Below are positions 1 through 53,530 of a stretch of DNA of 53,530 nucleotides, piece after piece. Every line of letters starts with the position of its first letter. Within the stretch, counting starts at the first letter, position 1. A program made the position numbers and the translations under genes. Origin of the DNA: an uncultured Oscillospiraceae bacterium. Its GTDB lineage: Bacteria; Bacillota; Clostridia; Oscillospirales; Oscillospiraceae. The stretch is from assembly GCA_944385125.1 (NCBI GenBank), contig CALWVZ010000008.1, positions 1-53,530 of the forward strand. The letters are read 5' to 3'. The notes under the pieces were generated by a model, which was given only the letters and a program-made list of their open reading frames with translations, was not told the origin of the DNA and ran no database searches.

Positions 1-61
1 ACAACTTTCCTATGAGGCCTCTTGGCTGGCGCTCTCCCTTAGAGTTCACTGTCCAATATGT

Positions 62-93
62 TTGACAATCCTACAGGAGGCAAATGCTATAAT
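62..93 (+). promoter_or_regulatory. Candidate promoter of the LOG-family gene
   Basis: An extended -10 (TGC followed by TATAAT at 88-93) lies about 50 bp before the start codon. A TTGACA sits at 62-67, but the 20-bp spacer is longer than the usual 17, so the extended -10 probably carries the activity. Confidence 0.5.
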
Positions 94-141
94 TCATTTT
101 GTATCAAATCAATTTAATGCTGCAACAGAGGAGAGCAACTG

Positions 142-723
142 ATGAATATTTGTGTTTTTGGAGCCTCCAGCAACAGGCTGGACAGCGTTTACTTTGAACA
201 GGCCAGGGGTCTTGGACTGGCCATAGCAAAGGCGGGACACGGCTTGGTCTTCGGCGGCGGAGCCAGCGGACTGATGGGAGCCTGCGCTGAAGGGGCCAGA
301 GAGGCCGGAGGAGACATTATTGGTATCGCACCCTGCTTTTTTGACCAGCCCGGAATACTTTTGAAGGATTACGGACAGCTTATATTTACTGAGACCATGT
401 CTGAACGCAAGGCCCTTATGGAGGAAAAGGCGGAGGCTTTCATCGCTTTGCCGGGAGGCATAGGCACCTATGAGGAATTTTTTGAGGTCCTCACCCTGAA
501 GCAGCTGGGACGGCACTCAAAGCCCATGGCTCTGTTGGATACCCAGGGCTATTTCCGGCCCATGGTGGAGATGCTGGAAAAAACGGCAGATTCCGGCTTC
601 ATGAGCCGAAGCTGCCTGGAGCTGTTCTCCCTGTGCTCAAGCCCGGAAGAGGCTGTGGAGCACTGCGCCAGAGGGGAGGAGGAGCCTGTAAACGTCCGCC
701 ATCTGGAGGATTACTGCCGCTGA
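142..723 (+). CDS. LOG family protein (TIGR00730-type Rossmann fold)
   Basis: 193 aa. The family (LOG, once called lysine decarboxylase) includes phosphoribohydrolases that release a base from nucleoside 5'-monophosphates, as in cytokinin activation; the bacterial substrate is usually unknown. Two hallmarks are visible: a glycine-rich nucleotide loop GGGASGLMG near residue 40 and the signature PGGIGTYEEFFE near residues 105-116, whose Arg/Glu residues form the active site in the family. Length is typical. The start follows GAGGAGAG at a good distance. It stands alone with its own promoter, ahead of recJ. Cytosolic. The family call is firm; the actual substrate is not. Confidence 0.88.
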   Translation: MNICVFGASSNRLDSVYFEQARGLGLAIAKAGHGLVFGGGASGLMGACAEGAREAGGDIIGIAPCFFDQPGILLKDYGQLIFTETMSERKALMEEKAEAFIALPGGIGTYEEFFEVLTLKQLGRHSKPMALLDTQGYFRPMVEMLEKTADSGFMSRSCLELFSLCSSPEEAVEHCARGEEEPVNVRHLEDYCR

Positions 724-788
724 AAAAACGCAGGCGCCCAAACCGATCAGGCTTTTTTCCCAACATCTATCTTTTTTATCCGACGCTA

Positions 789-817
789 TTGAATTAGCTG
801 CGCTTTTCTGATAAAAT
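789..817 (+). promoter_or_regulatory. Promoter of the recJ-rel-dtd operon
   Basis: TTGAAT at 789-794, a 17-bp spacer and TAAAAT at 812-817 give a good sigma-A match. Transcription would start near 824, about 30 nt before recJ. Confidence 0.6.
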
Positions 818-854
818 CAATCATTAAAATAAATTTTAGAGATGTAGAAAGCGT

Positions 855-2870
855 ATGAAAAAAGATAAGGATTGGGAGATACCCCTTGACCGGCCGGAAC
901 CCACACCGGAGCTGAGGCAGGCAGGCTTCAGCCCCCTGCTCACGGCGGTACTGGCCCTGCGGGGAGTGAAGACACGCAGCCAGGCTATGGAGCTCATCTA
1001 CGGCGGAGAGGAGTGCCTCCATGAACCTATGCTCATGCTGGGCATGGACAAGGCCAAAGAGCGCATCCTCCGGGCCGTTGAGGCAGGGGAGACTGTGGCT
1101 GTCTACGGCGATTACGATGTGGACGGGATAACCTCCACCTGCCTGGTCACAGATTACCTGCGCTCCAAGGGCCTTAACTGCATACCCTATATACCCGACC
1201 GCAACGAGGAGGGCTACGGCCTCAACTGCGCCGCTCTGGACCTGCTGAAGGCCCAGGGAGTCAGCCTGATCATCACCGTGGACTGCGGTATCACTGCGGC
1301 GGAAGAGTCCGACTACGCCCGGGAACTGGGCATTGATATGGTGATCACCGACCATCACGAGTGCAGGATGGAGGCGCTGCCGAAAGCCGCTGCCGTCATC
1401 GACTGCAAGCAGGAGGGGGACGGTTATCCCAATAAGAATCTGGCAGGTGTGGGAGTTGCGCTGAAACTGGTCTGCGCCTGCGAGGGGGACAGCCGGGCGG
1501 TGCTGGACAGCTACGCCGACCTGGTGGCCATTGGTACGATTGCGGATGTAATGCCCTTGGTGGAAGAAAACCGCTATCTGGTGAAGTATGGCCTGAAAAA
1601 GCTGGAGACCGCTCCCCGGCCCGGTATCGCTGCCATGCTGAAAGAGTCATCCATCGACCCGAGAAAGCTCAACGCCTCCAACGTGGGCTACAGCCTGGCG
1701 CCCCGCCTGAACGCCGCCGGACGGCTGGGGAATGCGGCTATGGCCGCCAGACTCCTGATGAGCCGGGACCAGACTGCCGCTTCGGAATTGGCGGCGGAGC
1801 TATGCGAGCTGAACCGACGCAGACAGAGCATAGAGACGGAGATATGGCAGGAGGCTAATCAGCTCCTTGCAGGCAAGGCCCCGGACAGCCCCATCGTCCT
1901 GGCCAGCGATAACTGGCACCAGGGGGTCATAGGCATTGCCGCTTCCCGTCTGGCGGAGCAATATTCCCTGCCGGCGATAATGATCTGTCTTAACGGAGAC
2001 CTGGGCAAAGGCTCCTGCCGCAGCTACGGCGGCTTCAATCTCTTTGACGCTCTCAGCGCCTGCTCGGAGCATCTGCTGGGCTTCGGAGGACATGCTTTGG
2101 CGGCGGGGCTCAATATTCGAAAGGAAAAGCTGAATGACTTCAGAGAGGCCCTGGCGGAGTATTACCGCAAAAACAAGCCGGAAGCTACGCCGGAGGTGCA
2201 GTGCGACCTGCTGATAACCGACCCGGAGCTGCTGAGCGTAGAGAACGTGAAGAGCCTGGACCTGCTGGAGCCCTACGGCAACGCTAACCCCAAGCCCCTG
2301 ATGTGCATCAGCTCGGCCAGGCTGGAGAGCGCTTCCCAGGTGGGCGGCGGTCGCCATTTGCGTTTTCGCATCCGCTTCGGCACAAAACATATAGACGGAA
2401 TTTTCTTCTCCCACCGGCTGGATGAGCTGGGGATCCATGAAGGAGAGCTGGTGGACCTGGCTTTCAGGCCCCAGATAAACGAATACAGGGGCAATGTGTC
2501 CGTGCAGCTGGTGGCATCGGCCATGCGCCGCCACGACCCCAAAGCCCTTTGCGAGGCGATCCTGTCCAAAAATGAAGGGGCCCTGTGGGCTGCATCCCGC
2601 TACTGCCCGGAACGCCCGGACTTCGTACGCCTCTGGCGTTCCATGGATAAGGGCTACACTGTGGCGCGGGATACGGTGCATGTTATTGGCCAATGCCTGG
2701 CGGGTATGGAGCCGGAGCGCTTTTGCCTTTGTCTCATGGCCCTGCTGGAGACAGGACTGCTGAAAAGCCCGGACGGGGCCATCTTTTCCGCCGCCCCCGC
2801 CGATATCCCGGGAAAGGCGGACCTGGAGGGTACAAAACTTTTGAGGACGCTTCACAGCTATTTGGCTTGA
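855..2870 (+). CDS. recJ: Single-stranded-DNA-specific exonuclease RecJ
   Basis: 671 aa, DHH-family 5'-3' exonuclease acting in recombination and mismatch/base-excision repair in the cytosol. The DHH phosphoesterase core is clear: motif I YGDYDVDGITS (residues 84-94), motif III with DHH at 166-168, and the DHHA1 region with GFGGHALAAG near residue 415. An OB-fold-like region follows, then about 130 C-terminal residues beyond the classical core, as in many Firmicutes RecJ. The ribosome site is weak (GAAAGCG). It heads a tight operon: rel starts 11 nt after its stop. Confidence 0.95.
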   Translation: MKKDKDWEIPLDRPEPTPELRQAGFSPLLTAVLALRGVKTRSQAMELIYGGEECLHEPMLMLGMDKAKERILRAVEAGETVAVYGDYDVDGITSTCLVTDYLRSKGLNCIPYIPDRNEEGYGLNCAALDLLKAQGVSLIITVDCGITAAEESDYARELGIDMVITDHHECRMEALPKAAAVIDCKQEGDGYPNKNLAGVGVALKLVCACEGDSRAVLDSYADLVAIGTIADVMPLVEENRYLVKYGLKKLETAPRPGIAAMLKESSIDPRKLNASNVGYSLAPRLNAAGRLGNAAMAARLLMSRDQTAASELAAELCELNRRRQSIETEIWQEANQLLAGKAPDSPIVLASDNWHQGVIGIAASRLAEQYSLPAIMICLNGDLGKGSCRSYGGFNLFDALSACSEHLLGFGGHALAAGLNIRKEKLNDFREALAEYYRKNKPEATPEVQCDLLITDPELLSVENVKSLDLLEPYGNANPKPLMCISSARLESASQVGGGRHLRFRIRFGTKHIDGIFFSHRLDELGIHEGELVDLAFRPQINEYRGNVSVQLVASAMRRHDPKALCEAILSKNEGALWAASRYCPERPDFVRLWRSMDKGYTVARDTVHVIGQCLAGMEPERFCLCLMALLETGLLKSPDGAIFSAAPADIPGKADLEGTKLLRTLHSYLA

Positions 2871-2881
2871 GAGGGACAGAT

Positions 2882-5119
2882 ATGGATAAGCAGGTAGAAA
2901 AAAAGAATACCGTGCTGGACCCGGATGAGATGTTCCGGGAGCTGATAAAAAAGATAGGCGAAAACTGCCCCGGGATGAATCTGCAACGGATCAGGGATGC
3001 CTATGAGACGGCCAAGAGCGCCCATGACGGCCAGCTGAGGAAGGACGGCTCGCCCTATGTGACCCACTGCGTGGCCGCAGCGGACATCACTGTGGACATG
3101 GGTATGGATGAGGACTCGGTAGTCTCGGCCCTGCTCCACGACGTCATTGAGGATACCAATCTCACCCATGCAGATATTGCCAGGCAGTTCGGCCCGGCAG
3201 TGGCAGACATCGTGGAGGGAGTAACAAAGCTGACCCGGGTGCAGTACACCAGCAAGGAAGACGAGCAGATGGAAAATCTGCGGAAGATGCTCATGGCTAT
3301 GTCCAAGGACATCCGGGTTATCCTGATCAAAATTGCAGACCGGCTGCACAATATGCGCACCATGGCCTATCAGTCCCCTGAAAAGCAGCGCTCCAAATCT
3401 CTGGAGACTATGGAGATATATGCGCCTATTGCCCACCGCCTGGGTATGCAGAGAGCTAAATGGGAGCTGGAGGACCTGTCTCTCCAGTACCTGGACCCGG
3501 CAGGTTACAACGAGATCACATCTTCCCTTGAAAAGAAGATGGACGAGCTGGAACGCTTTATGGACAGCGTTAAGGAGAAGATACAGGCAAGACTGGACGC
3601 CGAGGGCGTCAAGTCCACCATCTTCTGCAGAATAAAGCATGTGTACAGCATCTACCGCAAAATGTACGCCCAGAAGCTGGACATAAACGGAATATTTGAC
3701 CTCTGCGCCTTCCGGGTCATCGTGGACAATATCCCGGACTGCTACAATGTGCTGGGTATTATCCACGACATGTTCAACCCGGTGCCCGGACGTTTCAAGG
3801 ATTATATATCCACACCCAAACCCAATATGTACCAAAGCGTACACACCACCGTCATTGGCAGCGAGGGCATACCTTTCGAGGTGCAGATACGCACCTGGGA
3901 GATGCACTACACCGCAGAATACGGTGTTGCCGCCCACTGGAAATACAAAATGGGCAGCGGTGTCTCCGCCGTCAGGGAGGGGGACGAGGACAAGTTCGCC
4001 TGGGTGCGCAGGCTGCTGGAGAACCAGCAGGAATCCGACGCTCAGGACTTCCTCCACAATCTGAAAATAGACATGTTCGCCGACGAGGTATTCGTCTTCT
4101 CCCCCAAGGGGGACGTGATAAACCTGCCCGCCGGGGCAACGCCTATAGACTTCGCCTACAATATCCACTCCGACGTGGGCAACAGTATGGTGGGGGCAAA
4201 GGTGAACGGACGTATCGTCACCTACGACCATGTGCTGCAAAACGGGGATATTGTGGAGATACGCACCTCCAAAAATGCCCCGGGCCCCAGCAGGGACTGG
4301 CTGAACTTTGCCAAGAGCGGTTCCGCCCGCACCAAGATAAAGCAGTGGTTCAAGAAGGAGCGGCGGGAGGAGAACGTCATCCGGGGAAGGGAAATGCTGG
4401 AGTCGGAGCTCAAGCACAACGGACTCACTCTGGACGATGCCCAGGACCCGGAGACTATTGCCCCTATACTCAAACGACTGTCCTTCAGCGCTGTGGAGGA
4501 CGTTTACGCCGCTATAGGCTACGGCGGCATCACTGCCACAAGAGTCGCCAATCGGATACGGGACGAGCTGCGCACCAAGCCCGACAGGAAAACTGCCCTG
4601 GACAAAATGTCCGAGGCCGCCGAGCGCAGGGAGATAAACGCAAAGAAAACAGGCAAGCCCGTCCACGGCATCCTTGTCGAGGGACTGAGCAACTGCCTGG
4701 TGAAATTTTCCCGCTGCTGTACCCCTGTGCCCGGAGACGATATCATAGGCTTTATCACCAGGGGGCAGGGCGTGTCCATACACCGTCGGGATTGCAGCAA
4801 CTGCAAGCAGCTGATGAACCAGCCGGATAATCAGGGGCGTTGGGTGAATGTGTCCTGGGCGGACAGCATCACCGACAGCTATGTCACCACCGTCACCATT
4901 GCTTCCAAGGACCGCTCAGGCCTGGTCATGGATATCGCCACAGTGCTCAACGCCCTTAACGCCAAGGTCCGTTCCCTTACGGCCAGGGACACCGGCTCTG
5001 GCCTGGCCCTGACCACAGTTACCCTGGAGGTCAAGGGCAACGGAGAACTTAAATATATTATGGGCCGCCTTTCTTCCATACCGGGAGTAAGCAGCGTGGT
5101 GAGAAACGGCAACAGATAA
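2882..5119 (+). CDS. rel: Bifunctional (p)ppGpp synthetase/hydrolase Rel
   Basis: 745 aa, makes and degrades the stringent-response alarmone (p)ppGpp. Order of domains: HD hydrolase (H62, then the HD pair at 86-87 in LLHDVIEDT), RelA/SpoT synthetase (YISTPKPNMYQSVH and EVQIRTWEMHYTAEYG), TGS (VFVFSPKGDVINLPAG), a zinc-finger-like/helical stretch with paired cysteines (SRCCTPVPGDD and a later Cys-Cys), and a C-terminal ACT domain. Both catalytic halves keep their key residues, so it should be bifunctional, as expected for the single long RSH of a Firmicute. The reading frame is open back into recJ, but the ATG at 2882 sits after GAGAGGG and gives the family N-terminus, so I chose it. Confidence 0.95.
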   Translation: MDKQVEKKNTVLDPDEMFRELIKKIGENCPGMNLQRIRDAYETAKSAHDGQLRKDGSPYVTHCVAAADITVDMGMDEDSVVSALLHDVIEDTNLTHADIARQFGPAVADIVEGVTKLTRVQYTSKEDEQMENLRKMLMAMSKDIRVILIKIADRLHNMRTMAYQSPEKQRSKSLETMEIYAPIAHRLGMQRAKWELEDLSLQYLDPAGYNEITSSLEKKMDELERFMDSVKEKIQARLDAEGVKSTIFCRIKHVYSIYRKMYAQKLDINGIFDLCAFRVIVDNIPDCYNVLGIIHDMFNPVPGRFKDYISTPKPNMYQSVHTTVIGSEGIPFEVQIRTWEMHYTAEYGVAAHWKYKMGSGVSAVREGDEDKFAWVRRLLENQQESDAQDFLHNLKIDMFADEVFVFSPKGDVINLPAGATPIDFAYNIHSDVGNSMVGAKVNGRIVTYDHVLQNGDIVEIRTSKNAPGPSRDWLNFAKSGSARTKIKQWFKKERREENVIRGREMLESELKHNGLTLDDAQDPETIAPILKRLSFSAVEDVYAAIGYGGITATRVANRIRDELRTKPDRKTALDKMSEAAERREINAKKTGKPVHGILVEGLSNCLVKFSRCCTPVPGDDIIGFITRGQGVSIHRRDCSNCKQLMNQPDNQGRWVNVSWADSITDSYVTTVTIASKDRSGLVMDIATVLNALNAKVRSLTARDTGSGLALTTVTLEVKGNGELKYIMGRLSSIPGVSSVVRNGNR

Positions 5120-5132
5120 AGGAGCGCATAAA

Positions 5133-5576
5133 ATGAGAGCAGTTGTTACCAGAGTTAAATCCGCCTCGGTGGAAATCGACGGACAGATACACGGCAGCAT
5201 AGAAAAGGGCTTTCTGGTGCTGCTGGGAGTACACCAGGAGGACGGCACGGCCCAGGCTGAGAAGATCGCCGATAAGATATGCGGCCTGAGAGTTTTTGAG
5301 GATGAAAACGGAAAGATGAACCTGAACCCGGCAGATGCCGGGGCGGAGCTGCTGATAATCAGCCAATTCACACTTTTTGCCGACTGCAAGTCCCGCCGCC
5401 CGGGCTTTTCCAAGGCGGCCCGTCCTGAGACTGCAATACCCCTGTATGAGCTGGTCATCAAACTATGCCGGGAGCGGGGCTTCAAGGTGGAGACGGGGGT
5501 ATTTGCCGCAGAGATGCAGGTGGCCTCGGTGAACGACGGCCCCGTGACCATAATATTGGACACCAATGAACTGTGA
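5133..5576 (+). CDS. dtd: D-aminoacyl-tRNA deacylase Dtd
   Basis: 147 aa, hydrolyses D-aminoacyl-tRNA (and Gly-tRNA-Ala) to proofread translation; cytosolic homodimer. The two DTD motifs are present: SQFTLFADC (about residues 77-85) and the C-terminal GPVT in NDGPVTIIL, which form the chirality pocket across the dimer. Full family length. It begins 13 nt after rel, a neighbourhood very common in Firmicutes, and is followed 15 nt later by the MBL hydrolase gene. Confidence 0.96.
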   Translation: MRAVVTRVKSASVEIDGQIHGSIEKGFLVLLGVHQEDGTAQAEKIADKICGLRVFEDENGKMNLNPADAGAELLIISQFTLFADCKSRRPGFSKAARPETAIPLYELVIKLCRERGFKVETGVFAAEMQVASVNDGPVTIILDTNEL

Positions 5577-5591
5577 ACAGGAGGAAACGAA

Positions 5592-6203
5592 ATGCTCATA
5601 AAGACCCTTCCAGTGGGGCACCTGGAGACCAACTGCTATGTGGTCACCGATGAACAGACCCTGAACTGCGCAGTGATAGATCCCGGCGAGGAATCCAACA
5701 CGATTTTGGATTATATCGAATCAAACCACCTTAAATGCAAGATGATCATGCTCACCCACGGCCACTACGACCATGTGGGAGCTGTGAACGCCGTGGCGGA
5801 AGAGACCGGGGCCAAGGTATATATGAACAAGAGAGATGACGCCCGCTATGCCCCCGGAGGTATTCTGCGTTTCCAGCTGCCGGAGGGGGGCATATACTAC
5901 GACCAGGGAGATGTGGTGGAGCTGGATTCCCTGCGCTTTGAGATCTTTGCCACTCCCGGTCACACTCCCGGGGGAGTGAGCATCCGCTGCCAGAACGCCC
6001 TCTTTACCGGGGATACCCTCTTCAAGGGCAGCTGCGGACGCACGGATTTCCCCGGAGGGGATATGGACGAGGAGCTCAGGTCTCTGAAAAAGCTGTGCCT
6101 GCTGGAGGGAGACTATGAAGTATACCCCGGACATATGGACCCCAGCACCCTGGAGAGGGAGCGCCAGTTCAACTACTACTGCCGCAGGGCCATGGATATG
6201 TGA
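5592..6203 (+). CDS. MBL-fold metallo-hydrolase (glyoxalase II-like)
   Basis: 203 aa. Metallo-beta-lactamase fold with the binuclear metal motif THGHYDHVG (HxHxDH, about residues 54-60), a further metal histidine in TPGHTPGG, the aspartate in FTGDTLF and a C-terminal histidine in YPGHMD. It belongs to the GloB/YqgX-like group of small hydrolases; many act on thioesters such as S-lactoylglutathione analogues, but the substrate cannot be read from sequence. GGAGG lies just before the ATG. Last gene of the recJ operon. Confidence 0.9.
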   Translation: MLIKTLPVGHLETNCYVVTDEQTLNCAVIDPGEESNTILDYIESNHLKCKMIMLTHGHYDHVGAVNAVAEETGAKVYMNKRDDARYAPGGILRFQLPEGGIYYDQGDVVELDSLRFEIFATPGHTPGGVSIRCQNALFTGDTLFKGSCGRTDFPGGDMDEELRSLKKLCLLEGDYEVYPGHMDPSTLERERQFNYYCRRAMDM

Positions 6204-6241
6204 AGCCCTTCGATTAGACAGGAACTTTCTGTATAGTGAAA

Positions 6242-6284
6242 CAGTCAATAAGGATGCCCGGTGTTCGGGTATCCTTATTGACTG
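6242..6284. terminator. Long inverted repeat, probable bidirectional terminator
   Basis: Two 19-nt arms (6242-6260 and 6266-6284) with one G-T wobble and a 5-nt loop lie between the convergent MBL and Dus genes. No strong T-run follows on either strand. The Dus stop codon (6275-6277) is inside the right arm. Confidence 0.6.
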
Positions 6285-7249
6285 AAATAACAAGTGGGAG
6301 AAAATTTCCCACTGTGAAAAAGGGCGGAAGCGGCGAAGCTATAATCTTGCAGAGTCTGGGATCTGAGCAGGGCTTTTGTCTCCCGGCGGCTGTCGGGAAA
6401 CTTGCAGAGCATGTAGAACCACAGCTCTTTTAGCCGGGCCATGGCTGACCGGCCGTCGTAGCCTGCCTCCAGATAAGCAGAGAGCAGGGCTCCATGAAAA
6501 TTCTCCAGTTCCGGGACGCTCAGGGCAGGACCGCCGTTCAAAGCCCTGGGGAGAGCCGGGTCCGCCACGGCGCCCCGGCCAAGCATGAGCCCGGCAAGCC
6601 TGTCTCCGGCCATGTCCCATAGTGTTGCGCAGTCGGGAGAAAAGAGGTCTCCATTATACCACAGCGGCCAGGGGCAGCTGTCCAGGCAGGAGAGAAAACC
6701 CTGGATATCTACAGGGCTCCTATACATGCCGGAGCGGGCCCGGGCGTGGATTATCAGCCGCTTCAGGGGATATTTTTTATAGATCTCAAGGATGCGGGGA
6801 AACTCCTCCGTACTTTCCAGCCCCATGCGGGTCTTTATTGATACCGCCAGGGGAGAGCGGCTGAATATTTCATTGAGGCAGCGATCCAGCCCCTCCAGGT
6901 CCAGCAGCATCCCGGAGCCTTTGTGCTTTGCCACCACCGTGGAGGAGGGGCAGCCAATGTTCAGATTCACCTCGCCGTAGCCCATGGCCGCCAGCTCTCC
7001 GGCTACGTGGACAAAGGGCTCCGACCGATTCACCAGCAGCTGGGGGATGAGAGTGATATCCCGGTTGTTTTCCGGCAATATATCCCTGAGGGCTGAGCTT
7101 TTAAAGCTGCCGCTGCCGTCCGGGGCGATGAAAGGGGCAAAATACTCCTCCACACCGCCGAAAAAGCGGGCGTGGAGACGCCGGTATATGTATGTGCTTA
7201 TCCCTTCCATGGGGGCAAAAATCAGTTTCACGCTGCGGCCTCCATACAT
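6275..7249 (-). CDS. tRNA-dihydrouridine synthase
   Basis: 324 aa, FMN-dependent reduction of uridine in the tRNA D-loop. Visible: the N-terminal FMN strand (LIFAPMEGI), the catalytic cysteine in NIGCPSSTV, the KTRMG motif, a conserved histidine in LIIHAR and the phosphate-binding end (YNGDL, MLGRGAVADP). It looks closest to the short Dus proteins of Firmicutes. A start at the GTG coding VKLIFAP, six residues in, is possible. Convergent with the preceding operon. Confidence 0.9.
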   Translation of the reverse strand: MYGGRSVKLIFAPMEGISTYIYRRLHARFFGGVEEYFAPFIAPDGSGSFKSSALRDILPENNRDITLIPQLLVNRSEPFVHVAGELAAMGYGEVNLNIGCPSSTVVAKHKGSGMLLDLEGLDRCLNEIFSRSPLAVSIKTRMGLESTEEFPRILEIYKKYPLKRLIIHARARSGMYRSPVDIQGFLSCLDSCPWPLWYNGDLFSPDCATLWDMAGDRLAGLMLGRGAVADPALPRALNGGPALSVPELENFHGALLSAYLEAGYDGRSAMARLKELWFYMLCKFPDSRRETKALLRSQTLQDYSFAASALFHSGKFSPTCYFSQ

Positions 7250-7335
7250 CTTATATCTCTTTAAAACTATACATGAATTTAACGGGAAATTAAAGGGAAA
7301 ATTTTTAGGATATACATGATTTTTTAATAAATCGT

Positions 7336-7368
7336 TGATATAATATCAAGACAGTATGTAGATTGGGA
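7336..7368 (+). promoter_or_regulatory. Extended -10 promoter and strong RBS for the repeat-containing membrane protein
   Basis: TGA followed by TATAAT at 7339-7344, with no clear -35. A GGGAGG ribosome site near 7363-7368 selects the GTG at 7379. Confidence 0.5.
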
Positions 7369-7378
7369 GGAATGGAAT

Positions 7379-9439
7379 GTGAAGCACCCGGCTCTTGCCA
7401 GAGTATTTGCCATAGTGCTTGCGCTGCTCGGCAGCTTTATGCTCATAAATGGCGCTCTTGGTTTCGGTAAGGCCGACGGAACGCTGCAGGAAAGCCTTGA
7501 ATATTGCCAGCGTATTGAGGATAAGCTTGAGGAATATGAGGAACTGGACGCCAAGCTGGAAAACTCCATAAGCTATGACGAAGCCTTTGAAGAGCTGGAG
7601 CGCCTTCAGGATGAACACGACGAGGACGCTGCCCAGCACCGCACTGACCTTGCCACCCACACCGCTACCATGGGGGGCTACACCATGGGAGTGGACATGA
7701 TAATGGACGGAAAGGCGCAGTTGGAGCAGGCCAAGGAGGAGCTGGAGAGCGGCAAGCAGCAGCTAGCGGAGCAGGAAGCCCTTTTAAAGCAGTCCTCCGA
7801 GCAATTTGAAACAATGAAAAAAGCGCTCACACAGGCGATCGACCAGTTGGACGCTCTCACACCTGCCCTGGAGAATGGAGCGGCCAGCGTCTCAAAATAT
7901 GCTGCTGCCTTGGATGCTTTTATCAATTCTTCTGAACAGCCCGGCGGCGAAGAGGGCGGAGACCAGACCGGCGGCGGAGATCAGACCGGCGGCGGAGACC
8001 AGACCGGCGGCGAAGAGGGCGGAGGCCAGACCGGCGGCGGAGACCAGACCGGCGGCGGAGACCAGACCGGCGGCGGAGACCAGACCGGCGGCGGAGACCA
8101 GACCGGCGGCGGAGGCCAGACCGGCGGCGGAGACCAGACCGGCGGCGGAGACCAGACCGGCGGCGGAGACCAGACCGGCGGCGGAGACCAGACCGGCGGC
8201 GGAGGCCAGACCGGCGGCGGAGACCAGACCGACGGCGGCAGCACCGGCGGCGGGACCGGCGATGTAGACCAGACCGACGGCGGCAGCACCGGCGGGACCG
8301 GCGATGTAGACGGTATATCAGGAGAGAATCAGATTGAGCCGCCAGCCAAAGATACGACTTTGGTGGCCAGCGGCCTGAGTTATGAAGCCCCTGCCAGGGG
8401 GCTTGTGGCAACAGTCCTCAGTGGGATAAGCCCTCCGGAGGGAGGTAACCAGGACCAGGACCCGGAACCGGAACCTGAACCTGATGAGAGCTATAAAAAG
8501 CTTATAGATGAAATTAATTTAACCCTTTCAGATAATTTTCTCATCTCAAATGTAAACTTTTACAATGGTATTGTGTCGGTACTATCCCAGAGCAGTCCTG
8601 AGGTAGCCGGCATGCTGGGCGGCGCAATAACGATTCCCACATCCTTTGGATATGAGTCAGACCCGGCTGACGTAAAGGCTCAGCTGAACGATTTGGCGGC
8701 CCAGCTGACGGCGGCTGCGTCAGGGCCTGGGGCGCTGCAGAGTGCCTTGGATAACACGGCGGCTCAGCTGGCAAAAGGCCAGCAGGCTCTGGAAACTGCA
8801 AGGTATCAGGTGAACTCCGGGGAGGAGGCCCTGAAGAAGGGTGAATTTGAGCTGCAGCACCAGCTGGAGCTGCTGTGGTACAACATGGGTCAGCTGGATG
8901 ATGAAGCCGAGGAACTGGAAGAAAACAAGGAAAAGCTGGATGCCGAGGCTGACAAGCTGGACAAAATGTTGGTCAGCGTCGATGAGCTGAAAGAGCTGGA
9001 GGACAGCCGCCGTTCCGCCCGCATTATCCTGATGCAGGAGGACGGGATCGAGGCTATGGTGAATGACGGCGGCGATTTGGGCGAGAGTACCAGAAGCTTT
9101 CTGGAGCAGCAGCGCAGCACCGCCCAGTACGACCACTGGATACTGTATGTCATAAATACCCTGGCCGTTATAGGCGGCGTGCTGGGTATCCTCTGCATTC
9201 CCGGCAGCTATGAGCTGCTGCGCAGCCGCCTGTTGCTTATTGCTCCGCCTCTGCTGTGCCTGCTGTGCGCAGCGGCGGCCTGGGGGCTCAACCTGTATCA
9301 GGGCCTGGGGCAGATGTATACCGCCCTCTTTGCCGGTATCGGCGCCATGCTGCACCTGCTTATAGTCGTCCCCAAAAATAAAACGCCTGTAGCAGCGGAG
9401 GGACCCTCCGCCGACGAGCAGGCCGCTTCGGCGGAATAA
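7379..9439 (+). CDS. Membrane-anchored coiled-coil protein with Gly/Asp-Gln-Thr repeat, function unknown
   Basis: 686 aa from a GTG start. One membrane segment near residues 6-25 is followed by a long acidic coiled coil (to about 185), a low-complexity repeat (189-284) made of [12 protein letters not shown] units, a second linker repeat rich in [11 protein letters not shown], another coiled coil (about 440-580), and three C-terminal membrane helices (about 595-670) ending in a basic tail. The shape suggests an elongated loop on one face of the membrane anchored at both ends, loosely like YhgE/Pip-type proteins, but I do not recognise the family. The repeat DNA is nearly identical between units and therefore young. 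It stands alone between a divergent and a convergent neighbour. Confidence 0.75.
7943..8230 (+). repeat. In-frame 18-bp tandem repeat with a 90-bp higher-order unit
   Basis: The 288-bp tract is built on the unit ggcggcggagaccagacc (six residues, GGGDQT). Fifteen D/G-Q-T modules can be counted. Modules 5-9 and 10-14 share the same pattern (four GGGDQT then one GGGGQT), so a 90-bp block has been duplicated. Codon choice is the same in nearly every unit. A second degenerate repeat follows to about 8308. Confidence 0.95.
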
Positions 9440-9441
9440 GA

Positions 9442-9490
9442 GAATGACATGAAAAAGCCTCCCTTTCCGGGAGGCTTTTTCATGTCATTC
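9442..9490. terminator. Perfect bidirectional rho-independent terminator
   Basis: Two perfect 22-nt arms (9442-9463, 9469-9490) around TTTCC, with A- and T-runs inside the arms so that it works on both strands. It separates two convergent genes, and the stop codon of the minus-strand lipoprotein gene (9485) lies in the right arm. Confidence 0.92.
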
Positions 9491-10645
9491 TCCGCTGCCT
9501 CCGCTGCCGGTCAGGGCCTGGACAATGGAATCGTCCCATTGGTACTTGTCCTCATCCAGGTATTCCAGGGCAAAGCGAAGATAGCCGAACTGTCCGTCAC
9601 TGCCCCGGTCTGAGGTGGCGTCGAACCACAGCCAGCGTCCGTCTATTTGAGCGATGTTCCACATGTGGTTTTCGCCGTAATATATGCCGGTCACGTTGAA
9701 GCAGGGAATGCCCGCCTTTTCAAAAAGCAGCTTCAAAGCGTGGGAGTAGCCGCCGCATATGGCTGTGCCGTCCCTCAGCGCCCCTAAGGCCGTCTGGGAC
9801 TCATAGGGCATGGAGGCCCTGTCGCTGTAATATCTCTGGTCGTATTCCACGTTGGAGCACAGCCAGGAATACAGCGCCCGGGCCTTTTCTTCCTGGCCCA
9901 TATCCGGGCTTATGAGCTGAGATATGAGGGAGTCGGCCAGCTTGTCCGCCTCCTCCAGAGCCTGGAGGCAATCCCCGGCATCCATGCCCAGGGGCGGAGC
10001 AAAGACTATGGCGGTGGCGTCCTGATTCAAAGTGCAGCTGAAGTATCCGCCCCCGGATTGCTGCAGGGCTTTGTTCATCTCATCCGGCTCCAGAGAGGGG
10101 TCTGTGATGCGCAGGGGGACACTGCCGCTGCCTAAATTGTCATCGGCAAGGGAGATGAGCTGCCCCAGGTCCCGGACCTCTGCGCCCTGAAAGTCCGCCG
10201 GATATTCCCCGGTTTTGTAGGGCATGTAGGATAAGCTGCAATTTAGCAGAGAGCCCTCCACAGTCACCTGTATACTGTAGGCGTATTTCAGCTCCGGCCG
10301 ATCAGCCAGTATTTCATAATACAGGTTCGTCACATCCAGCTCCGGCTGTTCCAGGGCCAGGCCGCTGATATCCATGGCCCGGGGCTGACACAGCTGGGCC
10401 ATCGCCAGGCAGAGCTCGTCCTGAATATCCTCCGGGGCATTGACGCAGAGAACTTGAGGGGCTGCGGGCCCCGGAGCTTCGGAGGCGCTGACGTCGTCCT
10501 GGGAGGGGGCGGGGGATTGGCTGGGGCTTGGGCTTGGGGAGGAGATGCTACCGCCGGAGAGCTCTCCGTTTCCGCCGCAGCCGCAAAGCAGGAGACAGCA
10601 CAGGGCGGAGATGAACAAAAGAGAAGTCAAGAATCGTTTTTTCAT
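9485..10645 (-). CDS. Lipoprotein with a transglutaminase-like domain
   Basis: 386 aa. The start at 10645 (MKKRFLTSLLFIS) gives a typical lipoprotein signal peptide with lipobox LCGC; the open frame runs further upstream but without a signal. A Ser/Pro linker follows, then a mixed domain and, near the C-terminus, a transglutaminase/papain-like core: the Cys in GTAICGGYSHALK, the His in GENHMWNIAQIDGRW and the Asp in WFDATSD form the expected triad. Such secreted domains act in cell-wall or peptide chemistry; the substrate is unknown. It lies after galE and is separated from it by a terminator. Confidence 0.85.
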   Translation of the reverse strand: MKKRFLTSLLFISALCCLLLCGCGGNGELSGGSISSPSPSPSQSPAPSQDDVSASEAPGPAAPQVLCVNAPEDIQDELCLAMAQLCQPRAMDISGLALEQPELDVTNLYYEILADRPELKYAYSIQVTVEGSLLNCSLSYMPYKTGEYPADFQGAEVRDLGQLISLADDNLGSGSVPLRITDPSLEPDEMNKALQQSGGGYFSCTLNQDATAIVFAPPLGMDAGDCLQALEEADKLADSLISQLISPDMGQEEKARALYSWLCSNVEYDQRYYSDRASMPYESQTALGALRDGTAICGGYSHALKLLFEKAGIPCFNVTGIYYGENHMWNIAQIDGRWLWFDATSDRGSDGQFGYLRFALEYLDEDKYQWDDSIVQALTGSGGSGE

Positions 10646-10670
10646 AAGAACAGTCATTTCCAAAACAGAC

Positions 10671-10700
10671 CATGGCGGCAGCCGGAGAGCTGCCGCCATG
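10671..10700 (-). terminator. Terminator of the galE operon
   Basis: Perfect 12-bp arms (10671-10682, 10689-10700) around a 6-nt loop, just downstream of galE on the minus strand, followed on that strand by GTCTGTTTTGG. Confidence 0.75.
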
Positions 10701-10718
10701 TAAGCATGTATCAAAAAC

Positions 10719-11735
10719 TTATTCGCCGTAGCCCATGGGGTTCTTGGACTGCCAGGCCCAGGTGTCCCGGCACATATCGTCCAGATTGTACTGAGCCTTC
10801 CAGCCCAGAAGCTGAGCGCTCTTGTCAGGGCTGGAGTATACGGTGGCCAGGTCGCCGGGACGGCGGGGGGCTATCTCATAGGGAATCTTCACGCCGGTGA
10901 CCCGCTCAAAGGCTTTCACCATGTCCAGAACGCTGTAGCCCATGCCGGTGCCCAGGTTGAAGACGTTCTCGCCCTTGTGGTTTGCCATGTACTCTATGGC
11001 GCAGACGTGGCCCCGGGCCAGGTCAACCACATGGATGTAGTCCCGCACGCCGGTACCGTCGTGGGTGTCGTAGTCGTTGCCGAAGACGTTCAGGTGGTCC
11101 CGGCGGCCTACGGCCACCTGGGATATGTAGGGCATCAGGTTGTTGGGGATGCCTCTGGGATCTTCGCCGATAAGACCGCTGCTATGGGCTCCTATGGGGT
11201 TGAAGTAGCGCAGCAGCACTATGGACCATTCCTCGTCGGCAAAGGCAGTGTCTCTCATGATCTGTTCGGACATGTACTTGGTCCAGCCGTAGGGGTTGGT
11301 GCACATGCCGGTATGAGAGGTCTCCTTCAAGGGCATCTCATTGTCCCCGGAATAGACGGTAGCGGAGGAGGAGAAAACGATGTTCTTAACGCCGTGGTCC
11401 TTCATGGCCCGGCAAAGGGTGATGGTGGAGTTTAGGTTGTTATCGTAATACTCCAGGGGCATAGCCACGGACTCGCCTACGGCTTTGAGCCCGGCAAAGT
11501 GAATGGCGCAGCCGATATCGTGCTTTTCAAAAATGCGGTCCAGAGCTGCCCGGTCCCGGACGTCTATCTCATAGAAGTCCAGGGATTTGCCGGTGATCTG
11601 CTGCACGCGCTCCAGGGACTTGGCGCTGGAGTTTACCAGATTGTCTGCTACTACCACGCCGTAGCCTTTTTCCAGAAGTTCAACGCAGGTGTGACTGCCT
11701 ATGTATCCTGCGCCGCCGGTGACCAATACATTCAT
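10719..11735 (-). CDS. galE: UDP-glucose 4-epimerase GalE
   Basis: 338 aa extended short-chain dehydrogenase, interconverting UDP-glucose and UDP-galactose with bound NAD. The NAD loop GGAGYIGSH is at residues 7-15, the catalytic YxxxK appears as YGWTK, and the family SSSATVY serine precedes it. Usual GalE length. It starts 13 nt after the stop of the nucleotidyltransferase gene, and the pair likely supplies activated sugars for surface polysaccharide or galactose metabolism. Confidence 0.96.
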   Translation of the reverse strand: MNVLVTGGAGYIGSHTCVELLEKGYGVVVADNLVNSSAKSLERVQQITGKSLDFYEIDVRDRAALDRIFEKHDIGCAIHFAGLKAVGESVAMPLEYYDNNLNSTITLCRAMKDHGVKNIVFSSSATVYSGDNEMPLKETSHTGMCTNPYGWTKYMSEQIMRDTAFADEEWSIVLLRYFNPIGAHSSGLIGEDPRGIPNNLMPYISQVAVGRRDHLNVFGNDYDTHDGTGVRDYIHVVDLARGHVCAIEYMANHKGENVFNLGTGMGYSVLDMVKAFERVTGVKIPYEIAPRRPGDLATVYSSPDKSAQLLGWKAQYNLDDMCRDTWAWQSKNPMGYGE

Positions 11736-11748
11736 TGCTTTTTACCTC

Positions 11749-12657
11749 TCAATCCAGCAGGGTATCGGGATATATTCCCTCGTCCTGCATATTTTTTATT
11801 GCATTTACAACGCTTTCCATATCTTCCTTGTAGGTGATGCCGTACCAGTTCTCATGGCAGTTTATAACTTTTATCTTCCCTTCTCCGGCCTTTATCATCT
11901 TGTTGGCTACAAAGGGGAGGAAGTATTCGCACTTGTCGGGATTGACGGGCAGATTATCATCCAGCCAGGCAGGGAAACGATTTTCCAGCTCTGAGAACAT
12001 GGAGTGGCTGAAGGCCCAGCAGTTCATGGACACGGACACATCCCCGGACAAAGGGTAAAAGTTTTCACCGTCTTCGGTGAACTTGGCATCCTGCCCGTCC
12101 TTGAATATCTTGGTGCGCTCCACCACGTCGGTGAGGCAGCCGTCCTCCACCTGGCAGATGCCCCGGGCCACGGAGCCGTTTTCCGTGACGGTGTTCTTCA
12201 GAAGGTAGGCAACCATGGCGTGCTCATTCTCAGGCCTGTCGGCGGAGAGAAAATCATAGAGGGACTGATAGGCGCTGCGGCCATAATAGTCGTCGGCATT
12301 GATGACTGCAAAGGGCCCGTCCACCAACTCTTTGCAGCAGAGAACGGCGTGGCCCGTGCCCCAGGGTTTGCTCCTGGTGGGAGGTACGGAATAGCCAGGG
12401 GGCAGCATATCCAGCTGCTGGTAGGCATATTTCACGTGGAAATACTTTTCCATACGGCGGCCGATGGCTTTTTTGAAATCTTCCTCGATCTCGTGCTTGA
12501 TGATAAAGACTACTTTGCGAAACCCGGCCCTGTAGGCGTCATACAGGGAGAAGTCGATGATGGCGTGGCCGTGCTCATCCACGGCGGTGATTTGCTTGAG
12601 GCCGCCGAAACGGCTGCCCATGCCTGCAGCCAGAATGACAAGAGTTGGTTCTTTCAC
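11749..12657 (-). CDS. Sugar-phosphate nucleotidyltransferase
   Basis: 302 aa. Nucleotidyltransferase fold with the N-terminal signature LVILAAGMGSRFGGLKQ and the metal-binding segment VINADDYYG. It should make an NDP-sugar (UDP-glucose is the natural guess beside galE), but the exact base and sugar cannot be told. I chose the GTG at 12657 rather than the upstream ATG because GGAGGG is placed 7 nt before it and would otherwise be inside the coding region. First gene of the operon with galE. Confidence 0.88.
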   Translation of the reverse strand: MKEPTLVILAAGMGSRFGGLKQITAVDEHGHAIIDFSLYDAYRAGFRKVVFIIKHEIEEDFKKAIGRRMEKYFHVKYAYQQLDMLPPGYSVPPTRSKPWGTGHAVLCCKELVDGPFAVINADDYYGRSAYQSLYDFLSADRPENEHAMVAYLLKNTVTENGSVARGICQVEDGCLTDVVERTKIFKDGQDAKFTEDGENFYPLSGDVSVSMNCWAFSHSMFSELENRFPAWLDDNLPVNPDKCEYFLPFVANKMIKAGEGKIKVINCHENWYGITYKEDMESVVNAIKNMQDEGIYPDTLLD

Positions 12658-12691
12658 ACTGTTTCCCTCCATCACATTCCATTATGTTTTT

Positions 12692-12700
12692 ATTATATCA
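12692..12700 (-). promoter_or_regulatory. Extended -10 promoter of the nucleotidyltransferase-galE operon
   Basis: On the minus strand TGA is followed directly by TATAAT (12697-12692), about 35 nt before the GTG start. There is no recognisable -35. Confidence 0.5.
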
Positions 12701-12792
12701 ACAGCTCAATAATTTGTATATAGAAAAAACAGTTAAAAACAACAAATTTCTTTCCCACAACGGAAGAATTTACACAAATTGTGAGACGCAGA

Positions 12793-12818
12793 AAAGGAAG
12801 GACAGAGGCCCTTCCTTT
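12793..12818 (-). terminator. Terminator of the Na/Pi cotransporter gene
   Basis: Arms of AAAGGAAGG and CCTTCCTTT (12793-12801, 12810-12818) lie just after the cotransporter stop; TTTTC follows on the minus strand. Confidence 0.75.
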
Positions 12819-12823
12819 GGATC

Positions 12824-14587
12824 TTATATTTTGTATTTGTCTGCAAACTGGGCATAAAGCCTGTCAAAGTCATGGGAGCGCTGCTCCTTCAGGTCCAGAA
12901 CATAGCCGTGGGTACTGTAATTATCGGCGCTAAGCTCGATCAAGGCAATGGCGATATTGGAGCAGTGGTCCGCCACCCGTTCACAGTTGGTGAGGATATC
13001 ATTGAAAACAAAGCCCTGGGAGAGGGAGCTGTGGCCGTTTTGCAGACGCTCCACGTGCCGCAGCTTCATCTCGTCGCAGAGTATGTCGATGTGTTCCTCC
13101 AGCGGTTCCACCCTATAGGCCAGGGTCTCATCCTCGTTTATAAAGGCGGAGAAGGACAGCTCCAGTATCTCGCTTACGGCGGAGCTCAGTACCAGCATCT
13201 CATGGGCGGCGTCTTCAGAGAAATGCAGAGCCTTACTGTGTATCTCCTGGGCCGACTCAGCCAGGTTCAGGGCGTGGTCGCTGATACGCTCAAAATCGCT
13301 GAGGGTATGGAGGATCTTGGACACGCTCTCGTTTTGCTGCTTGTCCAGCTCCCGTGTGTTCAGCTTAACGAGATAGGTGCCTATGCGGTCCTCGTAACGG
13401 TCCACCAGCTCCTCCCGCTGCTCTATCTCCTTTATCCCGTGCTCGTCATAATGCTGGAGCTGGCCGAGAGCAGCCAGAGCATTTTCTTTGGATATGCGGG
13501 CCATGGAGTTTACCGTCAGCCTGCTCTGTTCAATAGCCAATGCGGGATGGAGCAGGAAACGCTGGTCCAGCCGGTCAAACTGGCTGTCCGCTGCGCGCTG
13601 AGAGGCCGTTCCACGGACAAGTATGGAGACCATCCAGGCCAGAACGTCCAGGAAGGGCAGCAGCACCACGGCGGTGACAAGGCGGAAAACCGTATTCACG
13701 GCGGCCACGCCCACAGTGTCCAGCACCGTGTATTTAAAGCCAAAATCCAGAAAATAATCCAGGGCATAAAACACCCCGCCGCATATGATGACTCCCGCAA
13801 GCTCGATCACCAGATATGCCAGAGCGGTGCGCCGGCCGTCTACCCTGGCTCCCAGAGCAGAAAGCAAAACCGGCACCGCAGCGCCTATGGCTATACCCAG
13901 GATGATGGGATAGGCAACGGCAAAATTAATGGCCCCGGTCATTGACAGAGCCTGAAGTATACCTACGGCAGCAGAGGCGCTTTGGAGTATGCTGGTGAAT
14001 ATGGCTCCCACCAATATGCCCAGAAGAGGATTGGAAAAGGAGGTGAGGAGACTGACAAAAGCGGGGCTTCCCTTTAAAGGAGAGACGGCGGTACTCATGG
14101 CCTGCATGCCGTACATCAGTACGGCAAAGCCCAGCATTATATCCCCCAGATGGTGGTTGGACTGCTTTGAGCTGAACATTCTGAGAACAATGCCGGCAAC
14201 CGCCACCACGGCGGTGATGGTGGAAGTGGACAGCAGGGAGACCCAGCCGCTGCCCTCCAGACTGGACAGACAGATTATCCAGCCGGTGACGCTGGTGCCG
14301 ATAAGGGCACCCAGGATGATGGATATGGCCTGCTTGAGTTTCATCATGCCGGAGTTCACAAAGCCCACCACCATCACTGAGGTGGCCGATGAAGACTGAA
14401 TCACGGCGGTGACCCCGGTGCCCAGCAGCAGTCCCCTCAGGGGAGTTCCTGACAGGCGGTAAAGCACCAGCTCCAGCTTATTGCCGGCCACCTTTTTCAG
14501 CCCGTCTCCCATAAGGGTCATGCCGAAAAGAAAAAGAGCCACGCCTCCCAGAAGCGAGATAACATTTGAAATACTCAGCTTATACAT
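12824..14587 (-). CDS. Na/Pi cotransporter family protein with PhoU-like C-terminal domain
   Basis: 587 aa. The first about 320 residues form a multi-helix transporter with the duplicated QSSSATSVMVVGF and QSASAAVGILQA signatures of the NptA/YjbB phosphate:sodium family. The remaining part is soluble and helical, PhoU-like (conserved ERISDHALNLAE and CERVADHCSNIA). The family exports or imports phosphate with Na+, and the PhoU part probably gates it. Strong GGAGGAG ribosome site. Single-gene unit with its own promoter and terminator. Confidence 0.92.
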   Translation of the reverse strand: MYKLSISNVISLLGGVALFLFGMTLMGDGLKKVAGNKLELVLYRLSGTPLRGLLLGTGVTAVIQSSSATSVMVVGFVNSGMMKLKQAISIILGALIGTSVTGWIICLSSLEGSGWVSLLSTSTITAVVAVAGIVLRMFSSKQSNHHLGDIMLGFAVLMYGMQAMSTAVSPLKGSPAFVSLLTSFSNPLLGILVGAIFTSILQSASAAVGILQALSMTGAINFAVAYPIILGIAIGAAVPVLLSALGARVDGRRTALAYLVIELAGVIICGGVFYALDYFLDFGFKYTVLDTVGVAAVNTVFRLVTAVVLLPFLDVLAWMVSILVRGTASQRAADSQFDRLDQRFLLHPALAIEQSRLTVNSMARISKENALAALGQLQHYDEHGIKEIEQREELVDRYEDRIGTYLVKLNTRELDKQQNESVSKILHTLSDFERISDHALNLAESAQEIHSKALHFSEDAAHEMLVLSSAVSEILELSFSAFINEDETLAYRVEPLEEHIDILCDEMKLRHVERLQNGHSSLSQGFVFNDILTNCERVADHCSNIAIALIELSADNYSTHGYVLDLKEQRSHDFDRLYAQFADKYKI

Positions 14588-14643
14588 CTCCTCCTGACAG
14601 GATGTAAATCCTGTGTAATGTTCATATAAAGTTTACCAAAAGA

Positions 14644-14672
14644 ATTTTAACATCGACCTTATCATAAGTCAA
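14644..14672 (-). promoter_or_regulatory. Promoter of the Na/Pi cotransporter gene
   Basis: TTGACT (14672-14667), 17 bp, TAAAAT (14649-14644) on the minus strand. A small CAGGAT/ATCCTG hairpin lies in the leader just before the ribosome site (about 14597-14612). Confidence 0.65.
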
Positions 14673-14718
14673 TCGACAGCAAAAACACTGTTGAAAGCAC
14701 CTAATTGAGCAGGACAGC

Positions 14719-14747
14719 TTGAATTTTTTTTGCCCAGCTTGTACAAT
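14719..14747 (+). promoter_or_regulatory. Candidate promoter of the pseudouridine synthase gene
   Basis: TTGAAT (14719-14724), 17 bp, TACAAT (14742-14747). It is very close to the start codon, so the leader would be only about 10 nt. Confidence 0.4.
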
Positions 14748-14763
14748 GTTCGGGGTGATAAAT

Positions 14764-15396
14764 ATGAGGATAGAAATAATATACGAGGATGAGGCGCTGA
14801 CAGTATGCATGAAACTTCCGGGCCTGGACTCTCAAAAGGACATGAGCTCCCTGCTGAGAGAGCAGCTGGGAGGCGAGGTGTTCTGCGTACACCGCCTGGA
14901 TAAAGAGGTTGGCGGGCTTATGGTATATGCCCGCAGCAGCGGCGCTGCGGCAGTTCTCTCTGCCGCTATGGCCGGAGGAAAGTTCTTTAAAGAATACCTG
15001 GCGGTGTCCGAGGGCTGCCCGGAGGAGCCGGAGGGACTTATGCAGGACCTGCTGTTCAGGGATGCGGCAAAAAACAAATCCTATGTGGTGAAACGCCAGC
15101 GCAGAGGAGTGCGCCGGGCAGAGCTGGAGTATAAACTGCTGGAGCGCTCCGGGGACAAGTGCCTTTTCAAAATCAAACTGCACACCGGCCGCAGCCACCA
15201 GATAAGAGTGCAGTTCGCCTCCCGGGGCCTGCCACTGCTGGGGGATGCAAAATACGGCAGCAGAGAGCGGCGCTGCAACATCGCCCTCTGGTCCTGGGGC
15301 CTGGCTTTTCCTCACCCGGTGAGCGGCAGGAGCATGGAGTTTTCTGCCAGGCCTGAGCCGGGCTATCCCTGGGACAAATTCCAATCCCTTAACTGA
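14764..15396 (+). CDS. RluA-family RNA pseudouridine synthase
   Basis: 210 aa. The catalytic motif is HRLDKEVGGLMVYAR (usual form HRLDxxTSG; the threonine is valine here), and the second family motif is HTGRSHQIRVQFAS. The catalytic aspartate is intact. No S4 domain, so it belongs to the short RluA/YqcB-like group; the target uridine in rRNA or tRNA is unknown. The ATG at 14764 is preferred over an in-frame one at 14719 because it follows GGGGTG and gives the family N-terminus. Confidence 0.9.
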   Translation: MRIEIIYEDEALTVCMKLPGLDSQKDMSSLLREQLGGEVFCVHRLDKEVGGLMVYARSSGAAAVLSAAMAGGKFFKEYLAVSEGCPEEPEGLMQDLLFRDAAKNKSYVVKRQRRGVRRAELEYKLLERSGDKCLFKIKLHTGRSHQIRVQFASRGLPLLGDAKYGSRERRCNIALWSWGLAFPHPVSGRSMEFSARPEPGYPWDKFQSLN

Positions 15397-15435
15397 GCGC
15401 AAAGAGAATAAAATTGAATACATACGGGAATAATA

Positions 15436-15462
15436 TTAGCACTCGACTAGATTGAGTGCTAA
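15436..15462 (+). promoter_or_regulatory. CIRCE operator (HrcA binding site)
   Basis: TTAGCACTC, 9 nt, GAGTGCTAA: an exact match to the CIRCE consensus inverted repeat, 130 bp before the Hsp20 start. HrcA, the heat-shock repressor whose activity depends on GroEL, should repress this gene. Confidence 0.96.
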
Positions 15463-15592
15463 TATTCATATTTAGTTCATATTTATTGCTATATTTATTA
15501 ATATTTGTGCGGTATTTTATATACAAGATGAAACGAGATAAAGAAAGCTTCATCCCAATAAATTAGTAATAAATTTGATGGAGGTATATATT

Positions 15593-16033
15593 ATGTTTGA
15601 ACTTATTCCTTTTGATCGTCGTGTACACAGTGTTGCAGCTTTTGACCCCTTCCGTGAGTTTGATGAGCTTGAGCGCAGCTTCTTCGGCAACAGCGCGAGA
15701 AGCGTATCCGGTTTCAGGACCGACGTCACCGACACCGGCGATGCTTACAAGCTGGAGGCCGAACTCCCTGGCTTCAACAAGGATGACATCAAGATAGACA
15801 TCGAGGACGATTGCCTGACCATCAGTGCAGAGCGTTCCATGGAGAACAAGGAGGAGGACAAGCAGAACTTCGTCAAACGGGAGCGTTACTACGGCTCCTT
15901 CAGCAGGAGCTTCGATATATCCGGTATCGATGCCGACGCCATCGAAGCCAGCTATACCGACGGCGTGCTGACCCTGACCATGCCCAAGAAACAGGAGCAG
16001 CTGCCCGCCAGCCGCAGACTGGAGATCAAATAA
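15593..16033 (+). CDS. Hsp20/alpha-crystallin small heat-shock protein
   Basis: 146 aa ATP-independent chaperone that holds unfolding proteins. After a short N-terminal arm (MFELIPFDRR) comes the alpha-crystallin domain (about 40-130) with ELPGFNKDDIKIDIED, FVKRERYYGSFSRSF and the ASYTDGVLTLTMPK signature, then a short C-terminal tail. Start chosen after GGAGG. A perfect CIRCE upstream ties it to HrcA. Directly after its stop begins a 14-nt repeat array, followed by a terminator. Confidence 0.95.
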   Translation: MFELIPFDRRVHSVAAFDPFREFDELERSFFGNSARSVSGFRTDVTDTGDAYKLEAELPGFNKDDIKIDIEDDCLTISAERSMENKEEDKQNFVKRERYYGSFSRSFDISGIDADAIEASYTDGVLTLTMPKKQEQLPASRRLEIK

Positions 16034-16035
16034 GT

Positions 16036-16105
16036 TTATGTAAATCAAAATACGTAAACAATATTACGTAAATAAGATTAAGTAAACAAAATTATGTAAA
16101 TGAGC
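16036..16105 (+). repeat. Array of five 14-nt repeats (TTAYGTAAAY) in the hsp20 3' end
   Basis: Units start at 16036, 16050, 16064, 16078 and 16092, exactly 14 nt apart. The core reads ATGTAAAT, ACGTAAAC, ACGTAAAT, AAGTAAAC, ATGTAAAT, so the last base alternates T/C. The array starts 2 nt after the hsp20 stop and runs into the terminator. See the related array after recG. Confidence 0.9.
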
Positions 16106-16138
16106 GGAGCCGGATCTGATTCCGGCCCCGCTTATTTT
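16103..16138 (+). terminator. Terminator of hsp20
   Basis: Arms at 16103-16115 and 16120-16132 (GAGCGGAGCCGGA against TCCGGCCCCGCTT) followed by ATTTTCT. Confidence 0.8.
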
Positions 16139-16173
16139 CTGCCCTCCCGGTTTTTCTCCGCTGCTGCCCGAAG

Positions 16174-16545
16174 CTATTTGCCCTTATCCTTGGGCTTAAA
16201 AATAAGGGCGGCTATCAAGCCAAAAAAGACCGCTGCGCACAACCCGGCGGAGGCGGCGGTAAAGCCTCCGGTAAAGGCGCCTAAAAGTCCGTCTTTTGCC
16301 ACGGCCTCCCGTATGCCCTTGGCCAGGTTGTGGCCGAATCCGGTGAGGGGAACGCAGGCTCCGGCTCCTGCCCAATCTACCAGAGGCTGATATAGTCCCA
16401 GGGCTGAGAGAATGACTCCGGCCACCACATAGCTGGTGAGTATCCGGGCTGGGGTGAGCTTGGTGTGGTCTATGAGCAGCTGGCCTATGGCGCAGAGCAT
16501 GCCTCCTACAAGAAAGGCTTTTGCATATTCCAGGAAGCTTTCCAT
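16174..16545 (-). CDS. spoVAE: Stage V sporulation protein AE (SpoVAEb type)
   Basis: 123 aa, four hydrophobic segments, e.g. AKAFLVGGMLCAIGQLL and SYVVAGVILSALGLYQPL; the G-F-G-H-N-L-A-K-G-I and GGFTAASAGLCAAV segments are typical of SpoVAE. It is an inner-membrane part of the SpoVA channel that moves calcium-dipicolinate into the forespore and out at germination. The ATG at 16545 follows AGAGG and lies 2 nt after the spoVAD stop. The longer frame reaching into spoVAD is rejected. Confidence 0.92.
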   Translation of the reverse strand: MESFLEYAKAFLVGGMLCAIGQLLIDHTKLTPARILTSYVVAGVILSALGLYQPLVDWAGAGACVPLTGFGHNLAKGIREAVAKDGLLGAFTGGFTAASAGLCAAVFFGLIAALIFKPKDKGK

Positions 16546-16547
16546 TC

Positions 16548-17561
16548 TCAGACCTCTCTTTCTATGGCCACTGCGTGGCAGATACCGGGGATGCTGCCAC
16601 CCTGCTGGCAGCTGAGAGGAGACATGAGCGCTCCTGTAGCGGCTACCAGCACCCGGTTCCAGACGCCCTTCTCCAAGCCCTTCAGAATGTGGCCGCAGAG
16701 CACCGAGGCACAGCAGCCGCAGCCGGAGCCTCCGCAATGGACGTCCTGGGTACTCAGGTCATAAATTAAAACTCCGCAGTCCATGTATCTTGCCCCCAGG
16801 TCTACGCCCTCGTCGGCCATCAATTTTTGAAGTATATCATGGCCCATGGCCCCCAGGTCCCCGGTGAATACTGCGTCGTAATAGCTCAGGTCCCGGCCGG
16901 TGTCTTCAAAATGGCGTTTTATGGTCTCAAAGGCCGCAGGGGCCATGGCGGAACCCATGCTGTTGGCATCCTTGATACCGGCGTCCACAATTATCCCGGG
17001 GGTAATATGAGTGATATATGGCCCATGGCCCCGGGAGGATAAAATCGCAGCCCCGGCTCCTGTCACTGTCCACTGGGAAGTTGGCGGGCGTTGGCCTCCG
17101 TATTCCAGAGGGAAACGGTACTGGCGCTCGGCAGAGCAGAAGTGGGAGCCGGTCACTGCGCAGGCCAGGTCCCCGAACCCCCCGTCAATGCACATGGCTG
17201 CCAGAGACAGAGATTCAACCATGGTGGAACATGCTCCGTACAGCCCGAAGTAGGGACTGCCGCTGTCTTTCATGGCAAAGGCTGAACTGACACACTGGTT
17301 CAGCAGATCCCCGGAAAATATGAAGTCCAGCTGAGACGGAGCTATCCCGGCCTTGTCGCAGCACAGGGAAAAGCAACGCTTCAACATTTGGCTCTCAGCC
17401 TTTTCCCAGGTGCTCTGGTCGAAATAGGAGTCCTGGGAGATATAGTCAAAGCAGCGTTTTAAAGGTCCTTCCCCTTCCTTTTTGCCAGCCACACTGGCCG
17501 AGGCCGCTATGGATACCGGCTTTGCCAGCTTCAAGGTCTGCCTGCCAATCTTCTTGCTCAT
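16548..17561 (-). CDS. spoVAD: Stage V sporulation protein AD
   Basis: 337 aa thiolase-fold protein of the SpoVA dipicolinic-acid channel. Seen: FDYISQDSYFDQSTWEKAE, GLYGACSTMVESL (at the position of the thiolase cysteine), the QWTVTGAGAAIL region and C-terminal GGSGCGCCASVLCG. Start at 17561 gives the usual MSKKIGRQTLKL opening after AAAGG. spoVAE follows. The upstream minus strand has GCATA and, 20 nt on, AATAATA, loosely like sigma-G/F promoters. No spoVAC is next to it, although AC-AD-AE is the common order. Confidence 0.95.
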   Translation of the reverse strand: MSKKIGRQTLKLAKPVSIAASASVAGKKEGEGPLKRCFDYISQDSYFDQSTWEKAESQMLKRCFSLCCDKAGIAPSQLDFIFSGDLLNQCVSSAFAMKDSGSPYFGLYGACSTMVESLSLAAMCIDGGFGDLACAVTGSHFCSAERQYRFPLEYGGQRPPTSQWTVTGAGAAILSSRGHGPYITHITPGIIVDAGIKDANSMGSAMAPAAFETIKRHFEDTGRDLSYYDAVFTGDLGAMGHDILQKLMADEGVDLGARYMDCGVLIYDLSTQDVHCGGSGCGCCASVLCGHILKGLEKGVWNRVLVAATGALMSPLSCQQGGSIPGICHAVAIEREV

Positions 17562-17624
17562 GAATTCAGCACCTTTCAAATCATCACTGAGTATTATTTT
17601 TGCACCGGGAAAAACTTTTATGCC

Positions 17625-17671
17625 TTGACAGACAAATTCAGCAGCTGTATGATTAGTTATACAAATCATAC
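17625..17671 (+). promoter_or_regulatory. Promoter with overlapping dyad operator for the AbrB-like gene
   Basis: TTGACA (17625-17630), 17 bp, TATGAT (17648-17653). A perfect inverted repeat GTATGATT-9 nt-AATCATAC (17647-17671) covers the -10 and the start point, a position suited to repression, possibly by the AbrB-like product itself. Confidence 0.7.
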
Positions 17672-17687
17672 TTAGGGGGCCTGGAGC

Positions 17688-17912
17688 ATGAAGTGGCCGC
17701 AGGGCAAAAAAGCCTGGACAGTGAAGATAGGGGAAAAGGGGCAGTTCGTTATTCCCAAGGAAGCCAGGGATATGTTCGGCATCAAAGCCGGAGACAGCTT
17801 GCTGGTTCTGGGGGATGTGGAACGGGGACTGGCAATACCTCCGCCGGAGATGATGGACAGATATATCTCGATGATTTTTGGCGAGCTCTCAGGAGAGGAG
17901 ACGGAAGGCTGA
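17688..17912 (+). CDS. AbrB/SpoVT-like DNA-binding protein
   Basis: 74 aa. The SpoVT-AbrB swapped-hairpin fold is recognisable in VKIGEKGQFVIPKEARDMFG and IKAGDSLLVLGD (residues about 11-43), followed by a short helical tail. Such proteins bind DNA as dimers and act as transition-state or local regulators. Its TGA overlaps the ATG of the glycosyltransferase by one base (TGATG), so the two are translationally coupled. The dyad over its promoter suggests autoregulation. Confidence 0.9.
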   Translation: MKWPQGKKAWTVKIGEKGQFVIPKEARDMFGIKAGDSLLVLGDVERGLAIPPPEMMDRYISMIFGELSGEETEG

Positions 17913-19099
17913 TGGCTAGGATCGCTTTTTTCAATATCCCTGCACATGGGCATACCAACCCGACGCTGGGGGTGGTGAGAGAACTGATAAGCCGTGGGCA
18001 CAGTGTGAGCTACTATTCCTATGAGAGTTTGCGGGAAAAAATAGAGGCGGCGGGGGCCCGCTTCATAGCCTGCGACGCTTATGATGCGCAGCTTGGACTG
18101 GGCCCTGAAGACGGAGCCAGAATAGCCAGGGACACGGCTTTTTCCATCCATGTACTGGTGGAGACCACCCTGGCCCTGGATACCATGGTATGCCGTGAAA
18201 TGGAAAGGGAAAGGCCAGACTGCATAGTGGCCGACTCAATGGCTGTGTGGGGCAAGGCGGCGGCGCTGAAACTGGGCGTCCCCTTTGTGTCATCCACCAC
18301 CACCTTTGCCTTCAACCGGGAGTCGGCAAAGCTGATGAAGCAAAGTTTAAGCCGGACCATGGCTATGCTGCTGAGCATTCCGAAGATGAACAAGGACGTA
18401 AGGCGCCTGGAGAAAATGGGCTACCCCATAAAAAGCTTTTTACAGCTTATATCAAACGACAGAGATACGGATACCATCGTATATACCTCCCCGGAATTCC
18501 AGCCCTGTTATGAGAGCTTTTCCGAAAAATATTCCTTTGTGGGTCCCTGCATCCTGCCGCCTGCAAGCAGCTTCGAAAAGAAAAAGGAAAAGCTCGTGTA
18601 CATTTCCATGGGTACCGTGAACAACAATATGCCGGAAGTCTACAAAAACTGCATAGCTGCCGCTGCGGATATGGATGCACAGGTGCTCATCTCTGCCGGG
18701 GCCCTGGCTGACGGGGACGCCCTGGGGGAACTGCCGGAGAACGTGCAGGTAAGAAGATGGGTAGACCAGACCGCCGTGCTGAAGGAGACCGACGTGTTCC
18801 TCAGTCACTGCGGCATGAACAGCGCCAGCGAGAGCCTGTACTTCGGAGCGCCCTTATTATGCTATCCCCAGACTGCCGAACAGGGAGCGGTGGCAGAGAG
18901 GATCAGGCAGCTGGGAGCGGGCGCAGCACTTTCGTCGGCCTCGGCAGCGGATATCAGGGCCGGGTTGGAGCTGCTTATGGAAAATGGCAGCTACAAATTA
19001 AACGCAGAGAAAATAGGGGAGAGCTTCCGCCGCTGCGGCGGAGCCAAGGCTGCCGCAGATAAAATAGAGAGCATGATAACGGGTTTACATAACTTATAA
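17912..19099 (+). CDS. MGT-type family 1 glycosyltransferase
   Basis: 395 aa GT-B enzyme like macrolide/UDP-glucuronosyl transferases (YjiC/YojK type). N-terminal acceptor domain begins with IAFFNIPAHGHTNPTLGVV; the donor-binding C-terminal half contains VYISMGTV and the signature SHCGMNSASESLYFGAPLL with PQTAEQ. It should transfer a sugar from an NDP donor to a small hydrophobic acceptor; the acceptor is unknown. The start codon overlaps the AbrB-like stop. A terminator follows about 60 nt after the stop. Confidence 0.9.
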   Translation: MARIAFFNIPAHGHTNPTLGVVRELISRGHSVSYYSYESLREKIEAAGARFIACDAYDAQLGLGPEDGARIARDTAFSIHVLVETTLALDTMVCREMERERPDCIVADSMAVWGKAAALKLGVPFVSSTTTFAFNRESAKLMKQSLSRTMAMLLSIPKMNKDVRRLEKMGYPIKSFLQLISNDRDTDTIVYTSPEFQPCYESFSEKYSFVGPCILPPASSFEKKKEKLVYISMGTVNNNMPEVYKNCIAAAADMDAQVLISAGALADGDALGELPENVQVRRWVDQTAVLKETDVFLSHCGMNSASESLYFGAPLLCYPQTAEQGAVAERIRQLGAGAALSSASAADIRAGLELLMENGSYKLNAEKIGESFRRCGGAKAAADKIESMITGLHNL

Positions 19100-19160
19100 T
19101 CAAGTGGGAGAAAGAGTCAAGGGGCACAGAAAAAAGAGAAGAATTGAAGAACTGAAAAAA

Positions 19161-19203
19161 ACACAGCCGCCCGTATTCCTGCGGACGGCTGTGTTTGTGT
19201 TTA
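19161..19203 (+). terminator. Terminator of the AbrB-glycosyltransferase operon
   Basis: ACACAGCCG ... CGGCTGTGT stem extended inward by CCG/CGG pairs, A-run before it and TTTGTGTTT after it. Confidence 0.85.
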
Positions 19204-19208
19204 AAATC

Positions 19209-19226
19209 AAAATTATGTAAACCTAT
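19209..19226 (+). repeat. Single copy of the TTATGTAAAC repeat
   Basis: AAAATTATGTAAACCTA at 19209-19225 is identical to 17 nt at 35922-35938. Both copies lie just after a terminator, between convergent genes. Confidence 0.75.
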
Positions 19227-19274
19227 ATTTGCCGGGCCGAAAAATCATCCCAGGAGAACATGGGGCAGGGGGAC

Positions 19275-20627
19275 TTACTCCGGCTCCGCCGGATGGAATA
19301 GTATGACGGTAACGGAGAAAACATTGTCTTTGTGCTCTATGATGGTGCGGCCGGAATATTTTGCTACAACCTGCTTCACATTGTGCAGGCCGATACCGTG
19401 GAAGATAGCGTCGGGCTTGGTCGTGATGTAGGTGTTGTTGGAAAAGTTTATATTGCCGGAAAAGGAATTCTTGACTTTGATATACAGCATTGGACCTTTC
19501 AGCCGGATGTCTATGTCAATAAATCTATTGCTGTTAAGCTTGTCGGCCCGGCAGGCTTCCACGGAATTATCGAAGAGATTGCCCAGGAGTATGCACATAT
19601 CCGGGTCTTTGATATTGAGCTGCTCAGGCACCATGACACAGAGGGAGATCCTGACTCCCTCGTTTTTTATTGCCCCCAGGCGGTCATTGAGCATTGCTCC
19701 GATTAGTACGTTCCTGCACTCCGTAACCGGGGTGAGAGTCTCGGCATTTTGGACCAGAGATTCGGAATACGCCAGAGCCTCATCATATTTTCCCAGGGAG
19801 ATCAGACCGTGGATGGCTCTGTTGTGGTTTTTTATGTCATGGCTCAAGTGGCGCAGCTTCTGCTGGTGCTCCTGCAGGGACAGATAATAGGCCTGCTGAA
19901 CGGCGATGAGCTGCTCAAGAGAGGCGGAACGGAGAATGGCCTCATGCATTTTTGCGGCACGGTTTGAGGTGGTGAACAGGATGATGGCGATAAGATAAAG
20001 GCAAGCGGCTATCATCAGCTTATGCGCAGTGTAATTTTGCAGGGTAAGGGGATAATCGGGAGTGTAATAAACGGAGAGGACCAGCACAAGAAGCACCAGA
20101 GGGCACAGGACGAAAAGCAAGAGCTTTTGGATAGGGCTCTTATCCCACCCCGTTCGTTTCAGAAGGGAGATGCCGTTTACGGAAAGGAAGAAGAGTATGC
20201 ACAACAGGGTCTGGGAGGCGTAACCCATGCGGAGGTTTGGCGGAAAGTCGGGAACTGCCCAGGAAGCTGCTGCCCAGACTATGATGGCGGCGACTATGGT
20301 CGAGGCATAGTTGATGGCGATAAAAACAAAGGGGATGAGCAGGCGTATCTCCTCAGGGTCATCGTAGAAAATAAAGGCGATGCCCATAATGAGCAGGTAG
20401 CAGATTATCATTACAAAATAGACTTTGAAATTATTATAGGCGTCAAATATGGTGGCAGAGATATAGACCAGCATGTAGCAGAAATAGGGATGCCAGCTGC
20501 GGGAGTTCCTGGTCAGCAGCTTGTTGAAGCTCCACACCACCATGAGCCCCTCGGTGCAGCCGATATAGAAAAGCATTAATGGGTCATGGGGGGAGAAAAG
20601 ACTATTTGTTAAGATCGTGTTCAGCAT
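19275..20627 (-). CDS. GHKL sensor histidine kinase (AgrC/LytTR-system type)
   Basis: 450 aa. About six to seven membrane helices fill the first 225 residues, followed by a coiled coil, the H-box LSHDIKNHNRAIHGL (about residue 265) and a GHKL ATPase with the N-box LGNLFDNSVEA and the G-box GIGLHNVKQVVAKYSG. This is the HPK10/AgrC architecture, which senses peptides or other small ligands at the membrane. Its start overlaps the end of the response-regulator gene by 26 bp. No agrB/agrD-like gene is visible nearby, so the ligand is unclear. Confidence 0.9.
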   Translation of the reverse strand: MLNTILTNSLFSPHDPLMLFYIGCTEGLMVVWSFNKLLTRNSRSWHPYFCYMLVYISATIFDAYNNFKVYFVMIICYLLIMGIAFIFYDDPEEIRLLIPFVFIAINYASTIVAAIIVWAAASWAVPDFPPNLRMGYASQTLLCILFFLSVNGISLLKRTGWDKSPIQKLLLFVLCPLVLLVLVLSVYYTPDYPLTLQNYTAHKLMIAACLYLIAIILFTTSNRAAKMHEAILRSASLEQLIAVQQAYYLSLQEHQQKLRHLSHDIKNHNRAIHGLISLGKYDEALAYSESLVQNAETLTPVTECRNVLIGAMLNDRLGAIKNEGVRISLCVMVPEQLNIKDPDMCILLGNLFDNSVEACRADKLNSNRFIDIDIRLKGPMLYIKVKNSFSGNINFSNNTYITTKPDAIFHGIGLHNVKQVVAKYSGRTIIEHKDNVFSVTVILFHPAEPE

Positions 20628-21327
20628 AATTCAATAGAGCCTCATAAAGTTTGGCGGAGCGGTGTTTACTGAGAAATACCGAATCGCCGTTTTCCATAAG
20701 CAGAGAGGATTTGGCTATGGTCTTTATATGTCCCAGATTCACCACATAGCTTTTGTGGACCCTGAAAAAGAAATATGGAGCCATCCGCTCTTCTATCTCG
20801 CTTATGGAGCCGCGGAAAGTATATTCCTCCTTCATCGTGCGCAGCCGGATGGTGTGCAGGTCGGATTCAAAATAAACGATGTCGGAATACCGTATGCGGT
20901 GTATGCCGGTCTCATTGCGCACCACGTAGCAGTTGGGCTTTTCAAAGCTCTCTTCCCGGTATATGGCGACAAGCTCCTTGAGAAACAGTTCCTTGTCTAC
21001 AGGCTTTACCAGATATCGCCAGGCGTTGACCTGGTAGCCCTCCAAAGCAAACTGGGCCGTGGATGTGACAATGAGGATGGGCACGTAAAAATCAAAGCTG
21101 CGAATTTCCTTTGCCGTGGATATACCGTCCATAGGCACCATAAGCATGTCCAGGATAACGCAGTGGAAGCGACGGCCCTTCTTATATTCTTCCAAAAGCT
21201 CAGGGCCCGAACCGTACTTCGATATCTCGGGAAAAATACCCTGGCTTTTAAGCTCAAGGACATAAGAGGATAGAGCTTCGGCATCAAAGCTGCTGTCGTC
21301 GCATATGGCGATCTGAAAAGTTTTCAT
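20602..21327 (-). CDS. LytTR-family response regulator
   Basis: 241 aa. Receiver domain (residues about 3-120) with the acidic pair CDD, phosphoacceptor Asp in VILDMLMVPMDG and Lys in VKPVDK; LytTR DNA-binding domain (about 140-235) with YFESDLHTIRL and FFRVHKSYVVNLGHIK. The upstream frame is open, but the ATG at 21327 follows AGGAG and gives the receiver N-terminus. First gene of the two-component operon. LytTR proteins bind paired direct repeats; a good candidate lies at 21437-21468. Confidence 0.94.
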   Translation of the reverse strand: MKTFQIAICDDSSFDAEALSSYVLELKSQGIFPEISKYGSGPELLEEYKKGRRFHCVILDMLMVPMDGISTAKEIRSFDFYVPILIVTSTAQFALEGYQVNAWRYLVKPVDKELFLKELVAIYREESFEKPNCYVVRNETGIHRIRYSDIVYFESDLHTIRLRTMKEEYTFRGSISEIEERMAPYFFFRVHKSYVVNLGHIKTIAKSSLLMENGDSVFLSKHRSAKLYEALLNYAEHDLNK

Positions 21328-21397
21328 CACTACTCCTATAATTTTTTTGTGGATAATTACAGAAAAAATCTGCCATAAACATAAACTACCACTATGA

Positions 21398-21426
21398 ATT
21401 ATAGCATATAAGCTATTCATATACAA
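21398..21426 (-). promoter_or_regulatory. Promoter of the two-component operon
   Basis: TTGTAT (21426-21421), 17 bp, TATAAT (21403-21398) preceded by TGC, on the minus strand. The leader is about 65 nt. Confidence 0.6.
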
Positions 21427-21436
21427 CAAAGCGGCC

Positions 21437-21468
21437 TCCCGATTATGTATTCGGTTTTCCCGATTCTG
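21437..21468 (+). promoter_or_regulatory. Candidate LytTR operator: two direct repeats 21 bp apart
   Basis: TCCCGATTATG at 21437 and TCCCGATTCTG at 21458 match at 10 of 11 positions, with start-to-start spacing of 21 bp, two helical turns, as for AgrA/LytTR sites. They lie between the divergent promoters of the regulator and the permease. Confidence 0.65.
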
Positions 21469-21496
21469 ACAGGAATATATCAAAAAAATCAGATTG

Positions 21497-21505
21497 TGAT
21501 ATAAA
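21497..21505 (+). promoter_or_regulatory. Activator-dependent-looking promoter of the permease operon
   Basis: TGA then TATAAA at 21500-21505 forms an extended -10 with no fitting -35. The direct repeats end about 30 bp upstream. Confidence 0.45.
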
Positions 21506-21558
21506 TGACTCAGAGAGGTCAAACACCGTTTAAACTACAAATACAACAGGAGGTCAAT

Positions 21559-22947
21559 ATGTCAAACGAAAAAAAGAAAAAAAGCGGCATGAGCCAAATG
21601 GACATGCTGCTGGGACTTGTGTGCGCAATATTCTTCTTGGACACCATCCCCTCAGTTGCAACCATGGGCTGGGCATCCATCACCTGGATCTTTATCGTTG
21701 GAGCCCTGTTCTTCTTCACAGGCTCTCTGACCTGTGCTGAGCTTGGAGCCGCATACCCGGATGACGGCGGCTTTGCCGGCTGGTCTGCCAGAGCTTTCGG
21801 TCCCAAGATGGGCGCCCGTATGGGCTACGTCTACTGGGCGTGCAATGCAGTATGGCTTTCTTCCAATGCGACCCTTTTCGTGCAGGTATTCCAGGCCACC
21901 TTCGGCGTACAGCTGGGGTCTGTGGCTTCCATAATACTCAACCTGCTGGTCGTATACGGCATGCTGGCAATTCTGCTGCTGCCCAGCCGCAACTCCGCAT
22001 TCCTGTACAATTACGGCGCAGTAGTGAAAATAATCATAGGACTGTTCCTGGTCATCTCCGGCGTGATCTGCTTTAGCCGGGGCGGAACTCAGGCCAACCC
22101 CTTCTCCGCCAAGGAAATGGTGCCTACTCTTGGCGCATCTATAGTTTTCATCCCCGCACTTGTTTATAACTTCCTTGGTTTTGAGACCTCCGCTGCCAAC
22201 GGCAGAATGGAAAATCCGGCAAGGGACGTGCCCCGGGCGGCTATAAAGAACGTACTGCTGGTTGCAGTGCTGTACATCCTCACCTCTGTTGCCGTGCTTT
22301 GGGCCGTGCCCATTGCCGATGTGGACATCACCATCGGTATAATCCAGACCCTGCAGGCCGGCCTTGGAACTGCCGGAGCACTGGGCGCTCTGGTCATGGT
22401 GCTGGGCTTCCTTTACCTGACCGTTCTCTTCATCCAGGGCATGCTGTGGGTTGGCGCACCCTGCAACACAGCAGCCATTGGCGGCGAGACCGGCGAGCTT
22501 CCCAAAATATTTTCCAAGCGGAACAAGAACGGCCAGCCTGTTGGCGTGATAATCATCTCGGCCGTGATGGCAACGCTGATGACCCTGGCTTCCAACCTGA
22601 TCCCCGGAGATGCACAGACCGTGTTCTGGGCTATATTCTCCTGCACCAGCTTGCTGCTGCTCATCCCCTATATCGTAAACTTTGAAGCCTACTTCAAGCT
22701 CAAGCGCACCGATAAGGAAACTCCCCGCCCCTATGTTTTCCCCGGACCCAAGTGGCTGTCCACTCTTCTTATAAGGATAGCAGAATTAATCACCGTAGCC
22801 ACCTGCGTGCTGTTTGTCTGGGTCCCCGGGGTCCCGGTGGATATGGTTCAGCTGCTGTTCGTGGTTATCGGCGTGGCAATAGTGCTGATACTGGGCGAGA
22901 TACTGCTGAAGGTGGCAGAGAAGCAGCGCAAAAATGAGACTGTATAA
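21559..22947 (+). CDS. APC-superfamily amino acid permease
   Basis: 462 aa with about 12 membrane helices. The APC signs are the TM1 region (GLVCAIFFLDTIPSV), GSLTCAELGAAYPDDGGFAGW after TM2, and YNFLGFETSA in TM6, where substrate binds. It exchanges or imports an amino acid or amine; which one cannot be told (glutamate:GABA-type antiporters look broadly alike). ATG chosen after AGGAGG. First gene of a probable operon with an amidohydrolase and an NhaC-type antiporter. Confidence 0.88.
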   Translation: MSNEKKKKSGMSQMDMLLGLVCAIFFLDTIPSVATMGWASITWIFIVGALFFFTGSLTCAELGAAYPDDGGFAGWSARAFGPKMGARMGYVYWACNAVWLSSNATLFVQVFQATFGVQLGSVASIILNLLVVYGMLAILLLPSRNSAFLYNYGAVVKIIIGLFLVISGVICFSRGGTQANPFSAKEMVPTLGASIVFIPALVYNFLGFETSAANGRMENPARDVPRAAIKNVLLVAVLYILTSVAVLWAVPIADVDITIGIIQTLQAGLGTAGALGALVMVLGFLYLTVLFIQGMLWVGAPCNTAAIGGETGELPKIFSKRNKNGQPVGVIIISAVMATLMTLASNLIPGDAQTVFWAIFSCTSLLLLIPYIVNFEAYFKLKRTDKETPRPYVFPGPKWLSTLLIRIAELITVATCVLFVWVPGVPVDMVQLLFVVIGVAIVLILGEILLKVAEKQRKNETV

Positions 22948-23011
22948 CTGGCTTTTGCAACAGGAAAGCAGAGCGGAATAATGAAACCATATTAATCAGG
23001 AGGATATAGTT

Positions 23012-24676
23012 ATGACAGCTGAAAAGGTATTCTTAAATGCAGCGGTATACACTGCCGACAAAAAACGCAGCATGGCCCAGGCTGTGGCCATTGCTGACGG
23101 CAAGTTCGTCTATGTGGGAGACAACGAGGGCGTAAAGGCTTACATAGGCAAGGACACTCAGGTGGAGGACCTGGGCGGAAAGATGATAATGCCCGCCTTT
23201 ATTGAAGGCCATGCCCACTATACTAAGGCCACTTCCACGGTGGTCGGCATCAACCTGGCCGGATATAACAGCGAGGAGCAGTATGTGGAGGCTTGCCGTA
23301 CTTATCTCCAGGAGCATCCGGATGTTAAGATACTTCGGGGCCAGGGATATCTGGAAGCCCTGTTCCCCGGTATCGGACCCAAACGTGAGGCCATGGACAG
23401 AGCTTCCTCCGAGATACCCATAGTTCTCCAGGCGGAGACCCTTCACTCCCTGTGGGCCAACACTGCGGCCATTGAGCTGGCCGGAGTGACCAAGGACACC
23501 CCGGACCCGGAAAACGGACGCATAGAGCGCAGAGCCGACGGAAGCCCCAGCGGCTGTTTCAGAGAGAGCGCTCAGGACCTGATACTTAACGCTCTCCCGG
23601 ACTACACCGTGGAGGAGTACGAAAAGGGAATTCTGGCCTATCAGGAGATGAGCCACAAGTACGGATTCTCCACCTCCTATGACCCCTGGCTGATCGCCAA
23701 CAGCAACGGTGTTGAGGCTCTGAAGTCTCTGGATAAGAAGGGGCTCCTGTCTATGCGTATGCGCGGCGCCTACTGGGCCGATCCCCACCGGGGACCTGAA
23801 CAGGTAAAAGAGCTGCTGGAAGCCCGGGAGCGGGACAACGGCGGAAAATTCTTCCACATCAATGCCGCAAAACTCTTTATGGACGGCGTGCTGGAGAGCC
23901 TGACCGGCTTTTTGCTCAAGCCCTATGAGAAGGCCGAGGGACGGCCCGAGGGCTGGAGGGGCGACCAGATCTGGGAGCCTGACAACATGAACGCAGTGGT
24001 GGCCGCTCTGGATAAGGCCGGCATGGGCATACATGTCCACTGCGCCGGAGACGCCGCCGTGAAGCAGTCCCTGGATGCCGTGGAGTATGCCTTTAAGGTA
24101 AACGGAAAGAGAGACGCCAGACACTGCATCACCCACATATTCCTGCTGGATGAAGCTGATATTCCCAGGTTCAAGGAGCTGGGCGTGGTGGCTATGACCA
24201 ACTCCTACTGGATGCAGATAGACGACACTTATTTCGTCAACGGCAGCTATACCGGCGAAGAGAGGATAGCCCATTCCTTCCCGGAAAAATGCCTGTTCGA
24301 CGGAGGAGCTCTTGTGGCCAACGCCAGCGACTACCCCATTACCGCAATACCCAACCCCTTTATAGGTATCGAGATAGGCGTGACCCGAATCGCCCCTGAC
24401 AATTATCATCCCTGGGTGGTAAATTACGAGGATCCGCAGTTCCACGAGCCCCTGTGGCCTGAGGAGCGGGCAAACATCTGCGACATGATAGACTCCTTTA
24501 CCATAAACCAGGCCTATGCTAACTTCCTGGACGAAGAGACCGGCTCCATAGAGACAGGCAAATGCGCCGATATGATCGTTGTGGACAAAAACATCCTGGA
24601 GCTTGCTCCTGAAGATATCGGCACCGCTGTGGTGGAAAAGACCCTGGTCATGGGCAAGGTAGTTTACGAAGGCTGA
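23012..24676 (+). CDS. Amidohydrolase family protein (YtcJ-like, amidohydrolase 3)
   Basis: 554 aa metal-dependent hydrolase. N-terminal beta-sandwich (VFLNAAVYTADKKRSMAQAVAI), the HxH metal motif in PAFIEGHAHYTKA (about residues 68-72), further histidines in HVHCAGDAA and HCITHIF, the late metal/catalytic Asp in NASDYP and a C-terminal GSIETGKCADMIVVD strand. YtcJ-type enzymes cut amide or carbamate bonds; substrate unknown. RBS AGGAGG. Context with a permease suggests that an imported amide is hydrolysed in the cytosol. Confidence 0.9.
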   Translation: MTAEKVFLNAAVYTADKKRSMAQAVAIADGKFVYVGDNEGVKAYIGKDTQVEDLGGKMIMPAFIEGHAHYTKATSTVVGINLAGYNSEEQYVEACRTYLQEHPDVKILRGQGYLEALFPGIGPKREAMDRASSEIPIVLQAETLHSLWANTAAIELAGVTKDTPDPENGRIERRADGSPSGCFRESAQDLILNALPDYTVEEYEKGILAYQEMSHKYGFSTSYDPWLIANSNGVEALKSLDKKGLLSMRMRGAYWADPHRGPEQVKELLEARERDNGGKFFHINAAKLFMDGVLESLTGFLLKPYEKAEGRPEGWRGDQIWEPDNMNAVVAALDKAGMGIHVHCAGDAAVKQSLDAVEYAFKVNGKRDARHCITHIFLLDEADIPRFKELGVVAMTNSYWMQIDDTYFVNGSYTGEERIAHSFPEKCLFDGGALVANASDYPITAIPNPFIGIEIGVTRIAPDNYHPWVVNYEDPQFHEPLWPEERANICDMIDSFTINQAYANFLDEETGSIETGKCADMIVVDKNILELAPEDIGTAVVEKTLVMGKVVYEG

Positions 24677-24686
24677 TAGATGAACG

Positions 24687-24726
24687 CCGGCAGGCGCAGG
24701 CGGGTAGACCCGTCTGCACCTGCCGG
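24687..24726 (+). other. Strong intercistronic hairpin
   Basis: 18-nt arms (24687-24704, 24709-24726) closed by G-C and G-U pairs around TAGA, between the amidohydrolase and NhaC-type genes. There is no T-run, so it is more likely an mRNA-processing or stability element than a terminator. Confidence 0.6.
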
Positions 24727-24773
24727 AGAACTTCCGGGCGAAAGCTTTCAGTTTGATAAGGAGGAGTGTTTTC

Positions 24774-26348
24774 GTGGAGCAGAGCATTGGCTTACTCTCT
24801 CTGCTGCCGCCTTTGCTGGTGGTGGCTCTGGCAATCAAAAGTAAAAACGTACTGATTTCGCTCTTCACGGGTACTCTCACCGGCCTGGTCCTGCTGTGCG
24901 TCTACAGGGCGCAGTCGGTGACGGAAGGACTTTTGGCAGTCCTTCCCGGCTGCGTCGATATGATGACGGGAGTGATCGCAGACAGGGACAATATACATCT
25001 GCTGATGTTTATCGCCCTGCTGGGCGGCCTTATCGCAGTGCTGACAGCGGCAGGCTGCGCCGGAGCCTTTTCAGACTTTGGGGTTAAAAGAATAAAAAAC
25101 AGGGTGCAGGCCCAGCTGGCTACCCTGCTGCTGGGCTGCATAATTTTTATCGACGACTACTTTAACGCCATTACCGTGGGAAACGTAATGGTCCCCATCA
25201 CGGACAAATTTAAGATTTCACGGGCCAAGCTTGCTTATATTATAGACTCTACCTCGGCGCCGGTCACCATTCTCATGCCCGTATCCAGCTGGGTGGCCAC
25301 AGTCATTTCCATGACTATGCCCGCTATGCTGGCCAACGGTTTCAATGAGGGAGGGATGAGCGTTTTTCTCCATGCCTGCGTATATAACTATTATGCCTGG
25401 TTTGCCGTTATTCTGGTGGCCCTTGTGGCTGTAAAAAAATTCGACATTGGGCCCATGGCAAAATTCGAGCAGGAGTATATGGACACAGGCAGGGATAAAA
25501 CTGTGTTCGTGGATATAAACGAAAGCGTTGTGGAGGAGATGGGCGATGGAAGAAAAGGCACTGCCGGAGACCTTGTGCTGCTGATGTCGCTGCTGGTAGT
25601 GCTGTCCATTGTCTTTATGATAGGAAACGGAGGGGGCTTCTCCGGGGGCTGCTCAGTAATCGAAGCCTTCATGAACAGCGACACCATGCTGGCCCTGGTT
25701 TATGGGGCGCTCTGCACGCTTTTTGCTTCCTTCGTGATTTTTGTGCTGCCGGGAAAGCTCTCGGTAAAACAGTTTGACGCTGCCTTTTTGCAAGGCGTTA
25801 AAAGCATGGTTTCCGCCATGTGCATTTTGATAATTTCCTGGACCTTCTCCAATGTCCTGGGGGAGGATGGGATAGGAACGGGCGAGTTTGTGGCGGCCAG
25901 CGTCAACGGTTGGCTGCCGGCATGGCTCATGCCTGCTGCGCTTTTCGTAGTCTCTGGGGTGATATCCTTTACCACCGGCGCATCCTGGGGGGCTATGGCC
26001 ATCATGCTGCCCACCTCTGTAAGCGTCTGCGCAGCCATAGACCCCGGCATGATTTACAACGTGCTGGGGGCTACTCTGGCAGGCACGGTTTTTGGGGACC
26101 ACTGCTCCCCGGTATCGGACACTACGGTGTTGTCTTCCGCCGGGGCCGGATGCAAGCATCTGGACCACGTGATGTCCCAAATGCCTTATGCGGCGGTGGC
26201 TGCCGCAGCTTCTATCTGCGGCTTCCTGGTCTCAGGGATAAGCTCCAATGCCGCAGGCGGTTTCATTACGGGGCTGCTTGTTATGCTTCTGCTGGTATAT
26301 AGAAGAGACTGCTACAGAAAGAGGGCAGAACATCTGTTCAGAGACTGA
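24774..26348 (+). CDS. NhaC-family Na+/H+ antiporter-like transporter
   Basis: 524 aa with about 11-12 membrane helices. The NhaC/Na+:H+ family signature is present twice in form: FIDDYFNAITVGNVMVPITDK in the first half and TVFGDHCSPVSDTTVLSS near the C-terminus. Members exchange Na+ and H+ or antiport organic acids and amino acids. The GTG at 24774 lies 8 nt after AGGAGG; the upstream ATG at 24753 precedes that site and is rejected. Last gene of the divergent operon; it may energise or balance the transport of the APC permease. Confidence 0.88.
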   Translation: MEQSIGLLSLLPPLLVVALAIKSKNVLISLFTGTLTGLVLLCVYRAQSVTEGLLAVLPGCVDMMTGVIADRDNIHLLMFIALLGGLIAVLTAAGCAGAFSDFGVKRIKNRVQAQLATLLLGCIIFIDDYFNAITVGNVMVPITDKFKISRAKLAYIIDSTSAPVTILMPVSSWVATVISMTMPAMLANGFNEGGMSVFLHACVYNYYAWFAVILVALVAVKKFDIGPMAKFEQEYMDTGRDKTVFVDINESVVEEMGDGRKGTAGDLVLLMSLLVVLSIVFMIGNGGGFSGGCSVIEAFMNSDTMLALVYGALCTLFASFVIFVLPGKLSVKQFDAAFLQGVKSMVSAMCILIISWTFSNVLGEDGIGTGEFVAASVNGWLPAWLMPAALFVVSGVISFTTGASWGAMAIMLPTSVSVCAAIDPGMIYNVLGATLAGTVFGDHCSPVSDTTVLSSAGAGCKHLDHVMSQMPYAAVAAAASICGFLVSGISSNAAGGFITGLLVMLLLVYRRDCYRKRAEHLFRD

Positions 26349-26552
26349 GAGGATAAACACAGTCGGCTGCAATAAGTTGACCGAGGGAGCGGGGCATGGC
26401 GTGGTGAAAACATCATCAGGCCAGGCCCCGCTCCAGTTGGTTGCTCCGTACCTGTTTATTATCTCAGGGGCCTGCCCCGGATGCGCTGCTGCGCAAGAAA
26501 AGCCGATGACATGCAAACAAAACCTTCAAATTTCCGATTCACAGGTGATAGA
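26349..26552 (+). other. Intergenic region before the Mrp/Mbh-like operon
   Basis: About 200 bp with one long stem (GGAGCGGGGC against GCCCCGCTCC, about 26385-26434) that may end the upstream operon, although no T-run follows. No clear promoter hexamers were found. Confidence 0.35.
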
Positions 26553-27017
26553 ATGTCGATTTTATTTTTTGCCTTCTGGATTGCTCTCAACGGCCGCCTT
26601 ACCATGGAAATCTTTTGCTTCGGCCTGGCTATCAGCGCCGGAGCATCCTGGTTTTTCTGGAAGTTTCTGGATTATAAGCCCAGATATGACTGGCTGCTGA
26701 TAAAGAGCCTGCCCCTGCTCCTGCGCTATATTTTGGCGCTGGTGCGGGAGGTGGTCCTGGCCACCCTGTGCATGGCAGGATTTATTTTTAACCACAGGGA
26801 TATCCCGGAGCCTGTGCTGGTGTCCTTTACGGCGCCGCTGAAAACGGAGCTGGCCTGGACTATACTTGCAGATTCCATAACACTGACTCCGGGCACCATT
26901 ACTGTTGACATGCATGACGGGCAATTCCAAGTACACTGTTACGACAGAAGCCTGGCCCAGGGCATTGACGATTCAGTTTTTGTGCGGCTGCTGAAAAGAT
27001 GGGAGGAGAGCATATGA
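26553..27017 (+). CDS. mrpE: Mrp/Mbh-type antiporter subunit E (MrpE/MbhA-like)
   Basis: 154 aa. Two to three N-terminal membrane helices, then a small cytosolic domain with the typical ADSITLTPGTITVD motif. It is a structural subunit of the multisubunit cation/proton antiporter. ATG chosen after AGGTGAT; its TGA overlaps the next ATG (ATGA). First gene of a nine-gene operon (26.5-35.8 kb). Confidence 0.9.
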   Translation: MSILFFAFWIALNGRLTMEIFCFGLAISAGASWFFWKFLDYKPRYDWLLIKSLPLLLRYILALVREVVLATLCMAGFIFNHRDIPEPVLVSFTAPLKTELAWTILADSITLTPGTITVDMHDGQFQVHCYDRSLAQGIDDSVFVRLLKRWEESI

Positions 27018-27331
27018 GAGCAGACTTTTCCCCCTTCTTTATGGGCTGCCTGCTGGCCCTTGCCGTGCTCACGCTGCTCTGCCTGATACGGGCCATATTG
27101 GGTCCGCGGCTGGCCGACAGGATAATGGCGGTGAACATGATAGGCACCATGACCATCGCAATGATCGCACTGCTGTCGGTACTGCTGGGGGAGAGCTCAA
27201 TTTTGGATGTGGCCCTTATCTACTCCGTTATAAGCTTTGTGGCCGTCATTGTGCTGACGAAAATCTATATAGGTATTTATCGGGAGAGAAAACACCGGCT
27301 TGGCGGGGACGGAAAGGAGGAGGGCAGATGA
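27014..27331 (+). CDS. mrpF: Mrp/Mbh-type antiporter subunit F (MrpF/MbhB-like)
   Basis: 105 aa, three membrane helices. RAILGPRLADRIMAVNMIGT is the family hallmark (GP...DR..A.N). Overlaps its neighbours by 4 nt on both sides, so synthesis is coupled. Confidence 0.92.
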   Translation: MRADFSPFFMGCLLALAVLTLLCLIRAILGPRLADRIMAVNMIGTMTIAMIALLSVLLGESSILDVALIYSVISFVAVIVLTKIYIGIYRERKHRLGGDGKEEGR

Positions 27332-27684
27332 GCATCAGTCTTATGCAGTTTATCCCTGCGGCGCTTCTTATCCTCGCCGGCATCGTGGTGATGGCGGTGG
27401 GGACTCTGGGCATTTTCAGAATAGACTACGTGCTCAACCGCCTCCATGCCGCCGCTATGGGCGATTCCCTGGGGCTGCTGCTGGTTGCTCTGGGGCTAAT
27501 TATCCTTTATGGCTGGAGCTACGCCTCGCTGAAGCTGCTGCTTATAGTTATGCTGTTTTGGATTGCCTCGCCGGTGTGCAGCCATTTGCTGTCGTCCCTG
27601 GAGGCTTTTACCAACGACAAGCTGGAGCAGGTCTGCGAGATAAGTACGCTCCGGGAAGTGGAAGCGGAAGAAAAGGGGGAATGA
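27328..27684 (+). CDS. mrpG: Mrp/Mbh-type antiporter subunit G (MrpG/MbhC-like)
   Basis: 118 aa, three membrane helices. GTLGIFRIDYVLNRLHAAA and GDSLGLLLVALGL are typical of MrpG. ATGA overlap with the F subunit gene. The acidic C-terminal tail is cytosolic. Confidence 0.92.
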   Translation: MSISLMQFIPAALLILAGIVVMAVGTLGIFRIDYVLNRLHAAAMGDSLGLLLVALGLIILYGWSYASLKLLLIVMLFWIASPVCSHLLSSLEAFTNDKLEQVCEISTLREVEAEEKGE

Positions 27685-27688
27685 AATC

Positions 27689-27997
27689 ATGCCGGCCTTG
27701 CGAATCATATTGTTGTTTTTCCTGATCGTATGCGCCGTGGCGGTGAGCTTCTCCAGGCGGCTGCTGGTTTCCGTGTCCATATACATGGCCTTCAGCCTGG
27801 TGATGGCTATTGTATGGCTTATCCTTGAATCCCCGGACCTGGCCATCACTGAAGCGGCTGTGGGCGCAGGGGTGACTGGAATATTGTTTTTTGTGATGCT
27901 GAAGAAGATACGCTCCATCCATACCAATATTATGGCGGAAAACGGAGCAGATCCACAGGAGCAAAACGCTGCGGTGGACCGGGACATGGAGGACTGA
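27689..27997 (+). CDS. DUF4040/MbhD-like antiporter subunit
   Basis: 102 aa, three membrane helices, with SPDLAITEAAVGAGVTGILF, the hallmark of the MbhD segment that in MrpA is fused to the C-terminus of the large subunit. In Mbh hydrogenases it is a separate gene at this position. Starts 4 nt after the G subunit gene. Confidence 0.88.
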   Translation: MPALRIILLFFLIVCAVAVSFSRRLLVSVSIYMAFSLVMAIVWLILESPDLAITEAAVGAGVTGILFFVMLKKIRSIHTNIMAENGADPQEQNAAVDRDMED

Positions 27998-28000
27998 GCC

Positions 28001-28957
28001 ATGAGCAGAAGAAATCCCAAATACCCCGGCAGCTTCTGGGAGCATTTCACCCAGTGGCGCCGGGGAGAATATGACCCATCTCAGGGAAAGATGGAGATAA
28101 AAGCTCCGGGAAAAAAGCCGGAGAGAGGCTCCTGGCTGCCATCGGCGCTCAGCCAGGAGATGAGAGATGACTATGAGCTGGGAATGAAGCGAAGGATAGG
28201 CGCATTTCAGAGAGTATACAGAGTTATGGCCCTGCTGCTGGCCCTGACGCTGACGGTCCTGCTGCTGGTGACGGTGAGCTTTCTGCCGGCTTTCGGCGAT
28301 GTGAATGCCCCGGAGAACAACGAGGTGGCCAGACGATATATTGAAAAGGGCCTGGAGGAGACGGGGGCCGTGAACATCGTTGCCGGCATGATCCTGGACT
28401 ACCGTGCCTTTGATACCTTCGGTGAGTCCTGCGTGCTCTTTATCGCCTCCTGCTGCGTGCTGATACTGCTGAAAGTGGACCGGGACGAGGACCCCCATTC
28501 TCAGGCTCTGGAGGATATGAATGACCGGCATTACGAGCCCAACAGAGATACGGTGCTGCAAATGGCGGCCCGGCTGCTGGTGCCGGTGATCATTATATTC
28601 GGTATATATGTGGTGCTCAACGGACACCTGTCCCCAGGCGGGGGCTTCTCCGGAGGAGCCATCATCGGCTCTGGTCTTATACTGTATCTGACGGCCTTCG
28701 GTTTTGAGCGCACGGGAAGATTCATGACCGAGAAGCTTATAAAGAGCCTGACGCTCTGCGCTCTCGGCTTTTACTGCATTGCCAAGAGCTATTCCTTCTA
28801 TACCGGGGCAAACCATCTGGACAGCTTTATCACTCCCGGCGTGCCGGGGGAAATACTCAGCGCCGGGCTTATAGTTTACCTGAATATCTGCGTTGGAATT
28901 GTGGTGGCTTGCACCATGTATTCCTTCTACACCCTGTTTCGGAAGGGGGGCTACTGA
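28001..28957 (+). CDS. MbhE-MrpB fusion antiporter subunit
   Basis: 318 aa. A hydrophilic N-terminus (about 70 residues, basic) is followed by an MbhE-like part (ARRYIEKGLEETGAVNIVAG, then DYRAFDTFGE) and, from about residue 185, an MrpB/MbhF-like domain (YVVLNGHLSPGGGFSGGAI and a KSYSFYTG loop). MbhE and MbhF are separate in archaeal Mbh, so this is a fusion. The TGA and the next ATG share one base. Confidence 0.88.
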   Translation: MSRRNPKYPGSFWEHFTQWRRGEYDPSQGKMEIKAPGKKPERGSWLPSALSQEMRDDYELGMKRRIGAFQRVYRVMALLLALTLTVLLLVTVSFLPAFGDVNAPENNEVARRYIEKGLEETGAVNIVAGMILDYRAFDTFGESCVLFIASCCVLILLKVDRDEDPHSQALEDMNDRHYEPNRDTVLQMAARLLVPVIIIFGIYVVLNGHLSPGGGFSGGAIIGSGLILYLTAFGFERTGRFMTEKLIKSLTLCALGFYCIAKSYSFYTGANHLDSFITPGVPGEILSAGLIVYLNICVGIVVACTMYSFYTLFRKGGY

Positions 28958-29379
28958 TGGGCTCAAGCATCTTTACAAATTATGAGGAAATTGCAGCCGT
29001 GCTTCTCTTCGTCATTGGATTGATGAATCTGCTCATGCAGCCTAACCTGGTGAAAAAGATAATTGGCTTGGATATTATGGACTGCGCCATATATCTGTTC
29101 CTGGCGGCTAAGGGCTACATCCAGGGACGTATGGCCCCTATATATGTGGATGGCATACTCAGCGCTGACCACTACATAAACCCAGTCCCCGCAGGCCTGG
29201 TGCTTACGGGCATAGTTGTCTCCGTAAGCGTCAGCGCACTGATGATGGCCCTGACCATCTGCCTTTATCGGGAGTACCACACCCTGAACCTGGACGAGAT
29301 AATGATGCTGCTGCATAAGCAGGAGAGGGAAGAGGAACTGCGCCTCCTGTCGGAGGGAGCGGGGGAGGGAGACACATGA
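28957..29379 (+). CDS. mrpC: Mrp/Mbh-type antiporter subunit C (NuoK-like)
   Basis: 140 aa, three helices related to NuoK, with KKIIGLDIMDCAIYLFL and the NPVPAGLVLTGIVVSVSVSA segment. The ATG at 28957 follows GGAAGGGGGG. ATGA overlap with the next gene. Confidence 0.92.
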   Translation: MGSSIFTNYEEIAAVLLFVIGLMNLLMQPNLVKKIIGLDIMDCAIYLFLAAKGYIQGRMAPIYVDGILSADHYINPVPAGLVLTGIVVSVSVSALMMALTICLYREYHTLNLDEIMMLLHKQEREEELRLLSEGAGEGDT

Positions 29380-30872
29380 CTTTTGTTCAGAATTTCCCCT
29401 TTTTCTCCATAATCCTCTCCATGTTCTGCGCTATCGTCTCCTCGGTACTGTCGGGAAAGGCCGCCAAATGGCTGCACCTGGCCATGGTAACGACCGTACT
29501 GTTTTTGTCGCTGGGAGTGCTGCAATACACCCTGGTCACAGGGGAGAGCTACACCTACATGATGGGCCACTACCCCGCACCCTGGGGCAATGAGATTCGC
29601 ATAGGGCCCCTGGAGGCAATCATGGCGGCGGCCTTTGCCCTGCTGATGCTGCTGAGCGTACTGGGCGGCCTTGACCATATCGAGAGGGAAGTGCTGGGCT
29701 CAAAGCAGAACCTGTTCTATATTCTGATGGACCTGCTGATGAGCTCTCTGCTGGCCCTTATCTACACCAACGACCTGTTTACCGCCTACGTTTTCATAGA
29801 GATTTGCACCATAGCAGCCTGCGGCCTCATTATGGCAAAGAAGGTGGGCAGGGTATACGTGTCTGCCGTGCGCTACATGATAATGAGCCTGGTGGGTTCT
29901 GGACTTTTCCTTATAGGTCTGTCCCTGCTCTATTCCATCACCGGGCATCTGCTGATGAGCCCGGCAAAAGAGGCTTTGGAAAATATACTGCCCCAGAGCA
30001 GGTACACCGTCCCCATGACAGTGATATTGCTGCTGCTGACCATAGGCCTGGGTATCAAGAGCGGGCTTTACCCCTTCCACACCTGGATCCCGGACGCCTA
30101 CGGATATACCACACCCGCCGCCTCGGCGGTGCTGTCGTCCCTGGTGTCTAAGGGCTATATCTTCCTGCTTATAAAGCTGATGGTCCGGGTGCTGCCTTAC
30201 GGCTCCCTGGCGGGACAGCACATGACCAACGTGCTGTTCGTTTTCGGTATTATCGGAATGATAATGGGCTCGGTGGATGCTATACGGGAGAACAATATCC
30301 GTCGCATGACCTCTTTCTCCTCCGTGGCCCAGATAGGCTATATATACATGGGTCTGGGCCTGGGAACGACGGCAGGTATGGCGGCTGCCCTGTTTCACGT
30401 CATCTCCCACGGCGCCATGAAGGCCCTGCTGTTTGTGAGCATCTCCGGCCTGTGCGAGACCTCCGGCGGCAGGATGGACCGTCTGGGGCTGAAAGGAGCC
30501 GGCTTCAGACACAAAATAGCCGGACTGGGCTTTACAGTGGGCTCCCTGTCAATGATAGGAATGCCCCTGCTCACAGGTTTCGTGTCCAAGTATATGTTTG
30601 CCTCCGCCGCCACCACGGCGGAGCCGGTGAAAATGATAGCGGCTTGGATAGCTCTGGCTATAAGTACCACCCTCAACGCAGTGTACTTTATGCGCACGGT
30701 GCTGGTGCTGTATACCTGGGTGCCCCAGGAGCAGCGGGAAGCAAAGGACTACCGCCCATCCGGCACTGAGGATGCCGCCACCCTGGGCCTGGCGCTTATG
30801 AATCTGGGGCTGGGCATAGCTTCCCCGCCGGTAATAGCGGTCCTCTCCAAAGGACTGGAAATATTCGGCTGA
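29376..30872 (+). CDS. mrpD: Antiporter-like large subunit 1 (MrpD/NuoN-like)
   Basis: 498 aa, about 14 helices, proton-conducting membrane transporter family. Key ion-path residues are present: Glu in helix 5 (YVFIEICTIAACG), Lys in helix 7 (LGIKSGLYPFHTW) and Lys in helix 8 (SLVSKGYIFLL). WIPDAYGYTTPAASAVLSS is the family signature. It occupies the MrpD/MbhH position directly after MrpC. Confidence 0.9.
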   Translation: MTFVQNFPFFSIILSMFCAIVSSVLSGKAAKWLHLAMVTTVLFLSLGVLQYTLVTGESYTYMMGHYPAPWGNEIRIGPLEAIMAAAFALLMLLSVLGGLDHIEREVLGSKQNLFYILMDLLMSSLLALIYTNDLFTAYVFIEICTIAACGLIMAKKVGRVYVSAVRYMIMSLVGSGLFLIGLSLLYSITGHLLMSPAKEALENILPQSRYTVPMTVILLLLTIGLGIKSGLYPFHTWIPDAYGYTTPAASAVLSSLVSKGYIFLLIKLMVRVLPYGSLAGQHMTNVLFVFGIIGMIMGSVDAIRENNIRRMTSFSSVAQIGYIYMGLGLGTTAGMAAALFHVISHGAMKALLFVSISGLCETSGGRMDRLGLKGAGFRHKIAGLGFTVGSLSMIGMPLLTGFVSKYMFASAATTAEPVKMIAAWIALAISTTLNAVYFMRTVLVLYTWVPQEQREAKDYRPSGTEDAATLGLALMNLGLGIASPPVIAVLSKGLEIFG

Positions 30873-30885
30873 AGGAGGGAAAAAT

Positions 30886-32355
30886 ATGACTGGAATGTGG
30901 ATGCTTTTCCCTCTGGCGCTGAGCCTTGCGGGAGGGCTTGCCGCCGGGCTGCTGCGCTGGCGCTCCCGAAGGGGACTGCTGTGGCTGACGGGCCTGGCGC
31001 TGGCGGCGAACCTGGCGGTGACGCTGGGCCTTTGCCTAAGCCCCTCGGCCCAATTGAGCCTGCCGGCCTTTGCGGTGTCCCCGGAACTGCTTATACTGTT
31101 TAAGGCCGATGGCCTGGGCAAGCTCTTTGCCCTGTTATTCAGCTTTGTATGGCTGATGGCGGGCATAGCCGCCTTTGAGTATATGGAGCACGAGCAGGAT
31201 AATCCCCGCTTTTTCTGCTTCTATCTCATAGTGGGCGGGGCCCTGTCCGCCGCCTGTTGGGCAGGGAACCTCTTTACTTACTACATACTTTTTGAACTGA
31301 TGACGCTCACATCCATGCCCCTGGTGCTGCACAGCCTCAGCCATGAGTCCATCATGGCGGCGCTTAAATATCTGTTCTACTCCATGGGCGGGGCTTTTCT
31401 TACGCTGTTCGGCATCTTCCTTTTTCTGACAGAGGGCTGGACCCTGGATTTTGTCCCCGGCGGCTGCCTTGGCCTGGAATCCCTAAATGGCCGGGAACTG
31501 CTGGCGGCTTTCCTGATGGTGCTGGGCTTTGGCACCAAGGCGGGCCTGTTCCCGATGCACGGGTGGCTGCCTACGGCCCACCCGGTGGCACCGGCCCCGG
31601 CCTCGGCAGTGCTCTCCGGCGTTATAACCAAGGCTGGTGTGCTGGGAATTATCCGCTGTGTCTACTATGTTCTGGGAGCCGGGCTGCTCCGGGGCAGCTG
31701 GGTCCAGCTGGCCTGGATAGTTCTGACACTTATAACCGTGTTTATGGGCTCCATGATGGCCTATCAGGAGGACCTGCTGAAAAAACGCATGGCCTACTCC
31801 ACCGTGAGCCAGGTTTCCTATGTGCTGTTCGGCCTGGCAGCGCTGCACCCGGTGGCCTATGTGGGGGCTTTGCTCCACGTGGTGTTCCACTCCCTGGTGA
31901 AGGATACTCTCTTTCTCTCCGCCGGCGCAATTATAATCAAGACCGGGAAGACCAGGGTGTCCCAGCTGGCAGGCATAGGCCGGGAAATGCCGGCGACTCT
32001 GTGGTGCTTTACGCTGGTCTCGATCACTCTCATAGGCATACCACCCACCAGCGCCTTCCTCAGCAAGTGGTACCTGGCTCTGGGCGCATTGGAGAGCGGC
32101 ATACCCACCGTTCGGTGGCTGGGCCCCGCCGTGCTGCTGCTCAGCGCCCTGCTCACCGCAGGCTATCTGCTGACGGTGGCAATAAAGGCTTTCCTGCCGG
32201 GGGACGGCATAGCCATGGAGAAGGTGAAAAAACATGAGCCGGGAATCGCCATGCTCCTGCCAATGCTGGTTATGACCGTATTGGCGGTGGGGCTGGGTAT
32301 CTGGCCGGGTGCGCTGCTGGATGCGGTACAGGGCCTGGCCGGACTGGTGTTTTAA
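30886..32355 (+). CDS. Antiporter-like large subunit 2
   Basis: 489 aa, about 14 helices, same family as its neighbours. Helix-5 Glu in ILFELMTLTSMPLVLH, helix-7 Lys in GFGTKAGLFPMHGWLP, APAPASAVLSGVITKAG with the helix-8 Lys. Starts 13 nt after subunit 1 with GGAGGG. A second NuoM/N-like pump unit in one operon is more than a classical Mrp needs after MrpD. Confidence 0.88.
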   Translation: MTGMWMLFPLALSLAGGLAAGLLRWRSRRGLLWLTGLALAANLAVTLGLCLSPSAQLSLPAFAVSPELLILFKADGLGKLFALLFSFVWLMAGIAAFEYMEHEQDNPRFFCFYLIVGGALSAACWAGNLFTYYILFELMTLTSMPLVLHSLSHESIMAALKYLFYSMGGAFLTLFGIFLFLTEGWTLDFVPGGCLGLESLNGRELLAAFLMVLGFGTKAGLFPMHGWLPTAHPVAPAPASAVLSGVITKAGVLGIIRCVYYVLGAGLLRGSWVQLAWIVLTLITVFMGSMMAYQEDLLKKRMAYSTVSQVSYVLFGLAALHPVAYVGALLHVVFHSLVKDTLFLSAGAIIIKTGKTRVSQLAGIGREMPATLWCFTLVSITLIGIPPTSAFLSKWYLALGALESGIPTVRWLGPAVLLLSALLTAGYLLTVAIKAFLPGDGIAMEKVKKHEPGIAMLLPMLVMTVLAVGLGIWPGALLDAVQGLAGLVF

Positions 32356-32369
32356 GGAGGTGAGCGGCT

Positions 32370-33845
32370 GTGAATCCTACGGTTATACTTATACCCATTC
32401 TCCTGCCGGTGCTGGCGGGAGCGCTGATGCTGCTGCGCCCCATTGAAAATCTCCGCCGGAGAAACGTCTTTGTGGAGACGGTCACATTAGTGAACACTGC
32501 CATCACTCTGTGGATACTCACCCACGCCCCTCAGGGTACCCTTTACCTGTTCTCTCTGGGAGAGAAGCTGCCTATGACCCTGCGGATAGACGGCATGGCC
32601 ACTTTCTTCGGCTGCATTGTCTCCTGCCTATGGCCTCTTGCAAGTCTCTACGCCTTTGAGTACATGCGCCATGAGGAGAGGGTGAACACCTTCATGGCTT
32701 TTTACACCATCACCTATGGCGTTACCCTGGGCGTGGCCTTTGCGGGAAACATTGTCACCATGTACTTGTTTTATGAGATGCTCACCATGGTGACTCTGCC
32801 CCTTGTCATGCACACCATGACGCCTCAGGCCAAGAAGGCCACAAGAGACTATCTGTACTACATGATAGGCGGAACGGCCTTTGCTTTTATAGGTATGGTG
32901 TTTTACGTCATCTATTCCACGGATTTGGAATTTGTCTACGGCGGAGCCATTGACCTGTCCAGGGTGGGGCAATACACCAATGTGCTGTATCTTATCTATG
33001 TGCTCAGCTTCTTCGGCTTCGGTGTGAAGGCGGCGGTGTTCCCCTTCCACAGCTGGCTGCCGGAGGCCTCGGTGGCGCCAACCCCGGTGACCGCTCTGCT
33101 CCACGCAGTGGCTGTGGTCAAATCCGGCGTTTTTGCCATAATGCGTTTTACCTATTACTGCATTGGCCCGGAGCTGCTCTCTGGTTCCTGGGCTCAGACG
33201 GTGGTTCTGATTTTCGTAATGGCCACCATTGTCCACGCCTCCACAATGGGGGTGCGGGAAGCCCACTTTAAGCGCCGTCTGGCCTATTCCACGGTGAGCA
33301 ACCTGTCCTATGTGCTGCTGGGCGTGGTGATGATGTCCCCGCCGGGACTCTTTGCCGGGCTTGCCCATATGCTATTCCACGCCATAATGAAGATAAGCGG
33401 CTTCTTCTGCGTGGGCGCCGTGATGCACCAGACCGGGAAAAACTATGTCTACGAGCTGGACGGCCTGGGCAGGCGTATGCCTTTGACCTTTACGGCCCTG
33501 CTGATATCCGGATTGTCCCTGTCCGGCCTGCCTCTGTTTGCAGGCTTTGTGAGCAAGTGGGAGATAGCCAGATCCCTGTTTACAAACGGCTCGGCCCTGG
33601 CCTCCTGGGGTGTGATAGTCCTTATTTACTCGGCGCTGATGACCGCCATATATATGCTCACCGTGATCGTGCGGGGATTTTTCCCGGCCAGGGATGTGGA
33701 CATGGGGGAGCTGAAAGCCTATGGAGACCCAAGCTGGCAGATGATTTTGCCTTTGGCGGTTTTCTCCGTGGTGACTGTAATGTTTGGCGTCTGGGCGACG
33801 CCTATACTGGAAAAGCTCTGGACTGTTGCCCAGGGCCTGTTCTGA
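32370..33845 (+). CDS. Antiporter-like large subunit 3
   Basis: 491 aa from a GTG start behind AAGGAGG. Helix-5 Glu in LFYEMLTMVTLPLVMH, helix-7 Lys in GFGVKAAVFPFHSWLPEAS, helix-8 Lys in AVAVVKSGVFAIM. The APTPVTALLHA variant (not APAPASALLSG) marks it as distinct from subunits 2 and 4 and nearer to NuoL/M in this segment. Confidence 0.88.
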   Translation: MNPTVILIPILLPVLAGALMLLRPIENLRRRNVFVETVTLVNTAITLWILTHAPQGTLYLFSLGEKLPMTLRIDGMATFFGCIVSCLWPLASLYAFEYMRHEERVNTFMAFYTITYGVTLGVAFAGNIVTMYLFYEMLTMVTLPLVMHTMTPQAKKATRDYLYYMIGGTAFAFIGMVFYVIYSTDLEFVYGGAIDLSRVGQYTNVLYLIYVLSFFGFGVKAAVFPFHSWLPEASVAPTPVTALLHAVAVVKSGVFAIMRFTYYCIGPELLSGSWAQTVVLIFVMATIVHASTMGVREAHFKRRLAYSTVSNLSYVLLGVVMMSPPGLFAGLAHMLFHAIMKISGFFCVGAVMHQTGKNYVYELDGLGRRMPLTFTALLISGLSLSGLPLFAGFVSKWEIARSLFTNGSALASWGVIVLIYSALMTAIYMLTVIVRGFFPARDVDMGELKAYGDPSWQMILPLAVFSVVTVMFGVWATPILEKLWTVAQGLF

Positions 33846-33858
33846 GGAGGTGAGCCTT

Positions 33859-35796
33859 ATGGAATGGTCTTTAGTTCTTAAAGATGTCTGCGGCATGGGG
33901 CTGAGCTTCCGGGTAGACGGCTTCCGCCTATTATTTGCCGGAATAACCAGCTACATGTGGCTTATGACCAGCCTCTTTTCCAAAGAGTACATGGCCCATG
34001 CCCGGCGGAAAGGGCGTTACTATTTCTTCCTGGCACTTACCTATATCGCCACCATGGGAGTCTTTCTCTCCGACGATTTGTTCACTACCTTTGTGTTCTT
34101 TGAGATGATGAGCCTTGCCAGCTACGTCTGCGTAATCCATGATGAAAAGCCCGGCACTCTCCGGGCCGGCGGCGTATATCTGGCTGTGGCGGTGATAGGC
34201 GGCCTGGTGAGCCTTATGGGGCTGTTCCTGCTCTACGATCAGGCAGGGACCCTGGCCCTGGGACAGCTGAGAGAGGCCTGCCTGCCTCTGCTGAGCGGAG
34301 ACGCCGGGGAGCGGAAGCGGCTGTTTATTGCAGGCTTCTGCATACTTTTCGGATTCGGCGCAAAGGCCGGCATGTTCCCGCTGCATATATGGCTGCCAAT
34401 GGCTCACCCGGTGGCCCCGGCCCCGGCCTCGGCGCTGCTGTCAGGCATCATAACTAAGTCCGGCATATTCGGAATGCTGGCGCTCTCGGCGGACATCTTC
34501 CCCCATGACGGGATGTGGGGCTTTATCATATGCCTGTTCGGCGTGGCAAGTATGCTGCTGGGCGGGGTGCTGGCTATTTTTTCCGTGGATATCAAGCGCA
34601 GCCTGGCCTGCTCCTCCATGTCCCAGCTGGGTATGATAATATGCGGCATTGGCATGCAGGGACTGCTGGGGGATGAAAATGCCCTGGCTGTGCGGGGAAC
34701 GGTGCTGCACATGGTGAACCACTCCAATTTGAAACTGGCGCTCTTTATGGCTGCCGGTGTGATAGTTATGAACCTGCACAAGCTGAACCTGAACGAGATA
34801 CGAGGCTACGGGCGGAAAAAGCCTTTGCTAAAGCTGTGCTTCCTCTCCGGGGCCCTGGGCATTGCAGGCATACCGCTTTTTAACGGATACATCAGCAAGA
34901 CCCTGCTCCATGAGAGCATAGTCGAATTTTTGAAGCTTAGCCATGAGGGTGGATGGACCCTGGCTTTCCTCTCCCAGAACCAGGCGGCGCTGCTGTTCCG
35001 GCTTATTGAATGGCTGTTCCTCCTCACAGGAGGAATGACCGTGGCCTATATGACCAAGCTTTTCATCTGCGTGTTTGTGGAGAAGAATGCCGACCCCAAG
35101 GTCCAGGAAGAGTATGACTCCATGGGCCATTACTGCACGCCTCTCACGGCTGCGGTCCTTGCGATAACTGCGGCGGTGCTGCCGGTGCTGGGTATGCTGC
35201 CCTATGCCACCCAGGATCGACTGGCAGACATGGCTCAGACCTTCCTCCACGGGCTCAGTCCCAGCCATGCCGTCAATTATTTCTCCCTGGTGAATCTGAA
35301 AGGCGGCTTTATAAGCATTGTGCTGGGTGGGCTCATATACCTGCTTATAGTGAGAAAGCTTCTGATGGGGAGAGGGGAAGAGACAGAAATATATCCTAAC
35401 CGCTGGCCGGAAAAGCTGGACCTGCTCACGCTGATTTATGAGCCGCTGCTTTTGAAAATCTTTCCGGCAGTTTTCGGCTTCTGCTGCCGGGCGCTGGACT
35501 TTGCCGCCGACGGTCTGATACTGTTCTTTCGGCGCACGACCCACAGACAGCTCCGGGAGCCGGAAGAGCTGCCGGCAGATTATGTGCTGCCCTATTATCT
35601 GGGCAGGGGACTGAACTACGCTTCCGCCCGATTTGGGTGCGGAAAAGATGGGAAGCGGGACTACAGGCAGCTGCTGGCAAGACGCCGCAGTTTGTCCAGA
35701 GAGGCCTGGCGCATGTTCCAGGCCAGCGCTTCCTTCTCGCTGATGATGTTCGGTATAGGCATGATTGTGTCGGTGATATATCTGATCGTAGGATAG
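33859..35796 (+). CDS. Antiporter-like large subunit 4 with C-terminal extension
   Basis: 645 aa. The first about 480 residues match the same transporter family (VFFEMMSLASYVCVIH, GFGAKAGMFPLHIWLP, APAPASALLSGIITKSG). About 150 residues follow with two further membrane helices joined by a charged segment, reminiscent of NuoL-type extensions. The ATG at 33859 follows GGAGG; the frame is open upstream into subunit 3 but without a ribosome site. Last gene of the operon; a terminator follows at about 70 nt. Confidence 0.88.
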   Translation: MEWSLVLKDVCGMGLSFRVDGFRLLFAGITSYMWLMTSLFSKEYMAHARRKGRYYFFLALTYIATMGVFLSDDLFTTFVFFEMMSLASYVCVIHDEKPGTLRAGGVYLAVAVIGGLVSLMGLFLLYDQAGTLALGQLREACLPLLSGDAGERKRLFIAGFCILFGFGAKAGMFPLHIWLPMAHPVAPAPASALLSGIITKSGIFGMLALSADIFPHDGMWGFIICLFGVASMLLGGVLAIFSVDIKRSLACSSMSQLGMIICGIGMQGLLGDENALAVRGTVLHMVNHSNLKLALFMAAGVIVMNLHKLNLNEIRGYGRKKPLLKLCFLSGALGIAGIPLFNGYISKTLLHESIVEFLKLSHEGGWTLAFLSQNQAALLFRLIEWLFLLTGGMTVAYMTKLFICVFVEKNADPKVQEEYDSMGHYCTPLTAAVLAITAAVLPVLGMLPYATQDRLADMAQTFLHGLSPSHAVNYFSLVNLKGGFISIVLGGLIYLLIVRKLLMGRGEETEIYPNRWPEKLDLLTLIYEPLLLKIFPAVFGFCCRALDFAADGLILFFRRTTHRQLREPEELPADYVLPYYLGRGLNYASARFGCGKDGKRDYRQLLARRRSLSREAWRMFQASASFSLMMFGIGMIVSVIYLIVG

Positions 35797-35864
35797 ACAA
35801 GCCTGTCCGCCATGGGGAGCTGCTCTGCCCGGGGATGCGGGTCTATATCAAGACGCAGCAAAAC

Positions 35865-35906
35865 AATGCCGCTGTCTCCCAAAAGGGACAGCGGCATTTT
35901 TTCTTT
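35865..35906 (+). terminator. Terminator of the Mrp/Mbh-like operon
   Basis: AATGCCGCTGTC-T-CCC against GGGACAGCGGCATT with AAAA loop, then TTTTTTCTTT. Confidence 0.92.
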
Positions 35907-35921
35907 GTATTTAGTATTTAT

Positions 35922-35939
35922 AAAATTATGTAAACCTAA
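35922..35939 (+). repeat. Single copy of the TTATGTAAAC repeat
   Basis: AAAATTATGTAAACCTA at 35922-35938, identical to 19209-19225, placed between the terminator of the antiporter operon and the convergent trpB gene. Confidence 0.75.
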
Positions 35940-35950
35940 TCGGACCCGGA

Positions 35951-37336
35951 TTAAATCTCATTTCCGGGGAAATGGGGGATCTGGCTGAGGCCGGCCAGGA
36001 TGTCCTCATCGCTGGGGAAATAGTCGCTCATTTCGCCGTTGTTGAACTTCTCGTAGGCGTACATGTCGAAGTAGCCGGTGCCGGTGAGGCCGAAGAGTAT
36101 GGTCTTCTCTTCGCCGGTCTCCTTGCACTTCAGGGCCTCGTCGATAGCCACCTTGATGGCGTGGCTGGACTCGGGGGCGGGGAGTATGCCCTCCACCCGG
36201 GCAAACTGTTCTGCAGCGGCAAAGACGGAGGTCTGCTCTACGGAGGTGGCTTCAATGTAGCCGTCATGGTACAGCTGGGAGAGCACGGGGCTCATGCCGT
36301 GGTAGCGCAGGCCGCCGGCGTGGCTTGCGGAGGGGATGAAGTTGGAGCCCAGGGTGTACATCTTGGCCAGGGGGGTGACCATGCCGGTGTCGCAGAAGTC
36401 GTAGACGAACTTACCTCTGGTGAGGGAGGGGCAGGAGGCGGGCTCCACGGCGATGAAGCGGTAGTTCCTTTCGCCTCTGAGCATCTGGCCCATGAAGGGG
36501 GAGATGAGTCCGCCCAGGTTGGAGCCGCCGCCGGCGCAGCCGATTATCACATCAGGGACTATGCCATATTTGTCCATGGCGGCCTTGGACTCAAGGCCTA
36601 TGACGGACTGGTGCAGCAGCACCTGGTTGAGGACGCTGCCCAGAACGTAACGGTAGCCGGGCTGGGAGGTGGCGGCTTCCACGGCCTCGGAGATGGCGCA
36701 GCCCAGGGAGCCGGAGGTGCCGGGGTGCTGCTCCAGGATTTTCCGGCCGATCTCAGTGGTCATGGAGGGGGAGGGGGTGACGTCGGCGCCGTAGGTGCGC
36801 ATGACCTCGCGGCGGAAGGGCTTCTGCTCATAGGAGCACTTGACCATGTATACCTTGCAGTCCAGACCCAGGTAAGCGCAGGCCATGGCCAGAGCGGTGC
36901 CCCACTGGCCGGCGCCGGTCTCGGTGGTTACGCCCTTCAGACCCTGGTTCTTGGCGTAGTAGGCCTGGGCTATGGCGGAGTTCAGCTTGTGGGAGCCGGA
37001 GGTATTGTTGCCCTCAAACTTGTAGTATATCTTTGCGGGGGTCTGGAGCTTTTCCTCCAGGCAGTAGGCCCGCACCAGGGGAGAGGGACGGTACATCTTG
37101 TAGAAATCCAGGATCTCCTGGGGGATGGGAATGTAAGCGTTGTCGTTGTCCAGCTCCTGCTGCACCAGCTCGTCGCAGAAGACTGCGCCCAGCTCCTGGG
37201 CGGTCATGGGCTGGAGAGTGCCGGGGTTGAGAAGGGGTGCGGGCTTGTTCTTCATGTCGGCCCGGACGTTGTACCAGGCTTTGGGCATCTCGCTCTCTTC
37301 CAGGTAGATTTTGTAGGGGATCTTGTTCTCGCTCAT
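35951..37336 (-). CDS. trpB: Tryptophan synthase beta chain-like protein (TrpB2 type)
   Basis: 461 aa PLP enzyme that joins indole (and serine) to tryptophan. Longer than TrpB1 (about 400 aa), with the TrpB2 N-terminal extension (KAWYNVRADM, RPSPLVRAYCLEE). PLP lysine in GNNTSGSHKLNSA, substrate Glu in TETGAGQWG, phosphate loop CAGGGSNLGG. No trpA is adjacent, common for TrpB2, which may salvage free indole. Ribosome site AAAGGAG. A Trp-type T-box leader controls it, which supports a role in tryptophan supply. Confidence 0.95.
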   Translation of the reverse strand: MSENKIPYKIYLEESEMPKAWYNVRADMKNKPAPLLNPGTLQPMTAQELGAVFCDELVQQELDNDNAYIPIPQEILDFYKMYRPSPLVRAYCLEEKLQTPAKIYYKFEGNNTSGSHKLNSAIAQAYYAKNQGLKGVTTETGAGQWGTALAMACAYLGLDCKVYMVKCSYEQKPFRREVMRTYGADVTPSPSMTTEIGRKILEQHPGTSGSLGCAISEAVEAATSQPGYRYVLGSVLNQVLLHQSVIGLESKAAMDKYGIVPDVIIGCAGGGSNLGGLISPFMGQMLRGERNYRFIAVEPASCPSLTRGKFVYDFCDTGMVTPLAKMYTLGSNFIPSASHAGGLRYHGMSPVLSQLYHDGYIEATSVEQTSVFAAAEQFARVEGILPAPESSHAIKVAIDEALKCKETGEEKTILFGLTGTGYFDMYAYEKFNNGEMSDYFPSDEDILAGLSQIPHFPGNEI

Positions 37337-37379
37337 TTTTGTTTTCTCCTTTCGCTCTTTTTACTGAGGTCGGGACAAA

Positions 37380-37668
37380 GAAAAACACACCTCTGTCCCA
37401 AAATGCTGGGACAGAGGTGTGGTAAATTTTCCTCTGCGGTGCCACCCGGCTTGATACGGCGAAGCCGCATCCACTCAGCGCATACGTTTTCATATGCCGC
37501 GCTTTCTTAACGGAGACGCAGACTCCGTCTCGCCTACTGCCCGGAGGGGTTCGGCTCGCCCTCAGAAGTCCATTCGCCTGTGCTGCCGGTACCGCCCTCA
37601 CACCAACGGCGGCTCGCTGAGACCTTACACTCAGGTTACTTACTCTTCCTCAACGGTTTGATGCTGTC
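37380..37668 (-). promoter_or_regulatory. T-box riboswitch (Trp specifier) upstream of trpB
   Basis: The minus strand carries the T-box sequence GGGTGGCACCGCAGAGG (37447-37431), which pairs with uncharged tRNA, followed by a terminator. In stem I an AGTA-type motif (GAAGAGTAAGTAACC, about 37650-37636) is seen, and the likely specifier is UGG (37572-37570, in GAAUGGACUUC). Uncharged tRNA-Trp would then allow readthrough into trpB. The class is certain; the specifier is read by eye but agrees with the gene. Confidence 0.95.
37381..37421 (-). terminator. T-box terminator hairpin
   Basis: Perfect 15-nt arms (37386-37400, 37407-37421) followed by a T-run on the minus strand. It competes with the antiterminator that contains the T-box sequence. 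Confidence 0.93.
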
Positions 37669-37697
37669 ACTTTAGCACAGTCAAGTGGAACTGTCAA
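37669..37697 (-). promoter_or_regulatory. Promoter of the T-box/trpB transcript
   Basis: Consensus TTGACA (37697-37692), 17 bp, TAAAGT (37674-37669) on the minus strand. Confidence 0.75.
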
Positions 37698-37717
37698 GTT
37701 AAATTTTTCGTTAAATA

Positions 37718-38824
37718 TTAGTTTATCTTCAGGTTCTCCCACAGGGTGTTGATGTAGTCCAGGGTGTCGCTGTCCAGATTGCGGTAGGCGTAGGTGTTGT
37801 AAAGCTGAGAGAAGTCCTCCACGCCGGGGTAGAGGATGGCCACGGCTTCCTCACCGATATCCTCCAGATAGCCCTGGTCATCATAGACCAGGGAGTTGGG
37901 GGAGGCATAGTAGATGTACTCGGCGTTGGCGATGGCGGGCTCGGCGGAGAGCATGTAGTTAATGAATATCTCCGCCAGCTCCTGGTTCTGGCAGCAGGAG
38001 GGGATGCACATGGCGTCAACGAAGTAGTTGGTGGGGTCGGGGTAGTAGAAGCGCAGGTCCACATTTTCGGCCTGGGCGTCCAGCATGGTGAAGTAGTCTC
38101 CGGCATAGTAGGCGCCTACGGCGGCCTCGCCGGACTCCATCATGTTGTATATCTCGTCCATGACATAGCTCTTCACCAGGGGAGCCTGGGCCTTCAACTC
38201 CTCCAGGGCGGCATCCCACTGGGCGGTGTCGGTGGTGTTCACGTCTATGCCCAGCTTGTACTGAGCGGTGGCAAAGGCGTCACGGGAGTTGTTGAACTGG
38301 AGGATGTTGCCGGCATACTTCTCGTTCCACATCAGCTCCCAGCCCTGGGCGTCGGCCTCGTCCACCACGTTTGCATTGTAGATGACGCCCACCACGCCGT
38401 AGGTGTAGGGCACGGAGTACTCATCGTCGGGGTCATAGTAGAGGCCGCGGAAGCTCTCGTCGATGTACTGGTAGTTAGGGATATTGTCAAAATTCAGGGG
38501 CAAGAGCAGGCCCTCGTCCTTCATACGGGCTATCATATAGTCGGAGGGGATGATAACGTCATAGCTGACGGCGCCGCTGGATATCTTGTTGTACATATCC
38601 TCGTTGCTGGCATAGGTGTCGTAGTTGACCTTGATGGGCTGGCCGTAGGTCTCCTCGTACCAGCTCTCAAACTCACGGATAGTGTCGAAGGAGCCCTCGG
38701 AGCCGTCGGAGATGTACTCGCCCCAGTTGTAGACGTTCAGGGTGAGTTCGTCGGAGCTGCCGCAGGCGCTGAGCATAATGGCAAAGAATACAATTGCGGC
38801 AATGAGGATAAGGATCTTTTTCAT
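37718..38824 (-). CDS. potD: Spermidine/putrescine ABC transporter substrate-binding lipoprotein PotD
   Basis: 368 aa. Lipoprotein signal MKKILILIAAIVFFAIMLSAC, then the extracellular solute-binding fold opening with LNVYNWGEYIS, typical of PotD/PotF; SYDVIIPSDYMIARM and YGVVGVIYNA line the ligand cleft. It delivers polyamines to PotB/PotC. ATG at 38824 chosen over 38839 because it follows GGAGGTC. Last of potABCD; no clear terminator before the T-box promoter. Confidence 0.94.
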   Translation of the reverse strand: MKKILILIAAIVFFAIMLSACGSSDELTLNVYNWGEYISDGSEGSFDTIREFESWYEETYGQPIKVNYDTYASNEDMYNKISSGAVSYDVIIPSDYMIARMKDEGLLLPLNFDNIPNYQYIDESFRGLYYDPDDEYSVPYTYGVVGVIYNANVVDEADAQGWELMWNEKYAGNILQFNNSRDAFATAQYKLGIDVNTTDTAQWDAALEELKAQAPLVKSYVMDEIYNMMESGEAAVGAYYAGDYFTMLDAQAENVDLRFYYPDPTNYFVDAMCIPSCCQNQELAEIFINYMLSAEPAIANAEYIYYASPNSLVYDDQGYLEDIGEEAVAILYPGVEDFSQLYNTYAYRNLDSDTLDYINTLWENLKIN

Positions 38825-38840
38825 TGATTGACCTCCCAAA

Positions 38841-39683
38841 TCAGATAGAGTTTTGTGCTTTAAGGTTCTTGCGTTTTTGCCTTGCGGCTTTTATAGCCCG
38901 GCTGCCGTCGGAGTCCGAGAGATTGGAGATGAGCAGCAGTGCCAGGATAACAAAGAAAATAATGGTGGCCAGAGCGTACATCTTAGGGGTAACGGTCTTC
39001 TTGGTCATGCTGTATATGCGGATAGGCAGGGTCTGGAAGCCGTTGCCGGCGGTGAAGTAGCTGATGACAAAGTCGTCCAAAGACAGGGTAAAGGCCATTA
39101 TGAGCCCGGTTATTATGCCCGGAAGTATCTCCGGGATCTCCACCTTGAAGAAGGCCCGCAGGGGAGTGCAGCCCAGGTCCATGGCGGCTTCCGGCAGGGA
39201 GGCGTCCATCTGCTGGAGTTTGGGCAGCACCTGCAAGATCACATAGGGCAGGCAGAAAGTGACATGGGCTATAAGCATTGTCCAGAAGCTGAGACTGGTG
39301 GCGGCGCCGAAGAGCCGGCCCACGAACACGAACATCAGCATCAGGGAAATGCCGGTGATTATCTCCGGGTTTATCATGGGGATATTGGTGACGGTGTCCA
39401 TCACCGCATGGAGGTAGCGGTTTCGCAGCTTGTTTATGCCCACTGCGGCGGCGGTGCCCATGACTGTGGAGATGGCGGCGGCGCAGACGGCCAGCACCAG
39501 GGTGTTCTTCACGGCGTTGAGAGTTTCGGAATCCCGGAAAAGCTCCCGGTACCAATAGAGGGAGAAGCCGGAGAACACGGAAAGGCTCTTGGCCTCATTG
39601 AAGGAAAAGACCAACAGGATTACTATTGGGGCAAAGAGGAATATCATTATCAGGGCCGTAAAGACCTTGGAAGCAGGTTTCAT
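38841..39683 (-). CDS. potC: Polyamine ABC transporter permease PotC
   Basis: 280 aa, six membrane helices. The EAA loop that docks on the ATPase reads EAAMDLGCTPLRAFFKVEIPE. The frame is open upstream inside potB, but the ATG at 39683 (MKPASKVFTAL) is preceded by GAGGAG and gives the standard PotC length. Confidence 0.93.
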   Translation of the reverse strand: MKPASKVFTALIMIFLFAPIVILLVFSFNEAKSLSVFSGFSLYWYRELFRDSETLNAVKNTLVLAVCAAAISTVMGTAAAVGINKLRNRYLHAVMDTVTNIPMINPEIITGISLMLMFVFVGRLFGAATSLSFWTMLIAHVTFCLPYVILQVLPKLQQMDASLPEAAMDLGCTPLRAFFKVEIPEILPGIITGLIMAFTLSLDDFVISYFTAGNGFQTLPIRIYSMTKKTVTPKMYALATIIFFVILALLLISNLSDSDGSRAIKAARQKRKNLKAQNSI

Positions 39684-39699
39684 TTCCGTCACTCCTCTC

Positions 39700-40578
39700 T
39701 CAGGCCACCACGGCCTTTTTATTGGCGTATCGCTGCATGAAGGCCATGCACACCAACAAGATGACCATGAGTATAAAGGCGATGGCGGCGGCAAAGTGCA
39801 GGTTGTTTGCCACGTACTGCCCCTCAATGGCGTCGCCTATCAGGTAGAACTTGCCGTTGCCCAACTTCTGGGAGATGTAGAAGGTGCTGATAGAGGGGAT
39901 GAGCACCATGATGACGCCGGAGATGACTCCCGGCAGACTCAGGGGCCAGACCACCCGGCGCAGGACCCCAAAGCTGTTGCAGCCCAGGTCCCGGGCGGCC
40001 TCGATAAGCTTCACGTCCATCTTGGCCATCACCGAGTAGATGGGCAGTATCATATAGGGGAAGTAGTCGTAGACCATGCCGATGACCACGGCTGACTCGG
40101 TGCCGATGATATGCACCGGGCCCAGGCCGACAAAGCCCAGCAGCCCGTTGAGGATGCCGGTGTCCTGAAGTATGGTCATCCAGGCGTAGGTACGGATAAG
40201 GAAGTTCATCCACATGGGTATCATGATAAGGGTAACCAGCACCTTCTGGGTGCGGCTGCTGGCCTTGGACATGATATAGGCCATGGGATAGCCCATGAGC
40301 AGGCAGATAAAGGTGGATATTACCGCCAGCTTCAGGGAGCGGGCAAAAATGAGCAGGTAGGTGTATACTTCCCGGGTGCCCTCCCCGTCGCTTATCATTG
40401 ATGTGGCGGTAAAGAAGCGGCTGATATTCTCGAAGGTGAAGTTGAAATCGGAATCGGTGAAGGCGTAGTAGGCAACAAAAGCCAAAGGCACCAGTATAAA
40501 CAGGGCCGCCCATATGGAGTAGGGCGCCAGCACCAGCTTATGGAGAATGCTGCGCTGACTGGGAGCGTATTTCTTCAT
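39700..40578 (-). CDS. potB: Polyamine ABC transporter permease PotB
   Basis: 292 aa, six helices; EAA loop [20 protein letters not shown]. Its ATG overlaps the potA stop by 4 nt. Pairs with PotC to form the membrane channel. Confidence 0.94.
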
Positions 40579-41693
40579 TCTTCGCTCTCACTTTCCGCAT
40601 CGCTGAGCTCATCCAGCTCATTGGAGAAAGAGGAGTAGTCGCCGAACATGCCGGAGTACTCCGACTTCTTCATGATGTGTATGGCGTCGGGCTCTATATA
40701 CAGGCCGATGTGTTCGTCCACGTCCACAAAGTCCGTGGTCTGAATCATCCACTTAAAGCCGTTGATATCCACTATTATCTCGTAGTGGACGCCCAGGAAG
40801 GTGACGGAGGTGACCACGCCCTTAAGCATGCCCTTATCCTCGGAGACGATATCCACATCCTCGGGGCGGATGACCACGTCCACAGGCTCCTTGACGCCGA
40901 AGCCGGAGTCCACACATTCAAAGATATGGCCGGAGAAGGCCACCTTCCTGTCTGCCAGCATGATGCCGTCCACGATATTGCTCTCGCCGATAAAGTCGGC
41001 CACAAAGGCGTTTTCCGGCTCGTTATATATGTCGATGGGGGTGCCTATCTGCTGGATGCGGCCTTCGGACATGACTACCACGGTGTCGGACATGGAGAGG
41101 GCCTCTTCCTGGTCGTGGGTAACAAAAACAAAGGTGATCCCCGTGGCCTTCTGTATCTTTTTCAGTTCCTGCTGCATATCCTTGCGCAATTTCAGGTCCA
41201 GAGCAGCCAAAGGCTCGTCCAGCAGAAGGACCTTGGGCTGGCTCACCAGAGCCCTGGCTATGGCCACTCTCTGCTGCTGGCCGCCGGAAAGACTGGTGAC
41301 GCTGCGCTGCTCAAAGCCGGTGAGGGCCACCAGGGAGAGCATCTCCCGCACCTTGGTGTCTATCTCCGCCTTGGGCAGCTTTTTCTCCCGCAGGGGAAAA
41401 GCCACGTTCTCAAAAACATTCAGGTGGGGGAAGAGGGCGTAACGCTGGAACACGGTGTTCACATTGCGCTTGTAGGGGGGGACGTCGTTTATCTTTTCGC
41501 CCATGAATATAATATCTCCCTCATCAGGAGTCTCAAAGCCGCCGATGAGGCGAAGGGTGGTGGTCTTGCCGCAGCCGGAGGGCCCCAGCAGGGTTATGAA
41601 CTCGTTATCGTAGATGTCCAGACTCACGTTGTCCAAAACTACTTCGCCGTCAAAGGTCTTGGTAATGTTCTTAAGCTCAATGATTTTTTTCAT
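40575..41693 (-). CDS. potA: Polyamine ABC transporter ATP-binding protein PotA
   Basis: 372 aa. ABC ATPase with Walker [11 protein letters not shown]-loop QRYALFPHL, signature [15 protein letters not shown], Walker [13 protein letters not shown] and the switch histidine in [10 protein letters not shown], then a C-terminal TOBE-type regulatory domain (about 240-350). Start at 41693 follows GGGGAG; the longer open frame runs into the leader and is rejected. First gene of potABCD. A terminator-like hairpin 30 nt upstream suggests attenuation. Confidence 0.95.
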
Positions 41694-41822
41694 AAAAAAC
41701 TCCCCGGCACAAATAATAGAAAAAGCGGGCCGTGCCAAAAGCACAACCCGCCGTGAAGCAGCCATATATGCGCACCGGCCCCGCCGGCGCCATGGCTCAA
41801 ATGGATTTTGAGAGTCTATATA
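41694..41822 (-). promoter_or_regulatory. potABCD leader with extended -10 promoter and attenuator hairpin
   Basis: On the minus strand TGC-TATATA (41825-41817) is an extended -10. About 110 nt of leader follow: a CTCAAA/TTTGAG hairpin, a long stem (AGCCATGGCGCCGGC against the GCCGG...ATGGCT side), then GCGGGTTGTGC/GCACGGCCCGC (41751-41741, 41735-41725) followed by TTTTCTATTATTT. The last hairpin is a terminator placed before potA, so the leader probably controls readthrough; the ligand is unknown. Confidence 0.55.
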
Positions 41823-41899
41823 GCAAAGATTACTTTTACTACTCTTATTGACCATTTCACAAGTTTGTATGCTTTTTAGCATCGGTTTATAGTAACCAA

Positions 41900-42054
41900 C
41901 TTATAAAACTTGAGCTTCTAACTCAATCAATAAGGCAACAGAAGTTGCCACCCCACCCGGGGTTTATCGGCATTCGACCCGGCTGTCCGTGTGGCCTTGG
42001 CTGCAAAAGCAGCGGTCGCTATCTTGCTTCGGATAGACTCTATCCAATTGAGAC
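41900..42054 (-). ncRNA. Candidate structured non-coding RNA with its own consensus promoter (possibly raiA-motif-like)
   Basis: A near-perfect promoter fires into about 150 nt without a credible gene. The RNA would contain GGATAG-AGT-CTATCC, GCTGC-TTTT-GCAGC, CCCC-GGGT-GGGG, a tRNA T-arm-like GCCGGGTCGAATGCC, GGCAAC-TTCT-GTTGCC and a final TTGAG/CTCAA stem before GTTTTATAA. The mixed D-arm-like and T-arm-like pieces recall the tRNA-like raiA-motif RNAs of Firmicutes, but this is a resemblance from memory, not a model hit. It could also be the far 5' leader of potA, which lies on the same strand. Confidence 0.5.
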
Positions 42055-42059
42055 GACTC

Positions 42060-42088
42060 ATTCTAACAATATTCAACTCTGCTGTCAA
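42060..42088 (-). promoter_or_regulatory. Consensus promoter of the candidate ncRNA
   Basis: TTGACA (42088-42083), exactly 17 bp, TAGAAT (42065-42060) on the minus strand, 20 nt after the truA stop. One of the strongest sigma-A matches in the window. Confidence 0.75.
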
Positions 42089-42107
42089 TAGCTTTGTAAA
42101 GATTTTT

Positions 42108-42845
42108 TTAATACTTCTGTTCCCACAGGAAAAGACCCTGAGCCGGAGCGGTGAAGCCTGCGGCCTGCCTGTCCCGGGCAGCCAGAAGGGCGGGCATGTC
42201 CTCCGCCCTGCGCTCCCTGCGGCCCACCTCAATGAGGGTGCCGGTGAGGATGCGGACCATGTTGTATAAAAAGCCGCTGCCGGTGAATTTCAGGCGCAGC
42301 ATATCTCCGTCTCTAAAAATCTCCAGGGCATCCAGCCTGCGCACGGCGGATTTTTTCATGCGCCTGAGGGAGCAGAAAGAGCTGAAGTCGTGCTCGCCCA
42401 GCAGCAGTTCGGCGGCCCTTTCCATGGCGCTGATATCCAGCGTCTCGGGGCAGCTGAAGGAGTATTTCCTATAAAAAACATTGGGGCCGGGGCTGTTCCA
42501 TATGAAATAAACATAGCTCTTTTCCCGGCAGGAGAGGCGGGCGTGGAACCCGGGATCGGCCTCCTCCAGGCTCAGGGCGCCTATGTCCTGGGGAAGGCGG
42601 CTGCGGATAAGCTCCAGCAGCTCTCCGCAGCTCAGGGCTGAGTCCGCTTTGAAGGAGCAGGTCTGGCAGCGGGCGTGGACTCCGGCGTCGGTGCGGCCGG
42701 AGCCGTTGAGCTCCACCGGCTGCTCCAGCAGACGGGAGAGCAGAGTTTCCAGCTTCTCCTGTATGGTGCCGGGGGTGTTTCCCTGCTTCTGCCAGCCCCT
42801 ATAACGGCTGCCGTCATAGCTAAGGCAAAGTTTGAAATTTCTCAT
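42108..42845 (-). CDS. truA: tRNA pseudouridine synthase A
   Basis: 245 aa; makes pseudouridine at positions 38-40 of the tRNA anticodon stem-loop. Catalytic Asp in NGSGRTDAGVHARCQ (about residue 53), FHARLSCREKSYVYFIWN and the C-terminal GSGFLYNMVRILTGTLIEVG match TruA. Usual length. Single gene on its own strand, divergent from the DUF4914 gene. Confidence 0.96.
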   Translation of the reverse strand: MRNFKLCLSYDGSRYRGWQKQGNTPGTIQEKLETLLSRLLEQPVELNGSGRTDAGVHARCQTCSFKADSALSCGELLELIRSRLPQDIGALSLEEADPGFHARLSCREKSYVYFIWNSPGPNVFYRKYSFSCPETLDISAMERAAELLLGEHDFSSFCSLRRMKKSAVRRLDALEIFRDGDMLRLKFTGSGFLYNMVRILTGTLIEVGRRERRAEDMPALLAARDRQAAGFTAPAQGLFLWEQKY

Positions 42846-43129
42846 AGGCTCACCTCAGTGCAAAGGATATAGGAAAACGCTGACTTTTTCAAGAAGCAGA
42901 GACCAGACAGGGACGAGTATTATTGCATATCATAGAACAGCAGGCCCGGCTGCGGCGGCTGATTGTGTAATATGTACATAGTAAAGGCCATTTGGACCGC
43001 AGCGGTGCGGGAAAATTCGGTTATTTTTCTTTGTTGCTGAAATCCGCTGTTTATGGTAAAATCTTAACAGAAGATTAGCTGGAAAGTATAGAAAGTTAAA
43101 AATTTTACAGGAAAGAGGCCGGTGAAAAA
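42846..43129 (+). promoter_or_regulatory. Divergent intergenic region with DUF4914 promoter
   Basis: TTGCTG (43034-43039), 17 bp, TAAAAT (43057-43062) with an extended TGG is the likely DUF4914 promoter; GGAAAGAGG precedes the start. The rest of the 284 bp shows no gene or clear repeat. Confidence 0.5.
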
Positions 43130-45031
43130 ATGTATACAGACTCCTATTTTGACAGATTCGTCCTGCCCAAGGACCTGACAGAGACTCTGAAAAAGAGCCG
43201 CTGCCTCTGTTACCCCGAGACTAAGGAGCAGCTGGAAGAGATGTGCTATGGACCCACTCACTCCTCCCGCTTTGACGTGGTCTACCCCATAGAGGGCAGG
43301 GGCCTTGTGAAGGAAGTGGAAGTGGTCCGCTGCAAGAACGGCACCGTGGTCAACTTCATGGAGGACTATATGCGCCGCCGCGACCCGGACTGCATGCGTA
43401 TCGGCGACGACCTGCCCACCAACAAGCCCCTCTTCAAGGAAAAGTATGGCTACAAGTTCTCCAAGCTTCGCAAGGAGACTATGGACTGGCTGGCCAGCCA
43501 GCAGCTCATCGTGCTGCCCTTCAAGGCAGGCGGGAAGTATTACGGCTATGACAGCCTGCTTATCTGCCCCATGAACGCAGCTTTCTTTGCCCTGTCTCTT
43601 GCCAACATGCAGGGCTTCGTGAGCATTTTCGACGTACAGCCTAACTACAAGCCCAGAGCGATAATCTATGTGGCCCCTCCCTTCCGTCACACCCATTTCG
43701 ACGGAAAGCAGGTGGTGGTCCACAGCCGCAGCGAAGAGCTCCACGAGGTCTTCTCCTACAACCTCTATCCCGGCCCCTCCGCCAAGAAAGGCGTGTTCTC
43801 CATCCTGCTGGATATAGGCGAGCACGAGGGCTGGATAACCAACCACGCTTCCGCAGCCATGCTGGAGTCCCCCTATGAAAACGAAGTGGTCTTTATGCAT
43901 GAGGGCGCTTCCGGCGGCGGCAAGAGCGAGATGCTGGAAGAGATACACAAGGATGAAAACGGCCAGCTGCTTATGGGCATACACACCGTCAGCGGCGAAA
44001 AATATTACCTGACCCTGGGCGAGACCTGTAAGATACACCCCATTGCAGACGATATGGTCCTGGCCCACAAGGATATGCAGAACGGCTCCGGCCACCTGGT
44101 CATTGCCGACGCCGAGGACGGCTGGTTCCTGCGTATGGACGGGGACAACTACTACGGCAACAGCCCCACCTATGAGCGTATAAGTATCCATCCCTCCGAG
44201 CCCCTGGAATTCTTTAACATGGACGGCACCCCCGGCGCTACCTGCCTTATATGGGAGCATGTGCTGGAATCCAACGGCAAGCCCTGCACCAACCCCAGGG
44301 TGATCATTCCCAGAGAGATGATAGAGGGCATCGTCCCCGGCAACGAGCCCCAGGAGGTCAACGTCCGCTCCTTCGGCGTACGTATGCCCCCCTCCACCGC
44401 CATGGCTCCCAACTACGGCGTCATGGGTATGGTGCAGTTCGTGCCTATCTCCATCGCATGGCTGTGGCGTCTGGTCTCCCCCAGAGGCTTTAAGAACCCC
44501 TCTATTGCCGACTCCAATGCCGGCAGCGGCTTGAAGGCTGAGGGCGTGGGCTCCTACTGGCCTTTTGCCACCGGCATGAAGGTGACCCAGGCCAACCTGC
44601 TGCTGCGCCAGATGATGGACTGCCCCAACACCCTGAACATCCTTATCCCCAACCAGCATATCGGCGCCTATAACATCGGCTTCATGGGCGAGTGGATAAC
44701 CCGCGAGTATCTGGCACGCCGCAGCGGCACTGTCCGCTTTAAGCACTTGGTGCCTGCCCGCTGCCCTATCTTCGGCTACTCCCTGGATGAGATGAAGATA
44801 GACGGCCAGTATGTGCGCCAGACCTTCCTGCGCCCTGAGCTCCAGTCCAAGCTGGGATTTGAGGGCTACGATGCCGGCGCAAAGATACTCACCGACTTCA
44901 TGAAGAGCCAGATTAAGGAGTTTCTCACCGACGAACTGGACCCCATCGGCCGCAAGATCATTGAGACCTGCCTCAACGACGGCTCCCTGGAGGACTACCT
45001 GGCCATAACGCCTATGACCAACATCAAATAA
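43130..45031 (+). CDS. DUF4914 family protein with PEPCK-like P-loop
   Basis: 633 aa, soluble, no signal peptide. I recognise the DUF4914 family by overall form (RCKNGTVVNFMEDYMRRRDP near residues 70-90). A P-loop-like motif GASGGGKSEM (about residues 262-271) is followed by acidic metal-type segments (HPIADDM, IADAEDGWFLRMDGDNYY), an arrangement like phosphoenolpyruvate carboxykinase or HPr-kinase folds. That suggests a nucleotide-dependent kinase or carboxykinase-like enzyme, but no function is established to my knowledge. Codon use is strongly biased toward C/G-ending codons, consistent with high expression. Single gene with a promoter and a terminator. Confidence 0.8.
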   Translation: MYTDSYFDRFVLPKDLTETLKKSRCLCYPETKEQLEEMCYGPTHSSRFDVVYPIEGRGLVKEVEVVRCKNGTVVNFMEDYMRRRDPDCMRIGDDLPTNKPLFKEKYGYKFSKLRKETMDWLASQQLIVLPFKAGGKYYGYDSLLICPMNAAFFALSLANMQGFVSIFDVQPNYKPRAIIYVAPPFRHTHFDGKQVVVHSRSEELHEVFSYNLYPGPSAKKGVFSILLDIGEHEGWITNHASAAMLESPYENEVVFMHEGASGGGKSEMLEEIHKDENGQLLMGIHTVSGEKYYLTLGETCKIHPIADDMVLAHKDMQNGSGHLVIADAEDGWFLRMDGDNYYGNSPTYERISIHPSEPLEFFNMDGTPGATCLIWEHVLESNGKPCTNPRVIIPREMIEGIVPGNEPQEVNVRSFGVRMPPSTAMAPNYGVMGMVQFVPISIAWLWRLVSPRGFKNPSIADSNAGSGLKAEGVGSYWPFATGMKVTQANLLLRQMMDCPNTLNILIPNQHIGAYNIGFMGEWITREYLARRSGTVRFKHLVPARCPIFGYSLDEMKIDGQYVRQTFLRPELQSKLGFEGYDAGAKILTDFMKSQIKEFLTDELDPIGRKIIETCLNDGSLEDYLAITPMTNIK

Positions 45032-45053
45032 GCACAGTCTGTTTCGCATAAGG

Positions 45054-45087
45054 AAAAGCCGTGGGGGCGTCCCACGGCTTTTCTTCG
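45054..45087 (+). terminator. Terminator of the DUF4914 gene
   Basis: AAAAGCCGTGGG / CCCACGGCTTTT with GGCGT loop, followed by CTTC. Confidence 0.92.
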
Positions 45088-45122
45088 GACTGCGTTCATG
45101 CCGGATAGTTTCCGTCAATATA

Positions 45123-45151
45123 TTGAAATGTGGATGAAACGGTGGTATTCT
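45123..45151 (+). promoter_or_regulatory. Candidate promoter of ddl
   Basis: TTGAAA (45123-45128), 17 bp, TATTCT (45146-45151); leader about 30 nt. Confidence 0.45.
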
Positions 45152-45189
45152 ACAAAACATCAGCAAATAAGCATGAAAGGGCTCTTTAA

Positions 45190-46254
45190 ATGAAAATCGT
45201 TGTTTTAGGCGGCGGCATCAGTACTGAGCGCCATGTGTCCCTGGTTTCCGGCACCTCGGTATGCCGTGCCCTGAGGGAGAGGGGACACAAGGCTATTTTT
45301 GTGGATATGTTCCTGGGCCTGGAGAACTATGAGGGGCCTTTGGAAAAGGCCTTTGATGCGCCGGACGGCTTCTGCGGCCAGGTGGCCATAGAGAAGACCG
45401 CCCCGGATCTGGAGGCGGTAAAGGCCTCCAGAAAGTTCAAGAGTCCCAGCCGCTTGGGAAAAAATGTGCTGGATATCTGCGCTCTCGCAGACTGCGTCTT
45501 TCTTGGCCTCCACGGGGCCGACGGAGAGGACGGCAAGATACAGGCGGCTCTGGACCTTATGGGCGTGCCCTACACCGGCTCAGGCCCCCTCAGCAGCGGT
45601 ATGGCAATGGATAAGGCTGTGGCCAAGATGGTCATGGACTGCTGCGGTGTTCTCACCCCCAAGGGGAGGGAACTGAGCTACAGCCGGGAGGATATCCCGG
45701 AGCTTGCGGAGAGCCTGCCGGTCCCCTGCGCCGTGAAGGTGGTGGGGGGAGGCTCCTCTATAGGCGTGGAGCTGCCGGACACCAGGGAACAGCTGCGGTC
45801 TGCGCTGGAAAACATTTTGCAGTACGGAAACCGTATCCTGGTGGAAGAGAAAATAGTGGGCCGGGAGCTCACCGTGCCTGTGCTGGAGGACAGGTACCTC
45901 AGCCCAATAGAAATCGTTCCCCCGGAGGGTATGAGCTTCGACTATGTGGCAAAATATCAGAGCGGCGATGAGGGGGCCAGAGAGATATGCCCCGCTCCCA
46001 TAAGCAAGGCCGAAAGAGAACTGGTGGGGGAGGCAGCCCTGCGCCTGCACAGGGCCCTGGGACTGTCGGTCTATTCCAGGGCGGACTTTATTTTGGACAG
46101 AGAGGGCCGGGCCTGGTGCCTGGAAGTTAACACTCTGCCGGGCATGACCCCCAACAGCCTTATCCCGAAAGCCGCGGCGATAGAGGGAATGAGTTACGCA
46201 GAGCTGTGCGAGAAGATAGTCAGCCTGTCCATGGCGGAAAAGAACAAGCGCTGA
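45190..46254 (+). CDS. ddl: D-alanine--D-alanine ligase
   Basis: 354 aa ATP-grasp enzyme making D-Ala-D-Ala for peptidoglycan. N-terminal GGGISTERHVSLVSG, FLGLHGADGEDGKIQ, the MDKAVAK lysine helix, KVVGGGSSIGVEL loop, and the C-terminal EVNTLPGMTPNSLIPKAA with metal-binding Glu/Asn. The ATP-grasp core is complete. It could be a paralogue beside another ddl elsewhere, or specialised for a related dipeptide; the motifs allow standard activity. Confidence 0.92.
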   Translation: MKIVVLGGGISTERHVSLVSGTSVCRALRERGHKAIFVDMFLGLENYEGPLEKAFDAPDGFCGQVAIEKTAPDLEAVKASRKFKSPSRLGKNVLDICALADCVFLGLHGADGEDGKIQAALDLMGVPYTGSGPLSSGMAMDKAVAKMVMDCCGVLTPKGRELSYSREDIPELAESLPVPCAVKVVGGGSSIGVELPDTREQLRSALENILQYGNRILVEEKIVGRELTVPVLEDRYLSPIEIVPPEGMSFDYVAKYQSGDEGAREICPAPISKAERELVGEAALRLHRALGLSVYSRADFILDREGRAWCLEVNTLPGMTPNSLIPKAAAIEGMSYAELCEKIVSLSMAEKNKR

Positions 46255-46363
46255 GGCCCGGAAATACCAGCTATTGTAACAATAATTAACAAATTCTTGA
46301 TGTTTTACAGGCCCTGCGTGATAGAATGAAACATTGATAAATAGCATTTCCGAGGTTGGTTCC

Positions 46364-46768
46364 ATGAGAGAAAAATTTGCCCGCTTTATGTCCGGGCGCA
46401 ACGGCAACGACCAATTGAATCTTTTTATTCTTATTGTGGATATCCTGCTTCTGCTTATTGCCGGGATCTTCAATGACAGCGCAGGCCCCTATCTCTACCC
46501 TGTGGTCATTGTTCTGCTGGGCTACGCCTACTTCCGCATGCTCTCCCGCAATCTGTATAAACGGCGGGAGGAAAACGGCAAGTTCCAGCGCCTGCGCTAT
46601 AAGTTGACTGCCTGGTGGAGAGTCCACCATGAACGCTGGATACAGCGCAAGGATTACAAGTTCTTTGTCTGCCCGTCCTGCAAGACTACCCTGCGGGTAC
46701 CCAGAGGCCACGGAAAAATCAAAATCGTCTGCCGCCGCTGCGGGAGCTCCTTTACAGGAAAAAGCTGA
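46364..46768 (+). CDS. Small membrane protein with C-terminal zinc ribbon
   Basis: 134 aa. Two hydrophobic helices (about residues 20-55), a basic linker, and a zinc-ribbon at the C-terminus: CPSC and CRRC about 23 residues apart. It probably anchors to the membrane with the zinc ribbon in the cytosol. ATG at 46364 follows CGAGG; the earlier ATG lacks a site. It is followed 5 nt later by the DUF5685 gene, forming a set of three with a J-domain protein. Function unknown. Confidence 0.78.
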   Translation: MREKFARFMSGRNGNDQLNLFILIVDILLLLIAGIFNDSAGPYLYPVVIVLLGYAYFRMLSRNLYKRREENGKFQRLRYKLTAWWRVHHERWIQRKDYKFFVCPSCKTTLRVPRGHGKIKIVCRRCGSSFTGKS

Positions 46769-46773
46769 GGACT

Positions 46774-47601
46774 ATGTTCGGATATTTGACGGCGGATATC
46801 TCCGCTCTGAACCAGCAGCAGTACCAGCGCTACAAGAGCTGTTACTGCGGGCTGTGCCGCAGTCTTAAAAAAAGACACGGCCAGTTTTCCAGGCTTACCA
46901 TAAATTATGATGTAAGCTTTTTGATCCTGCTCCTCTCATCTCTCTACGAGCCGGAAGAGGAGAGGGGAGAAGATTGCTGCCCAAGACATCCAAAGACAGC
47001 GCAGAGCTGGGTTTGCAGCCCTGTCAGCGACTATGCGGCGGATATGAACGTGGCCCTTGCTTATCTCAAGTGCCTGGATGACTGGGAGGACGACGGGAAC
47101 CCGGGGGCCCTGTTTGAGGCCAAATGTCTCAGACCCGCTTATGACCGGGCGGAGAAAAACTATCCCCGCCAATGCCTGGCCATAGCCCAGGCTATGGACC
47201 GGCTCCACGAGATGGAAAAGCAGAAGCTGGAGGACCCGGACGCTGCGGCCTCTTGCTTCGGGGACATGATGGGGGAGATCTTCGTCTATCGCCAGGACCG
47301 CTGGGCGGATACTCTGCGCAGTATGGCCCAGGCTTTGGGCAGGTTCATCTATCTGCTGGATGCCTGTATGGATCTGGATGCCGATACCCTGAGGAACAGG
47401 TATAACCCCTTCAGGAGGTATTATGGCCTGGAGGATAACGAACAGCGATTCAGAGATATTCTGAAGATGCAGCTGGGCGAATGCGTCTACTATTTTGACA
47501 AGCTGCCCCTGGTGGAAGATGTGGGGCTGATGAAAAATATACTCTGCGCCGGACTTTGGTCCGCTTTTAACCGCAAATTCTGCAAAGGAAAGGAATCCTA
47601 A
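46774..47601 (+). CDS. DUF5685 family protein
   Basis: 275 aa, soluble and helical. The opening MFGYLTADISALNQQQYQRY with the nearby CYCGLCRSL cysteines (about residues 24-28) is typical of DUF5685. The acidic pairs LDDWEDD and YLLDACMDLDAD in helices resemble metal-binding Asp clusters of all-alpha isoprenoid-type enzymes, which is only a visual similarity. It is next to the J-domain gene with no gap. Confidence 0.82.
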   Translation: MFGYLTADISALNQQQYQRYKSCYCGLCRSLKKRHGQFSRLTINYDVSFLILLLSSLYEPEEERGEDCCPRHPKTAQSWVCSPVSDYAADMNVALAYLKCLDDWEDDGNPGALFEAKCLRPAYDRAEKNYPRQCLAIAQAMDRLHEMEKQKLEDPDAAASCFGDMMGEIFVYRQDRWADTLRSMAQALGRFIYLLDACMDLDADTLRNRYNPFRRYYGLEDNEQRFRDILKMQLGECVYYFDKLPLVEDVGLMKNILCAGLWSAFNRKFCKGKES

Positions 47602-48294
47602 ATGTATCAGGATCCGTACAAGGTCCTGGGAGTGTCCCCAGGAGCCAGCGATGAAGAAATAAAAAAAGCATACAGAGAGCTGACTAAGAAGTACCATCCC
47701 GACCTCAATCCCGGCGACCCCCATGCAGCCGAGAAAATGAATGAGATAAACGCCGCCTATGACCAGATAAAAAACGGCGGAGCTCAGCAAGAGCCCTATG
47801 GCTACGGCGGAACTCAGAGCCAGACCGGTTACGGCCCCTTCGGCGGTTACGGAGGGGGAGGATACAACGGATGGAACAGTTGGAGCGGCTGGAACGCTTG
47901 GAACGGCGGACAGAGCCGCCAGACCGAGCGCAGCGAGTACACTGCCGCCAGGAACTATATCCGCAACGGTATGTACCGGGAGGCTCTCAACGCATTGTCC
48001 GGCGTGCCTGCAGCCCAGCGGGACGCCCGCTGGTACTACCTCACCGCAGCGGCCAATATGTACCTGGGCAACAAAGTCTCCGCCCTGGAAAACGCCAAGC
48101 GGGCTGCTGAGATGGAGCCGGATAACCTGGAGTACCGCCGGCTGCTGGAACAGCTGAGAGGCGGCGGAGATTTCTACGACAACTATACCACCACTTATAC
48201 CACCGGCGTCAGTCCCAGCAATCTGTGTATGACCATGTGCGCCCTGAACTTCTGTCTGGGGCCTTTGTGCGGCTGGCGTGTTATCTGCTGCTGA
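47602..48294 (+). CDS. J-domain (DnaJ-like) protein
   Basis: 230 aa. N-terminal J domain (about 1-65) with the catalytic HPD in [11 protein letters not shown], stimulating DnaK ATPase. A Gly/Tyr/Trp-rich linker ([19 protein letters not shown]; about 70-110) follows, then TPR-like helices (about 115-200) and a short Cys-containing hydrophobic tail. No zinc-finger domain, so it is not DnaJ proper. The start codon directly follows the DUF5685 stop, so the gene trio is one unit. Confidence 0.9.
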
Positions 48295-48345
48295 GTTTGG
48301 CGCTTGAATCTCTCGGGAAAAGAAAGCCCAAGGCGCTGATAAATA

Positions 48346-48421
48346 GTTGACATAATTTTTTGAATCATTAAGCAACAGGTTGACATAAGCTTATATTTAA
48401 CTGGATTTCTAGTTGACATAA
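48346..48421 (-). repeat. Three copies of GTTGACATAA exactly 33 bp apart
   Basis: Copies start at 48346, 48379 and 48412. Read on the minus strand they are TTATGTCAAC, one base from the TTATGTAAAC unit seen elsewhere. They lie beyond the terminator of the 56-aa ORF. The sequence between the copies is unrelated. Confidence 0.75.
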
Positions 48422-48452
48422 AAAGAGCCAAGCTTAAAGCTTGGCTCTTTTT
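48420..48452. terminator. Bidirectional terminator
   Basis: AAAAAGAGCCAAGC / GCTTGGCTCTTTTT (48420-48433, 48439-48452) serves both the J-domain trio (+) and the small membrane ORF (-). Confidence 0.92.
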
Positions 48453-48482
48453 ACAATTTGTGAGACATTATCTGCTAGCTTT

Positions 48483-48653
48483 TTAAAAAAGTTGGAGCAT
48501 CAGGGTTGAAAGCGAGATTATCATAACACCTGCAGAAAACACAAGGATAACTCTTTTCAGCTTGCCCTCAGAGCTTGAGGCTCTGTCTAAGCTGCCGGAA
48601 AAAAGAGCGGCAAGCAGGGCTGCCATAAACAGCGCCAATGGAGGTACTTTCAT
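48483..48653 (-). CDS. Putative 56-aa two-helix membrane peptide
   Basis: ATG at 48653, TAA at 48483. The peptide has two hydrophobic stretches (PPLALFMAALLAALFSG; VILVFSAGVMIISLSTLML) joined by a charged loop (SLDRASSSEGKLKR), a clear helical hairpin. AAAGG lies about 10 nt upstream, inside the recG-proximal 14-nt repeat array, and a strong terminator follows. Too short to name; coding status is inferred from hydrophobic pattern and context. Confidence 0.5.
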   Translation of the reverse strand: MKVPPLALFMAALLAALFSGSLDRASSSEGKLKRVILVFSAGVMIISLSTLMLQLF

Positions 48654-48703
48654 TTACATAACCTTTATTACATAATATTAATTACATAATTCGATTTACA
48701 TAA
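48648..48703 (-). repeat. Array of four 14-nt repeats (TTATGTAAW) after recG
   Basis: On the minus strand units run 48703-48690, 48689-48676, 48675-48662 and 48661-48648, all starting TTATGTAA. The first is TTATGTAAATCGAA, 13/14 identical to unit 1 of the hsp20 array. The array begins 2 nt after the recG stop, the same offset as at hsp20. Confidence 0.9.
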
Positions 48704-48705
48704 CA

Positions 48706-50760
48706 TCAATTGAAACCTGTGCTGTTGGCTCTGTAAAGCTGTTCCACCTTATCTCTCAAGGCCAGGTGCTCCGGCAGACAGAGCTCAGGGTCCAGCTCCA
48801 ACAGACGGCGGCTCTCCTCCTGGGCCTGCTGCAACACCTGCACATCTGCTCCCAGGTCGGCCACATGCATATCCGGCAGGCCGTGCTGTCTTGAACCGAA
48901 AAAGTCCCCGGGGCCCCTGAGGCGCAGGTCTTCCTCGGAGATCTTAAAGCCGTCGCCGGTTTTGCACATTATGCTCAGCCTGGATCTTACTTCCGGGCTG
49001 TCATTGTCGGAGACCAGTATACAGTAGCTCTTGTGCTTGCCCCGGCCTACCCGACCCCTGAGCTGATGGAGCTGGCTGAGACCGAACCTGTCGGCATTCT
49101 CCACTATCATTAGGGAAGCGTTGGGCACGTCCACGCCCACCTCTATCACGGTAGTGGCCACCAGTATCTGTATCCGGCCGGAGACGAAGGCAGACATGGT
49201 TTCTTCCTTGTCCCTTGCTTTCATTTTCCCGTGGATGCAGGCCACCTTCAGGTCAGGAAACACAGCGGAGAGCTGGGCTGCATGTTCCTGAGCGGATTTG
49301 AGCCTCATGTTCAGCTCTTCGTTTTCTTCCACCATGGGACAGACCACAAAAACCTGCCGGCCGTCCTGGACCTGCTTCCTTATAAAGCTGTTGAGGCGGG
49401 CCCTGTAGCTCTCGTCCACAGCGAAAGTATCCACTTTCTGACGTCCTGGGGGCAGCTGGTCAATGACGGAGATGTCCAGATCTCCGTAGATTATCAGGGC
49501 CAGGGTGCGGGGGATAGGTGTGGCGGACATGACCAGGACGTGGGGGCGGGCCCCCTTGCTTATAAGAGCCGAGCGCTGGTTCACACCAAAACGGTGCTGC
49601 TCGTCGGTGACCACCAGGGCCAGGTTCCTGTATTCCACGTCCTGACTGAACAAAGCGTGGGTACCTACGATAAGATCCAGCTCGCCCTTTTGCAGCTGGG
49701 CCTTTATCAGACGCTTTTCTTTCGCCCCCATTGCGCCGGTGAGCTTGCCCACCCTCAAGCCGAAAGCTGAGAGCATGGAGCTGAGAGTGTCGTAATGCTG
49801 CTGGGCCAGTATTTCCGTCGGCGCCATAAAGGCGCTCATATATCCGTTTTCGGCACAGAGCCATATCAGGGCTGCCGCCGCCAAGGTCTTTCCGCTGCCT
49901 ACGTCCCCTTGGATCAGGCGGTTCATCACTGCTCCGGAACACATATCCTCCGCCGCCTGGCCGACGGCTCGGAGCTGAGCGTTGGTAGGGCGAAAGGGCA
50001 GAGAAGACCAGAAAGGCTCCATATCAAGGGGAGCGAGTCGGATGCCCTCCTCCGTACTGCGCCGGCGGTGCATACGGCCCAGAGCGCAGGAGAGAACAAA
50101 GAGCTCCTCAAAAATCAGCCGTCTCCGGGCCAGCTCCAGAGCTTCAAAGTCCGGGGGAAAATGGATGTTCTCATAGGCATAGCGGGCCTGAGAGAGACGG
50201 CAGCGCAGGCGGATATCCTCAGGCAGTACATCCGGCAGGCTGTCCAGACAGATGTCCAGCCCCTGGCGTACTGCCTGCATTATACTCCTTTGATTAAGCC
50301 CTGAGCTGAGACGGTACACCGGCACTATGCGCCCGGTAACCTGTCCGGCACGTTCCGCCGGTTCATATACCGGGTTTACCATGCAGCGCCGATTGCCCTT
50401 GAATTCCAGCCGTCCATAGAAATTGTAGCACTCGCCGCGGCGGAGATTGTCTTTGGAATAGGCTTGATTGAAAAATGTTATGTCAACTGAGCCGCTGTCG
50501 TCAACGGCCCGCAGCTTCACCAGGTCCATGCCCCGGCGAATGTGGCTGAGCCTGGGGGTGTCGGCCACCAGGGCCTGGATGCATACGTTTTCCCCGTCCA
50601 TGGTCATGGCGATGGGACATATGCGGCTCCTGTCCTCATATTTCCTGGGGAAAAAAGAAATAAGGTCATAGAGAGAAAAGACGCCCAGCTTGTTTAGGGC
50701 CAGCGCCTTTTTCTCTCCTATTCCTTTGAGGTATCGTACCTGGGTATTCAGATCAGCCAT
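48706..50760 (-). CDS. recG: ATP-dependent DNA helicase RecG
   Basis: 684 aa superfamily 2 helicase that regresses stalled replication forks and migrates Holliday junctions. N-terminal wedge/OB domain (about 1-230), Walker A in QGDVGSGKT, DEQH box in VVTDEQHRFG, SATPIPRTLAL, then the C-terminal helicase lobe with ATTVIEVGVDVPNAS and QLRGRVGRG, and the TRG motif region FFGSRQHGLPD. Full length. It is followed on the same strand by a 14-nt repeat array and precedes apbE by only 2 nt on the other side, so the three genes are likely co-transcribed. Confidence 0.96.
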   Translation of the reverse strand: MADLNTQVRYLKGIGEKKALALNKLGVFSLYDLISFFPRKYEDRSRICPIAMTMDGENVCIQALVADTPRLSHIRRGMDLVKLRAVDDSGSVDITFFNQAYSKDNLRRGECYNFYGRLEFKGNRRCMVNPVYEPAERAGQVTGRIVPVYRLSSGLNQRSIMQAVRQGLDICLDSLPDVLPEDIRLRCRLSQARYAYENIHFPPDFEALELARRRLIFEELFVLSCALGRMHRRRSTEEGIRLAPLDMEPFWSSLPFRPTNAQLRAVGQAAEDMCSGAVMNRLIQGDVGSGKTLAAAALIWLCAENGYMSAFMAPTEILAQQHYDTLSSMLSAFGLRVGKLTGAMGAKEKRLIKAQLQKGELDLIVGTHALFSQDVEYRNLALVVTDEQHRFGVNQRSALISKGARPHVLVMSATPIPRTLALIIYGDLDISVIDQLPPGRQKVDTFAVDESYRARLNSFIRKQVQDGRQVFVVCPMVEENEELNMRLKSAQEHAAQLSAVFPDLKVACIHGKMKARDKEETMSAFVSGRIQILVATTVIEVGVDVPNASLMIVENADRFGLSQLHQLRGRVGRGKHKSYCILVSDNDSPEVRSRLSIMCKTGDGFKISEEDLRLRGPGDFFGSRQHGLPDMHVADLGADVQVLQQAQEESRRLLELDPELCLPEHLALRDKVEQLYRANSTGFN

Positions 50761-50762
50761 AC

Positions 50763-51809
50763 TTATTCGGTAAATGTCAATGAGTAGCTCTTGTTTGCCA
50801 GGGTGAACTCTTCAATAAGTCCGCTGGTGCAGATTATCTCGTTGGAGCTGTTGACCAGTATCATCTCGAAACCGCCGTGGCTGCGCCAATAGTTAAGGGC
50901 GCTGGTCTGACCCAGAACGAACATGGCGGTTGACAGACAGTCGGCCAGGGTCCCGTCTTCACAGATGACCGTTACGGACAGAAGGGAATTGCTCACAGGA
51001 TAGCCGGTCTTGGGGTTTATCAGGTGGTGATAGGTTTTACCGTTGCTGGTAAAGTAGCGCTGGTAAGTACCGCTGGTGACCACTGCGGTCTCTCCCACGC
51101 TTACAACGCCCAAAAAGCTGCTGGTGTTGTTGGGGTCCTGGACAGCTATATTCCAGTTGTCTCCATTGGGCTTCTGGCCCAGAGTCTGCACATTGCCGCC
51201 CAGAGATATGATGCCGCTGGTAACTCCCGCCTGGCGCATGGCGTCTATGGCGTTTTCAGCGGCGCAGCCCTTAGCCACGGAGGCAAAGCTGATCTGGGTC
51301 CCGGCGGGGAAGGACACGGCATAGGAGCCGGAGCTGGGGAAGCTGGTGAGGGCCATCTTGTCGAAGGCCTTCAACGCCAGGTCCTGGGATATCTCCTCAT
51401 CGGTGGGGACATAATAATGGCCGTCCACAAAGCCCCAGCGTTTAATAACCGGGTAGAGGCTCAGGTCAAGAGCGCCGCCGGATTTATCATACACATCCTT
51501 TGCGGTGCTGAGCATCTTGGCTACCTGAGCGGTGATGGATACGTTGGCGCCCTGGGCATTGTTTATGGCATAAGTAATGCTGGTGTCCAGCTCCGGGTCC
51601 AGAATGGAATCCATAGACTGGATGACGCTCTTGGCCGCATCCAGCCCGGCCTCCCGGTATTTGCCGTAGGCGGTGAGAGTCATCACGGTATCCATCGCAA
51701 AAATCTCCCTCTGGCTCTCTTTCGTTTCGCCGCAGGCAGAGAGAGGCAGGACCATAGCTGCGCACAGCAGGGCGCATATCAGTTTATAGCAGGTCTTTAT
51801 GTGCTTCAT
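50763..51809 (-). CDS. apbE: FAD:protein FMN transferase (ApbE) lipoprotein
   Basis: 348 aa. Lipoprotein signal ending LPLSACG, then the ApbE fold: MDTVMTLTAYG, FASVAKGCAAENAIDAMR, SGIISLGGNVQTLG and the C-terminal HLINPKTGYPVSNSL, with the metal/substrate residues of DGTLADCLSTAMFVLG. It attaches FMN to threonine of extracytoplasmic electron-transfer proteins (e.g. Rnf/Nqr subunits). Its 5' end overlaps the aldo/keto reductase by 26 bp, hence a coupled pair. Confidence 0.94.
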   Translation of the reverse strand: MKHIKTCYKLICALLCAAMVLPLSACGETKESQREIFAMDTVMTLTAYGKYREAGLDAAKSVIQSMDSILDPELDTSITYAINNAQGANVSITAQVAKMLSTAKDVYDKSGGALDLSLYPVIKRWGFVDGHYYVPTDEEISQDLALKAFDKMALTSFPSSGSYAVSFPAGTQISFASVAKGCAAENAIDAMRQAGVTSGIISLGGNVQTLGQKPNGDNWNIAVQDPNNTSSFLGVVSVGETAVVTSGTYQRYFTSNGKTYHHLINPKTGYPVSNSLLSVTVICEDGTLADCLSTAMFVLGQTSALNYWRSHGGFEMILVNSSNEIICTSGLIEEFTLANKSYSLTFTE

Positions 51810-52812
51810 AGAATTCTCTGTAGTCCTTCAACATGTATTTGAGAAGATTGGGGGTATCCAGCTGATAGGGGCAGCGGCTGGCACAGCTGCGGCAGCCTAT
51901 GCAGTTTTCTATCCTTTCCATCTTTTCTCTCCATTGGGGAGTCATATACTGCTGCCAGGGAGAGCGGCGCAGCAGCATGTTCATGCGTGCGCAGTTATAT
52001 ATCTCTATCCCCGCAGGACAGGGCATGCAGTAGCCGCAGCTGCGGCAGAAGCTGCCGGAAAGCTCCTGCCTCTCCTTGCGGATAAAGGCGGCGAGCTGTT
52101 CATCCATGCCCGGGTCCTCCTGAGCCAGGGCCAGCCACTGTTCCAGTTCTTCCATTTTCTGGATGCCCCAGATCGGCACCACGTTGTCATGGCTCTTCAT
52201 GAAGGCGTAACAGGCTCTGGCGTTGGTGAGCATGCCCCCGGCCAGTCCCTTCATGGCTATATAACCCATATCCGCCTCCCGGCACTTGTCTGCCAGGGCC
52301 AGATCCCTGTCGCTGGATATGTAGCTGAAGGGGAACTGCAAGGTCTCGAAAAGCCCGGATGCTATGCAGTCCTCAGCTACGTTCACCCGGTGGGAGGTGA
52401 CGCCGATATGGCCTATCCATCCCCGACGCTTGGCCTCCAGGACTCCGGCAAAGGCGCCCCTGGGGTCGTTGGGGTCCGGGACCTCAGTGACCTGATGGAA
52501 TTGGAAGAGGTCGATATAGTCGGTCTTCATCATGCGCAGGCTGTTCTCAATGTGAGACAGCACCCCGTCCTTGTCCCTGGCGGCGCTTTTGGTGGAGATA
52601 ATGATCTTATCCCTCACATCGCTGAGGGCCAGACCAATTTTCTTTTCGCTGTCGGTATAGGCGTTGGCAGTATCAAAATAGTTGACGCCACCCTCGTAGG
52701 CAGCTCTCAACAGCTTCACGGCATAGCTCTCGTCACAGCGCTGAACAGGCAGGCAGCCCATTGCTGTGGAGGTGACCAGAAGCCCGGTTTTACCCAGCGT
52801 AATCTTTCTCAT
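51784..52812 (-). CDS. Aldo/keto reductase with C-terminal 4Fe-4S ferredoxin domain
   Basis: 342 aa. The AKR barrel begins RKITLGKTGLLVTSTAMGC and has the DTANAYTDSEKKIG segment; the catalytic Tyr appears within NAYT. In the C-terminal 90 residues two cysteine sets, CRSCGYCMPCP and CIGCRSCASRCP, indicate two iron-sulfur clusters, typical of the YhdN-like AKR of anaerobes. The substrate is unknown. It probably couples ferredoxin-type electron transfer to reduction. First gene of the apbE-recG operon. Confidence 0.92.
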   Translation of the reverse strand: MRKITLGKTGLLVTSTAMGCLPVQRCDESYAVKLLRAAYEGGVNYFDTANAYTDSEKKIGLALSDVRDKIIISTKSAARDKDGVLSHIENSLRMMKTDYIDLFQFHQVTEVPDPNDPRGAFAGVLEAKRRGWIGHIGVTSHRVNVAEDCIASGLFETLQFPFSYISSDRDLALADKCREADMGYIAMKGLAGGMLTNARACYAFMKSHDNVVPIWGIQKMEELEQWLALAQEDPGMDEQLAAFIRKERQELSGSFCRSCGYCMPCPAGIEIYNCARMNMLLRRSPWQQYMTPQWREKMERIENCIGCRSCASRCPYQLDTPNLLKYMLKDYREFYEAHKDLL

Positions 52813-52866
52813 TGCATCATCTCCTGAATTAATTTAAGGGACTTCCAAAAAACTTCAAAACAGCTA

Positions 52867-52895
52867 TTTACTTTACGGAGAAAGTTTGATATAAT
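52867..52895 (+). promoter_or_regulatory. Candidate promoter of tRNA-Arg
   Basis: TTTACT (52867-52872), 17 bp, TATAAT (52890-52895), extended by TGA, about 95 nt before the mature tRNA. Confidence 0.55.
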
Positions 52896-52992
52896 ACCCC
52901 TTGCGGTCGCAGGGAGCATGGAATTTCGTCTCCCGGCTTTACCTGGGAAGTATACCATATTTTGTTCCCGATGTAAACCGCAAATCCTATAT

Positions 52993-53069
52993 GTGGCTGT
53001 AGCTCAGCTGGATAGAGTGTCAGACTCCGACTCTGAAGGTCGCAGGTTCGAATCCTGTCAGCCATACCA
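52993..53069 (+). tRNA. tRNA-Arg (anticodon CCG)
   Basis: Full cloverleaf: acceptor GTGGCTG/CAGCCAT, D-arm GCTCAGCTGGATAGAGT, anticodon stem TCAGA/TCTGA around loop CTCCGAC (anticodon CCG, reading CGG), T-arm GCAGG-TTCGAAT-CCTGT, discriminator A and encoded CCA (53067-53069). The first acceptor pair is G-U. No other tRNA is seen in the window. Confidence 0.96.
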
Positions 53070-53290
53070 CGTCGGAGCAAAGTCCGCTTTGCTCCGGCGC
53101 TTTCTATTTCACGGGGAATAGAAAGCACCGTCCGCCCGCTCCCTTGCTCCTCCTTTTCAAACCGAAGCCGCCGGACGGGCTTCGGTTTGGTATTTGGTAC
53201 GGGGCTGCGGACGCCATATCGTTCGCAGCGACTTTTTTTGTATTATAAAGAAAACCACGGGCATTAACCGTGGTTTTCCTTATACGATGA
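53070..53290 (+). other. Run of four hairpins after tRNA-Arg
   Basis: Stems at 53073-53096 (CGGAGCAAAG/CTTTGCTCCG), 53099-53126 (GCTTTCTATT/AATAGAAAGC), 53159-53188 (AAACCGAAGCC/GGCTTCGGTTT) and 53250-53278 (GAAAACCACGG/CCGTGGTTTTC). The first and fourth could end transcription of the tRNA or of something entering from outside. No gene is supported here. Confidence 0.7.
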
Positions 53291-53433
53291 AGGGCCTGTT
53301 GCAAAACAGAATTTTGAAAAAATAGGTCAAAGAAAAAGTTATCGAGAACCTGTCAATGTGACGGTTCTCGACAACTTTTTTAATGCACAATTTTCCAGTT
53401 TGGGCCTGAAAACTGTATTTTGCAACAGGCCCT
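53291..53433. mobile_element. MITE-like element or IS remnant
   Basis: Inverted ends AGGGCCTGTTGCAAAA (53291-53306) and its exact complement (53418-53433) flank about 110 bp containing a near-perfect hairpin with T-run (53333-53350/53363-53380). The GGGCCTGTTGCAAAA ends resemble those of IS elements, but no transposase fits inside, so it is a non-autonomous copy or a remnant. No convincing target duplication was found. Confidence 0.7.
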
Positions 53434-53530
53434 TTGCCGAACTGTTGAATATCGTGTAGGAGTACAATACATATTGGACAGTTGAAAAAAAGGATGAAGG
53501 ATAAGGCCTTATCGGTTAAAGTTGAGTTGC
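53434..53530 (+). other. Unassigned window end
   Basis: About 97 bp between the MITE-like element and the window end; no gene, promoter or repeat could be supported. Confidence 0.4.

Follow-up and report, generated by a model that had tools for sequence, protein, structure and literature searches.

Tandem arrays, at 14-bp pitch, of a 10-mer resembling the XerD arm of dif in a genus of Oscillospiraceae

In dif, the 28-bp site at which XerC and XerD resolve chromosome dimers, a 6-bp centre separates the XerC arm from an XerD arm in inverted orientation, and as a rule a chromosome carries a single copy. Karaboja and colleagues are said to have found in 2021 that the unloading sites of XerD in Bacillus subtilis are XerD-specific and independent of both XerC and dif. 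In B. subtilis, XerD has been reported to unload SMC in a sequence-specific manner (PMC12322038), and another paper locates SMC unloading by XerD at dif itself (PMC13342612). A further paper gives a table of 48 published dif sites with their left (XerC) and right (XerD) arms, describes dif positions 23 and 24 as variable and the A at position 25 as conserved, and links two sites, difSL and difH, to the genes of their own recombinases, xerS and xerH (PMC2731167). For XerH, a relative, specific reading of the inner 5 bp of each arm is reported, with 10 to 11 bp covered (PMC5241119). Here we describe arrays that, unlike dif, carry XerD-type arms head to tail, with 2 to 12 units per array and many arrays per genome.

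The window, that is, the whole stretch of DNA analysed, comprises 53,530 nt from an uncultured Oscillospiraceae bacterium (genome G000; 2.0 Mb, 76% complete), whose RecG likewise places it in this family, the best named relative being Candidatus Limivicinus faecipullorum (90% RecG identity). The features discussed below are collected in Table 1. The original prediction had described five units of TTAYGTAAAY beginning 2 nt past the hsp20 stop codon, with the last core base alternating T, C, T, C, T. Our own gene calls reproduced the 2-nt offset, and both the alternation and the exact 14-bp steps (unit starts at 16036, 16050, 16064, 16078 and 16092) were found as described, but only units 1, 3 and 5 match this 10-mer exactly. 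Indeed, the units read, in order, TTATGTAAAT, ATACGTAAAC, TTACGTAAAT, TTAAGTAAAC and TTATGTAAAT, and units 2 (ATACGTAAAC) and 4 (TTAAGTAAAC) have one mismatch each to TTAYGTAAAY; with position 7 left free (TTAYGTNAAY), the mismatches are 0, 1, 0, 1 and 0. Similarly, a second array had been noticed at the same offset after recG. Both the array and its offset are real (48703 down to 48652 on the minus strand), but two of its four units are exact (0, 1, 2 and 0 mismatches to TTAYGTNAAY), and the T/C alternation of the last core base does not hold there. The gap downstream of recG also holds array 3, in which the first TTATGTCAAC shares bases with the T run of a hairpin that looks like a terminator (judged by eye). 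Copies of TTATGTCAAC were also found 3' of recG in three relatives (L096-L098; spacings of 33, 34 or 67 bp), and a single one in L099. Compared with the 14-bp arrays, array 3 shows the word in a C variant and in a second register.

Table 1. Coordinates of the arrays, single sites and adjoining features in the 53.5-kb window
Feature	Position	Strand	Remarks
hsp20-type small heat shock gene	15593..16033	+	Best model Hsp18_Clos, 128.7 bits, under its cut-off of 195
Array 1	16036..16101	+	Five 10-mers at 14-bp pitch, 2 nt past the hsp20 stop
Terminator-like hairpin	16098..16137	+	Starts inside the last unit of array 1; fold computed
Single exact 10-mer	19083..19092	-	At the 3' end of an opposite-strand gene
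Single exact 10-mer	19213..19222	+	Convergent gap, next to a terminator-like hairpin
Single exact 10-mer	35926..35935	+	Convergent gap
Array 3	48346..48421	-	TTATGTCAAC three times without mismatch, spaced 33 bp apart; shares the recG-downstream gap with array 2
Array 2	48652..48703	-	Four 10-mers at 14-bp pitch, 2 nt past the recG stop
recG	48706..50760	-	Followed by arrays 2 and 3

Several other features of the window were recorded. Upstream of hsp20, an inverted repeat, TTAGCACTC-N9-GAGTGCTAA, occupies 15436-15462, and we take it to be CIRCE-like. Array 1 sets hsp20 apart from converging SpoVAC/SpoVAEB-type and SpoVAD genes (16174-17561, minus strand). About 16 copies of an 18-bp repeat lie at 7955-8238, inside a 686-aa ORF (7379-9439), and SpF59/ldcC RNA, an Rfam family that takes its name from Streptococcus, was matched at 41967-42018 (minus strand, 68.5 bits).

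The array word is strongly overrepresented. In the window, TTAYGTAAAY occurs exactly eight times against 0.13 expected, a number that none of 100 shuffles reached, and TTAYGTNAAY has 12 sites. In the whole genome, 63 exact 10-mers were counted, compared to 5 for the reversed pattern, and 25 pairs at 14 bp (at most three mismatches), compared to 0. The predicted excess over chance thus extends genome-wide and is large. The anatomy of the unit was derived from 224 units in 68 distinct arrays, 10 of them from G000 and 58 from relatives, the array-bearing relatives having been sampled because of their 14-bp pairs. The consensus was T-T-A-T-G-T-N-A-A-Y: positions 2, 3, 5 and 6 were near-invariant, position 7 was free (132 A, 68 T, 16 C and 8 G), position 10 was T or C, and the spacers were A/T-rich. 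With at most one mismatch allowed, the only direct spacings with at least four cases in sampled G000 DNA were 14 (12 cases), 28 (8 cases) and 42 bp (5 cases). Among the relatives, spacings of 14, 28, 42, 56 and 70 bp, plus 33 and 67 bp, reached this number, the 14-bp excess in them being biased because they had been picked for 14-bp pairs. Spacings of 13 and 15 bp had fewer than four cases in both G000 and the relatives.

We compared this unit with the arms of dif. In the table of published sites, 36 of the 48 right (XerD) arms are at most one mismatch away from TTAYGTNAAY, five of them being exact, compared to only 6 of the 48 left (XerC) arms (PMC2731167). Likewise, a matrix built from the arrays gave a mean of 10.7 bits on XerD arms and of -2.6 bits on XerC arms. 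The unit agrees with the XerD half-site TTATGTNAAN and contains its conserved inner TTATG, which resembles the inner 5-bp specificity of XerH. The likeness to dif thus comprises the 10-mer itself, the free position 7 and a pitch of 14 bp, half of the 28-bp dif. Positions 23-24 and 25 of dif correspond to unit positions 6-7 and 8, yet position 6 is near-fixed in the arrays. The XerD of G000 scores 333 bits, over the curated cut-off. The array unit is a DNA half-site, very probably for XerD. The earlier suggestion of a protein-binding array at gene 3' ends gains support from this match and from the association with the xerD locus described below.

Canonical dif sites were also searched for. In G000, 16 matches were obtained, as many as in the control (16), an XerC arm did not occur above control level, and none was assigned; in the family, 52 matches against 34 in the control did not make a canonical dif clearly present. 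A dif made of two inverted XerD arms was matched at 21 sites in the genus, spread over 17 of 61 genomes, and the control gave 13; again none was assigned. Because there is no canonical dif in G000, nor clearly one in the family, the specificity of XerD used here is borrowed from other bacteria. One family genome carries a canonical-looking dif, CACTCCATAATATATATTATGTTAAT (G010 C4:48348-48373), as an apparent exception in the family.

The same word is found upstream of xerD. As a motif-independent sample, we used 19 loci with a full-length Xer-type gene whose score resembles that of XerD in G000. These genes had been picked up as best hits to the XerC model, and 19 of the 21 full-length XerD-type hits were read for upstream sites. 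The curated XerD cut-off was passed by 18 of the 19 loci; the gene of G126 fell short, scoring 295 bits against the required 329.6, but no model fitted it better than XerD. For L306, L308, L309 and L317, the gene used in this check was taken from the profile-hit coordinates. An exact TTAYGTNAAY was present within about 2 kb upstream of the XerD-type gene in 18 of the 19 loci (13 of 14 in the genus and all five from other families), amounting to 43 sites in 44.8 kb. For comparison, G000 samples had 4 sites in 380 kb, a low value since several of the samples came from contigs without the motif; an array-bearing genus contig had 5 in 100 kb, G128 had 1 in 194 kb, and the window itself had 12 in 53.5 kb. 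Furthermore, a tandem pair is present upstream of the XerD-type gene in each of the five loci from other families, with a spacing of 14 bp in four of them and of 15 bp in the fifth. The further XerD-type hits of G000 and G128 each have an upstream site. The pair found in family genomes lies near tgt or xerD, in the same region, in 14 of the 17 family loci read (neighbourhoods were judged by eye, that of L083 by a conserved promoter block), and an inverted site is located about 95 bp from the pair in about six loci. In G000, three TTATGTCAAY sites occur in the tgt/xerD region (L223, G000:C4).

In several families, copies of the 10-mer surround the promoter presumed for the xerD operon, which suggests possible XerD autoregulation, in which XerD bound near its own presumed promoter would regulate itself. 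This arrangement recalls difSL/xerS and difH/xerH in that the site is linked to a recombinase gene (PMC2731167). Unlike difSL and difH, the pair upstream of xerD consists of direct repeats instead of inverted arms, and it is situated in what is presumed to be a promoter region. The family pair was also considered as an unconventional dif; being a direct repeat whose first unit has the full 10-mer, it reads better as two XerD sites. A SpoIIM-like label for the gene preceding xerD was discarded as unsupported by protein families.

A position at the xerD promoter region is also where any regulator of this operon would sit, and it is conceivable, if rather unlikely in our estimation, that the arrays bind another protein reading a similar word, either a second Xer-type recombinase near xerD or some regulator acting on the xerD operon. 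Indeed, a second Xer-type gene lies 5 to 13 kb from xerD in six genus genomes (for example, G078 C10:46712-47617) and 38 kb away in G061. It scores 231 to 237 bits to the XerC model, whose cut-off of 335 was passed by none of 30 genomes and by only 2 of 14 control genomes. Additionally, the sites at xerD in the genus are often TTATGTC/TAAY and the array units mostly TTATGTA/TAAY; since these variants differ, two proteins could read the two of them. However, the match to the XerD arm, the free position 7 and the half-dif pitch would then all be coincidence. We thus retain XerD as the most plausible ligand of the arrays.

We next consider where the arrays lie relative to genes, which were called with a simple custom caller. 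Four arrays inside called genes and two without both flanks were dropped from the 68, leaving 62, with 27 in gaps between convergent genes, 28 between tandem genes and 7 between divergent ones; the gaps of at least 20 nt available in those loci numbered 43, 97 and 39, respectively. An array was found at most 5 nt from a gene 3' end in 29 of the 62 cases, compared to 10.5 expected from uniform placement in the same gaps, and 0 of 20,000 simulations reached this count. Since many arrays are orthologous, the raw figure overstates their independence. Arrays with a common flanking protein were therefore collapsed (62 arrays to 38 groups, 200 draws), which left 13.1 of 38 groups at this distance against 6.2 expected (median P 0.0015, largest 0.028), with 15.2 convergent, 18.0 tandem and 4.8 divergent gaps. 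The link of the arrays to gene 3' ends stands, although it is weaker than the raw count. Among the 33 arrays at most 12 nt from a gene end, 19 have the same orientation as the gene and 14 the opposite one (12 and 7 per group). The link to stop codons expected in the original prediction is thus seen as an excess at gene 3' ends, but it occurs in both orientations and is not tied to one reading direction. Moreover, 26 of the 63 exact 10-mers of G000 lie inside called genes, four of the 26 being at most 25 nt away from where the gene ends, and TTATGTAAAC occurs 24 times within called genes, compared to about 1 expected from codon usage. The mixed orientation and the intragenic sites therefore argue that the site acts on DNA rather than on RNA, although the folding of array 1 as RNA, described below, speaks against this.

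This bears directly on two other readings. The first is a translation device, either a readthrough trap with TAA in three frames or an ATGTAA start-stop that would govern reinitiation. The TAA and ATGTAA words are present on the sense strand of array 1 exactly as had been described. However, 14 of the 33 near-end arrays are antisense, 35 of the 224 units are without ATGTAA because they have no T at position 4, and sites are also located inside genes and upstream of xerD, and we regard this proposal as hardly credible. The second is a transcription device at 3' ends, such as a roadblock, an aid to terminators or a protein-bound RNA repeat. It would fit the position of array 1 between the hsp20 stop and the terminator-like hairpin, the abutment of arrays on gene 3' ends beyond chance, and the finding that the RNA of array 1 folds better than its shuffles (z -3.1, equalled by none of 200), as does that of array 2 (z -2.4, equalled by 7 of 200). 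This folding may be a consequence of the near-palindromic core. In two loci, inverted 10-mer pairs flank a hairpin (TTATGTAAAC...GTTTACATAA; L059 11526-11565 and L073 123-163), much like a two-way terminator. Against a role in transcription speak the mixed orientation, the many intragenic sites and the 7 of 62 arrays in divergent gaps; in addition, an Rfam scan of the window gave no family at gathering score over the arrays, the only matches being SpF59 and a tRNA, both elsewhere. We consider such a device improbable. The inverted pairs on hairpins had also raised the possibility of a DNA uptake sequence. Such systems typically have copy numbers far above 63 in 2 Mb, and the idea was dropped because 63 copies are too few.

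The arrays are conserved at orthologous positions. The relative G063 (locus L304) retains the hsp20 array, again with five units, and the short comparison of 66 bp shows five substitutions, three in spacers and two at Y positions; the hsp20 gene itself differs at 7 of 441 bases. For recG, 29 of 80 RecG loci were examined. The array downstream persists in L096-L101 and L149, where its spacers and its number of units have changed, whereas L108 has two loose units, L111 and L116 have one unit each, and 19 of the 29 relatives examined have no array at this place. This absence, together with the tandem form of 2 to 12 units and the AT-richness, would be compatible with functionless repeats, mobile or born by slippage, that happened to land after stop codons. 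Such an origin is nevertheless very unlikely, given that arrays are kept at orthologous places with the core retained and the spacers diverged, that they follow a 14-bp register and its multiples, and that single sites also exceed chance. The proposal of a mobile repeat targeting stop codons is disfavoured by the same orthologous arrays with changed spacers and unit numbers. The near-identical dispersed copies with defined ends that characterize MITE- or REP-like elements were not found: the 10-mer is common to the arrays, and the spacers and unit numbers vary.

To describe how far the arrays extend, we counted pairs at 14 bp in the genus, the family and the class. In the genus, TTATGTNAAY pairs (at most one mismatch) were found in 52 of 61 genomes with one control match overall, and 9 of the 61 had no pair at this threshold. 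In the family, TTAYGTAAAY pairs (at most two mismatches) were present in 40 of 61 genomes, with 82 matches against 12 in the control as counted from the result rows; without the two genomes belonging to the genus, 53 against 12 remained. Exactly one pair was found in 27 of the 40 pair-bearing family genomes. In the class, exact pairs occurred in 6 of 291 genomes, one of which is G000 (7 matches against 4 in the control). Single sites in the complete genome G128, which is of the same order, were hardly enriched (37 against 25 in the control). Within genomes, the arrays are clustered: among the matches listed (118 arrays in 26 genomes, one row of G092 left out), 14 pairs of arrays lie within 10 kb, compared to at most 2.7 expected. 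This fits a chromosomal domain but also AT-rich islands. In terminus tests by GC skew and strand bias, the skew was weak; the contigs are short and cannot be ordered, and none of the marker motifs looked for was found.

Taken together, we consider it reasonably probable, from the sequence evidence presented here, that the arrays are head-to-tail rows of XerD docking sites without an XerC arm, comparable to the XerD-dependent unloading of SMC in B. subtilis; the proposed likeness is that of DNA-bound XerD acting as an SMC unloader. Each array would consist of head-to-tail half-sites. Since 14 bp is what an 11-bp arm and one half of the 6-bp centre add up to, one XerD monomer would occupy each unit, with the next within reach and presumably touching it. 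Lacking an XerC arm inverted in the usual way, the arrays are not expected to recombine. They stand at gene 3' ends and are rare between divergent genes, in which promoters are expected; as docking stations, they would act on the chromosome, most likely by SMC unloading as in B. subtilis. Going further, we tentatively raise the possibility that XerD polymerises head to tail on the tandem half-sites and thereby forms recombination-silent stations at gene 3' ends over part of the chromosome, which would uncouple the unloading or halting of SMC from dif, the canonical dif having been lost and the XerD arm multiplied. This last scenario is possible, but we hold it with much reserve.

The XerD arm of dif and SMC unloading by XerD are known, whereas tandem arrays of putative XerD half-sites would be new; in the open-licence literature, we found no report of tandem 14-bp XerD half-sites or of XerD autoregulation. 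If XerD binds the arrays, a whole genus would possess natural multi-copy XerD platforms without an XerC arm, and a recombination-independent role of XerD would become directly testable outside Bacillus. The pair upstream of xerD in several families of one order points to XerD autoregulation. Overall, if our reading is correct, these arrays would illustrate how a mark that organises the chromosome becomes distributed over a genome.
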